Of a stretch of DNA of 35,728 bases, positions 1 through 35,728 are shown piece by piece (positions within the stretch are counted from its first letter, which is position 1; the number at the start of each line of letters is the position of its first letter). The notes under the pieces are model-generated. The model was not told the DNA's origin. It did no database searches and saw only the letters and a program-made list of their open reading frames with translations. This DNA comes from Nitrospinota bacterium (GTDB lineage: Bacteria > 2-12-FULL-45-22 > JACOWJ01). Location of the stretch: positions 1 to 35,728 of the forward strand of contig JACOWJ010000050.1 of assembly GCA_016176845.1 (NCBI GenBank). The letters are read 5' to 3'. The translations under genes and the position numbers were made by a program.

Positions 1-1
1 C

Positions 2-277
2 GATCCCCCGATCCTGATCCTGGACGATCCCTTCTCCCAGGTGGACCTCCTGACCGAGGAGCGGATCCTGGAGGGGCTGCTGCCATGGCTCGAGGGGAAA
101 ACCTGTCTCCTCATCTCCAGCCGCGTCAACTCCTTGCGGGGGATGGATCGGGTGGCGGTCCTGGTGGAGGGGAGAATCGTCGAGGAGGGCCGTCCCGCAG
201 AGCTCCTCCGTCGGGGAGGGGTCTACGCGGGGATCTACCGCCGGCAACAGCTGCAGCGGGAGCTCGAGGGGCTTTAA
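2..277 (+). CDS. ABC exporter subunit, C-terminal end of ATPase domain (5' partial, degenerate site)
   Basis: The reading frame is open from the window edge, so only the last ~91 residues are seen. They hold the Walker B strand ILILDD, the D-loop FSQVD and the H-loop region LLISSRVNSL, followed by the usual C-terminal ...VLVEGRIVEEGRPAELL helix region of a type I (MsbA/LmrA-like) exporter half-transporter. The residue after the Walker B Asp is Asp where the catalytic Glu is expected, and the H-loop position reads Ser instead of His. This pattern is known from the degenerate-site subunit of heterodimeric exporters such as TM287/288 and LmrCD. The next gene downstream is a second half-transporter, now broken, which fits a former heterodimer. 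The substrate cannot be told from this fragment. Confidence 0.85.
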   Translation, partial: DPPILILDDPFSQVDLLTEERILEGLLPWLEGKTCLLISSRVNSLRGMDRVAVLVEGRIVEEGRPAELLRRGGVYAGIYRRQQLQRELEGL

Positions 278-1063
278 ACAGCGATGACCTGATCCTCTAA
301 GTACCGTTCGACGATATACCAGACTTTTCACACACTCTCTGAGAGGAGGTGCGGAAACTGATGGAGACTCCAGAGGCCGAGCGCCCCCGGATCGGGTCCG
401 GGGCGAGCTCTGGTAAGCTCTACGACCGGAGGCTGCTGCGGCAGCTGTGGCAATACGCCCGCCCCGAGCGGTGGGCGCTCTTCGCTGGCGTCCTCCTGCT
501 ACCGACGGTGGCCACCCTCCACCTCCTGCAGCCCTACCTCTACAAGGTCGCCATCGACGGCCACATCCTGAAAGGGGATTTTCAGGGCCTGCGGGGAGTG
601 ATCGCGCTCTTCGTGCTCTTGCTGGCTTTAGAATTCCTGGCCCGCTATCTCCAGGCCTACCTGGTGCAGGCGGCCGGTCAGAGGATCACCCATCGTCTGC
701 GGGTCACCCTCTTTGCGCACCTCCAGGGGCTCTCCTTGCCGATCCTGTCCCGCCACCCCTCGGGAGCCCTGATGACCCGGGTCATCGGGGATACAGAAGC
801 GGTCAGCCATCTCTTCGTGGCCGGGATCATAGGGCTTTTGGGGGACCTCATCCTTCTGTCCCAGATCGTCGGGATCATGTCCCTGATGAACTGGAAGCTC
901 ACCCTGCTCACCTTCTCGGCGGTCCCCCCCTTGTTCTTTCTGCTGGCCTTCCTCCGGAGGAAGATCCGGGAGCACTCCCGAAAGGTACGGACCCTGGTGG
1001 CTGCGCTCAGCGCCTACCTGCAGGAGAGCCTGGCCGGGATGCCCACCATCCAGCTCTTCCTAA

Positions 1064-1238
1064 GGAGGCTCGCCAAAATAATTTGGCCATTTCTCTGGTC
1101 AACGGCGAGTGGAATTACATCACCCAGCCGAGGCCGTAAACGGATAATTTATTTTGGCCCGTAAACGGATAATTTATTTTGGCTAGATTCCATACCACGT
1201 TGACTGGGAAAATGACCATGTTATTTTGGCGAGCCTCC
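1064..1238. mobile_element. 175-bp MITE-like insertion with 18-bp perfect terminal inverted repeats
   Basis: The left end 1064-1081 (GGAGGCTCGCCAAAATAA) and right end 1221-1238 are perfect reverse complements. TAA flanks both sides (1061-1063 and 1239-1241), consistent with a 3-bp target duplication. Deleting the element plus one TAA restores the ABC transporter reading frame across the site, which shows directly that this is an insertion. There is no transposase gene inside, so it would need to be mobilised in trans. The terminal decamer TTATTTTGGC recurs twice more, in direct orientation, near the right end. Such multiple terminal repeats recall IS21-type ends, but the family was not identified. 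Confidence 0.85.
1134..1183 (+). repeat. Two tandem 25-bp units inside the inserted element
   Basis: Positions 1134-1158 and 1159-1183 are identical 25-mers that begin CCGTAAACGG and end TTATTTTGGC. The end matches the inner half of the element's right terminal repeat (1221-1230). They could be transposase-binding sites; that is inference. Confidence 0.85.
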
Positions 1239-1570
1239 TAAGGGAGCGGCGGAACCTGGAGGGGCTGCGGGCGCTGGACCAAAAGCTCCTGGGGGCCCAG
1301 CGGGGGGGCGGCCCGGTATGACTCAGCCCTCTATGTGGTGGTCGAGGCCCTGGGCTACACCGCCCTGGCCTCGCTGCTCTGGTACGGGGGGGTGAAGGTG
1401 GTGTCCGGGGAGTTCTCGGTGGGGGGGCTGGTGGCCTTCTTCAGCTATATCCGCCGGTTCTTCCAGCCGCTCACCGAGCTCAGCGGCCGCTACAGCCTGA
1501 CCCAGTCCGCTATGACCTCCCTGGAGAGGGTTTTTGAGCTGATCGAGGCCCCCCGGGGGAACGGGGCGGA

Positions 1571-1683
1571 GAAGCGGGGGGGCAGGGGGGCAGAGGAGCA
1601 GAGGACCAGAGGAGCAGCGGGGTGTAAGAGCAAACGGGATTTCTCCCCAGCACCCTTGCTCCCCAGCTCCCCTGCTCAGCAGT
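1571..1683. repeat. Low-complexity purine/pyrimidine inverted repeat inside ABC pseudogene
   Basis: A G-rich stretch with repeated GGAGCAG units is followed by a C-rich stretch with CCCCTGCTC and CCCCAGC units, so the two halves are roughly complementary. It lies exactly in the linker between membrane and ATPase domains and separates two reading frames of the pseudogene. It resembles the hairpin modules seen between other genes here, but is imperfect. Confidence 0.4.
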
Positions 1684-1903
1684 GGGGCGGTGGAGCTCCG
1701 GGACGTTTGGTTCGCCTACCGGCTCTCCACCCTGCGGGAGATCGACCGGATCCTTGTCCTGCACAGGGGGCAGGTGCGGGGGATGGGGACGTATGAGGAG
1801 CTGCTGTGGCAGAGCAGTACGCCGCCATCCAGAGGTGATGGCTCTTCGCCACAAATGACATCCTGGACCTCTCCCAGGTGGAGGCGGGTGAGACAGATCG
1901 AGT

Positions 1904-2036
1904 TCAGCGGCCTGGAAGACCTTTCCCTTCCAAGGCCTCCCTCAGGTAGAGGGCGGAGAACCTCCCCCCCCTGTAAAGCCCGCAGGAAGTCCTGGTAGGT
2001 GGTGATTTTCTCCTCGAAACGGGTCAGATCGCATAG
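1904..2036 (-). pseudogene. Remnant of an unidentified minus-strand gene
   Basis: The minus strand encodes DLTRFEEKITTYQDFLRAL and then, after a one-base shift in a run of eight C (1964-1971 on the plus strand), RFSALYLREALEGKGLPGR and a stop at 1904-1906. The two pieces read like continuous protein sequence, which suggests the 3' end of a decayed gene. Its start side runs into the repeat beginning at 2031. I do not recognise the family. The rest of 1839-2152 holds only repeat sequence. Confidence 0.35.
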
Positions 2037-2153
2037 GAATTTCCATTTTTTCAGATTCCTCGGTTCCCTTCGCTTCGCTCAGGGCTTGGGCTCACATCGC
2101 TCCTTCGGAATGACAGATTATGCGGCTGACATTCCGAGCGAAGCGAGGAATCT
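2031..2153. repeat. Edge motif plus dispersed AGATTCCTCG hairpin
   Basis: The edge motif GCATAGGAATTTCCATTTTT (2031-2050) is followed by an inverted repeat whose arms begin at 2053 (AGATTCCTCG) and end at 2153 (GAGCGAAGCGAGGAATCT). The arms are imperfectly paired, with inner copies of CTTCGCTC/GAGCGAAG. The right arm ends within the stop codon of the minus-strand acyl-CoA dehydrogenase. The hairpin type resembles the dispersed CATTCCGAGCGAAGCGAGGAATC repeats known from many environmental genomes. Confidence 0.75.
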
Positions 2154-3325
2154 CAGTTCGTTTGCCGCAGCCTGCTGCCCCCCTTCAGCAGGCTGCGGGC
2201 CACCACGATGCGCTGGATCTGGTTGGTGCCGTCGTAAATCTGGGTGAGCTTGGCATCACGCATCATCCGCTCGACGGGGTAGTCCTTCATGTAGCCGTAA
2301 CCCCCCAGGATCTGTACGGCATCGGTGGTGACCTTCATGGCCACGTCGGAGGCGTAGTACTTGGCCATGGCCGAGTATTTGCTCACCTCCTTTTCCCCCC
2401 GATCTATGCGCGCCATGGTGTTGTAAACGAGGCCCCGGGCGGCTTCGATCTCGGTGGCCATGTCGGCCAACATGAATTGGATGGCCTGGAGCTCGGCGAT
2501 GGGCCGGCCGAACTGGACCCGTTCCTGGGCATAGGCCAGGGCGCAGTCCAGGGCTCCCTGGGCCAATCCCAGGGCCTTGGCCCCTACGATGGCCCGGGCC
2601 GTGTCGAAGAACTTCATCACCACCTTAAACCCTTCTCCCTCCTGCCCCAAGCGGTTTTCGGCGGGGACCGGGACCTCCTCCAGGATCAGCTCCACGTTGG
2701 GGATGCCCCGCAGGCCCATCTTATTCTCGTGCTTGCCGATGGAGAAGCCTGGTGTCCCTTTCGTCTCCAGGAAGAAGGCGGTGATGCCATTGACCCCTTT
2801 GGTGGGGTCGGTCTTGGCGAAGATGGTGATGAAGTCGGCCACATCTCCCATGGTGCAGAAGCACTTGCGGCCGTTGAGGATGTAATGGTCCCCCTCGCGG
2901 CGGGCCCGGGCCTGGAGGGAGGCGGCGTCGGAACCCGCGCCGGGCTCGGTCAGGGCGATGGCCGAGAGTTTTTCCCCGGTGGACAGCTGGGGAAAGTAAC
3001 GAGTTTTTTGCTCGGGGGTGCCCACCTTCTTGAGGAGCTGGACACTGGTCAGGGGGGTGGAGGCAAAGATGCTGGCCGCCGCCAGGGAATGGCGAGCCAG
3101 CTCTTCGGTGATCAGGCAGAGGGTGGTGACGCTCTCGATGCCCCCGCCCCCATACTCGGCTGGAACCATCATCTGCAGGAGCCCCTGCTGCCTGAAGAGA
3201 TCCACCCAATCCCAGGGGAACTGGTCGGTGGCATCGACCTCGGCGGCCCGGGGGGCGATCTTCTCCTGGGCCAGCCTCCGCACGGTCTGGAGCAGCAGGC
3301 GTTGCTCGTCGGTCAAATCAATCAT
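2153..3325 (-). CDS. Acyl-CoA dehydrogenase with Asp at the usual catalytic Glu position
   Basis: A full-length (390 aa) FAD-dependent acyl-CoA dehydrogenase. It has the N-terminal helical domain (LTDEQRLLLQTVRRLAQEKI), the flavin/substrate motif ALTEPGAGSDAASLQ, and the C-terminal domain with QFGRPIAELQAIQF and QILGGYGYMKDYPVERMMRD. The family oxidises acyl-CoA thioesters to enoyl-CoA and passes electrons to electron-transfer flavoprotein. The usual catalytic base sits in IYEGTNQIQR; here it reads IYDGTNQIQR, with Asp365. The start ATG at 3325 is preceded by AAGGAAA. It is the last of three minus-strand genes, 76 bp after the hydrolase gene. Its stop codon is shared with a dispersed hairpin repeat. 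Substrate unknown. Confidence 0.93.
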   Translation of the reverse strand: MIDLTDEQRLLLQTVRRLAQEKIAPRAAEVDATDQFPWDWVDLFRQQGLLQMMVPAEYGGGGIESVTTLCLITEELARHSLAAASIFASTPLTSVQLLKKVGTPEQKTRYFPQLSTGEKLSAIALTEPGAGSDAASLQARARREGDHYILNGRKCFCTMGDVADFITIFAKTDPTKGVNGITAFFLETKGTPGFSIGKHENKMGLRGIPNVELILEEVPVPAENRLGQEGEGFKVVMKFFDTARAIVGAKALGLAQGALDCALAYAQERVQFGRPIAELQAIQFMLADMATEIEAARGLVYNTMARIDRGEKEVSKYSAMAKYYASDVAMKVTTDAVQILGGYGYMKDYPVERMMRDAKLTQIYDGTNQIQRIVVARSLLKGGSRLRQTN

Positions 3326-3401
3326 CGGCGCATTTCCTTAATTGAATCGTATCGAAAATTTCATTCTCGGGGGCGGTCAACCCTGCTTGGCCATGGTGGT
3401 T

Positions 3402-4301
3402 TCAGGGATTTCGGGACAGGAACCCCTTGATGATCCCCACCACCTCCTCGGGAGCGTCCTCCTGGATGAAATGGCCGGCCCGCGGCACCATATGCAGCTC
3501 GCTTTGGGGGTAGATCTTCTTCCAGATATCGTAAGCGGGAAGCAGCAGGTCCTCCTCCCCCCATACCAGCAGCGTGGGGACTTTAAGCCGGTCGAGGCGT
3601 TCCTCGATCTTCTTGATCGTCCCGAAGGAGACATCCTCTCGAGTGAGGGGCACATCCTGGATTACTGTGGTGGCCACCCGGGAGAGGTAATCGGGGAAGG
3701 GGGCCCGGAAGCCCCGCATCATCTCGGGCGTGAGCCGCTCCTTGCGCTTGATCTCGGTGAAGAGGAAGCCCTCGATGAAGAGGTTGTAGCCCATCAAGAG
3801 GGCATCGCCCAGGTAGGGCTCACGACACAGCTGGAAGAACGAGGGAAGCACGACCCCCTCGGGCCACTCGAAGGCCCACGTGCTCATGATCACCAGCCGC
3901 TTGATCCGCTCGGGGTGCTCCACCGCATACCCCAGGCCGATGGGACCGCCCCAGTCCTGCATGACCAGCGTGATGTCGTGAAGGTCTAAGGTATCCATGA
4001 AGCGAGTGAAGTATTGGATGCGATTCTCCAGCCGGTAAAGGGCGCGGTCGAAGGGCTTATCGGAGCGCCCCCAGCCTACGTAGTCCGGGGCGATGGCCCG
4101 GAAGCCCGCATCGACCAGGGGCGGGATGAACTTGCGATAGAGGAAAGACCAGGTGGGGTTGCCGTGCAGCAACACGATGGGCTCGGCGTTGGGCTTGCCC
4201 GCCGGGGCCTCATCGACGTAATGCATCCGATGGCCATAAACCTTGGTGTAGTTGGGCCGGAAGGGATATTCCCCGCCGAAGGTATCGTTCTGAATGTCCA
4301 T
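3402..4301 (-). CDS. Haloalkane dehalogenase-like alpha/beta hydrolase
   Basis: A 299-residue alpha/beta hydrolase. HGNPTW at 46-51 supplies the oxyanion-hole region and the Asn that in haloalkane dehalogenases helps bind halide. The nucleophile elbow VMQDWGG puts Asp116 at the nucleophile position, followed by Trp117, the second halide-binding residue of the family. Asp251 (WGEEDLLL) and His277 (AGHFIQED) are likely partners. Asp rather than Ser as nucleophile separates this from esterases. Haloalkane dehalogenases hydrolyse carbon-halogen bonds to alcohols, but many relatives are annotated without a tested substrate, so the reaction is inferred. No signal peptide is visible, so it is probably cytoplasmic. 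It lies between the Mo enzyme and the acyl-CoA dehydrogenase on the same strand. Confidence 0.85.
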   Translation of the reverse strand: MDIQNDTFGGEYPFRPNYTKVYGHRMHYVDEAPAGKPNAEPIVLLHGNPTWSFLYRKFIPPLVDAGFRAIAPDYVGWGRSDKPFDRALYRLENRIQYFTRFMDTLDLHDITLVMQDWGGPIGLGYAVEHPERIKRLVIMSTWAFEWPEGVVLPSFFQLCREPYLGDALLMGYNLFIEGFLFTEIKRKERLTPEMMRGFRAPFPDYLSRVATTVIQDVPLTREDVSFGTIKKIEERLDRLKVPTLLVWGEEDLLLPAYDIWKKIYPQSELHMVPRAGHFIQEDAPEEVVGIIKGFLSRNP

Positions 4302-4356
4302 CTCCTCCTCCTTCGATCTTCGGTTACCGTTTACCGTTCGAGACTTGTCCTAAATC

Positions 4357-4523
4357 GTGCCTGAACGAAAACCTATCTAGGGATTTATTGGTTTGCCCTT
4401 TGACCCTTCGACTGGGCTCAGGACAGGCCCTTCGACAAGCTCAGGTTGACCGGTCATGGTGAGCTTGTCGAACCATGAACGATTTTTGTAGGTACCTAAA
4501 AATCGGGGTTTTCGTTTAGGCAC
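4357..4523. mobile_element. 167-bp inverted-repeat element with 17-bp ends
   Basis: The left end 4357-4373 (GTGCCTGAACGAAAACC) and right end 4507-4523 are reverse complements with one mismatch. No coding sequence lies inside. The centre holds a second inverted repeat built on CTTCGACAAGCTCAGG and GAGCTTGTCGAACC (about 4431-4474), a dispersed repeat type common in environmental genomes. A target duplication is not clear; the flanks read CTAAATC and TAAACC. The element fills most of the 303-bp gap between the hydrolase gene and the Mo enzyme gene. Confidence 0.65.
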
Positions 4524-4604
4524 TAAACCATATCATGCTCCCCTTCTGAGGGCAATCCGGGCAGGCTGGGCGGAGTCCCCTGTGCTTCCAACCCCCCGCG
4601 ATCC

Positions 4605-7517
4605 CTACAGCTTGACCACCTCGACCCGGGTATCCCGGTCGCTCTGGCCGGGGCTGAGCTGGCCGAAGTAGGGCCGCAGGTGGAAATAGCCGCCCGCCAG
4701 CTCGGTGGGCTTGATCGGGCTGGGGATCAGGTTCTGGAAGAGCTTGCCGTCCTTGAACATGTACCGCTCCCAGGCATGGTAAATGATCACCTGACCGGGA
4801 CGAACGCCGGGCGACACCTTGGCCATGATCTGGAAGGCGTCGAGGTCGTTCTTCACCTGGACGATTTCCCCGTCCTGGATAGACCGCTTTTGGGCATCGG
4901 CCACGCTCATGTACATGATGGGGCCGCCCCGCTGCAGCCGCAGCATGTATTTGTCGTCCCGCCACATGGAGTGGACGCTCCATCGGGTGTGGCCCCCGGT
5001 CATGACCAGGGGATAGCTCCCGCCGCTCTTGGGCGGCTCCTTGTGGGTGGGAAGCTCCTCGCCCAGCTCCAGGTAAAAGTCCTGGTCGATGTAGAACTGC
5101 ATCCTTCGGGTGAGCGTGGGCCAGGGGATCTTCTTGGCGGTGTGCCAGGTGTAGGGAACGATCGGCTCATCGGGCCGGATGTCGGTGGCGTTGCCGATGC
5201 TGAAGAAACTCTTTCCCAGATTGTCCCAACGGGCCCATCCCTTCCGTTTGAGCGTCTTCCAGTCGGTATGGATGCACTCGGAGAGCTTTAACGACTCCTC
5301 GCAGACCTTCTCGTCATCCTTGTCATGGTAATAGCGGCCGAAGGTCTGGTCGTCGTAGACCCGGTCCAACCGGCGCGTCTGGCCCGTCCCGTCCTTGAAG
5401 GTCGTGATGCCCTTCTGTTTGGCCCGCTCCTGGAGCTTTTTGGCCAGCAGGCAGTGGATCTCCCATTCGGTCTTCGACTCGTACAGGGGCGGGACGGCCG
5501 CGTTGGTCACCTGGAAGAAGGGCTGGAGGGGTCCGACCCAGCCGGCCCAGTCGGTCTTCTCATAGTAGCCCGCCGCCGGCAGGACGAAGTCGGACTGGAG
5601 GGCCGTCGAGCTCATGCGGAAGTCAAGCGTCACCACCAGCTTGAGCTTGGGCCAGAGCGTCCGCAGCAGGCCGGTGTATCCCCGCACCCGCCGGAGGACG
5701 TTCCCCCCGCACTCGAAAAAGATCCGGGGCTCCTTGCTAGGGTCGGGGACCACGAACTGCCAGCCCTTCTTTAAGGACTCCTGGACGTACTCCTCCACGT
5801 CCCGCTTCAGGGTCTTGTCCCACTCGCGAGAGCGGCCCGAGAGCTCTCGCAGGCCCCCATGGATGTACCAGAAGAGCGTGGAGGAGACGATCAGCTTCTG
5901 CTCGTGGAGTTGCCGGACAAACTCGTAGGAGATCATCTCTTCGGTGTAGCCGGCCTTCTTGAGCTTCTGGTAGACGGGCGCGAAGGATTTTTGGAAGGCC
6001 TGCATGGCCTGTCGAGGGGGCAGACCGGGGGCATAACCCAGGCGGAAGTTGGTATCGTCCATCAGCATGGGAAAGGCGTTGTAGCCGCTCCCCTTCTTGC
6101 CGAAGTGGCCGCACAGGGCAAACAGGAGGATCTGGGAGCGCTGGATCAGGTCGCCATGGTAAAACTTGGAGCTGTTGGAGGTGGAAAGATTGGTCACGGC
6201 CCGGGCCCGGGCGATCTCTCGCGCCAGAGCTTCGATGACGCCGGGATGAATCCCCGTGATCTGGGAGGCCCTCGAGGGAGCGTACTCCTCCAGCCGTTCT
6301 TTGAGGAGATCGAAGACCGGCCGGACCCGGACCTTTCCCTGGAGCGTCTGGACCTCGAAGCTCCCTTCCAGGGCGGGATCCAGGCCTCCCAGTTTCAGCG
6401 TGGCCCGGGGGACGGGTCGGACCCGGCGGCTCTTCTGGTCGAAGAGGTAGAGGACGTCCTCCCTCCCGCCCTTTTTGAGATCCTTCTCCTGCAGGAACCG
6501 GCGGGTATCCTCGCGGATCAGGAGGGGCAGGTCGGTCTGCTCCTGGATGAAGGCCTTATTATATAGCCCCTCCTTGATCACCACGTGGGCCATGGAGAGG
6601 GCCAGGGCGGCATCGGTCCCCACGTTGATGGGGATCCACTGATCGCAATGGAGGACGCTGGGGTTGTAATCGGGGCTGATGCCCACCACCCGGGTGCCGT
6701 TGTAGCGGGCCTCCCAGAGGAAATGGGCGTAAGGGATGCCGGTGTAGTGGGGGTTTCCTCCCCACAGGAGGAAGAGGTCGGAGTAGAACCAGTTGTCGGC
6801 CGAGCAGCAGCCGATCATGCTCCCGCTGGTTACTGCCCAGCCCTGGTGGTCGTCGCCGATCTCCAGGTTGCAGTCGAGGATGGGGATCCCCAACAGGGTG
6901 CAGAAACGGAACAGCCCCATCCCCTGCGGGCCCAGGCTCAGGTTGGTCCCTACGTCGTAGACGATGGTGTCCGGCCCCTCTTGGGTGATCACCTCGATCA
7001 TCCGGTCGGCGATCTCAGTCAGGGCCTCGTCCCAGGAGACCCGCCTCCATTTACCTTCTCCACGTTTGCCCACCCGTTTGAGCGGGTAGCGGACCCGGGA
7101 GGGATCATACATCCGCTCGCTGTAGCAGGCCCCTTTGTTGCACCCCCGGGGGTTGAAGTCGGGCAGCTCGGGGCGCGTCTGGGGGTAGTCGGCCGACTGT
7201 TCCTCCCGGAAGACGATCCCCCCTTTGACGTAAGCGTCCCAGGAGCAATGGGCCTGGTACCAGCAGTTGCGGGGGTGGGTCACCTTGACCACCCGGTCCC
7301 AGCTCCATTTCTGGCGGTAGAGGTCCTCCCAGCTTCGGTAGGGATAGGCCGGGGCCGCCTTGAGGGACGCGGCGGAGGCCTCGCTACCTTTGAACTGCAG
7401 GAGGCCCAAAGAAAGCGACAGGACCCCCAGGCCCGTCCCCCGAATGAATTCTCGCCGGTTGAAGCCCTCCGCCTGCTCGTCGTCCCACCGAACCTTTCCT
7501 TTGTCCCTCTCTTCCAT
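4605..7517 (-). CDS. Tat-exported molybdopterin oxidoreductase, class II DMSO reductase family catalytic subunit
   Basis: The 970-residue protein starts with a twin-arginine signal (NRREFIRG at 20-27, then a hydrophobic stretch), so it should fold in the cytoplasm and be exported to the periplasm. An iron-sulfur binding region follows: His81, Cys85, Cys91, Cys126, in the order THPRNC...CSWDAYVKGG...NPRGC. His as first ligand and the RVRYPLKRVGKRG stretch are typical of the class II branch (nitrate, selenate, chlorate and perchlorate reductases, dimethylsulfide, ethylbenzene and steroid C25 dehydrogenases). Further family motifs are LLWGGNPHYTGIPYAHF and DAALALSMAHVV. A Mo-bisMGD cofactor is expected; I could not place the Mo-ligating Asp with confidence. 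The ATG at 7517 follows AGGAGG. No iron-sulfur beta subunit, heme gamma subunit or chaperone gene is adjacent, which is unusual. The substrate is unknown. Confidence 0.88.
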   Translation of the reverse strand: MEERDKGKVRWDDEQAEGFNRREFIRGTGLGVLSLSLGLLQFKGSEASAASLKAAPAYPYRSWEDLYRQKWSWDRVVKVTHPRNCWYQAHCSWDAYVKGGIVFREEQSADYPQTRPELPDFNPRGCNKGACYSERMYDPSRVRYPLKRVGKRGEGKWRRVSWDEALTEIADRMIEVITQEGPDTIVYDVGTNLSLGPQGMGLFRFCTLLGIPILDCNLEIGDDHQGWAVTSGSMIGCCSADNWFYSDLFLLWGGNPHYTGIPYAHFLWEARYNGTRVVGISPDYNPSVLHCDQWIPINVGTDAALALSMAHVVIKEGLYNKAFIQEQTDLPLLIREDTRRFLQEKDLKKGGREDVLYLFDQKSRRVRPVPRATLKLGGLDPALEGSFEVQTLQGKVRVRPVFDLLKERLEEYAPSRASQITGIHPGVIEALAREIARARAVTNLSTSNSSKFYHGDLIQRSQILLFALCGHFGKKGSGYNAFPMLMDDTNFRLGYAPGLPPRQAMQAFQKSFAPVYQKLKKAGYTEEMISYEFVRQLHEQKLIVSSTLFWYIHGGLRELSGRSREWDKTLKRDVEEYVQESLKKGWQFVVPDPSKEPRIFFECGGNVLRRVRGYTGLLRTLWPKLKLVVTLDFRMSSTALQSDFVLPAAGYYEKTDWAGWVGPLQPFFQVTNAAVPPLYESKTEWEIHCLLAKKLQERAKQKGITTFKDGTGQTRRLDRVYDDQTFGRYYHDKDDEKVCEESLKLSECIHTDWKTLKRKGWARWDNLGKSFFSIGNATDIRPDEPIVPYTWHTAKKIPWPTLTRRMQFYIDQDFYLELGEELPTHKEPPKSGGSYPLVMTGGHTRWSVHSMWRDDKYMLRLQRGGPIMYMSVADAQKRSIQDGEIVQVKNDLDAFQIMAKVSPGVRPGQVIIYHAWERYMFKDGKLFQNLIPSPIKPTELAGGYFHLRPYFGQLSPGQSDRDTRVEVVKL

Positions 7518-7786
7518 GGTTGGGTCCTCCTGAAAAACAAATCCGAAAACCTGCCGGAGATCTCCGGGAAAGTTCCGCCCCCTTCATCCTATCCGGGCCT
7601 TCTTCATCCGGGCCGCGGTCCCCTTCCCCGGTCAGTGGCAGCTCGCCCAAGTGGGGTATTTAAAGAAAACCAAGAGGCAGAGATGTCTTGGGCGATCAGG
7701 TGGAAGCCGTGGCAGCGCACGCCTCCACTCTACCAAATTGGCTGTCGAGAAATCAAGAAGATTATCGGGGGGGAAAACCGGGGTGT
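7518..7786. other. Divergent intergenic region, no gene seen
   Basis: This stretch lies between the minus-strand Mo enzyme and the plus-strand gene at 8020. It holds the SD of the Mo enzyme (AGGAGG on the minus strand) and a 14-bp perfect palindrome CCGGAGATCTCCGG at 7554-7567. The sequence AATCCGAAAACCT (7540-7552) resembles one end of the 78-bp palindromic family and may be a decayed copy. No convincing reading frame was found. Confidence 0.5.
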
Positions 7787-7791
7787 TTTAA

Positions 7792-7870
7792 CTGCTTATC
7801 CGGATATCCCTCTTTCTCTTCGGCTTTTCTATAAGGAAAGGCCTTTTCTGGGAGGTTTTCGGGTAGGCTC
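7792..7870 (+). repeat. Palindromic repeat family, copy A (79 bp)
   Basis: It begins CTGCTTATCCGGAT and ends GAGGTTTTCGGGTAGGCTC, so the two ends are imperfect inverted repeats. It shares the left flank TTTTAA and both ends with copies at 20158-20235 and 24927-25005. The right flank is TGA rather than TAA. It lies upstream of the promoter-like site at 7897. Confidence 0.75.
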
Positions 7871-7896
7871 TGAGGCAGGGCCATGTTTGTTTTTTG

Positions 7897-7925
7897 TTGA
7901 CATTTCCTGAGAGCTGGAGTAAAAA
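7897..7925 (+). promoter_or_regulatory. Candidate sigma70-type promoter
   Basis: A perfect -35 box TTGACA (7897-7902) is followed after 17 bases by TAAAAA (7920-7925; 4 of 6 consensus bases). It lies about 95 bases ahead of the start codon at 8020. The placement is by pattern only. Confidence 0.45.
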
Positions 7926-8019
7926 ATATCCATTTGTCACGGTAAAACCTTTGTCATGCTTATGGATGGAGTTGAAAACCGTTAGCAGAGAAAGACCTAA
8001 TTCTGAGGAGGGAGAAGAG

Positions 8020-8487
8020 ATGAAGGAGACCGCCGGCCAGGTAGTTACCGAGATCTTACAGTCCATCGGGTATACGGTCAATCAGGTCTCGCCGACCGTC
8101 ATCGAGGCCGAAAAGAAGAAGCCTTTGAAGCTGGTCGTGGTAGATGATTGGTCTTTCGAGAACTTCGAGGAGGGGCTGAACGAACTGATGGAGATCCGGG
8201 ATGAAGAGGCTTACTGCGCCATCATCGCCCCCAACACCGAGCTGGGGACCGGCTGCATGCAGCCCATCGAGGTGATGAAAAAGCATCATCAGTTCATCTA
8301 CGCCCATAACCTGAACGTTTGGGGCGTTGATATCTGCACCAAGGTGATGAGTCTCTTTGCGGGAAACACCCCTTCCTTCGATTTCAAACTGATGAAGGGC
8401 CTGATGGACAACAAGATGATGAACGGTCTGGCCCGTGTTGAGCAACTGGGCACGATCGATAGCTTTAAGCGGCAAAGGAGGGCCTAA
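8020..8487 (+). CDS. Conserved-looking hypothetical protein, 155 aa
   Basis: I do not recognise the family. The ATG at 8020 is preceded by GGAGGGAG (8008-8015), a better start than in-frame codons further upstream, which cross promoter-like sequence. The protein is soluble with no signal peptide or membrane segment. It opens with a helix (KETAGQVVTEILQSIG) and a strand-like KKPLKLVVVDDWSF, then a mixed central part with three cysteines (YCAII, TGCMQP, DICTK) and a Met/Lys-rich C-terminal helix (FKLMKGLMDNKMMNGLARVEQL). Codon use matches its neighbours. It is a single gene, followed by a strong hairpin, with CcdA downstream; no functional link is evident. Confidence 0.75.
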   Translation: MKETAGQVVTEILQSIGYTVNQVSPTVIEAEKKKPLKLVVVDDWSFENFEEGLNELMEIRDEEAYCAIIAPNTELGTGCMQPIEVMKKHHQFIYAHNLNVWGVDICTKVMSLFAGNTPSFDFKLMKGLMDNKMMNGLARVEQLGTIDSFKRQRRA

Positions 8488-8511
8488 CGCCGGGCGAGAA
8501 GCTGGACCCAG

Positions 8512-8538
8512 GGCGGACCTTCCGGCAGGAGGTCCGCC
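8512..8538 (+). terminator. Hairpin after the hypothetical gene
   Basis: A perfect 9-bp GC-rich stem (GGCGGACCT at 8512-8520 with AGGTCCGCC at 8530-8538) has a 9-base loop. It lies 25 bases after the stop at 8487. There is no T-run behind it, so it may be a weak terminator or an RNA 3'-end stabiliser. Confidence 0.5.
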
Positions 8539-8693
8539 TTCCCGCAAGGGCGCCTCAATGAGGGGGTCCTCTTCCATAAGTTTTAAGGCTTTCGATGCTC
8601 CCCTTCTTCTGGGGAGGGCCTGCGCTCCTTTGGGGGCGGGGAGGGCCTCAGAGCCAGCATGTGGTGTGACTGGCGAGCCTGAAGGGGGAGCTC

Positions 8694-9437
8694 GTGCCAG
8701 CTAACCTGCTGTTTTCCACTTTTCTTTCCTTTGGAGCGGGGCTTTTATCGTTCTTATCGCCCTGCGTATTGCCGCTGTTGCCCTCTTACGTCTCCTATAT
8801 CACCGGCCTTTCCTTCGAGGAGTTGACCTCTTCTTCCCTGGCGGACCAACCTCGGCTTCGCCGGTTGACCCTGTTGAACTCCTTGATGTTCGTCCTGGGC
8901 TTTTCGCTGGTCTTTGTTGCCATGGGGGCCTCGGCAACCTTTGCGGGCCGGTTACTGGGGGACCATCTCGATGCGGTCCGGAAGGTGGGAGGGATCTTCA
9001 TCATCGCCCTGGGGCTTTACCTGGTGGGCCTCTTGAAGCTGAACTTTCTCTCTCGGGAGAGACATTTTTCTTTGGGCAACAAGCGATCGGGCTACGTGGG
9101 ATCGATGTTGGTAGGGGTCTCCTTCGCCGCCGGTTGGACGCCCTGCATCGGGCCCGTGCTCTCCTCCATCCTCGTTTACGCCAGTACGTACGAGACGTTA
9201 GGGGCCGGGGTCTTTCTCTTGAGCATCTATTCCCTGGGCCTGGGACTGCCCTTTTTGCTCACGGCCCTGGCCATTAACGCCTTCCTGCTCTACTTCCGCC
9301 GTATTAACCGCTACATCCGCTTTGTGAACGTCGCCAGCGGCCTGCTGTTGATCTTCATGGGGATCCTTCTCTATTCAGATTACTTCTCTATCCTCAGCGG
9401 CTACCTCTCCCAGTGGATCGGCTTCCAGGGGTTGTAA
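8694..9437 (+). CDS. ccdA: CcdA-type membrane thiol-disulfide transporter
   Basis: A 247-residue hydrophobic protein with about six membrane segments. It matches the CcdA/DsbD-beta family, which moves reducing equivalents from cytoplasmic thioredoxin across the membrane for cytochrome c maturation or periplasmic thiol repair. The two reactive cysteines are present: Cys24 in FLSPCVLPLLPSY and Cys151 in GWTPCIGPVL. The GTG start at 8694 follows GGGGGAG. The length is normal for the short stand-alone CcdA form without DsbD alpha and gamma domains. No cytochrome c maturation or thioredoxin-like partner gene is adjacent. Confidence 0.92.
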   Translation: MPANLLFSTFLSFGAGLLSFLSPCVLPLLPSYVSYITGLSFEELTSSSLADQPRLRRLTLLNSLMFVLGFSLVFVAMGASATFAGRLLGDHLDAVRKVGGIFIIALGLYLVGLLKLNFLSRERHFSLGNKRSGYVGSMLVGVSFAAGWTPCIGPVLSSILVYASTYETLGAGVFLLSIYSLGLGLPFLLTALAINAFLLYFRRINRYIRFVNVASGLLLIFMGILLYSDYFSILSGYLSQWIGFQGL

Positions 9438-9449
9438 GCGACCGAGCTC

Positions 9450-9559
9450 AATAGACATTTACGATCAAGCTAAGTTTTAAGTTTTAGGTGTTAAGTTTTA
9501 GGTTTCTTGCTTAACACTTAAAACCTGAAACTTAAAACTTTCCCGTAAATCCTGTCTAT
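9450..9559 (-). repeat. AT-rich TTAAGTTTTAGG hairpin element, copy 1
   Basis: Inverted ends ATAGACATTTACG (9451-9463) and CGTAAATCCTGTCTAT (9544-9559) enclose a long AT-rich inverted repeat built from TTAAGTTTTAGG-type units. Read on the minus strand, it matches the elements at 20099, 25903 and 30803 over GACAGGATTTACGGGAAAG and the following stem. It overlaps the 3' end of the RND transporter gene and provides its stop codon. Confidence 0.8.
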
Positions 9560-11953
9560 GGGAAGGGTGGACGGTGTTGCCGTCCTTTCGGACGGGGCCG
9601 GGACCTTGCCAAAGACGAACTTGGGCCGCCACCAGTTGATCAAGGTGGGCAACAGGATGATGGCCCCCAGCATGTTGGCCAGCAGGGCCACCATCAACAT
9701 CCCCCCCATGATCGCCTGGAAGCGGATGCTCGACAGGAGCAGCGTGGCCACGCCGATGGAGATGGAGAAGCAGGTAAAGAAGACCGCCCTGCCCGAGCTG
9801 GTCAGGGCCTCGTAAAAGATCTCTTTGGGCTCCTTGCCTGCCTCGGCCTCCTCCTGCATCCGGCTCATGATATACATGCTGTAGTCTCCCAACCCCGTCC
9901 CCAGGGTGGCAACCGGCACGGTGTAGATGAAGAGGCCGATCTCCCCAAAGCCCATGGTGGCAAAGGTGACGATATTGCTGATGGCCAGGGGGATGATGAT
10001 GATAATGGAGGCCATGATGGAGCGGAAGGTGATGGCCACGAAGAAGAAGATCACCAGGTAGATCTGCCAGAGGGAGGAGATCTGGCTATAGTAGATCTCA
10101 TCGATGATGGCCGCGAAGATCCCGATGATCCCCGCCGCCTGCCGGACCTCGCCCCGCTCGACCTTGCCCTGGAAATGGTTTTTCAGGAAGTTATCGGTAT
10201 CCTGGATGAGGCTGTGGATGGTGCTGGCCTTGTGGTCCTTGACGAAAACGGCGATGGCCCCCTCGCTGTAATCCATCTCGAAGAAGCTCTTGCTGTCCTC
10301 CGGCCCTCCGCCGGTGCGGAAGATGTCCATGAACTGCCAGGTCATCGTGTAGTCGTTGGGCAGGACGTACCAGCGGGGGTCGTTGTCATGGAAGGCCATG
10401 TTGATCCCCTTGACGACCTCCGGGTAGGCGGCGGTCCCGGCCACATCCGGCCGCTGCTCCAGGTGGCGCTGCAGGGCATGGACATTCATCAGGACCTTGG
10501 GATCGGCCAGGGCGCCCGGGTTTTTGCCGGCGATATGGAGCAGGTAGGGATTGGTGCCGTAGAACTTGGCGTTGATGAGCCGCTCGGCCTGGTTGACCTC
10601 CGAGTCGGCCCAGAAGAGGGGCGAGCCTTCCTGGGTCTCCCCGACCACCATCCGGAAGGACCCGATCAGCCCCACCACCAGGATGAGCGCTGTGGTCCCC
10701 AGCACCCAATTGCGCCCCCGCTTTCCCCAGGTGAGGTCCGCCACCTTGGAGAGGGCGGCCTTGAAGATCACGTTTCTCCGGTAGATCTTGCGCATCTCCC
10801 TCTCCGTGGGCGGGGGCAGGATGGCAACGAAGGCGTGGATGAAAACGGTGGTGGTAAAGAAGATCCGCAGGATCCCGTAGCTGGCCGAGATTCCCATCTG
10901 CTGCAAGAGCTTGAAGGGGATCAGGATCAGGGTGCCAAACCCCCCGCCATCGGTGACGATGCAGGCCGCCCCCGGCAGCACCAGCCCCGAAAGGGTTGCC
11001 TCGGCCGCCATCTTCTCGTCGCCGTATTTCTCGTATTCCTCATAGAAACGGCTCAGGATCTGGATGCAGTGGCTGACCTCGATCGCCATAATGAAGAAGG
11101 GAACGATGACGGTCATGATGTCCATCTCGAATCCCAAGAGGTACTCGGAGCCCAAACCCCAGACCACGGCGACGTAAGCTGCCCAAAGCGGCATGAACAT
11201 CCCCCGCCAGGTGCCGAAGGCAGCCCACAGGATCAGGATGATGACCGCGGTGGCCACCCCAAAGACGAAGACGATCTTCCCCATGAACTGGTGGAGGAAG
11301 CCCATCTCGATTACCCGACCCGCCACGTAGAACTTGTGATTGCCGTCCTCCTGGGAGTGGAGGAGCTGGCGGATCTTCTGGAAGATGTACTTAAAATCCT
11401 TGTCGTTCCAGAAGTGGACGAGCATCACGGCGGACTTCCTGTCCCAGGAGACCAGCTTCCCATAGAGGTTCTCGTTATTCAGCACCAGGCGCCGGAACTC
11501 GGCCATCTGCTGGGGGGATTCCAGGGCCCTTTTGGACAGATCCCGAAAGCTCTCCACGTTGAGCTGCGAGAAGCCGCTCTCGTCAATGCTGGTTCGCAGG
11601 TTCTTGACCCGGCTGTGGGTGGCAATGGAAATCACCTGGGCGGGCATCACCCCCTTCATCTTGCGGATCTCCAGGCCGATATGGCGCAGTTTGCCGAGGG
11701 AGGTGGAATTGAAGACATCTCCTTGCTGGACCTCCATGGCGATCTCGATCATCGTCCCCACCCCGAAGGCCTCGTTCATGTAACCTTGCAGCTTCACGTA
11801 GGGATGGCCCTGGGGGGAGATGTCGGCCAGATCCTTGGGCAAGGTCACGTACCGCATCAGGTAGGTAAAATAGAGGGTGATCAAAATTACCACAATGCAG
11901 ATGGGCCAGCGGAATTTGACGATGAACTTGGCAAACAGATCCGAGAAACGCAT
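9518..11953 (-). CDS. RND superfamily (MMPL-type) transporter, 811 aa
   Basis: A large membrane protein with the duplicated RND layout: one N-terminal membrane helix (about 17-37), a soluble loop, a block of helices (about 220-410), then a second helix at about 420-440, another soluble loop and a final helix block (about 610-785). Motifs such as IMAIEVSHCIQILSRFYEEYE and TLGTGLGDYSMYIMSRMQEE occupy the positions of MMPL/HAE3-type proteins, which export lipids, hopanoids or other hydrophobic compounds using proton motive force. The substrate is unknown. The ATG at 11953 follows GGGGAGGAG. The last residues, DRIYGKVLSFRF and the stop, are encoded by a dispersed repeat, so the native C-terminus has been replaced. 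No periplasmic adaptor or outer membrane partner is adjacent. Confidence 0.88.
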   Translation of the reverse strand: MRFSDLFAKFIVKFRWPICIVVILITLYFTYLMRYVTLPKDLADISPQGHPYVKLQGYMNEAFGVGTMIEIAMEVQQGDVFNSTSLGKLRHIGLEIRKMKGVMPAQVISIATHSRVKNLRTSIDESGFSQLNVESFRDLSKRALESPQQMAEFRRLVLNNENLYGKLVSWDRKSAVMLVHFWNDKDFKYIFQKIRQLLHSQEDGNHKFYVAGRVIEMGFLHQFMGKIVFVFGVATAVIILILWAAFGTWRGMFMPLWAAYVAVVWGLGSEYLLGFEMDIMTVIVPFFIMAIEVSHCIQILSRFYEEYEKYGDEKMAAEATLSGLVLPGAACIVTDGGGFGTLILIPFKLLQQMGISASYGILRIFFTTTVFIHAFVAILPPPTEREMRKIYRRNVIFKAALSKVADLTWGKRGRNWVLGTTALILVVGLIGSFRMVVGETQEGSPLFWADSEVNQAERLINAKFYGTNPYLLHIAGKNPGALADPKVLMNVHALQRHLEQRPDVAGTAAYPEVVKGINMAFHDNDPRWYVLPNDYTMTWQFMDIFRTGGGPEDSKSFFEMDYSEGAIAVFVKDHKASTIHSLIQDTDNFLKNHFQGKVERGEVRQAAGIIGIFAAIIDEIYYSQISSLWQIYLVIFFFVAITFRSIMASIIIIIPLAISNIVTFATMGFGEIGLFIYTVPVATLGTGLGDYSMYIMSRMQEEAEAGKEPKEIFYEALTSSGRAVFFTCFSISIGVATLLLSSIRFQAIMGGMLMVALLANMLGAIILLPTLINWWRPKFVFGKVPAPSERTATPSTLPIDRIYGKVLSFRF

Positions 11954-11977
11954 TCAGTACTCCTCCCCTTAATTCAA

Positions 11978-12076
11978 TTGGATAGAAATTTTCTTTTTTA
12001 GGGGCTAGGGGCTAGGGGCTAGGGATTAGCAAAAGCTCTTCTTTCTTACTATCCCCTAGCCCCTAATCCCTAATTC
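11978..12076. repeat. Edge motif plus TAGGGGCTAG hairpin
   Basis: A variant edge motif (GATAGAAATTTTCTTTTTTA at 11981-12000) is followed by three tandem GGGGCTA units and GGGATTAG. About 20 bases later comes the complementary CCCCTAGCCCCTAATCCCTAATT. The right arm supplies the stop codon of the minus-strand DUF475 gene. The hairpin separates this gene from the RND transporter gene downstream on the same strand. Confidence 0.75.
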
Positions 12077-13095
12077 AAAGCCTGTTTTGTACGGTTGTAT
12101 AGAATGGATGAGATGAGTGCTATGCCGATAAAACCGGCGCCAATTAAGCCGGTAATGACTTCGGATATCTCATAAAGTGTACCCAAAAACATGATGCTGG
12201 CCAGTACCCCGATCGCATAAAAGGCGCCATGTTCAAGGTACAAATAGGATTCAAGCGCACCGTTCTCAACGAGCATAATCGTTAAAGACCTGACAAACAT
12301 AGCACCTATTCCCAACCCAATTGTAATGATAAATAGATTATTCGTCAGGGCAAATGCGCCGATTACACCATCGAAAGAGAATGAGGCATCTAGCAGCTCA
12401 AGATAGAGAAATGATGCTAACCCAGCTTTTGCGACCTGCCCGGCCATCTTTTTTTCTGTTGACTCCATGAATGCCCCGAAGCCATCCACGGCAATATATG
12501 TGACTACCCCCATAACTCCAGCTGAAAAAAATTCATATTTTCCATGGTATGAGAGATAAGATGTAATAAAATATATTGAAAATATTGTGATTAAGATTTC
12601 AAAAGCCTCGATTTTTCCAAGTTTTATTAGAGGAGCCTCGATGATCTTTATCCAATGGACATCTTTTTCTTCATCGAAGAAGAATTTCAAGAATACCATC
12701 ATCAGGAAAGCTCCTCCGAAGCCTGCAACAGATAAATGAGATGAAACCAGGTATCTTTCATAATCTTCAGGTTTATAAATTGCCATCATCAGTGTTTCGA
12801 TAGGCCCTAAATGAGCTGCAATGCCAACAATCAGTAAAGGGAATACGATCCTCATACCAAAAACGGCAATGAGTATGCCCCAGGTAATAAATCTGCGGCG
12901 CCATTTGACGTCCATAGTTCTTAAGACTGTCGCATTAACAACAGCGTTGTCAAACGACAGGGATACTTCTAAAACACTCAGGATTGAAGCAATCATCATG
13001 GCTTTGAGACCTCCCAGCATAAACGCTACGGAGAGCCCTATGAGTGTTACAAAAAAAGATCCTTTAAAGTACCTTAAATTGTTTATCATTTCCAT
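12070..13095 (-). CDS. DUF475 (TerC-like) integral membrane protein
   Basis: A 341-residue polytopic membrane protein with the family hallmark SLSFDNAVVNATVL (about 46-59) and a second acidic membrane motif DASFSFDGVIGAFALTNN. DUF475 proteins are related to TerC-type putative metal ion or tellurite-resistance membrane proteins; their exact role is not established. The gene is clearly more AT-rich than its neighbours (many AAA, ATA, TTT and AAT codons), which suggests transfer from another lineage. Its stop codon lies in the TAGGGGCTAG hairpin. Upstream it abuts a sequence like the right half of the 78-bp palindrome family. No obvious SD is visible before the ATG at 13095. Confidence 0.85.
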   Translation of the reverse strand: MEMINNLRYFKGSFFVTLIGLSVAFMLGGLKAMMIASILSVLEVSLSFDNAVVNATVLRTMDVKWRRRFITWGILIAVFGMRIVFPLLIVGIAAHLGPIETLMMAIYKPEDYERYLVSSHLSVAGFGGAFLMMVFLKFFFDEEKDVHWIKIIEAPLIKLGKIEAFEILITIFSIYFITSYLSYHGKYEFFSAGVMGVVTYIAVDGFGAFMESTEKKMAGQVAKAGLASFLYLELLDASFSFDGVIGAFALTNNLFIITIGLGIGAMFVRSLTIMLVENGALESYLYLEHGAFYAIGVLASIMFLGTLYEISEVITGLIGAGFIGIALISSILYNRTKQALN

Positions 13096-13151
13096 ACTGA
13101 AGGAGGGAAGACCTTTGGAGAAAAAGTTGCTGCGCGGCTTTCGGATAGGCC
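13096..13151 (+). repeat. Possible partial copy of the 78-bp palindrome family
   Basis: The right end reads CTTTCGGATAGGCCC followed by TAA, matching the right end of the family (TTTTCGGATAGGCTC then TAA at 20221-20238). The left half is not recognisable. It lies between the AT-rich DUF475 gene and ahbB and touches the ahbB stop codon. Confidence 0.4.
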
Positions 13152-13613
13152 CTAAAAATAGCTCATGCTTGTCTTCTTGAGCTCGCGCAGGCTGAAGAGC
13201 AAGCGATAGCGCGTGATCCCCGTTCGCTGAGAGATCATCTCGGCCACCCGCTCGCAGGCCTTGGGATCTTTCCCATGGATCATGGTGTAAAGATTATAGG
13301 ACCAATCGGGAAAGGTGGGCCGTTCGTAACAATGGGTGACCTCCGGGAAAGAGGCCATGATCGGACCCACCCGCTCGATCTCCTGCGGAGGCACTTCCCA
13401 GACTCCCATCGCGTTGGCCGTAAAACCTGCCTTCTGATGGCGCAACACTGCCCCGACCCGGCGGAGACATCCCCTTTCCTGGAGGGAGCCCAGCCTCTCC
13501 AGGAGCTCTTCGGGAGAGAGGCTCAACTGAGCCGCCAGGGAGGCATAAGGGGTCTCATTTAAGGGAATGTCTTGCTGTAACAGGGCGATGATGGCCCGAT
13601 CCAGATCGTCCAA
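13152..13613 (-). CDS. ahbB: Siroheme decarboxylase subunit AhbB
   Basis: A 153-residue Lrp/AsnC-like fold protein. It has a winged-helix N-terminus (DLDRAIIALLQQDIPLNETPY) and a RAM-like C-terminal part carrying VTHCYERPTFPDWSYNLYTM. That motif is typical of AhbB and the NirD/L/G/H proteins rather than of true Lrp regulators. With AhbA it decarboxylates siroheme to 12,18-didecarboxysiroheme, the first step of the alternative heme pathway of sulfate reducers and archaea. It lies 14 bases behind ahbA on the same strand, so the two are probably co-transcribed. AhbC and AhbD are not in this window. Confidence 0.88.
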   Translation of the reverse strand: MDDLDRAIIALLQQDIPLNETPYASLAAQLSLSPEELLERLGSLQERGCLRRVGAVLRHQKAGFTANAMGVWEVPPQEIERVGPIMASFPEVTHCYERPTFPDWSYNLYTMIHGKDPKACERVAEMISQRTGITRYRLLFSLRELKKTSMSYF

Positions 13614-13627
13614 CTTGACTAAGCCTC

Positions 13628-14077
13628 CTACAGGGGTAAATCTACTTGGATCTTGAAGAACCTCTTCGCAGGAAGGTTGCGGATCGCTGCGGGGGCGATC
13701 CGTCGGGAGATCTCTTCCAAGATCTCTTGGATCCTGGCCTCGTTCGAGGCGATCAGCGTGAACCAGAGGTTGTATCTCTCGTGATCTCGGAGGTAATGAT
13801 GGGTCACCTCCGGGTAGGCGTTGATCGCCGCTGCCGCCTCCTCGACCCTATCTTCAGGGACCTGGAGGGCTACCAGCGTGCTTTGGAAGCCCAGGTTGCG
13901 AGAGTCGAATATTCCTCCAAGACGGCGAACGATCCCCCGGGCCTTCAGCTGGCGGACCCTCGCCAGCGTCTCCGCCTCCCCAATTCCCAGCTCCTCTCCA
14001 ATGGCCTCGAAGGGACGGGGAACCAAGGGCAAACCTTTCTGAAGTCGGTTGAGCAGTTGCTTGTCCAGCGCGTCCAT
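13628..14077 (-). CDS. ahbA: Siroheme decarboxylase subunit AhbA
   Basis: A 149-residue partner of AhbB with the same two-domain layout: winged helix (DALDKQLLNRLQKGLPLVPRPF) and a C-terminal ferredoxin-like part with VTHHYLRDHERYNLWFTL. The paired His/Tyr motif is characteristic of the siroheme decarboxylase large subunit. It is the upstream gene of the ahbA-ahbB pair. The region immediately upstream is filled by a long AT-rich hairpin repeat, so the promoter is not obvious. A generic AsnC-family annotation would be misleading; the tandem pair and motifs favour heme synthesis. Confidence 0.87.
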   Translation of the reverse strand: MDALDKQLLNRLQKGLPLVPRPFEAIGEELGIGEAETLARVRQLKARGIVRRLGGIFDSRNLGFQSTLVALQVPEDRVEEAAAAINAYPEVTHHYLRDHERYNLWFTLIASNEARIQEILEEISRRIAPAAIRNLPAKRFFKIQVDLPL

Positions 14078-14099
14078 AAATCCCGCAAGTCCATCCAGT

Positions 14100-14206
14100 T
14101 AAGTTTTAGGTTTTAAGTTTTAGGCTTTAGGTTTTAGGTTTTAGGAACTTAAAACTTAAAACTTAAAACTTAAAACCTAAAACCTAAAAATGGAAATTCC
14201 TATGCG
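14100..14206. repeat. Long AT-rich hairpin (TTAAGTTTTAGG units) plus edge motif
   Basis: Repeated AAGTTTTAGG/GGTTTTA units (14100-14143) are followed almost at once by their complement (AACTTAAAACTTAAAACC... to 14190), giving a long near-perfect stem. An inverted copy of the edge motif, CGCATAGGAATTTCCATTTTT read on the minus strand, closes it at 14206-14186. This is upstream of ahbA. The remaining gap to 14611 holds a fragment of a CTGAGGACAGCGAAGGATC-type dispersed repeat (about 14218-14248), two copies of TTTTCGGGTT (about 14374 and 14398) and a promoter-like site. Confidence 0.8.
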
Positions 14207-14409
14207 ATAGAGCTATCCTGAGGACAGCGAAGGATCACCTCGAAATGACACTTCTATAGCCTTATTTGCGATCATGCCGGATGACGAATGGTCCCGGGAT
14301 CGTTCGCTAAATCCGCCCATAATTCACCTAAGTTTAGCTCAAAAGGGGGTCTCGGTCAAGGGTTTTAAGGTTTTCGGGTTCCGGAAAAAGGAGGGATTTT
14401 CGGGTTAAG

Positions 14410-14439
14410 TTGACACACACGGCTTGATGTCAATAAAAT
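14410..14439 (+). promoter_or_regulatory. Candidate sigma70-type promoter for the 14612 gene
   Basis: TTGACA (14410-14415) is followed after 18 bases by TAAAAT (14434-14439; 5 of 6 consensus bases) in an AT-rich stretch. The next gene starts 173 bases downstream, so the leader would be long. It contains the near palindrome CTTATATTAATATGAAG at 14510-14526. Confidence 0.5.
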
Positions 14440-14611
14440 TATATTAATGATGAATAATAAGGAATAGGAATAGTTCGGATCGCTTTCGAGTGGACCGGAT
14501 TAGACAGCCTTCTTATATTAATATGAAGAGGATGAGAGATCTTGTGCCTGCGAAGCTGGGATCCCTCAGGGCTAGCAGCGAATCACTAAGGGGGGAGGAG
14601 AGAGGGGAAAG

Positions 14612-15103
14612 ATGGAAGAGAAGGTGATCGTGAGGCAACCGCGAGATGGGCGGGGACAGGAGAGGCCCAAAAAGAGAGATTGGAAAAAATTGATCGCGAA
14701 GGCTCATCTGCACCCGATCATGGTCCATTTCCCCAACGCTTTATTTCCTGTATCCCTGACCCTTTTGGGGTTGTACTATTACACGGGGGATCGATCCTTC
14801 GAGGCGGCTTCCTTTTACACCCTGATATTTGGCACGCTGGCGGTCCCGGGGGCGATCGCAACCGGGTTGTTCAGTTGGAAGACCCGCTTTCGGGGCAACG
14901 TTACCCGGATCTTCGTGGAGAAGATCCTGTGGTCGATCGTCTTGTTGATCCTCGCGACCATCTGCATCCTGCTCAGGTCTTTCATTCCGGACATTGCCAC
15001 TCAGCACTCCATCGCGGGGTGGATCTATGTGGGCCTGATGATTTCCCTCATGCCCTTGGTGGCGCGCCTGGGGTTCTTGGGAGGAAAGCTGGTGTTCTTC
15101 TAA
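14612..15103 (+). CDS. DUF2231 membrane protein
   Basis: A 163-residue protein with a charged N-terminal tail (about 30 residues rich in Arg/Lys) and four membrane segments. HLHPIMVHFPNALFPVS at about 32-48 is the hallmark of the DUF2231 family, whose members are predicted heme- or metal-binding membrane proteins often found near redox genes. A second conserved His lies in ATQHSIAGW. The ATG at 14612 follows the SD-like stretch GGGGGGAGGAGAG. The gene is 14 bases ahead of the half-ferritin gene and likely co-transcribed with it. The function is not established. Confidence 0.8.
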   Translation: MEEKVIVRQPRDGRGQERPKKRDWKKLIAKAHLHPIMVHFPNALFPVSLTLLGLYYYTGDRSFEAASFYTLIFGTLAVPGAIATGLFSWKTRFRGNVTRIFVEKILWSIVLLILATICILLRSFIPDIATQHSIAGWIYVGLMISLMPLVARLGFLGGKLVFF

Positions 15104-15117
15104 GGAGAGGCAGGTTT

Positions 15118-15369
15118 ATGACGACGGATACGGTAAAGGACCTCAGAGCGATCATCGAGGCCTTGATCATCGCGGAGGGCAGAGAGGCTCGTTCTCACGA
15201 TTTCTACGTGAAGGCGGCCCAGAAGGCTCAGAATCCGGCGGCCAGAAAGATGCTGTTGGCTCTGGCGGAGGAAGAGGAGAGGCATCGGGGGGACATGGGG
15301 AAGCGGATCATTGAGTTCAAGGCCGAGCTGGAAAGAGAGCTGCGCAAGAGGGAAACGGAGAAAGCGTGA
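15118..15369 (+). CDS. Half-size ferritin-like (rubrerythrin-type) protein, 83 aa
   Basis: Two predicted helices make half of a ferritin-like four-helix bundle. Helix 1 carries Glu20 and Glu23 (IIAEGREARSHDFY) and helix 2 the Glu-x-x-His motif EEERH (Glu53, His56). A highly charged C-terminal helix follows. A single chain cannot form the di-iron site, so dimerisation is expected, as in encapsulated half-ferritins. The ATG at 15118 follows AAGGAGAGG; longer in-frame starts would overlap the DUF2231 gene. A similar protein lies at 33370. The likely role is iron or peroxide handling; no encapsulin gene is nearby. Confidence 0.75.
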   Translation: MTTDTVKDLRAIIEALIIAEGREARSHDFYVKAAQKAQNPAARKMLLALAEEEERHRGDMGKRIIEFKAELERELRKRETEKA

Positions 15370-15431
15370 GACTACCTATGCTCTTGCTAATTCTCTCCCT
15401 GGAGAGATATGATATAATGAGGTGACCTGAA

Positions 15432-16010
15432 GTGAAGATTACGACCAAGAGAGGAGATAAAGGGTATACCGATCTGCTCTCACCGACGCGCGTTCCGAAA
15501 TATGACTTGAGGCCGGATACTTACGGCACCGTGGATGAAGCCAACTCCGCGCTGGGCCTGGCCCGGGCATTTTCCCGCAGGGAGAAGGTCAAAGAGGTGG
15601 TTCACCGAATCCAGGAGGAGCTCTTCATCGTGGGGGCGGAACTGGCTACTTCTCCCGAATATGCCGATCGGTTGACCCGCCGGATCACTCCTCGGGATAC
15701 CGAAAGGCTGGAGGCGCTGATGGAGGAGATCGAGAGGGAGATCGAGATGCCCCAGGCTTTTATCATTCCGGGATCCACGCCCTCCTCGGCCGCCCTGGAT
15801 CTGGCCCGGGCGATCGTCCGGAGGGCGGAGCGGGGCGTGGCCCGGCTGAAGGCCAATGCACTTCTCCCCGATGAGGAGATCCTGATCTATCTGAATCGAC
15901 TATCCGATCTGCTCTATACCCTGGCCCGCTATGAAGAGGGTGGAGAGTACGACTTCTTCGAATTGAAGAGGCTGAACGGGGAAGGACCAGGCGCGGCAGC
16001 GGGCGGCTGA
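15432..16010 (+). CDS. pduO: PduO-type cob(I)alamin adenosyltransferase
   Basis: A 192-residue protein starting at GTG 15432 with the ATP-binding N-terminal motif TTKRGDKGYTDLL. Helical segments with EELFIVGAELA, ARAIVRRAERGVARL and YLNRLSDLLYTLARYEE follow, which are family hallmarks. It transfers the adenosyl group of ATP to cob(I)alamin to make adenosylcobalamin in the cytoplasm. The class II ribonucleotide reductase two genes downstream needs this cofactor, so the grouping makes biological sense. The last ~10 residues are a Gly/Ala tail. An SD-like GAGGTGA lies just upstream. Confidence 0.92.
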   Translation: MKITTKRGDKGYTDLLSPTRVPKYDLRPDTYGTVDEANSALGLARAFSRREKVKEVVHRIQEELFIVGAELATSPEYADRLTRRITPRDTERLEALMEEIEREIEMPQAFIIPGSTPSSAALDLARAIVRRAERGVARLKANALLPDEEILIYLNRLSDLLYTLARYEEGGEYDFFELKRLNGEGPGAAAGG

Positions 16011-16074
16011 GCGTGGAATAGGGGGTGTGGCGGCAGCGGACGGAACCGTACCCAACCCATGGGGGAGATCCCAG

Positions 16075-16818
16075 ATGTTGAAAACGTTGGAACCCGATCG
16101 ACCTGCGCAGCACTTTCATGAGAGCTGGCATAGTCCGGAAGGGAGGGCCATCCGAGAGGTCATATTCGGGGCCAACGATGGCCTGATCACGACCGTGGGC
16201 TTTGTCTCTGGGTTGAGCGGGTCACAACTCTTGTTGGTTGACAGCCGCATTGTCCTGATCGCGGGGCTGGCGGAGGTGATCGCCGGGGCGATCTCCATGG
16301 CGCTGGGGGCCTACCTTTCCACCAAGTCCCAGCGGGAATTCTTTGAAAAAGAGATCGGGATAGAGATGCGGGAGATCGAGGAGAATCCGTTGCGAGAGAA
16401 GCAGGAGGTCCGAGAGATTTACGCCTCCAAGGGCTTTAGCCCGGAGGAGGTCGAGATTGTAGTGAATCGGATCACGGCGGATAAAGAACAGACGCTCCAG
16501 TTTATGGTGAAGGAGGAGCTGGGGCTGGTTCCGGAGGCCTTCGATTCTCCCATCAAGAACGGTTTTCTCATGGGATTTTCCTTTGTGGTGGGCGCCCTTC
16601 CGCCCTTGCTGCCTTATGGCTTTTTGCCCGCAGTTCGGGCCTTGCCCTTTTCCCTGGCCTTTTCAGCGCTGGCGCTGTTCGGCTTCGGCGTGGGAAAAAC
16701 CTATTTTACCCAGAAGAATTGGATGAAAAGCGGCCTGGAGGTCGTTGGCCTGGGCGTCCTGGCCGCTGGTATAGGCTACCTGGGAGGCTGGGTGGTCTCA
16801 GGGCTATTAACCGGGTGA
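16075..16818 (+). CDS. VIT1/CCC1-family membrane transporter
   Basis: A 247-residue protein related to vacuolar iron transporter/CCC1 proteins. FGANDGLITTVGFVSGLSG (about 31-49) is the family signature, followed by AEVIAGAISMALGAYLSTKSQ. A cytoplasmic helical insert rich in Glu (EKEIGIEMREIEENPLREKQ) corresponds to the metal-binding domain of the family. Three further membrane segments end the protein. It would move Fe(II) or Mn(II). I chose the ATG at 16075, which follows GGGGGAG; an in-frame GTG at 16027 would add 16 unremarkable residues. It runs into nrdJ. The half-ferritin gene upstream hints at iron handling. Confidence 0.85.
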   Translation: MLKTLEPDRPAQHFHESWHSPEGRAIREVIFGANDGLITTVGFVSGLSGSQLLLVDSRIVLIAGLAEVIAGAISMALGAYLSTKSQREFFEKEIGIEMREIEENPLREKQEVREIYASKGFSPEEVEIVVNRITADKEQTLQFMVKEELGLVPEAFDSPIKNGFLMGFSFVVGALPPLLPYGFLPAVRALPFSLAFSALALFGFGVGKTYFTQKNWMKSGLEVVGLGVLAAGIGYLGGWVVSGLLTG

Positions 16819-16829
16819 AAGATGAAACG

Positions 16830-18572
16830 ATGGAGAGGTCAGCAATCCAGGAAAGAAAAGCGAAGCTAACGCCGGTGGCGATCCAACTCCTGAAGCGGCT
16901 TTACCTGAGGAAGGACTCCGAAGGGAATCCGATCGAGACCCCCGAGGAGCTGTTCCGTCGGGTGGCGGAAAACGTGGCCTCCGCCGAACAGCTTTACGGG
17001 GGGGAGCAAGAGGTGAGGCGGATGGAGGAGGAGTTCTATGCAGCGATGTCGGCGCTGGAGTTCCTCCCCAACTCCCCGGCGCTGATGAACGCAGGACGGG
17101 AGCTCCAGCAGTTGAGCGCCTGCTTTGTTTTGCCGGTGGAGGACTCGGTCCAGTCGATCTTCGAGACGATGAAGCATACCGCTTTGATTCATCAAAGCGG
17201 TGGGGGCACGGGGTTTTCCTTCTCCCGGCTGCGTCCCAAGAACGACCTCGTCCGCAGCTCGGGGGGGCGCTCCAGTGGACCCATCTCCTTCATCCGGGTC
17301 TTTGATCAGGCCACGGAGGCGATTAATCAGGGGGGATTCCGCCGGGGGGCCAACATGGCGGTCTTGCGGGTGGATCACCCGGATGTCATGGAGTTTATTT
17401 CCTCCAAGGAGGATGGGACGAGCCTGACCAACTTCAACATCTCGGTGGGGATCACCGATGCCTTCATGGAGGCGGTGGAGAAGGACGAGCCCTGCGAGCT
17501 GATCAACCCCCGCACCCAGGCCGTGGTCAAAAGGCTGCCGGCACGGGAGATCCTGGATGCCATCGCCCAGATGGCCTGGCATTCGGGAGAACCTGGGGTA
17601 CTTTTCCTGGACAAGATCAACGCCAAGAACCCCACCCCTTCCCTGGGGGTCATCGAGGGGACCAACCCTTGCGGAGAGCAACCCTTGCTGCCTTACGAGT
17701 CGTGTGTCCTGGGATCGATCAATCTGTCCAGGGTGGTCATGGATGGACGGATCGATTCCCACCACCTGAAGGAGTTGATCTGGCTGGGGGTCCGCTTCCT
17801 GGACGACGTCCTGGACGTCAATCGCTATATCTTGCCCGAGATCGAGCGCGCCAGCCTGGGCAATCGAAAGATTGGGTTGGGGGTGATGGGCTTTGCCGAT
17901 ACCCTCATCCTGCTGGGCATCCGATACGGTTCTCCGGAGTGCCTGGACCTCATCGAGGAGCTGATGTCCTTCTTCGCCCGGGAGGCCACCCAGGCCTCGG
18001 CGGCCCTGGCGGAGAAACGGGGCGTGTTCCCCAATTTCCCTTACAGTATTTACGGTCGGCATGGAATGCCCCGGGTCCGGAACGCGACCCGGACGACGGT
18101 CGCGCCAACGGGGAGCCTGAGCCTGGTCGCGGGTTGCTCCAGTGGGATCGAGCCCCTTTACGCCCTCGCCTATGAGCGCCTGTTTCGCAACGGGGATGAT
18201 CTGGTTCCCATGGTGCATCCGCTTTTCCAGCAGGTAGCGCAGGAGAGGGGGTTTTGGTCGGAGGCGCTGATGGATCGGCTGATCCGGGGGGAGTCCCTGC
18301 AGGCGATGGAGGGGATCCCAGGAGACGTCAAGTCCCTATTCGTGACGGCTTACGACGTCCATTATGAATGGCATGTCCGGGTCCAGGCCTTTTTCGAGAG
18401 GTATACCGATAGCGCCGTCTCCAAGACGATCAATTTCCCTCGGGATAGTTCCGTCGAGGACGTCAGGCAGGCCATCCTGCTGGCCTCTCGGTTAGGCTGT
18501 CTGGGCATCACCGTTTACCGCGACCAGAGCCGGCTCCAGCAGCCCCTGAGGACCTCCCTGAAGGTGGGGTAA
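16830..18572 (+). CDS. nrdJ: Class II (adenosylcobalamin-dependent) ribonucleotide reductase, short form
   Basis: A 580-residue ribonucleotide reductase. Cys98 (LSACFVLP) and Cys292 (YESCVLGSINLS) match the active-site redox pair. Asn279, Cys281 and Glu283 in TNPCGEQ match the radical site. The HQSGGGTGFSFSRLRPK and GGFRRGANMAVLRVDHPD stretches match NrdJ. It reduces ribonucleotides to deoxyribonucleotides with adenosylcobalamin, without needing oxygen. The C-terminus ends soon after GITVYRDQSR, without the cysteine-pair tail that in longer NrdJ proteins passes electrons from thioredoxin. A hairpin repeat starts 4 bases past the stop. The start is chosen at ATG 16830; GTG 16815, overlapping the previous stop, is an alternative. 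Confidence 0.92.
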   Translation: MERSAIQERKAKLTPVAIQLLKRLYLRKDSEGNPIETPEELFRRVAENVASAEQLYGGEQEVRRMEEEFYAAMSALEFLPNSPALMNAGRELQQLSACFVLPVEDSVQSIFETMKHTALIHQSGGGTGFSFSRLRPKNDLVRSSGGRSSGPISFIRVFDQATEAINQGGFRRGANMAVLRVDHPDVMEFISSKEDGTSLTNFNISVGITDAFMEAVEKDEPCELINPRTQAVVKRLPAREILDAIAQMAWHSGEPGVLFLDKINAKNPTPSLGVIEGTNPCGEQPLLPYESCVLGSINLSRVVMDGRIDSHHLKELIWLGVRFLDDVLDVNRYILPEIERASLGNRKIGLGVMGFADTLILLGIRYGSPECLDLIEELMSFFAREATQASAALAEKRGVFPNFPYSIYGRHGMPRVRNATRTTVAPTGSLSLVAGCSSGIEPLYALAYERLFRNGDDLVPMVHPLFQQVAQERGFWSEALMDRLIRGESLQAMEGIPGDVKSLFVTAYDVHYEWHVRVQAFFERYTDSAVSKTINFPRDSSVEDVRQAILLASRLGCLGITVYRDQSRLQQPLRTSLKVG

Positions 18573-18575
18573 GGG

Positions 18576-18656
18576 AGGGATTAGGAGCTAAAGAGCTGAT
18601 AGCTCATAGCGAAGAGTTCCCTGCTATGAGCTACGAGCCAGGAGCTAATCCCTAAC
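18576..18656. repeat. Nested hairpin of TAGGAGCTA/TAGCTCATAGC type
   Basis: Outer arms GGGATTAG (18577-18584) and CTAATCCC enclose an inner 11-bp stem TAGCTCATAGC / GCTATGAGCTA with a 12-base loop. It begins 4 bases after the nrdJ stop and ends shortly before the NrnA gene. It may act as a terminator or as an RNA-processing hairpin. Confidence 0.75.
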
Positions 18657-18700
18657 AGCTAACCCTTGCCTTGAAGAGGCCAGGGAGTGGAAACAGGGAA

Positions 18701-19693
18701 ATGGAAGAGAAGCGAAAGGCGATCGCGCAGCTGATCCAAAAGCATCAGCGGTTTCTCATCGCCACCCATATGAATCCCGATGGGGATGGGGTTGGATCGG
18801 AGATCGCGCTGGCCCTTTTCCTGAAAAGGTTGGGCAGAGATGTCGAGGTATGCAACGAGACCCCTTTGCCACGGGTCTTTGGCTTTCTGGACCCGGAAGG
18901 GGAGGTGGAGCACTTCGATCCCATCCGCCAGAAAGGAGCGACCTATTCGGGGGATGTCATCTTCATCCTGGATATCGCCAACTGGGATCGTCTGGGGGCG
19001 ATGAGGGATTATGTCATGAATAGCTCGGCCGCTAAACTCTGTATAGACCATCATGCCTCGCCCGGGCTGGAGGGGTGCCTCAATTTGATCGATCCCCAGG
19101 CCTGCGCCACTGGGGAGCTGGTCTACGATCTGATCAGGTCGATGGGAGGGCAGCCGGAACAGAGGTGCGCCGAAGCCCTTTACGTTGCGATCATGACGGA
19201 TACGGGTTCATTCCGCTTCCAGAACACCACCCCCAAGACCCATAGGATAGCGGCCCATCTGCTGGAGGCGGGAGCCGATCCCTCGTATATCTATCAACAG
19301 GTCCATGAGCAGAGCTCGTATGGCCGGCTAAGGTTGTTGGGAGCGGCACTCGTCGATCTGAAGACGGAGGAGAAGAATCGGTTGGCCTGGGTCAAGGTGA
19401 CCCAGGCGATGATGCAGCAATATGGCGTGGAGAACGATGAGCTGGAGGGGTTCGTCGAGCTGCCCCGCTCTTTAAGGGGAGTAGATTTGGTGATCCTTTT
19501 CCTGGAGGCCCCTCAGGGGATGGTCAGGGTAAGCCTGCGCTCCAAGGGAAACATCGATGTGCACGAGTTGGCCTCCAGGTTCGGAGGGGGGGGACACAAC
19601 CGCGCGTCCGGCATCCATTTGTTCGCTCCCCTGGATGAGGCAATCGAGAAGGTTTTGATGGAAGCCAGGAAGGCAGTGAGATCGCAAAAATGA
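18701..19693 (+). CDS. nrnA: DHH-family phosphoesterase, NrnA-like
   Basis: A 330-residue DHH/DHHA1 protein. Metal-binding motifs appear in order: THMNPDGDGVGSE (Asp27, Asp29), FILDIANWDRLG, CIDHHASPG, MTDTGSFRFQNTT, and in the C-terminal DHHA1 domain RFGGGGHNRASG. NrnA degrades short RNA oligonucleotides (nanoRNase) and dephosphorylates pAp. Related proteins cleave c-di-AMP or pApA, so the exact substrate is inferred. I chose ATG 18701 over the upstream TTG at 18671 because the family usually begins with this helix. The protein is cytoplasmic. The 167-bp gap after it holds only G-rich sequence. Confidence 0.85.
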   Translation: MEEKRKAIAQLIQKHQRFLIATHMNPDGDGVGSEIALALFLKRLGRDVEVCNETPLPRVFGFLDPEGEVEHFDPIRQKGATYSGDVIFILDIANWDRLGAMRDYVMNSSAAKLCIDHHASPGLEGCLNLIDPQACATGELVYDLIRSMGGQPEQRCAEALYVAIMTDTGSFRFQNTTPKTHRIAAHLLEAGADPSYIYQQVHEQSSYGRLRLLGAALVDLKTEEKNRLAWVKVTQAMMQQYGVENDELEGFVELPRSLRGVDLVILFLEAPQGMVRVSLRSKGNIDVHELASRFGGGGHNRASGIHLFAPLDEAIEKVLMEARKAVRSQK

Positions 19694-19860
19694 GGGGATT
19701 GGTACGAAGGGGGGGCGGGGGGGTTATTCCCCCAAAGGGAAGAGGAGGCGTAAGCCATTTCCATGGGCTTGGGTGCCCTCCGGGAATGAAAGGTTAGGCT
19801 GAAGAAAGGCGGCCTTAGCATCGGACGATTTCGTCAGGATGCTTAAATTGGGAAGGGGCC

Positions 19861-20091
19861 ATGGAAAAATGGGAATATTTCTATGAGACGGTGGAATCAG
19901 AGCCAGCCAGGGCTGGAGATCGGTTGAACCAATACCTGAACCAGAAGGGGAACGATGGGTGGGAGCTGGTAACCTTTAATTACTGCCATGACTACGCCAA
20001 TGGCAAGGTCGTGAAGGATTATGCCGCCTGCTTGTTCAAACGCAGGGGCCACCTGATCGAAACGACTGAGACTTACGCCCCGGGCCTTTAA
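19861..20091 (+). CDS. Small DUF4177-like protein, 76 aa
   Basis: The sequence has the pattern of DUF4177 proteins: EKWEYFYETVESEP strand, a helix (DRLNQYLNQKGNDGW), then WELVTFNYCHDY and a final strand YAACLFKRRG. The LN..G..GWELV core is characteristic of this family of small soluble proteins of unknown function. There is no signal peptide. The ATG at 19861 lies just after GAAGGGGCC. It stands alone between the NrnA gene and a repeat block. Confidence 0.7.
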   Translation: MEKWEYFYETVESEPARAGDRLNQYLNQKGNDGWELVTFNYCHDYANGKVVKDYAACLFKRRGHLIETTETYAPGL

Positions 20092-20098
20092 CCGGATC

Positions 20099-20258
20099 GT
20101 ATAGGAATTTCCTTTTTGGACAGGATTTACGGGAAAGTTTTAAGTTTCAGGTTTTAACTGTCTATCCGGAAACCCCTCTTGCTCCTTTGCCTTTTCGGTC
20201 CGGGGAGGCCTTCTGGGAGGTTTTCGGATAGGCTCTAAGTGTTAAGCAAGAAACCTAA
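20099..20258 (+). repeat. AT-rich hairpin element, copy 2, split by a nested insertion
   Basis: The left part (edge motif GTATAGGAATTTCCTTTTT at 20099-20117, then GACAGGATTTACGGGAAAG and the AT-rich arm to 20157) and the right part (TAAGTGTTAAGCAAGAAACC from 20236) match the uninterrupted copies at 25903 and 30803. A 78-bp palindrome is inserted between them. The right arm of the AT-rich hairpin is truncated at about 20258. Confidence 0.85.
20158..20235 (+). mobile_element. Palindromic repeat family, copy B (78 bp), nested with TAA target duplication
   Basis: The ends are CTGTCTATCCGGAAACC and, inverted, GAGCCTATCCGAAAACC. TAA lies on both sides (20155-20157 and 20236-20238). Removing the element and one TAA rebuilds CAGGTTTTAAGTGTTAAGC, the exact sequence of the host repeat copies at 25903 and 30803. 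This demonstrates mobility of the palindrome. No gene lies inside. Confidence 0.85.
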
Positions 20259-20269
20259 GAACCTCAAAA

Positions 20270-20295
20270 CCCGGCCGGCCTCGAGGCCGGCCGGG
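20270..20295. repeat. 26-bp perfect GC palindrome
   Basis: Positions 20270-20295 are self-complementary around a central CTCGAG: CCCGGCCGGCCTC and its mirror. It can form a 13-bp hairpin or cruciform. It lies 17 bases ahead of the small lipoprotein reading frame and touches its SD region, so it could influence translation or end transcription from the repeat side. Confidence 0.8.
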
Positions 20296-20311
20296 AAGGA
20301 AAAGGGGGGTA

Positions 20312-20518
20312 ACGTGGCTGCTGATAGCGTGGTTTTCTGTTGCCCTGACCGGCTGTGAGACCATCAAAGGATTGGGCCGAGACATCCTGAACCTGGGGGA
20401 TGTGTTAACCGGCAAGAAGCCAGGCCATCGGACCTTGAAGAGCGAGGATCCGAAAGAGGCCAAGCAAGTGATTCATGAGAAAAACCGGGTGCTCGTCCGG
20501 TCGGAGAAGACTCGATAA
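20312..20518 (+). CDS. Small entericidin-like lipoprotein, non-standard start
   Basis: The frame reads WLLIAWFSVALTGC then ETIKGLGRDILNLGDVLTGK and a charged tail to TAA at 20516-20518. The hydrophobic stretch with a lipobox (LTGC) and the TIKGLGRDI segment resemble entericidin-type small lipoproteins. No ATG, GTG or TTG is in frame. The only candidate behind the SD (AAGGAAAAGGGGGG) is ACG at 20312, giving 68 residues. A GTG at 20314 sits in the wrong frame, so a one-base error or mutation near the start is an alternative. The mature protein would be a lipid-anchored peptide of about 55 residues. Confidence 0.55.
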   Translation, partial: TWLLIAWFSVALTGCETIKGLGRDILNLGDVLTGKKPGHRTLKSEDPKEAKQVIHEKNRVLVRSEKTR

Positions 20519-20550
20519 AAGATATTGCAGAGGGCAATTAGGAGGTACGG

Positions 20551-21972
20551 ATGGCAATGATGCGGGTAGAAAGGGATACCCTGGGAGAGAAAGAGGTTCC
20601 CCAGGGGGCTTACTACGGCATCCAGACCAGCCGGGCCTTGGAGAACTTTCCCATCAGTGGCCTCAGGCCTCATCCCCGTTTTGTGGAGGCAACTGTGCTG
20701 ATCAAGAAGGCCGCCGCTGAGGCCAACATAGCGCTGGGCATGCTGGAGCCGAAGATCGGAGAGGCCATCGTGCAGGCGGCCGATGAGGTGCTGGCCGGCC
20801 GCTTCAGTGATCAGTTTGTGGTGGACGTCTTCCAGGCGGGGGCGGGGACCTCTCACCATATGAACGTCAACGAGGTGCTGGCCAATCGGGCCATTGAGAT
20901 CCTGGGGGGGGAAAAGGGGGACTATTCCTGGGTCCATCCCAACGATCACGTCAATATGGGCCAGTCCACCAACGATGTCTTTCCGACGGCCATACGACTG
21001 GCCGGCCTTTTCCTCTTGCGCGAACTGTTGCCTGCCTTAGAGGCCCTGGAGGAGGCCTTCGAGGGGAAGGCTGAGGAGTTTGCCCAGGTCCTGAAGTCGG
21101 GGCGGACCCACCTGCAGGACGCGGTGCCCCTGACCTTGGGGCAGGAATTGGGCGCTTATGCTCATGCCTTGTCCAGGGCCCGCCGGAGGATCGAGGCAGC
21201 GGGCGAATCGATGAAAGAGCTGGGGATCGGTGGAAATGCCGTGGGTACCGGGCTCAGCACCCCGCCTGGGTATCGGGAGGAGGTGGTTGCCCGCCTGCGA
21301 GCATACACCGGCCTGGAGCTCCGAGGGCACAGGGACCTGATCGAGGCCACCTCCAACACCACACCCTTTGCCGAGCTTTCGGGCAGCTTAAGGCTCCTGG
21401 CGTTGGACCTGATCCGGATCGCCAATGACCTCCGGCTCCTGAGCTCCGGCCCGCGGACGGGATTGGCTGAGATCGAGTTGCCCGCGATTCAGCCAGGCTC
21501 CTCCATGATGCCGGGAAAGATCAACCCGGTCATGGCCGAGGCCCTGGACATGGTGGCCTTTCAGGTCATCGGGAATGATCTCACTCTCTCCCTGGCCTGT
21601 CAGGCGGGGCAGTTAGAGCTGAACGTGATGATGCCGGTGATGGCCTTCAACCTCCTCCAATCGATGGAGATCCTGAAAAACGGGCTGCGGCTTTTTCGGG
21701 AGAAGTGCATCGAGGGGATACAGGCCAACGAGGAGAGATGTCGCCAATACATGGAAAATAGCCTGGGGCTTGCCACCGTCCTCAACCCTTTGATTGGCTA
21801 CGAGGCGGCGGCCAGGGTGGCCAGGCGTGCCCGGGTCAGTGGGAAGTCCCTCCGGGAAGTGGTCTTGGAGGAAGGGCTCCTGAGCCCGGAAGCATTGGAC
21901 CGGATCCTTTCTCCGGAATACCTGACCCGACCCGGGATGGCGGCGCAGGTCAAGGAGAAGGCGTCGGTGTAA
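20551..21972 (+). CDS. aspA: Aspartate ammonia-lyase
   Basis: A 473-residue aspartase/fumarase superfamily protein. The N-terminal ERDTLGEKEVPQGAYYGIQT and ENFPISG, and the signature GSSMMPGKINPVMAEALDMV, fit aspartase better than class II fumarase, where GAQT and KVNPTQCE are usual. The catalytic loop Ser lies in that signature. Other family sites are HVNMGQSTNDVFPTA and SGRTHLQDAVPLTLGQE. It interconverts L-aspartate with fumarate and ammonia as a cytoplasmic homotetramer. The ATG at 20551 follows AGGAGGT. A fumarase assignment is the main alternative. Confidence 0.82.
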   Translation: MAMMRVERDTLGEKEVPQGAYYGIQTSRALENFPISGLRPHPRFVEATVLIKKAAAEANIALGMLEPKIGEAIVQAADEVLAGRFSDQFVVDVFQAGAGTSHHMNVNEVLANRAIEILGGEKGDYSWVHPNDHVNMGQSTNDVFPTAIRLAGLFLLRELLPALEALEEAFEGKAEEFAQVLKSGRTHLQDAVPLTLGQELGAYAHALSRARRRIEAAGESMKELGIGGNAVGTGLSTPPGYREEVVARLRAYTGLELRGHRDLIEATSNTTPFAELSGSLRLLALDLIRIANDLRLLSSGPRTGLAEIELPAIQPGSSMMPGKINPVMAEALDMVAFQVIGNDLTLSLACQAGQLELNVMMPVMAFNLLQSMEILKNGLRLFREKCIEGIQANEERCRQYMENSLGLATVLNPLIGYEAAARVARRARVSGKSLREVVLEEGLLSPEALDRILSPEYLTRPGMAAQVKEKASV

Positions 21973-22040
21973 GAGCGGAAGCCCACGCCGGGGTTTCCAA
22001 GGGTTTTTCTTCAACCATTCAGAGAAAGGAATAAGGAGAG

Positions 22041-22217
22041 ATGCCAGTCGTTGTCGACCCTGAGGTGTGTATTGGATGCCAGAGCTGTGTGGATGTCTGT
22101 CCGGTGGGAGCGATCTCCATGGTGGACGACAAGGCGAATATCAACCAGGAGGTTTGCGTTCTCTCAAAGGAGTGCCTAGACATCTGCCCGGTCGAGGCCA
22201 TCAAGGAGGAGGACTAA
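22041..22217 (+). CDS. Small ferredoxin with one cysteine of cluster II replaced by serine
   Basis: A 58-residue 2[4Fe-4S]-type ferredoxin. The first motif CIGCQSCVDVCP is complete (C-x2-C-x2-C-x3-C). The second reads CVLSKECLDICP: Ser takes the place of the second cysteine, so the C-terminal motif is C-x2-S-x2-C-x3-C. That cluster may be 3Fe-4S, Ser-ligated or lost. The start ATG at 22041 follows AAGGAGAG. It is an electron carrier by family. It lies between aspA and a dehydrogenase gene, with a hairpin repeat directly behind it. Confidence 0.85.
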   Translation: MPVVVDPEVCIGCQSCVDVCPVGAISMVDDKANINQEVCVLSKECLDICPVEAIKEED

Positions 22218-22221
22218 AAGC

Positions 22222-22355
22222 AGGGATTAGGGGTTAGTTAAATTTAACCCCCGTTGTTCCATGAAATTCCTTATTCTTTCCCCAGGGGTAGGAAGAGGCC
22301 AATCCTTCCGTAACAACTTTGGGCGAATTGAAAGTCCTGCTAACCCCTAATCCCT
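22222..22355. repeat. TAGGGGTTAG hairpin with 16-bp arms
   Basis: AGGGATTAGGGGTTAG (22222-22237) pairs perfectly with 22340-22355 across a loop of about 100 bases. The sequence CTAGCCTCTAATCCC that follows adds a degenerate copy. It fills most of the 170-bp gap between the ferredoxin gene and the dehydrogenase gene. Confidence 0.8.
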
Positions 22356-22387
22356 AGCCTCTAATCCCTCAAAAAGGAGCCAGGCCG

Positions 22388-23416
22388 ATGAAGGCGGTGG
22401 TCTTTCATGAGCACGGCGGGCTAGAGGTGCTCAAATACGAGGACGTGCCCACCCCAGAGATCTCTCCCAGAGAGGTCCTGGTCAGGGTCCGGGCCTGTGC
22501 CCTGAACCACCTGGATATCTGGGTGAGGCAGGGGATGCCTACGGTGAAGATCCCGTTGCCCCATATCCTGGGATGCGATATTGCGGGGGAGGTGGCCCAG
22601 ATTGGGAGCCAGGTGAAGGGCTTCCATGCGGGAGATCGGGTCATGGTGGCCCCCGGGATTTCCTGTGGGAATTGCGAATATTGTGCCTCAGGGTGGGATA
22701 GCCTGTGCGACGAATATGCCATCCTGGGATATCAGGTGGATGGGGGCTACGCCGAGTATGCCAGGGTCCCCGCGGAGAACCTGATTCCCATCTCGGATAA
22801 ATGGTCCTGGGAGGAATGGGCAGCGGTGCCCCTGGTCTTTCTAACTGCCTGGCACATGCTTTTCACCCGGGCGGGGCTGGGGCCGGGAGAAGGCGTGCTG
22901 GTCCATGCGGCCGGCAGTGGCATCGGCACCGCCGCGATTCAGCTGGCCAAGTTGGCCGGGGCCCGGGTGATCGTCACGGCCGGAAGCGATGAGAAATTGG
23001 AGCGGGCCAGGCAGCTGGGGGGGGATGAGGGGATCAACTACACAAAAGAGGACTTCCCGAAGGCGGTCAGGCGGTTGACCGGCAACCGAGGGGTCGAGGT
23101 GGTCTTCGAGCATATCGGCCAGGAGACCTTCGAGAAGAGCCTGACCTGTCTGGCCAAAGGGGGAAGGCTGGTCACCTGCGGGGCGACCAGCGGACCCGGC
23201 GCGAATCTGGACCTGCGCTTTCTCTTCTCCAGGCAGTTTTCCATCTTGGGATCTTATATGGGGGGGAGAAAGGAGCTGTGGGAGGTGCTCAGGCTGGTGG
23301 AAGCGGGCAAAGTAAGGCCAGTGGTGGATGCAGTCTTTCCTTTGGCGGAGGCCGTTACAGCTCAGGAGCGTATGCTGAGCCGCAGGGTCTTCGGCAAGCT
23401 GGTCCTGAGGCCCTAA
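22388..23416 (+). CDS. Zinc-type medium-chain dehydrogenase/reductase
   Basis: A 342-residue MDR-family oxidoreductase. The structural zinc loop is complete with Cys93, Cys96, Cys99 and Cys107 (CGNCEYCASGWDSLC). Asn40 sits where alcohol dehydrogenases carry the first catalytic zinc Cys, so a catalytic zinc is doubtful and quinone-oxidoreductase-like activity is possible. The Rossmann motif VLVHAAGSGIGTAAIQLAK binds NAD(P)H. The ATG at 22388 follows AAAGGAGCC. The stop is 4 bases ahead of nth, so the two are probably co-transcribed. The substrate cannot be told from sequence. Confidence 0.87.
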   Translation: MKAVVFHEHGGLEVLKYEDVPTPEISPREVLVRVRACALNHLDIWVRQGMPTVKIPLPHILGCDIAGEVAQIGSQVKGFHAGDRVMVAPGISCGNCEYCASGWDSLCDEYAILGYQVDGGYAEYARVPAENLIPISDKWSWEEWAAVPLVFLTAWHMLFTRAGLGPGEGVLVHAAGSGIGTAAIQLAKLAGARVIVTAGSDEKLERARQLGGDEGINYTKEDFPKAVRRLTGNRGVEVVFEHIGQETFEKSLTCLAKGGRLVTCGATSGPGANLDLRFLFSRQFSILGSYMGGRKELWEVLRLVEAGKVRPVVDAVFPLAEAVTAQERMLSRRVFGKLVLRP

Positions 23417-23420
23417 GTCC

Positions 23421-24071
23421 ATGAACAAAGCGGAACAGATTCTGGAGATCCTGGAGACGGAGCATCCTGATGCCCGGCTCACCCTGGATCACTCTAATCC
23501 TCTGGAACTTTTGATTGCAACCATCTTGGCAGCCCAGTGTACCGACGAGCGGGTGAACCAGGTGACCCAAAGGCTCTTCAAGAAATACCTCACGCCGGAG
23601 GATTATGTCCGGGTTGACATCCGGGAGCTGGAGGAAGATATTCATCCTACCGGTTTTTACAAGAACAAGGCGAAGAGCATCGCGAATTGCTGCAAAAAGC
23701 TTCTCGAGGATTTCGGAGGAGAGGTCCCTGGCACGGTGGAGGAGCTGGTCACCCTCCCGGGCGTCGGCCGGAAGACGGCCAACATCGTGTTGGGCAACGC
23801 CTTCGGCCGGCAAGCCCTGGCGGTAGATACCCATGTGAATCGGGTGGCCAATCGCCTCGGCCTGGCCCATTCTCAAGATCCCGACGAGGTCGAGCGGCAG
23901 CTCTGCCGACAGATTCCCTCGGAGAAATGGGTGCAGGCCACTCATCTCCTGGTCTTCCATGGGCGAAGAATCTGTCAGGCGAAGAGGCCTTTGTGCGAGC
24001 GGTGCAAAGTGCGAGACCTTTGCGATTGGTATCGGGCGGGGGCGCGAGGTCGTTTTGCCTCCGATTCCTAA
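23421..24071 (+). CDS. nth: Endonuclease III
   Basis: A 216-residue base-excision repair glycosylase/AP lyase. The helix-hairpin-helix LPGVGRKTANIVLGNAFG carries the catalytic Lys118, and the catalytic Asp136 follows in AVDTHVNR. The C-terminal [4Fe-4S] ligands Cys185, Cys192, Cys195 and Cys201 show the family spacing C-x6-C-x2-C-x5-C. It removes oxidised pyrimidines from DNA. It begins 4 bases after the dehydrogenase stop and has no strong SD of its own, so translational coupling is likely. The length matches the family. Confidence 0.95.
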   Translation: MNKAEQILEILETEHPDARLTLDHSNPLELLIATILAAQCTDERVNQVTQRLFKKYLTPEDYVRVDIRELEEDIHPTGFYKNKAKSIANCCKKLLEDFGGEVPGTVEELVTLPGVGRKTANIVLGNAFGRQALAVDTHVNRVANRLGLAHSQDPDEVERQLCRQIPSEKWVQATHLLVFHGRRICQAKRPLCERCKVRDLCDWYRAGARGRFASDS

Positions 24072-24136
24072 CTATGGATTATTGCGGACCCCTTCCGCCC
24101 ATATTATACTTAAGGTGAACTGCGATTTAACTCGAA

Positions 24137-24262
24137 GGTATAGGAATTTCCTTTTTGAGATTGCTTCGCTCCGCTCGCAATGACAAACGTGGCCTTCCAT
24201 GTCATTGCGAGGAGCGGTAGCGACGAAGCAATCTAAGTACATCGTATAGGAATTTCGATTTT
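24137..24262 (+). repeat. GAGATTGCTTCG hairpin flanked by two edge motifs
   Basis: Copies of the edge motif GTATAGGAATTTC lie at 24139-24151 and 24244-24256. Between them, 24157-24234 is an inverted repeat with arms GAGATTGCTTCG...CGCAATGACA and TGTCATTGCG...CGAAGCAATCT. The whole resembles a cassette with direct repeats at both ends. It sits in the 351-bp gap between nth and the rubrerythrin gene. Confidence 0.8.
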
Positions 24263-24328
24263 CCGCGAAGACCCCCTCCCCACCCCCCCTTACGAAGGGG
24301 GGGGGAAGGGGGGGTAATTTACGCGGAA
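24261..24328. repeat. C-run/G-run hairpin
   Basis: The outer arms TTCCGCG (24261-24267) and CGCGGAA (24322-24328) enclose a C-rich run and a complementary G-rich run around TTACGAA. It can form a long GC stem. Such C/G-rich dispersed hairpins are common in environmental assemblies. Confidence 0.65.
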
Positions 24329-24422
24329 ACGATAGGCGGCTTTGGCCCTTTGATAGAGGGCAAAGGAGATTTCCGCTCATTAAAATCCATGCGGCCACCT
24401 CAAAAGGATCAGGAGAACCTTC

Positions 24423-24926
24423 ATGAAAAAGATGACCGAAGAGAACTTGAAGAGCGCGTTTGCCGGGGAAAGTCAGGCCCATATGCGATATTTGATCTTC
24501 GCCGATAAGGCCGAGCAGGAGAAGAAAAATAACGTGGCCAGGCTCTTCAGGTCCATCGCTCATGCCGAAGAGATTCATGCCACCAATCACTTTAGGACGA
24601 TGGAGGGGATCCATCCCACCGCGGAAAACCTCGAGGCCGCCATCGGGGGAGAGACCTTTGAAGTAGAGGAGATGTACCCCGCTTACAAGTCTGTGGCAGA
24701 TCTTCAGGAGGAGAAAGGTGCTCAGAGGAGCATCACCTGGGCCTTCGAGACGGAGAAGGTGCACCAGGAGCTGTATCGCAGGGCTAAAGAGGCCATAGCC
24801 CTGGGAGAAGATCTGCAGATTGGGGATATTTACATCTGTGGGGCCTGTGGGTTTACCCTGGAGGGGCAGCTGCCGGATAAGTGTCCGCTGTGCGGTGCGT
24901 CCTCATCCCGATTTTCCAAGTTTTAA
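24423..24926 (+). CDS. rbr: Rubrerythrin
   Basis: A 167-residue protein with an N-terminal ferritin-like di-iron domain (Glu16 in FAGESQAHMRY; AHAEEIHATNH with the Glu-x-x-His ligands; a second pair in FETEKVHQELYRRA) and a C-terminal rubredoxin-like domain with two C-x2-C motifs (ICGACG and KCPLCG). It reduces hydrogen peroxide in the cytoplasm of anaerobes, with electrons from rubredoxin or similar carriers. The ATG at 24423 follows AGGAGAA. A palindromic repeat abuts the stop codon. Confidence 0.95.
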   Translation: MKKMTEENLKSAFAGESQAHMRYLIFADKAEQEKKNNVARLFRSIAHAEEIHATNHFRTMEGIHPTAENLEAAIGGETFEVEEMYPAYKSVADLQEEKGAQRSITWAFETEKVHQELYRRAKEAIALGEDLQIGDIYICGACGFTLEGQLPDKCPLCGASSSRFSKF

Positions 24927-25005
24927 CTGCCCATTCGGAAACTTCTCCTCATTTTCAGCTGCTTCCGGACGGGAGAAACCTTCCGGGAGGGTTTCGGATG
25001 GGCTT
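24927..25005 (+). repeat. Palindromic repeat family, copy C (79 bp), at the rubrerythrin stop codon
   Basis: It begins CTGCCCATTCGGAAAC directly after the TAA stop (24924-24926) and ends GGGTTTCGGATGGGCTT. The ends match those of copies A and B in inverted orientation. The left flank TTTTAA is the same as in those copies. The stem could act as an RNA 3'-end structure for rbr. The following 150 bases to the TusA-like gene hold no convincing gene. Confidence 0.75.
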
Positions 25006-25154
25006 CAAGACCGGATGGACTGAGTCGAATGGGAGATAGGTCTTTGAAGGCGAGGAAAAAGGAAGAGGTCGCAGAGAGCGAGAGGAGATTAAAATTCTTT
25101 CCCCTCCGTTTCCTACAATGGTTTCCCGGGCCGGGAGACCAGGGGGGTAAGGAG

Positions 25155-25394
25155 ATGGAAGCCTTCAAGGCAGATAAGAGCCTCGATGCACAAGGAGATT
25201 ATTGCCCGATACCCATCCTCAAGGCCAGAAAAGCGATGAAAGGCCTGCAGAAGGGACAGGTGCTGGAGATCCTGGCCAATGATCCTGGAACGGTGGGAGA
25301 TTTCAAGGGCTGGACCAAACATACGGGGCATAAGTTGTTGGGCTGGACGAAAGAGGAAGGGGCCTTCAAGGTTTACGTGGAGAAGGCCATCTGA
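25155..25394 (+). CDS. TusA-family sulfur carrier protein
   Basis: A 79-residue protein with the SirA/TusA/YedF fold: LDAQGDYCPIPILKARKAM carries the conserved C-P-x-P motif with Cys17. Strands LEILANDPGTVGDF and AFKVYVEKAI follow. TusA proteins pass persulfide sulfur to tRNA modification, molybdenum cofactor or sulfur metabolism enzymes. The start ATG at 25155 follows AAGGAG; the upstream in-frame extension looks non-coding. The final role (tRNA thiolation versus dissimilatory sulfur metabolism) is open. Confidence 0.88.
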   Translation: MEAFKADKSLDAQGDYCPIPILKARKAMKGLQKGQVLEILANDPGTVGDFKGWTKHTGHKLLGWTKEEGAFKVYVEKAI

Positions 25395-25587
25395 CTTTGC
25401 GAGGGACCCCTTCTGGGATGAAGGGAATGGGTGGGGTTCGTTGAACGAGTGATCGTTGCTCTCCACTGCAGTAGAGAGGGTGATTTTTATCAGAGGTTGA
25501 GAATCTCTCTCGGGAATTGAGCTTACGAGACGGCAGGCCGGATCACTCCCATGGAAGAACCAGGTGGTGCGCTTAAGGAGAAAAGAG

Positions 25588-25881
25588 ATGGCAGCAACGG
25601 CAGAGCATGTTTACGTTTGCAAGACTTGCGGCAAGACTCAGATCGAAGGATCTCATCTTTGCAACCCGGTACCGATCGAGGAAGGGGTTAAGTGTAACTA
25701 TTGCGGGCAAATGTCCCGGGAGGTCTGGCATATGTGTGCCAGGAAGCTGTCGGGCGTTGATTACGTCTGCACCACTTGCGGCAGGGTCGCGGTAGAATCC
25801 GACTCCCTCTGCTACCCTCACAGGATTGTCAAAGGAGAGCTGGAGTCGTATGAGGCAGGTCCAGGCCGGAGCTCCCTTTGA
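25588..25881 (+). CDS. Triple-repeat cysteine protein (3 x C-x2-C-x10-C), 97 aa
   Basis: I do not recognise the family. Three repeats of exactly 25 residues each hold C-x2-C-G and a third Cys ten residues on: Cys11/14/25, Cys36/39/50, Cys61/64/75. His precedes the third Cys by two residues in repeats 1 and 2 (SHLC, WHMC); repeat 3 has Ser there, and a His three residues past its last Cys. Each unit looks like a small zinc knuckle or iron-binding site with three Cys and perhaps one His. The ATG at 25588 follows AAGGAG; the GTG at 25564 is less likely. It is soluble, with no signal peptide. Its neighbours are a TusA-like gene and, beyond a repeat, nuoB. Confidence 0.75.
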   Translation: MAATAEHVYVCKTCGKTQIEGSHLCNPVPIEEGVKCNYCGQMSREVWHMCARKLSGVDYVCTTCGRVAVESDSLCYPHRIVKGELESYEAGPGRSSL

Positions 25882-25902
25882 TGAAGGGGAGGTTTTAATT
25901 CA

Positions 25903-26036
25903 ATTATATAGAATTTCCTTTTTAGACAGGATTTACGGGAAAGTTTTAAGTTTCAGGTTTTAAGTGTTAAGCAAGGAACCTAAAACCTAACACCTAAAAC
26001 TTAAAACTTAGCTTGAAGGTATAGGAATTTCCTTTT
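25903..26036 (+). repeat. AT-rich hairpin element, copy 3, with edge motifs at both ends
   Basis: TATATAGAATTTCCTTTTT (25906-25924) opens and GGTATAGGAATTTCCTTTT (26018-26036) closes the block. Between them are GACAGGATTTACGGGAAAG and the AT-rich stem (AAGTTTTAAGTTTCAGG and its approximate complement). This is the most complete copy here and suggests the element is bounded by direct repeats of the edge motif. It lies directly before nuoB. Confidence 0.85.
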
Positions 26037-26067
26037 GGAATTCTTACCCCAGGAGAGAGGGAGTCGT

Positions 26068-26583
26068 ATGAAGCAGGAGTCTCATCAGGGGATACCCTTG
26101 AAGCCGGACGAAGCCCCGGAAGGATGGGGGCAGTCCTTTGCGTTGACCACGGTGGATAGGTTGGTCAACTGGTCCAGGAAAAATTCCCTGTGGCCAGCCA
26201 TGTTTGGGTTGGCCTGTTGTGCCATCGAGATGATGGCTACGACGGCCTCTCGGTTCGACCTGGCCCGCTTTGGGGCCGAGGTCTTTCGACCCTCTCCCCG
26301 GCAGTCCGACCTGATGATCGTGGCGGGCAGGGTATCGAAAAAGATGGCTCCGGTCCTGCGAAGGATCTACGATCAGATGGCCGAGCCGAAATGGGTGATC
26401 GCGATGGGGGCTTGCGCTTCCAGCGGAGGGGTATTCGATAACTATGCCATCCTCCAAGGGGTGGATGAGATCGTTCCGGTGGACGTTTACGTTCCCGGAT
26501 GTCCACCCAGGCCGGAGGCCCTGATTCACGCCATTATGAAGCTTCAGGAGAAGATCGAGCGAGGGAAGCCCCAGGTGGTTTGA
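26068..26583 (+). CDS. nuoB: NADH-quinone oxidoreductase subunit NuoB
   Basis: A 171-residue complex I subunit that carries the terminal [4Fe-4S] cluster N2. The ligands are Cys50, Cys51 ([10 protein letters not shown]), Cys116 (MGACASSGG) and Cys145 ([10 protein letters not shown]). It sits at the junction of the peripheral and membrane arms. The ATG at 26068 follows AGGAGAGAGGG; upstream in-frame codons run into the repeat block. nuoA, which usually precedes nuoB, is absent here. An intrinsic terminator lies just behind it. Confidence 0.95.
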
Positions 26584-26597
26584 TGCTTTCCCAATTC

Positions 26598-26646
26598 AAG
26601 GCTCAAGGTCCAGGCGGGGTTCTGCCCGGGCCTTGAGCCTTTTTTC
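26598..26646 (+). terminator. Intrinsic terminator between nuoB and nuoD
   Basis: AAGGCTCAAGG (26598-26608) pairs perfectly with CCTTGAGCCTT (26631-26641). A GC inner part lies between (GCGGGGTTCTGCCC), and six T follow (26640-26645). It is the clearest intrinsic terminator in the window. It lies inside what would be one nuo operon, at the usual place of nuoC. Confidence 0.85.
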
Positions 26647-26703
26647 GACTTTTCGTCAAGCCAGACGGGCATCACGGAGAAGGAGAACAGGGAGAATGAG
26701 GGA

Positions 26704-27876
26704 ATGAAGACGGAGACCATGACCCTCAATATGGGTCCCCAGCATCCAAGCACCCATGGGGTTTTGCGGCTGGTGATGGAGTTGGACGGGGAGAATATCG
26801 TGAATTGTACGCCTCACATCGGCTATCTCCACACTGGCATCGAGAAGTCGATGGAGAACCGGACCTACCACCAGGTGATCCCTTTAACGGATCGGATGGA
26901 CTATCTCTCCCCGATCACCAACAACCTGGCCTATGTGCTGGCGGTGGAGAAATTGTTGGGGTTGGAGGATGTGCCCGAGCGGGCGCAGTACATCCGGGTT
27001 ATCCTGGCCGAGTTGAGTCGCATTGCCAGCCACCTGGTCGCCTTGGGGACGCATGTCATGGAGCTGGGAGCCGTCACGGTCTTCATGTACGGTTTTCGGG
27101 AAAGGGAGCAGATCCTGGACCTGTTCGAGACGGCCACAGGGGTCCGGATGATGACGAGCTTCATCCGCATCGGGGGCGTCGCGGCCGATCTACCCGCAGA
27201 GTTCGTGGAAAAGCTGCAGGATTTCCTGAAGATCTTTCCCTCCCGGGTGGACGAGTACGAGACCCTGCTCACGAATAACCCCATCTGGCTGCGGCGGACC
27301 CGGGGAGTCGGCCTCCTGCCCAAGGAGGTAGCCCTGGCGTATGGGTTGAGTGGCCCCAACGCCCGGGCCAGCGGCATCGACTGGGATCTTCGAAAGAAGG
27401 AGCCTTACTGCGGCTACGAGAAGTTCGACTTCCAGGTCCCCTTGGGGGAGGAGGGCGATGTCTATGCGCGATATCGAGTCCGTATGGCCGAGATGCGACA
27501 GAGCCATCGCATCCTCACGCAGGCCCTGGAGAATCTGCCCCCTGGCCCCTATCGCAGCAGCGATCGCAAGGTGGTCTTCCCTCCGAAGGATGAGCTCCAC
27601 ACCGGCATGGAGGCCTTAATCCATCACTTCAAACTCGCAACCGAGGGGTTCTCTCCCCCGACCGGAGAAGTCTACCAGGGGATCGAGGGCCCTCGGGGCG
27701 AGATCGGCTTCTACCTCGTGAGCGATGGAGGGGCCAAGCCCTGGCGTGTGCGCGTTAGACCCCCTTCTTTCCTGAACGTCCAGGCCATACCGGCTATCTT
27801 GAACGGCTGCCTGATCGCCGATGCGATTGCGGCCATTGGCAGCCTGGATTTCGTCTTGGGAGAGGTGGACAGATAA
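26704..27876 (+). CDS. nuoD: NADH-quinone oxidoreductase subunit NuoD
   Basis: A full-length (390 aa) 49-kDa-type subunit forming part of the quinone site. Family motifs include MGPQHPSTHGVLRL (His of the quinone pocket), HIGYLHTGIEK, RASGIDWDLRKKEPYCGYEKFDF, ALIHHFKLATEGF and the C-terminal GSLDFVLGEVDR. It begins directly as NuoD, without a fused NuoC domain. No free NuoC is seen. The start ATG at 26704 follows GGAGAATGAGGG. A 20-bp-stem hairpin lies between its stop and nuoI. Confidence 0.95.
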   Translation: MKTETMTLNMGPQHPSTHGVLRLVMELDGENIVNCTPHIGYLHTGIEKSMENRTYHQVIPLTDRMDYLSPITNNLAYVLAVEKLLGLEDVPERAQYIRVILAELSRIASHLVALGTHVMELGAVTVFMYGFREREQILDLFETATGVRMMTSFIRIGGVAADLPAEFVEKLQDFLKIFPSRVDEYETLLTNNPIWLRRTRGVGLLPKEVALAYGLSGPNARASGIDWDLRKKEPYCGYEKFDFQVPLGEEGDVYARYRVRMAEMRQSHRILTQALENLPPGPYRSSDRKVVFPPKDELHTGMEALIHHFKLATEGFSPPTGEVYQGIEGPRGEIGFYLVSDGGAKPWRVRVRPPSFLNVQAIPAILNGCLIADAIAAIGSLDFVLGEVDR

Positions 27877-27880
27877 AGTA

Positions 27881-27964
27881 GGGAATAGGAGCTAGGGGCT
27901 AGTAAAAGCCAAAACTAAAGGAAGTTCTTTCTTAACTAGTCCTTAGCCCCTAGCTCCTATTCCC
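27881..27964. repeat. TAGGGGCTAG hairpin between nuoD and nuoI
   Basis: GGGAATAGGAGCTAGGGGCT (27881-27900) pairs perfectly with 27945-27964 across a 44-base loop. It begins 4 bases after the nuoD stop and ends shortly before the nuoI SD (AAGGAGAA). No T-run follows, so read-through into nuoI is likely. Confidence 0.88.
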
Positions 27965-27982
27965 TGTTTTAAGGAGAACCAA

Positions 27983-28447
27983 GTGGTCAAAGAGATTCTA
28001 AAGGGGCTGGCCTTAACCTTCCAGCAAATGTGGAAAAAACCCATCACCCTCCAGTACCCCGAGGAGAGAAAGCTTATGCCGGCTCGGGCCCGGGGGCGCC
28101 ATCAACTTCAGCGGTATGAGGTCGGGATGGAGCGATGCATCGGCTGTGGGCTTTGCTCGGCCGTATGCCCGTCCAACTGCATCACCGTCGTGCCGGCGGA
28201 GAACGCCGAGGAAGACCGGCATTCGCCCGGGGAGCGATATTCCCAGATTTACCGGATTAACGAGTTTCGCTGCATCTTCTGCGGTTATTGCCAGGAGGCC
28301 TGCCCGGTAGATGCCATCATTCTGACCGAGGAGTACGAGTTTTCGGCTTACAGCCGCGACGAGTTTGTCTACGATAAAGAGCGGTTGTTGGTGTCGTTGT
28401 CCCGTCAACCCCAAGGGGCCGATCGCTCCCCGGAGCCAATCTCGTAG
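27983..28447 (+). CDS. nuoI: NADH-quinone oxidoreductase subunit NuoI
   Basis: A 154-residue subunit with two [4Fe-4S] motifs: Cys52/55/58/62 (CIGCGLCSAVCP) and Cys97/100/103/107 (CIFCGYCQEACP). These carry clusters N6a and N6b between NuoG and NuoB. The segment VVPAENAEEDRHSPGERYSQIYRINEFRC between the motifs is normal for the family, shown here only in part by position (69-97). The start is GTG 27983 behind AAGGAGAACC. The C-terminal tail is short and charged. nuoG follows after 52 bases. Confidence 0.93.
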   Translation: MVKEILKGLALTFQQMWKKPITLQYPEERKLMPARARGRHQLQRYEVGMERCIGCGLCSAVCPSNCITVVPAENAEEDRHSPGERYSQIYRINEFRCIFCGYCQEACPVDAIILTEEYEFSAYSRDEFVYDKERLLVSLSRQPQGADRSPEPIS

Positions 28448-28499
28448 ATTTCTCGCAAGAGATTTACTTAGTGCAAGTCGCGCTTCTTCAGGAGAGAAT

Positions 28500-30746
28500 A
28501 TGCCGAAGATCAAGATCAACCAGCGAGAGATAGAGGTTGAGCCGGGGACAACGATCTTAAGCGCTGCCCTGCAGTCGGGGATAGAGATCCCCCATTTCTG
28601 TTATCATCCCAGGCTGAGCATTGCGGGGAACTGCAGGATGTGCTTGGTGGAGTTAAAGGGGGCCCCGAAGCTGGTCATCGCCTGCAATACGGCCGTTACG
28701 GAGGGCATGGAGGTCTTCACCGATACTCCCAAGGTCGTCAAGGCCCGGGAAGGAGTTCTGGAGTTCCTCCTGATCAATCATCCCCTGGATTGCCCCATTT
28801 GCGACAAGGGAGGAGAATGCCCTTTACAGAATTATACCCTGAAATATGGGCCTACCCAGACCCGGTATGAGGAGGGCAGGCGCATTTATTCGCCCAAGAG
28901 CCTGGGGCCCAAGGTCGTCCTGAACCAGAACCGGTGCATCTTCTGTGGACGCTGCGTTCGTTTCCTGCGAGAGGTCGCGGGCCACGAGGAGATGGGGATG
29001 TTCCACCGGGGGGACCACGTGGAGGTCGGCACCTATTTTGAGAAGCCCCTGGAAAGCGTTTTCGCCGGGAACATCACCGACATCTGCCCTGTGGGAGCCT
29101 TGACTACCCGAGACTTCCGGTTTAAGGTGCGGGTCTGGGAGCTTAACCCCCAACCATCGACCTGTTCCTTGTGCAGCTGCGGGTGCAACCTCGTCCTGTG
29201 GACCAAGGGCGATCGGGTTTACCGGATCACGCCCCGAGCGAACGAGGAGGTGAACGAAGCCTGGATCTGCGATCGAGGCCGGTTCGATTTTCACTTCATC
29301 GAAAACTCAGAGCGGCTAAAGACCCCGCTCATTCGGAAGGAAGGGGAGCTGAGGCCCGCCTCCTGGGAGGAGGCTTACTCCTTTGTGGCCGAAAAGCTTT
29401 CCGCCCTGTCGAAGAGTGGGGGAGGGCGCTCTATCGGGGGGATCCTGGCCCCGAGCTATTCCAATGAGGAGGCCTACCTCTTCCAGAAGCTCTTGCGCGA
29501 GACCCTGGGCTCCAATCATCTCGATTCCCGCTTCGGCCCCTCCTCGATGGCCAACGCGAGAGCCCATGAAAAGGACCTCCAGATGACCTCCCTTTCGGCG
29601 CTGGAGGGAACCGAGCTGATCGTCCTGCTGGGAGAGGATCTCACCCGCGAGCATCCAGTCTATTCCCTCCGGGTCCGCAGGGCGGTCCGGCAAAGAGGGG
29701 CCCGGCTCATCGTGGCCCACAGCCGGCCGACCGATCTGGACAGCATCGCCAGCTATGTGCTCCAATATAAGGAGGGCGACGAGGAACGCTTCCTTTCCTC
29801 CTGGCTCCGGGCATTGCTGGAAGTAATGCCCTTTGAGTCGATTCCCGAAGGCCTCGAGGAGGAGCGGTGGTCGGCGTTGCGGGCCTGGCCTGCCTCGGGA
29901 GCGGCGGATGTCCCGGAAGAAGATCTCCGGGGAGCGGCCGAACTGATTGTCCGAGCCCCAAAGGTGGTCTGGGTGATCGGCGAGCCGAAGGGTCGAGGAG
30001 CTTCTTTTCCGTTGTCAGAGGATAGGGGGCAGGGGTCGTCAACTGGAGCCTCGGCTGACAGCCGATCTCTGACCGCTAATCCCTCGTTCTTAGAGAGGGC
30101 CATGGACCTCGTTCTTCTCACCCGGCGGGGGCAAGAGGGTGGGGCGCGTGTCCTGCTCTTGTCGGAGGGAGGAAACTCCCAAGGACTGCTGGATATGGGG
30201 ATTTCTCCCAAGCTGCTGCCGGGGCTGCGCCAGCTCACCCCCGACGAGGTAGGCCGGGTCGAGGAGGCTTGGGGTGTTTCCTTGCCCTCGTGGGAGGGGA
30301 TGGATGGGAGGCAGATGCTGGAAGCTGCCCGTAAGGGGGAGATCAAGGCCCTCTACCTGGTGGGGATGGATCCTGTCGGGGATCTTGCCCTGGGGGCGGA
30401 GGCGGAAGAGGCGATCAAGGGATTGGAGCTGCTGATCGTTCAGGGCCTCTTCCTCGTCCGGACGGCCCGTTTGGCTCATGTGGTGCTGCCAGGGCTCAGT
30501 TTCGCGGAAAAGGACGGCACCCTGACCAACGCTACTGGGCGGGTCCAGCGACAGAGAAGGGTGATCTCTCCCCCGGCCGGCGCCAAGGATGACCTGGAGA
30601 TTCTGGCGGAGATCACTGCCAGGATCGCCCCTTCTCGTCCAACGCCATCCTCTCCGGCCGAGGTCTTCCAAGAGATTGCCCAGCGGGTTAGTCTCTATAA
30701 AGGCCTGAGTTTCGAAGAGGTCAGGGAAACAGGGGCCTGCAGATAG
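28500..30746 (+). CDS. nuoG: NADH-quinone oxidoreductase subunit NuoG
   Basis: A 748-residue subunit. The N-terminal [2Fe-2S] domain has Cys34, Cys45, Cys48 and Cys62. A His94-Cys98-Cys101-Cys107 site follows (NHPLDCPICDKGGECP), then NRCIFCGRC with ITDICPVGAL, then TCSLCSCGCN ahead of a molybdopterin-type domain that has no catalytic role in complex I. The ATG at 28500 follows AGGAGAG. The segment encoded by about 30000-30085 (SFPLSEDRGQGSSTGASADS and on) is low in structure, and its DNA resembles the intergenic hairpin repeats, so it may be a repeat inserted in frame. NuoE and NuoF, which would feed it electrons from NADH, are not in the window. Confidence 0.92.
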   Translation: MPKIKINQREIEVEPGTTILSAALQSGIEIPHFCYHPRLSIAGNCRMCLVELKGAPKLVIACNTAVTEGMEVFTDTPKVVKAREGVLEFLLINHPLDCPICDKGGECPLQNYTLKYGPTQTRYEEGRRIYSPKSLGPKVVLNQNRCIFCGRCVRFLREVAGHEEMGMFHRGDHVEVGTYFEKPLESVFAGNITDICPVGALTTRDFRFKVRVWELNPQPSTCSLCSCGCNLVLWTKGDRVYRITPRANEEVNEAWICDRGRFDFHFIENSERLKTPLIRKEGELRPASWEEAYSFVAEKLSALSKSGGGRSIGGILAPSYSNEEAYLFQKLLRETLGSNHLDSRFGPSSMANARAHEKDLQMTSLSALEGTELIVLLGEDLTREHPVYSLRVRRAVRQRGARLIVAHSRPTDLDSIASYVLQYKEGDEERFLSSWLRALLEVMPFESIPEGLEEERWSALRAWPASGAADVPEEDLRGAAELIVRAPKVVWVIGEPKGRGASFPLSEDRGQGSSTGASADSRSLTANPSFLERAMDLVLLTRRGQEGGARVLLLSEGGNSQGLLDMGISPKLLPGLRQLTPDEVGRVEEAWGVSLPSWEGMDGRQMLEAARKGEIKALYLVGMDPVGDLALGAEAEEAIKGLELLIVQGLFLVRTARLAHVVLPGLSFAEKDGTLTNATGRVQRQRRVISPPAGAKDDLEILAEITARIAPSRPTPSSPAEVFQEIAQRVSLYKGLSFEEVRETGACR

Positions 30747-30748
30747 CA

Positions 30749-30958
30749 CGGGTTAGGGATTAGGAGGGGAGGGATTCCTGGCCCCTAACTCCTAGCTTGA
30801 TGATATAGGAATTTCCTTTTTAGACAGGATTTACGGGAAAGTTTTAAGTTTCAGGTTTTAAGTGTTAAGCAAGAAACCTAAAACTTAACACCTAAAACGT
30901 TAGCCAAAATTCTTCTTCACTAGCCCCTAATCCCTAATCCCTAATCCCTAACCCCTAA
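30749..30958. repeat. Nested repeat block: TAGGGATTAG hairpin interrupted by AT-rich element copy 4
   Basis: GGGTTAGGGATTAGGAGGGG starts the block and CTAGCCCCTAATCCCTAATC with further CCCTAAT units (30920-30958) ends it. In between, the edge motif (ATATAGGAATTTCCTTTTT at 30804-30822) introduces GACAGGATTTACGGGAAAG and the AT-rich hairpin to about 30896. This looks like one repeat family inserted inside another. It fills the 227-bp gap between nuoG and the acyl-CoA dehydrogenase gene. Confidence 0.8.
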
Positions 30959-30973
30959 TTAAGGAGGCGGCCG

Positions 30974-32140
30974 ATGGACTTCGCATGGACAGAGGAACAG
31001 CGAGAGCTCAGGTCTTCTCTCCTAAACTTCATTGAAGCAGAGATCAAGCCAAACCTGACCGGCTGGTATCGCGACGAGGTGATCCCACGAGAGCTCTTTG
31101 CCAAGATGGCCGAGAGGCAGCTCCTGGGATACCGCGAGGTGAATGGGCGCTGGATCGAGGCCCCCACATTGGACCAGATCATCGTGGCCGAGGCCTTGGC
31201 GGAAGTCTCTCCCGGCATAGCGGTAGGCCTCCTGGCCCATGCCGGCCTGGGGCTTTATGCCCTCCACCGGTTCGGGAGTGGAGAGCAGAAGGAGAAATAT
31301 TTCCTGCCGGGGGTTAAGGGCCAACAGATCTCCGCCTTCGCCAACACCGAGCCCACTGCGGGCAGCGATGTGGCCAACATTCGCCTCATGGCCCGGCCGG
31401 TCTCCGGCGGGTATCTCCTGAACGGCACCAAGATGTTCATCACCAACGGCACCCTGGCGGATTTTCTGATCGTCTCTGCCGTGACCGACCCCCAGGCCGG
31501 GCGGAAGCATGAGGCGATCAGCCTCTTTGTCGTGGAGAGCGAAGGTCTGAAGCGGCGCAAGATCCGTAAACGGGTTTGGACCCCCTCGGATCTTGCCACC
31601 CTCTTCTTCGAGGACTTTTTCGTCCCCCAGGACGGGCTAATCGGGGAGCTGAACCAGGGATTTAGGCTAATCATGCGGACCTTTACCTCCAGCCGCATCG
31701 GCCTGGCCGCCCTGGCCATCGGCACCGCCCTGGGGGCATACCGGCTGGCCTTGGCCAGGGCTAACTCCCGGGAGGCCTTTGGGAAAAAGCTTCTCGATCA
31801 CGAGGCCAAGGCCTTCGAGTTTGCCTCGGCGCTCTCTCGGATCGAGGCCGCAAGGCTCCTGACCCGCAAGGCTGCCTGGTTGAAGGATACTGGACAGGAT
31901 TATACGTTGGCCGCTTCGATGGCCAAATTTTACGCCTGCGAGGAGGCGAAGGCGATCGCCTTTTTTGCGGCTGAGGTCTTCGGCGCCAGCGGGATCATCG
32001 AGGATAACCCAATTTACAAATTCCCGCTAGATGCCTGGGCCTCCGCCTTGGGGGAGGGGACGGGGGATATCCAGAAGTTGGTCATCTCGCGCGAGCTCAG
32101 AAAACGGCTGGAGGCGGCCGGATCGCAATTTGAGATCTGA
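30974..32140 (+). CDS. Acyl-CoA dehydrogenase
   Basis: A 388-residue FAD-dependent acyl-CoA dehydrogenase with the motif ANTEPTAGSDVANIR near the flavin and a C-terminal catalytic Glu361 in LGEGTGDIQK. The catalytic Glu is kept here, unlike in the homologue at 2153. The start region MDFAWTEEQRELRSSLLNFIE is typical. The ATG at 30974 follows AAGGAGGCGG. The position after nuoG suggests electron-transfer links, but a repeat block separates them. The substrate is unknown. Confidence 0.92.
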   Translation: MDFAWTEEQRELRSSLLNFIEAEIKPNLTGWYRDEVIPRELFAKMAERQLLGYREVNGRWIEAPTLDQIIVAEALAEVSPGIAVGLLAHAGLGLYALHRFGSGEQKEKYFLPGVKGQQISAFANTEPTAGSDVANIRLMARPVSGGYLLNGTKMFITNGTLADFLIVSAVTDPQAGRKHEAISLFVVESEGLKRRKIRKRVWTPSDLATLFFEDFFVPQDGLIGELNQGFRLIMRTFTSSRIGLAALAIGTALGAYRLALARANSREAFGKKLLDHEAKAFEFASALSRIEAARLLTRKAAWLKDTGQDYTLAASMAKFYACEEAKAIAFFAAEVFGASGIIEDNPIYKFPLDAWASALGEGTGDIQKLVISRELRKRLEAAGSQFEI

Positions 32141-32224
32141 GGATCCCACGTGCCTCGGGTAGACAGGGATGAGAATCTGGGAGATTGATCCCAGCCCTAA
32201 TCCGAAGGAAGGAGGCGAATTTCA

Positions 32225-32329
32225 ATGTGTCAGGTTTGTGGATGCACTCCCTGCAAAAAATGTGGAAAGCCTATAGAGAAGAAGGTCTGCTCGGGCTGTA
32301 ACAAACCGGCGAGAGAGTGTAGCTGTTGA
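32225..32329 (+). CDS. 34-residue cysteine-rich protein
   Basis: The ATG at 32225 follows GAAGGAGGCG, and the frame encodes 34 residues with nine Cys (2, 5, 7, 10, 13, 22, 25, 32, 34): MCQVCGCTPCKKCGKP, then KVCSGCNKP, then ECSC. A good SD, clean stop and dense C-x2-C patterning argue that it is real despite its length. It is probably a zinc- or other metal-binding peptide. I do not recognise a named family. It lies between the acyl-CoA dehydrogenase and ribF. Confidence 0.7.
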   Translation: MCQVCGCTPCKKCGKPIEKKVCSGCNKPARECSC

Positions 32330-32345
32330 GAGCGCCGATACCTGG

Positions 32346-32392
32346 CCCAAGGTTTCTCGGCCCGGTTACTCTTCGTATCAAGAAACCTTGGG
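32346..32392 (+). terminator. Hairpin after the cysteine-rich gene
   Basis: CCCAAGGTTTCT (32346-32357) pairs perfectly with AGAAACCTTGGG (32381-32392). The loop is 23 bases and there is no T-run. It is 17 bases past the small gene and ahead of ribF, so it may separate their transcripts or stabilise the upstream mRNA. Confidence 0.5.
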
Positions 32393-32437
32393 TCAGGGCT
32401 AACGCGGTTCTGGTGGCCTAGGGAATTTTTTAAATTT

Positions 32438-33373
32438 ATGAAAATCATCAAAGGATCGCGGGACCTTCCGCCGGATCTTCCTGCATCGGTGCTTACCGTA
32501 GGCAATTTCGATGGAGTCCATGTGGGTCACCAGAGGATCATCTCGACCGCTGTGGAGAAGGCCCACCAGATTGAGGGGATCTCCATCGTCTTTACGTTTG
32601 ATCCTCATCCTTTGAGGTTTTTAAATCCGCAGGATAGCCCTTCTTTGTTGACGACCCTTTCTCAAAAAGCCCGACTGATCCAACAGCTGGGGGTCGATAT
32701 GCTCTTATGTGCTCCCTTCGACGAGGAGATGTTGAGCCTTTCCCCCAGGCGTTTCGTGTGCGAGATGTTGTTATCTGGGCTGAAAATGAGGGAGATCGTT
32801 GAAGGCCCCAGCTTCACCTTTGGCACCGGGAGGAGTGGGACCGTGGATACGCTTCGCGAGTTGGGGAAAGCGCTGGGCTTTGGGGTAATCCTCTTGGAAG
32901 ACGTCAAGGTTGGGCCGGAGATCGTCACCAGCACCAGGATCCGAGAGCTGCTGTGCGCCGGCTCTGTCGAACAGGCGGCCAAGTTCCTGGGCCGTTACTA
33001 TACGCTGGAAGGGAAGGTGGTCGAGGGTGAAAGGAGGGGGAAAACCCTGGGGTTTCCCACGGTGAACCTGGCCACAGGAAATGAGCTGATTCCGTGTACG
33101 GGGATCTATGCAGTCCTGGTGGAATACCAGTCGGGCCTACATCGGGGGGTCGCCAATGTGGGCTATAGCCCCACGTTTGCGGAGCGCGGCCTGACCGTGG
33201 AGGCCCACATCTTTGACTTTCATCAGGAGGTGTATGGGGAGGAGATCTCTTTGCATTTCGTGAAGAGGCTGCGAAACGAGATGAAATTCAGCGGCCCCGG
33301 CGAGCTGATTCGACAAATGGAGAAGGATGCCCAAGATGCCAAGGGCGTGCTGCAGGAGGTGATTCCTGGATGA
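32438..33373 (+). CDS. ribF: Bifunctional riboflavin kinase/FMN adenylyltransferase
   Basis: A 311-residue RibF. The N-terminal nucleotidyltransferase domain carries LTVGNFDGVHVGHQRII, FTFDPHP and STRIRELLCAG. The C-terminal riboflavin kinase domain carries RRGKTLGFPTVNLATGNEL and GIYAVLVEY. It converts riboflavin to FMN and then FAD, needed by the acyl-CoA dehydrogenases and other flavoproteins here. The ATG at 32438 has no strong SD. The stop overlaps the start of the next gene by 4 bases (ATGA), so translation is probably coupled. Confidence 0.95.
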   Translation: MKIIKGSRDLPPDLPASVLTVGNFDGVHVGHQRIISTAVEKAHQIEGISIVFTFDPHPLRFLNPQDSPSLLTTLSQKARLIQQLGVDMLLCAPFDEEMLSLSPRRFVCEMLLSGLKMREIVEGPSFTFGTGRSGTVDTLRELGKALGFGVILLEDVKVGPEIVTSTRIRELLCAGSVEQAAKFLGRYYTLEGKVVEGERRGKTLGFPTVNLATGNELIPCTGIYAVLVEYQSGLHRGVANVGYSPTFAERGLTVEAHIFDFHQEVYGEEISLHFVKRLRNEMKFSGPGELIRQMEKDAQDAKGVLQEVIPG

Positions 33374-33603
33374 TCGAGGTAGAACGGCAGCTCATGGAGA
33401 TCTTAAAGGAGGCCATCGAGAAGGAGAAGGACTCCCAGAACCATTTCAAGCGGGGGGCTGAGCTGGAGACCCAACCGGAGATCCGGGAGATGTTCCTCCA
33501 GTTGATGGCCGAGGAGAAAGAGCACGAGAAGATCTTGCTGAAGAGATATATCGAGGTCAAGAAGCGGTTGGGCTTGAAGGTGATGGAGTCTCAAGACGGC
33601 TAG
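33370..33603 (+). CDS. Half-size ferritin-like protein, 77 aa
   Basis: Two amphipathic helices: the first with Glu17 (ILKEAIEKEKDSQNHF) and the second with Glu49-x-x-His52 (MAEEKEHEKILLKRY). They make half of a rubrerythrin-like four-helix bundle. Dimerisation would be needed for a di-iron site. It overlaps the ribF stop by 4 bases and is followed 23 bases later by rubredoxin, a typical electron donor for such proteins. A second half-ferritin lies at 15118. The function is inferred from fold pattern and neighbours. Confidence 0.78.
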   Translation: MIEVERQLMEILKEAIEKEKDSQNHFKRGAELETQPEIREMFLQLMAEEKEHEKILLKRYIEVKKRLGLKVMESQDG

Positions 33604-33626
33604 CAAAATGAGAAACGAGGAGGCGG

Positions 33627-33791
33627 ATGGATAGGTGGAGGTGTACGGTCTGCGGATACATCTACGACCCGGAGGTTGGCGATCCGATCCAGGGGATCCA
33701 GGATGGGATCCCCTTTGAAGAGTTACCTGAATCGTGGGTATGTCCTTATTGCGGCGCTCCACGAGAGGATTTTGAAAAATTCATCGATTGA
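33627..33791 (+). CDS. Rubredoxin
   Basis: A 54-residue rubredoxin with both iron-binding loops: [15 protein letters not shown] near the N-terminus and [14 protein letters not shown] near the C-terminus. It is of normal length with the family spacing and conserved Trp (SWVCPYCG). It is a small cytoplasmic electron carrier, likely partner of rubrerythrin-type peroxidases. The ATG at 33627 follows GAGGAGGCGG. It is the last gene of a probable ribF, half-ferritin, rubredoxin operon. Confidence 0.95.
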
Positions 33792-33836
33792 TCCATCCCC
33801 CAGGCCTTAGTACAGCTCCACGCAATAAAGTACCCA

Positions 33837-35207
33837 TTATTCTTCGAAGAGGGCCGGGGGGTTGAGGAGGGCTTCACGGATCTGCTGCCGGTAGGGTTCT
33901 CTTTCAATCGGGTAATTCTCCCCCAGCCCCAAGGAACAAAGCGGCGAGAACTTCCCGTGATGATCGCTTCCGGGCAGCAAGAGCAGGGGATGGCGCCGGT
34001 AGACCGGGTGGGTCCGGTTGAGTCGCTCCACCAGTCCCCCGACCCACTCCTTCATTTCCCCTTTGAGTTTGTGAGAATAATACTCGACCCCGACCAGCAG
34101 GCCCGCGTACTTTCGGTCCTCTACCTCCACCAATGCCAGCTTCTCGAGGGTTGTCTCCAGGACCTCACGGGAGCACTCGTTGGGATGAGGCAGGACGAGC
34201 TTGCGCCGCAGTGGCACCGCGCGAGAGGCCATCCCCTTCAGATCGGGGGACAAGAGCCGGCTCCGGGCTCCATCGCTTTGCCGGGCCTTCCTGATCAGCC
34301 GCTCGTAGATCTCTCCCGCCCCCCCCATCGTGAGGCGGCTCGTCGGATCGCCTTCGACCAGCTCGAACCCCGCCTGAAACTGCTCCCCGAACTTCTTCCA
34401 CAGGGCCACTGCAATGGTGAAGGGGTAGATCCCGTTCCCCCGGCAGGCATCCTCCAGCTCCTGAGGAGTGAGCGATAGACGAGAGTGATGTCTTTCCTCC
34501 AACCAGCGCAGGACGAACAGCGTCTCTTTGTAAGAGCTCTTCTCTCGCAAGAAGGCGAGGGCAGGGAACGGGTCCTCGAGTGCCCGCCGCAGGTCATAGC
34601 CCAGGGAACGAAGCGTCTCCTGATACTGCACCACATAACCCCGTAGAGAGTGGTTGATCACCTCGGGGTCGGTCTCCCCCACATAGAGCTGGATAAGGTG
34701 GAGGCTCTCGCTTCGATTGCCCTCCAAGGGGACGGAGACCGAGACCTCCGTCCCCTTGAACAGCTCCAGGCCCAGTAGGGTTGCTGACCGGTCGGCCTCA
34801 TCATCGGTATAGCGCTGGTTATGGGAGACTACCCCCAGCGTGCTCAACCCCTCCTCGTAGGCAGCCAGGAGCAGGGCAGATGGGGTTGGGTAGCCGTCCT
34901 CAGAGAAGCTGTCATGGGTGTGCAGATCGACCTGCCCCTCCGATGGCCTCTTCTGGGGTCCCGGATGGGGCAACAACCGCTTGAGTCGTTCCAAGGCATG
35001 GAGCCGCATCTCCTTGTGCTCAACCCCGATGACCTCCTCGATGATAGCCCGGCAGCTCTCCTGTTGGATCTTCCGGTCGGGAGAATCCAGGGCCCGCCTC
35101 AAGAAACCGATGGAGTCCACTTCCCGTAAATATCCCCGCTTTTTTAGGGTTTCGATTTGGGTCCTCACGTTCGTTCGATCTCCAGCTTGCTTAACCTCAT
35201 TCACCAA
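33837..35207 (-). CDS. PHP-domain metallohydrolase-like protein
   Basis: A 456-residue protein. Residues 1-90 are helical with HEAT-like character (IGFLRRALDSPDRKIQQESC). The PHP domain follows: DLHTHDSFSEDG supplies the first metal His pair, GVVSHNQRYTDDE the next ligands, and LLLPGSDHHGKF near the C-terminus the last Asp-His-His. PHP proteins are metal-dependent phosphoesterases (DNA polymerase proofreading, histidinol phosphatase, others); which reaction applies is not clear. The start is TTG 35207 (or GTG 35204) behind GAGGAAA. It converges on rubredoxin. Its 5' end overlaps a gene remnant on the same strand. Confidence 0.75.
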   Translation of the reverse strand: MVNEVKQAGDRTNVRTQIETLKKRGYLREVDSIGFLRRALDSPDRKIQQESCRAIIEEVIGVEHKEMRLHALERLKRLLPHPGPQKRPSEGQVDLHTHDSFSEDGYPTPSALLLAAYEEGLSTLGVVSHNQRYTDDEADRSATLLGLELFKGTEVSVSVPLEGNRSESLHLIQLYVGETDPEVINHSLRGYVVQYQETLRSLGYDLRRALEDPFPALAFLREKSSYKETLFVLRWLEERHHSRLSLTPQELEDACRGNGIYPFTIAVALWKKFGEQFQAGFELVEGDPTSRLTMGGAGEIYERLIRKARQSDGARSRLLSPDLKGMASRAVPLRRKLVLPHPNECSREVLETTLEKLALVEVEDRKYAGLLVGVEYYSHKLKGEMKEWVGGLVERLNRTHPVYRRHPLLLLPGSDHHGKFSPLCSLGLGENYPIEREPYRQQIREALLNPPALFEE

Positions 35208-35398
35208 TTTGATTTCCTCAGCCTGTCTAATCTCTCATCATCCTGGGGACACCCATCCTCTAACTCCTCGTCAGAAATTTCAAGCATAGTAACTAAACCA
35301 TCTTTAAGCTCTAATGGGCTTGCTGATCCTCCCAGTTTTCGCAATATGGTCAATATGGGCAGAAAGAATTCTAACGGATCTTCGGCAGTAATATTGCC
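35201..35398 (-). pseudogene. Remnant similar to the N-terminal domain of Mrr-type restriction proteins
   Basis: The minus strand encodes 65 residues: GNITAEDPLEFFLPILTILR, then KLGGSASPLELKDGLVTMLE, then ISDEELEDGCPQDDERL and a stop at 35201-35203. The pattern resembles the winged-helix Mrr_N domain that precedes a Mrr-type nuclease. There is a stop codon just at 35399-35401, exactly where the next fragment begins, so the gene is truncated at its 5' side and lacks the nuclease. This DNA is more AT-rich than the sequence on either side. The family assignment is tentative. Confidence 0.4.
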
Positions 35399-35728
35399 TC
35401 ATGGAATTACCGATACGTGGGCAGAATAGGCGCGCACGGCATCGTCTGGGTCCGCACCACGACCCGCGACCAAGAGGATCGCACGGTGCTCTCCTACGTC
35501 CGCTGGGTGATGCTGCCCAAGCGATCCGAGGCCCGAACGAGCTGGCGCGAAGCCCCGCTCATCCCGACGCTCGCGCCGGCCCTGCGCCCCGAGGATCTCG
35601 CTCCGGGCGAGATCGCCCCAGGCGAAAGCGACCCGCATTCCACGGAGTCGCCGCAAGGCCCCTGGTTCCTCGAGGACTACGTCGCTGGTGAGCGCATAGA
35701 CCACGGCGAGGCCCAGCTCGTCACCGAC
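35396..35728 (+). CDS. MaoC-like (mesaconyl/2-methylfumaryl-CoA hydratase-type) fragment, truncated at both ends
   Basis: The frame reads SWNYRYVGRIGAHGIVWVRT, then VLSYVRWVMLPKRSEA, and further on WFLEDYVAGERIDHGEAQLV to the window edge. The VWVRTTT...VLSYVRWVM segment and the EDY.VGERIDH hydratase segment resemble Mch-type MaoC-fold hydratases. No start codon or SD is present; a stop lies upstream in frame at 35372-35374. The GC content jumps at about 35,398 relative to the sequence before. The gene is therefore 5'-truncated at a junction and continues past the window. Two other long frames over the same bases are shadows of it. Confidence 0.6.

Follow-up and report, generated by a model that had tools for sequence, protein, structure and literature searches.

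The window analysed here, a stretch of 35,728 nucleotides from a contig of a Nitrospinota bacterium, contains at 20158–20235 (plus strand) a 78-bp palindromic element that has no gene of its own and lies inside another, AT-rich repeat. What kind of element this is, and which machinery could have placed it there, are the questions raised by the locus. Our analysis makes it highly probable (roughly 0.9) that the element is an IS5-type MITE moved in trans by an IS5-family transposase.

A palindromic element nested in an AT-rich repeat

The limits of this copy (copy B) are defined by BLAST copies and by empty sites. Its left terminal inverted repeat, CTGTCTATCCGGAAACC, is located at 20158–20174 (plus strand) and pairs with the right end at 20219–20235 (minus strand), which reads inward as GAGCCTATCCGAAAACC; IS5-family elements elsewhere terminate in these 17 bases. 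The empty sites also identify the two copies of the target duplication TAA, at 20155–20157 and 20236–20238 (plus strand). The split host repeat extends approximately from 20105 to 20262 (plus strand), and three uninterrupted copies of it within the window are empty sites for copy B. Joining of the two flanks over one TAA gives a 43-mer that is found exactly (43 of 43 junction bases) at 30837, in the host repeat at 30809–30898 (plus strand), and at minus-strand 9500, in the host repeat at 9481–9558 (minus strand). At 25911–26000 (plus strand), in the copy at 25926, a junction of 20 bases (25954) matches exactly and one base nearby differs. The preliminary description had proposed an exact nesting between two TAA, with excision rebuilding the sequences at 30803 and 25903. 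The element and its exact nesting are real; the first site is rebuilt exactly and the second with one nearby base off, and the site at 9500 comes in addition to these two.

The copies at 7792 and 24927, for which common ends with copy B had been claimed, are real copies as well, but older. Both are diverged and 79 bp long: one at 7792–7870 (plus strand) with TAA and TGA as flanks, the other at 24927–25005 (plus strand) with TAA and CAA, where the left TAA ends the ORF 24423–24926. A partial copy with only the right end is found at 13136–13152 (minus strand).

The genome itself (G000) is a MAG of 1.53 Mb in 61 contigs, 68% complete. BLAST identifies 43 MITE pieces in it at E ≤ 10 (best 4e-35), and 23 full-length copies with both ends anchored, plus fragments, are distributed over many contigs. 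These 23 diverge from their consensus by 4–36%, and the length of 14 is divisible by three. Collecting the copies and reading their flanks had been suggested as a check, and TAA dominates: in element orientation it is the left flank of 19 and the right flank of 14 of the 23, where about 0.9% would be expected of a random 3-mer given the same base composition (binomial p 2e-35 left and 3e-23 right, for copies that are not fully independent, three of them forming a tandem array). TAA is present on both sides of 13 copies and TTA on both sides of none. With few exceptions C or T precedes, and G usually follows, which gives a target of about YTAAR. Shuffling of the flank pairs yields p 0.16; nearly all flanks are TAA, which makes this shuffle uninformative on duplication, and thus the claim of a duplication rests on the empty sites.

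Prokaryotic MITEs are defined as short, palindromic, non-coding elements with the ends of an autonomous element and a target duplication (PMC3733652, PMC3119063). The present element is short, has terminal inverted repeats, contains no transposase gene, occurs in dispersed copies and shows a duplication with an empty site. Two further arrangements of its copies are observed. Three tandem copies on contig C56 (G000:C56:20656–20892; L012, L018, L019) have a period of 81 bp and private variants in common, which points to their origin by local duplication; one open frame spans all three, and this ORF has no family match. In L008 (G000:C4:25714–25779) the right end is replaced by the AT-rich repeat sequence GGTTTTAAGTTTTAAG, as if the MITE and the AT-rich repeat had recombined or one had invaded the other.

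Ends and candidate IS5-family partners

Pairing between the two ends of the MITE, GAGCCTATCCGAAAACC and CNGTCTATCCGGAAACC, covers about 15 positions in 19 copies and is preserved by nearly all of the copies. The first bases of these ends are GAG and CNG, respectively; the CNG... of the left end does not follow the IS5 consensus, which counts against an IS5 origin. A whole-element search of plasmids gave short matches only, one of which led to a plasmid of Kovacikia minuta. Here, GAGCCTATCCGAAAACC is one end of an 886-bp element, the other end of which has 1 mismatch in the 15 bases compared. Its two flanks, TTA and TAA, differ; the duplication is thus not intact, which counts against the IS5 reading. 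An 898-bp element of an Oculatellaceae MAG also ends in GAGCCTATCCGAAAACC and has TTA on both sides. Both elements encode IS4/5-type transposase domains, split over several ORFs: DUF4096 is found in both, DDE_Tnp_1 and DDE_Tnp_1_2 also in the Kovacikia element. Furthermore, an inverted-end search that assumed no end sequence delimited eleven other IS5-type elements of 861–932 bp in plasmids, viral contigs and one genome. Ends of the form GA(A/G)C(C/T)TATCC are present in nine of the eleven, and so is, again in nine, a perfect 3-bp TNA duplication (TAA, TTA or TCA). Within the IS5 family, the IS1031 group is described as inserting at sites of three bases (PMC2516522). The IS1031/IS427-like IS5 elements, such as those annotated ISAzo38 and ISPrst3, resemble the MITE in the GA(A/G)CCTATCC... 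end and the TNA duplication, while the MITE differs from them in its 78 bp, its lack of a transposase gene and a left end with CNG instead of GAG. The element is of an ordinary kind, an IS5-type MITE, and new as a family; a text search of papers for its end sequence gave no match.

A transposase gene with matching ends had also been proposed as a check. Such elements do exist in other bacteria; in the MAG itself (68% complete), no IS5 transposase with these ends is found, nor any DUF4096 or DDE_Tnp_1_2 domain. The sole trace of DDE_Tnp_1 there is a fragmented ORF on G000:C17 (L049), which is under the cut-off and apparently IS1634-like, and no MITE-like ends are recognised at it. Multicopy ISs often fail to assemble, and an autonomous partner in the same genome is usual but not required for MITEs. 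Since no matching transposase is found in the MAG, we infer mobilisation in trans, by a transposase that was once present in the lineage and is now lost or missing from the incomplete assembly. The defining MITE features are common to Nezha of cyanobacteria (compared by description only) and the HqIRS MITEs of Haloquadratum and others; unlike for these, the partner of the 78-bp element is found only in other organisms.

The exact 17-mer end is widespread. With one genome per species it occurs in at least 117 stretches. Several phyla contain it in short paired elements of 58–260 bp; of the 75 among the matches listed, 19 are flanked by TTA and 13 by TAA on both sides. Three genomes contain more than 200 MITE ends each, against 0–1 for the reversed pattern. 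Chance is excluded for this abundance, which can be explained if IS5-type transposases recognise one shared end. In these genomes (G061, G062 and G060, with L103, L106 and L176) the numbers of DUF4096 transposases are 0, 0 and 1, and the single one has other ends. The cores of the short elements vary from lineage to lineage and are frequently palindromic in their own right. L087, L106, L116, L154 and others have the same 17-base end around different palindromic cores, some of which are common repeats, for example GTCATTGCGAG...GAAGCAATC; this suggests that IS5-type ends captured interchangeable palindromes. A Desulfobacteraceae MAG is rich in MITEs with the 17-base end, and its IS5 copy was rejected as a partner by its different ends. 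A scan of viral contigs for TNA plus the end found none, and a scan for the 15-base core gave mostly chance matches and one 130-bp MITE-like pair. Through this end, an anonymous repeat is connected with a transposase family that can be named and with a multi-phylum group of MITEs.

Mechanism, orientation of the target and alternatives

An IS5-family DDE transposase (DUF4096 with DDE_Tnp_1/DDE_Tnp_1_2) would recognise GAGCCTATCCGAAAACC and CNGTCTATCCGGAAACC in trans and insert the element at YTAAR, duplicating TAA. The duplicated TAA would re-create a stop codon, by which copies could persist at gene ends, and the open length of 27 codons would let them persist in frame within long genes, where three are located. 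One further observation counts against the IS5 reading: a symmetric TNA target does not predict matched duplications of 13 TAA and 0 TTA in element orientation. For two other MITE families, oriented by their cores and counted by hand, the matched duplications among the matches listed are 5 TAA and 6 TTA, and the contrast is significant (Fisher p 0.003). A third family has one end with a milder bias of 18:9 among the matches listed. Because one end begins with CNG and the other with GAG, an end-specific contact with the target is possible. We know of no description of end-asymmetric target choice for IS5 elements.

This orientation is just what a single-strand element of the IS200/IS605 or REP/RAYT type would produce. 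Such an element would insert 3′ of TAA in fixed orientation and make no duplication, its own right end being TAA; TAA would appear on both sides in one orientation only, as seen, and a single insertion would give the same sequence as a TAA duplication. The fixed orientation beside a short target is matched by the MITE. However, it is bounded by terminal inverted repeats identical to IS5-family ends rather than by subterminal hairpins, and in other genomes the MITEs that share its end have TTA as well as TAA duplications. The only trace of a Y1 transposase in the MAG is a match of 31 positions with E 0.01, below the cut-off, so that no above-threshold Y1 partner is found. We regard this origin as very improbable.

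It is very improbable, too, that the repeat now serves, and is maintained, as a 3′ hairpin, a terminator or mRNA stabiliser whose orientation follows the upstream gene. In one orientation, several copies do lie directly against the stop codon of the ORF upstream of them, and the pairing of the ends in nearly all copies would fit a hairpin. Against this, covariation is little (double changes in 2 of 18 pairs, term −0.83), and of four sequences tested for single-strand folding, three fold no better than their shuffles. The copies also vary widely in how far they have diverged or been truncated, and reading frames run through some of them. Single MITE copies may nevertheless have regulatory effects. 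There is, finally, the element at 1056–1246, a single-copy element with inverted ends of about 67 bp (GGAGGCTCGCCAAAATAA...), which the preliminary description, placing it at 1064, had linked to the MITE by a common TAA target and one transposition machinery. Its flanks do allow TAA to be read on either side. The flanking direct repeat can also be read as (T)CCTAAGG, of 7–8 bp, which makes the common target weak, and its long ends are unrelated to those of the MITE. With the element being single-copy in the genome, a shared machinery is hardly credible.

Copies in and beside genes

For the IS5-type MITE, element and duplication together are 81 bp, or 27 codons, and two of the six reading frames contain no stop. 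Frames +1 and −0 can be read through the element and both duplications in nearly all 78-bp copies. Three of the 23 full-length copies continue the reading frame of a long gene, namely an HdrA-like, a radical-SAM and a vWA-like gene. For the copy in the HdrA-like protein gene (L017, contig C7), solved HdrA chains align to the query up to residues 237–239 and resume at residues 265–268, and the aligned chain residues are adjacent across this gap (229–231 and 230–233). Thus, the element-derived residues are extra in this protein. The duplication gave two TTA leucine codons, one of which now reads CTG and still encodes leucine. In L002 (C49) the element follows TIGR03960, which reaches residue 491, and precedes TIGR03936, which starts at residue 528. 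Relatives have variable linkers at this position, which makes the site a tolerant linker; the alignment is no proof of an exact empty site. In L003 (C56) the copy is in frame in an ORF of 1037 residues. Two other genomes conserve the C-terminal half of this ORF, which by its motif resembles a vWA domain; the element-bearing part is left unaligned by them.

At the gene ends, the left TAA is the stop codon of the upstream ORF in at least five copies. The upstream gene encodes DnaX for L006 and NAD kinase for L020; for L024, L013 and the window copy at 24927 the upstream ORFs have 273, 205 and 180 open codons. To account for the gene-compatible copies it suffices that harmful insertions are selected against, and gene targeting need not be assumed.

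Palindromic repeats in frame in unrelated protein genes are known from the Rickettsia palindromic elements (RPEs), and a similar process in other prokaryotes has been called conceivable (review PMC10969869). The 78-bp MITE is alike in its in-frame insertion into unrelated protein genes; the likeness is one of behaviour, and membership is not claimed. RPEs are about 150 bp long with nearly half of their copies in genes, against 3 of 23 in long genes for the MITE. Unlike RPEs, the MITE has ends that match a known transposase family, and its insertion leaves a TAA duplication. Judged from sequence, the in-frame copies would give a defined example, from outside Rickettsia, of a palindromic element that enters proteins, one with a transposase family open to testing. 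A broader reading is put forward tentatively: a gene-tolerant IS5-type MITE that brings 27 codons with each insertion, has two open frames, re-creates stops through a one-orientation TAA and adds 26–27 residues to working enzymes might combine RPE-like, protein-modifying behaviour with a nameable transposase family and an end-asymmetric target. The in-frame insertions in conserved genes and the one-orientation TAA target are the features worth following.

Other repeats are also observed in the window. Intergenic minisatellites with a 7-base unit are found at 9471, 14093 and 25977 and at 12039, 22330, 27926 and 30910, of the types AAGTTTT/AGGTTTT and CCCTAAT/CCCTAGC, respectively. The short motif ATAGGAATTTC(C) recurs beside other repeats at 2033, 20101, 24140, 24246, 26021 and 30805, and at 24140–24260 it brackets the palindrome ATTGCTTCG...GCAATGACA.
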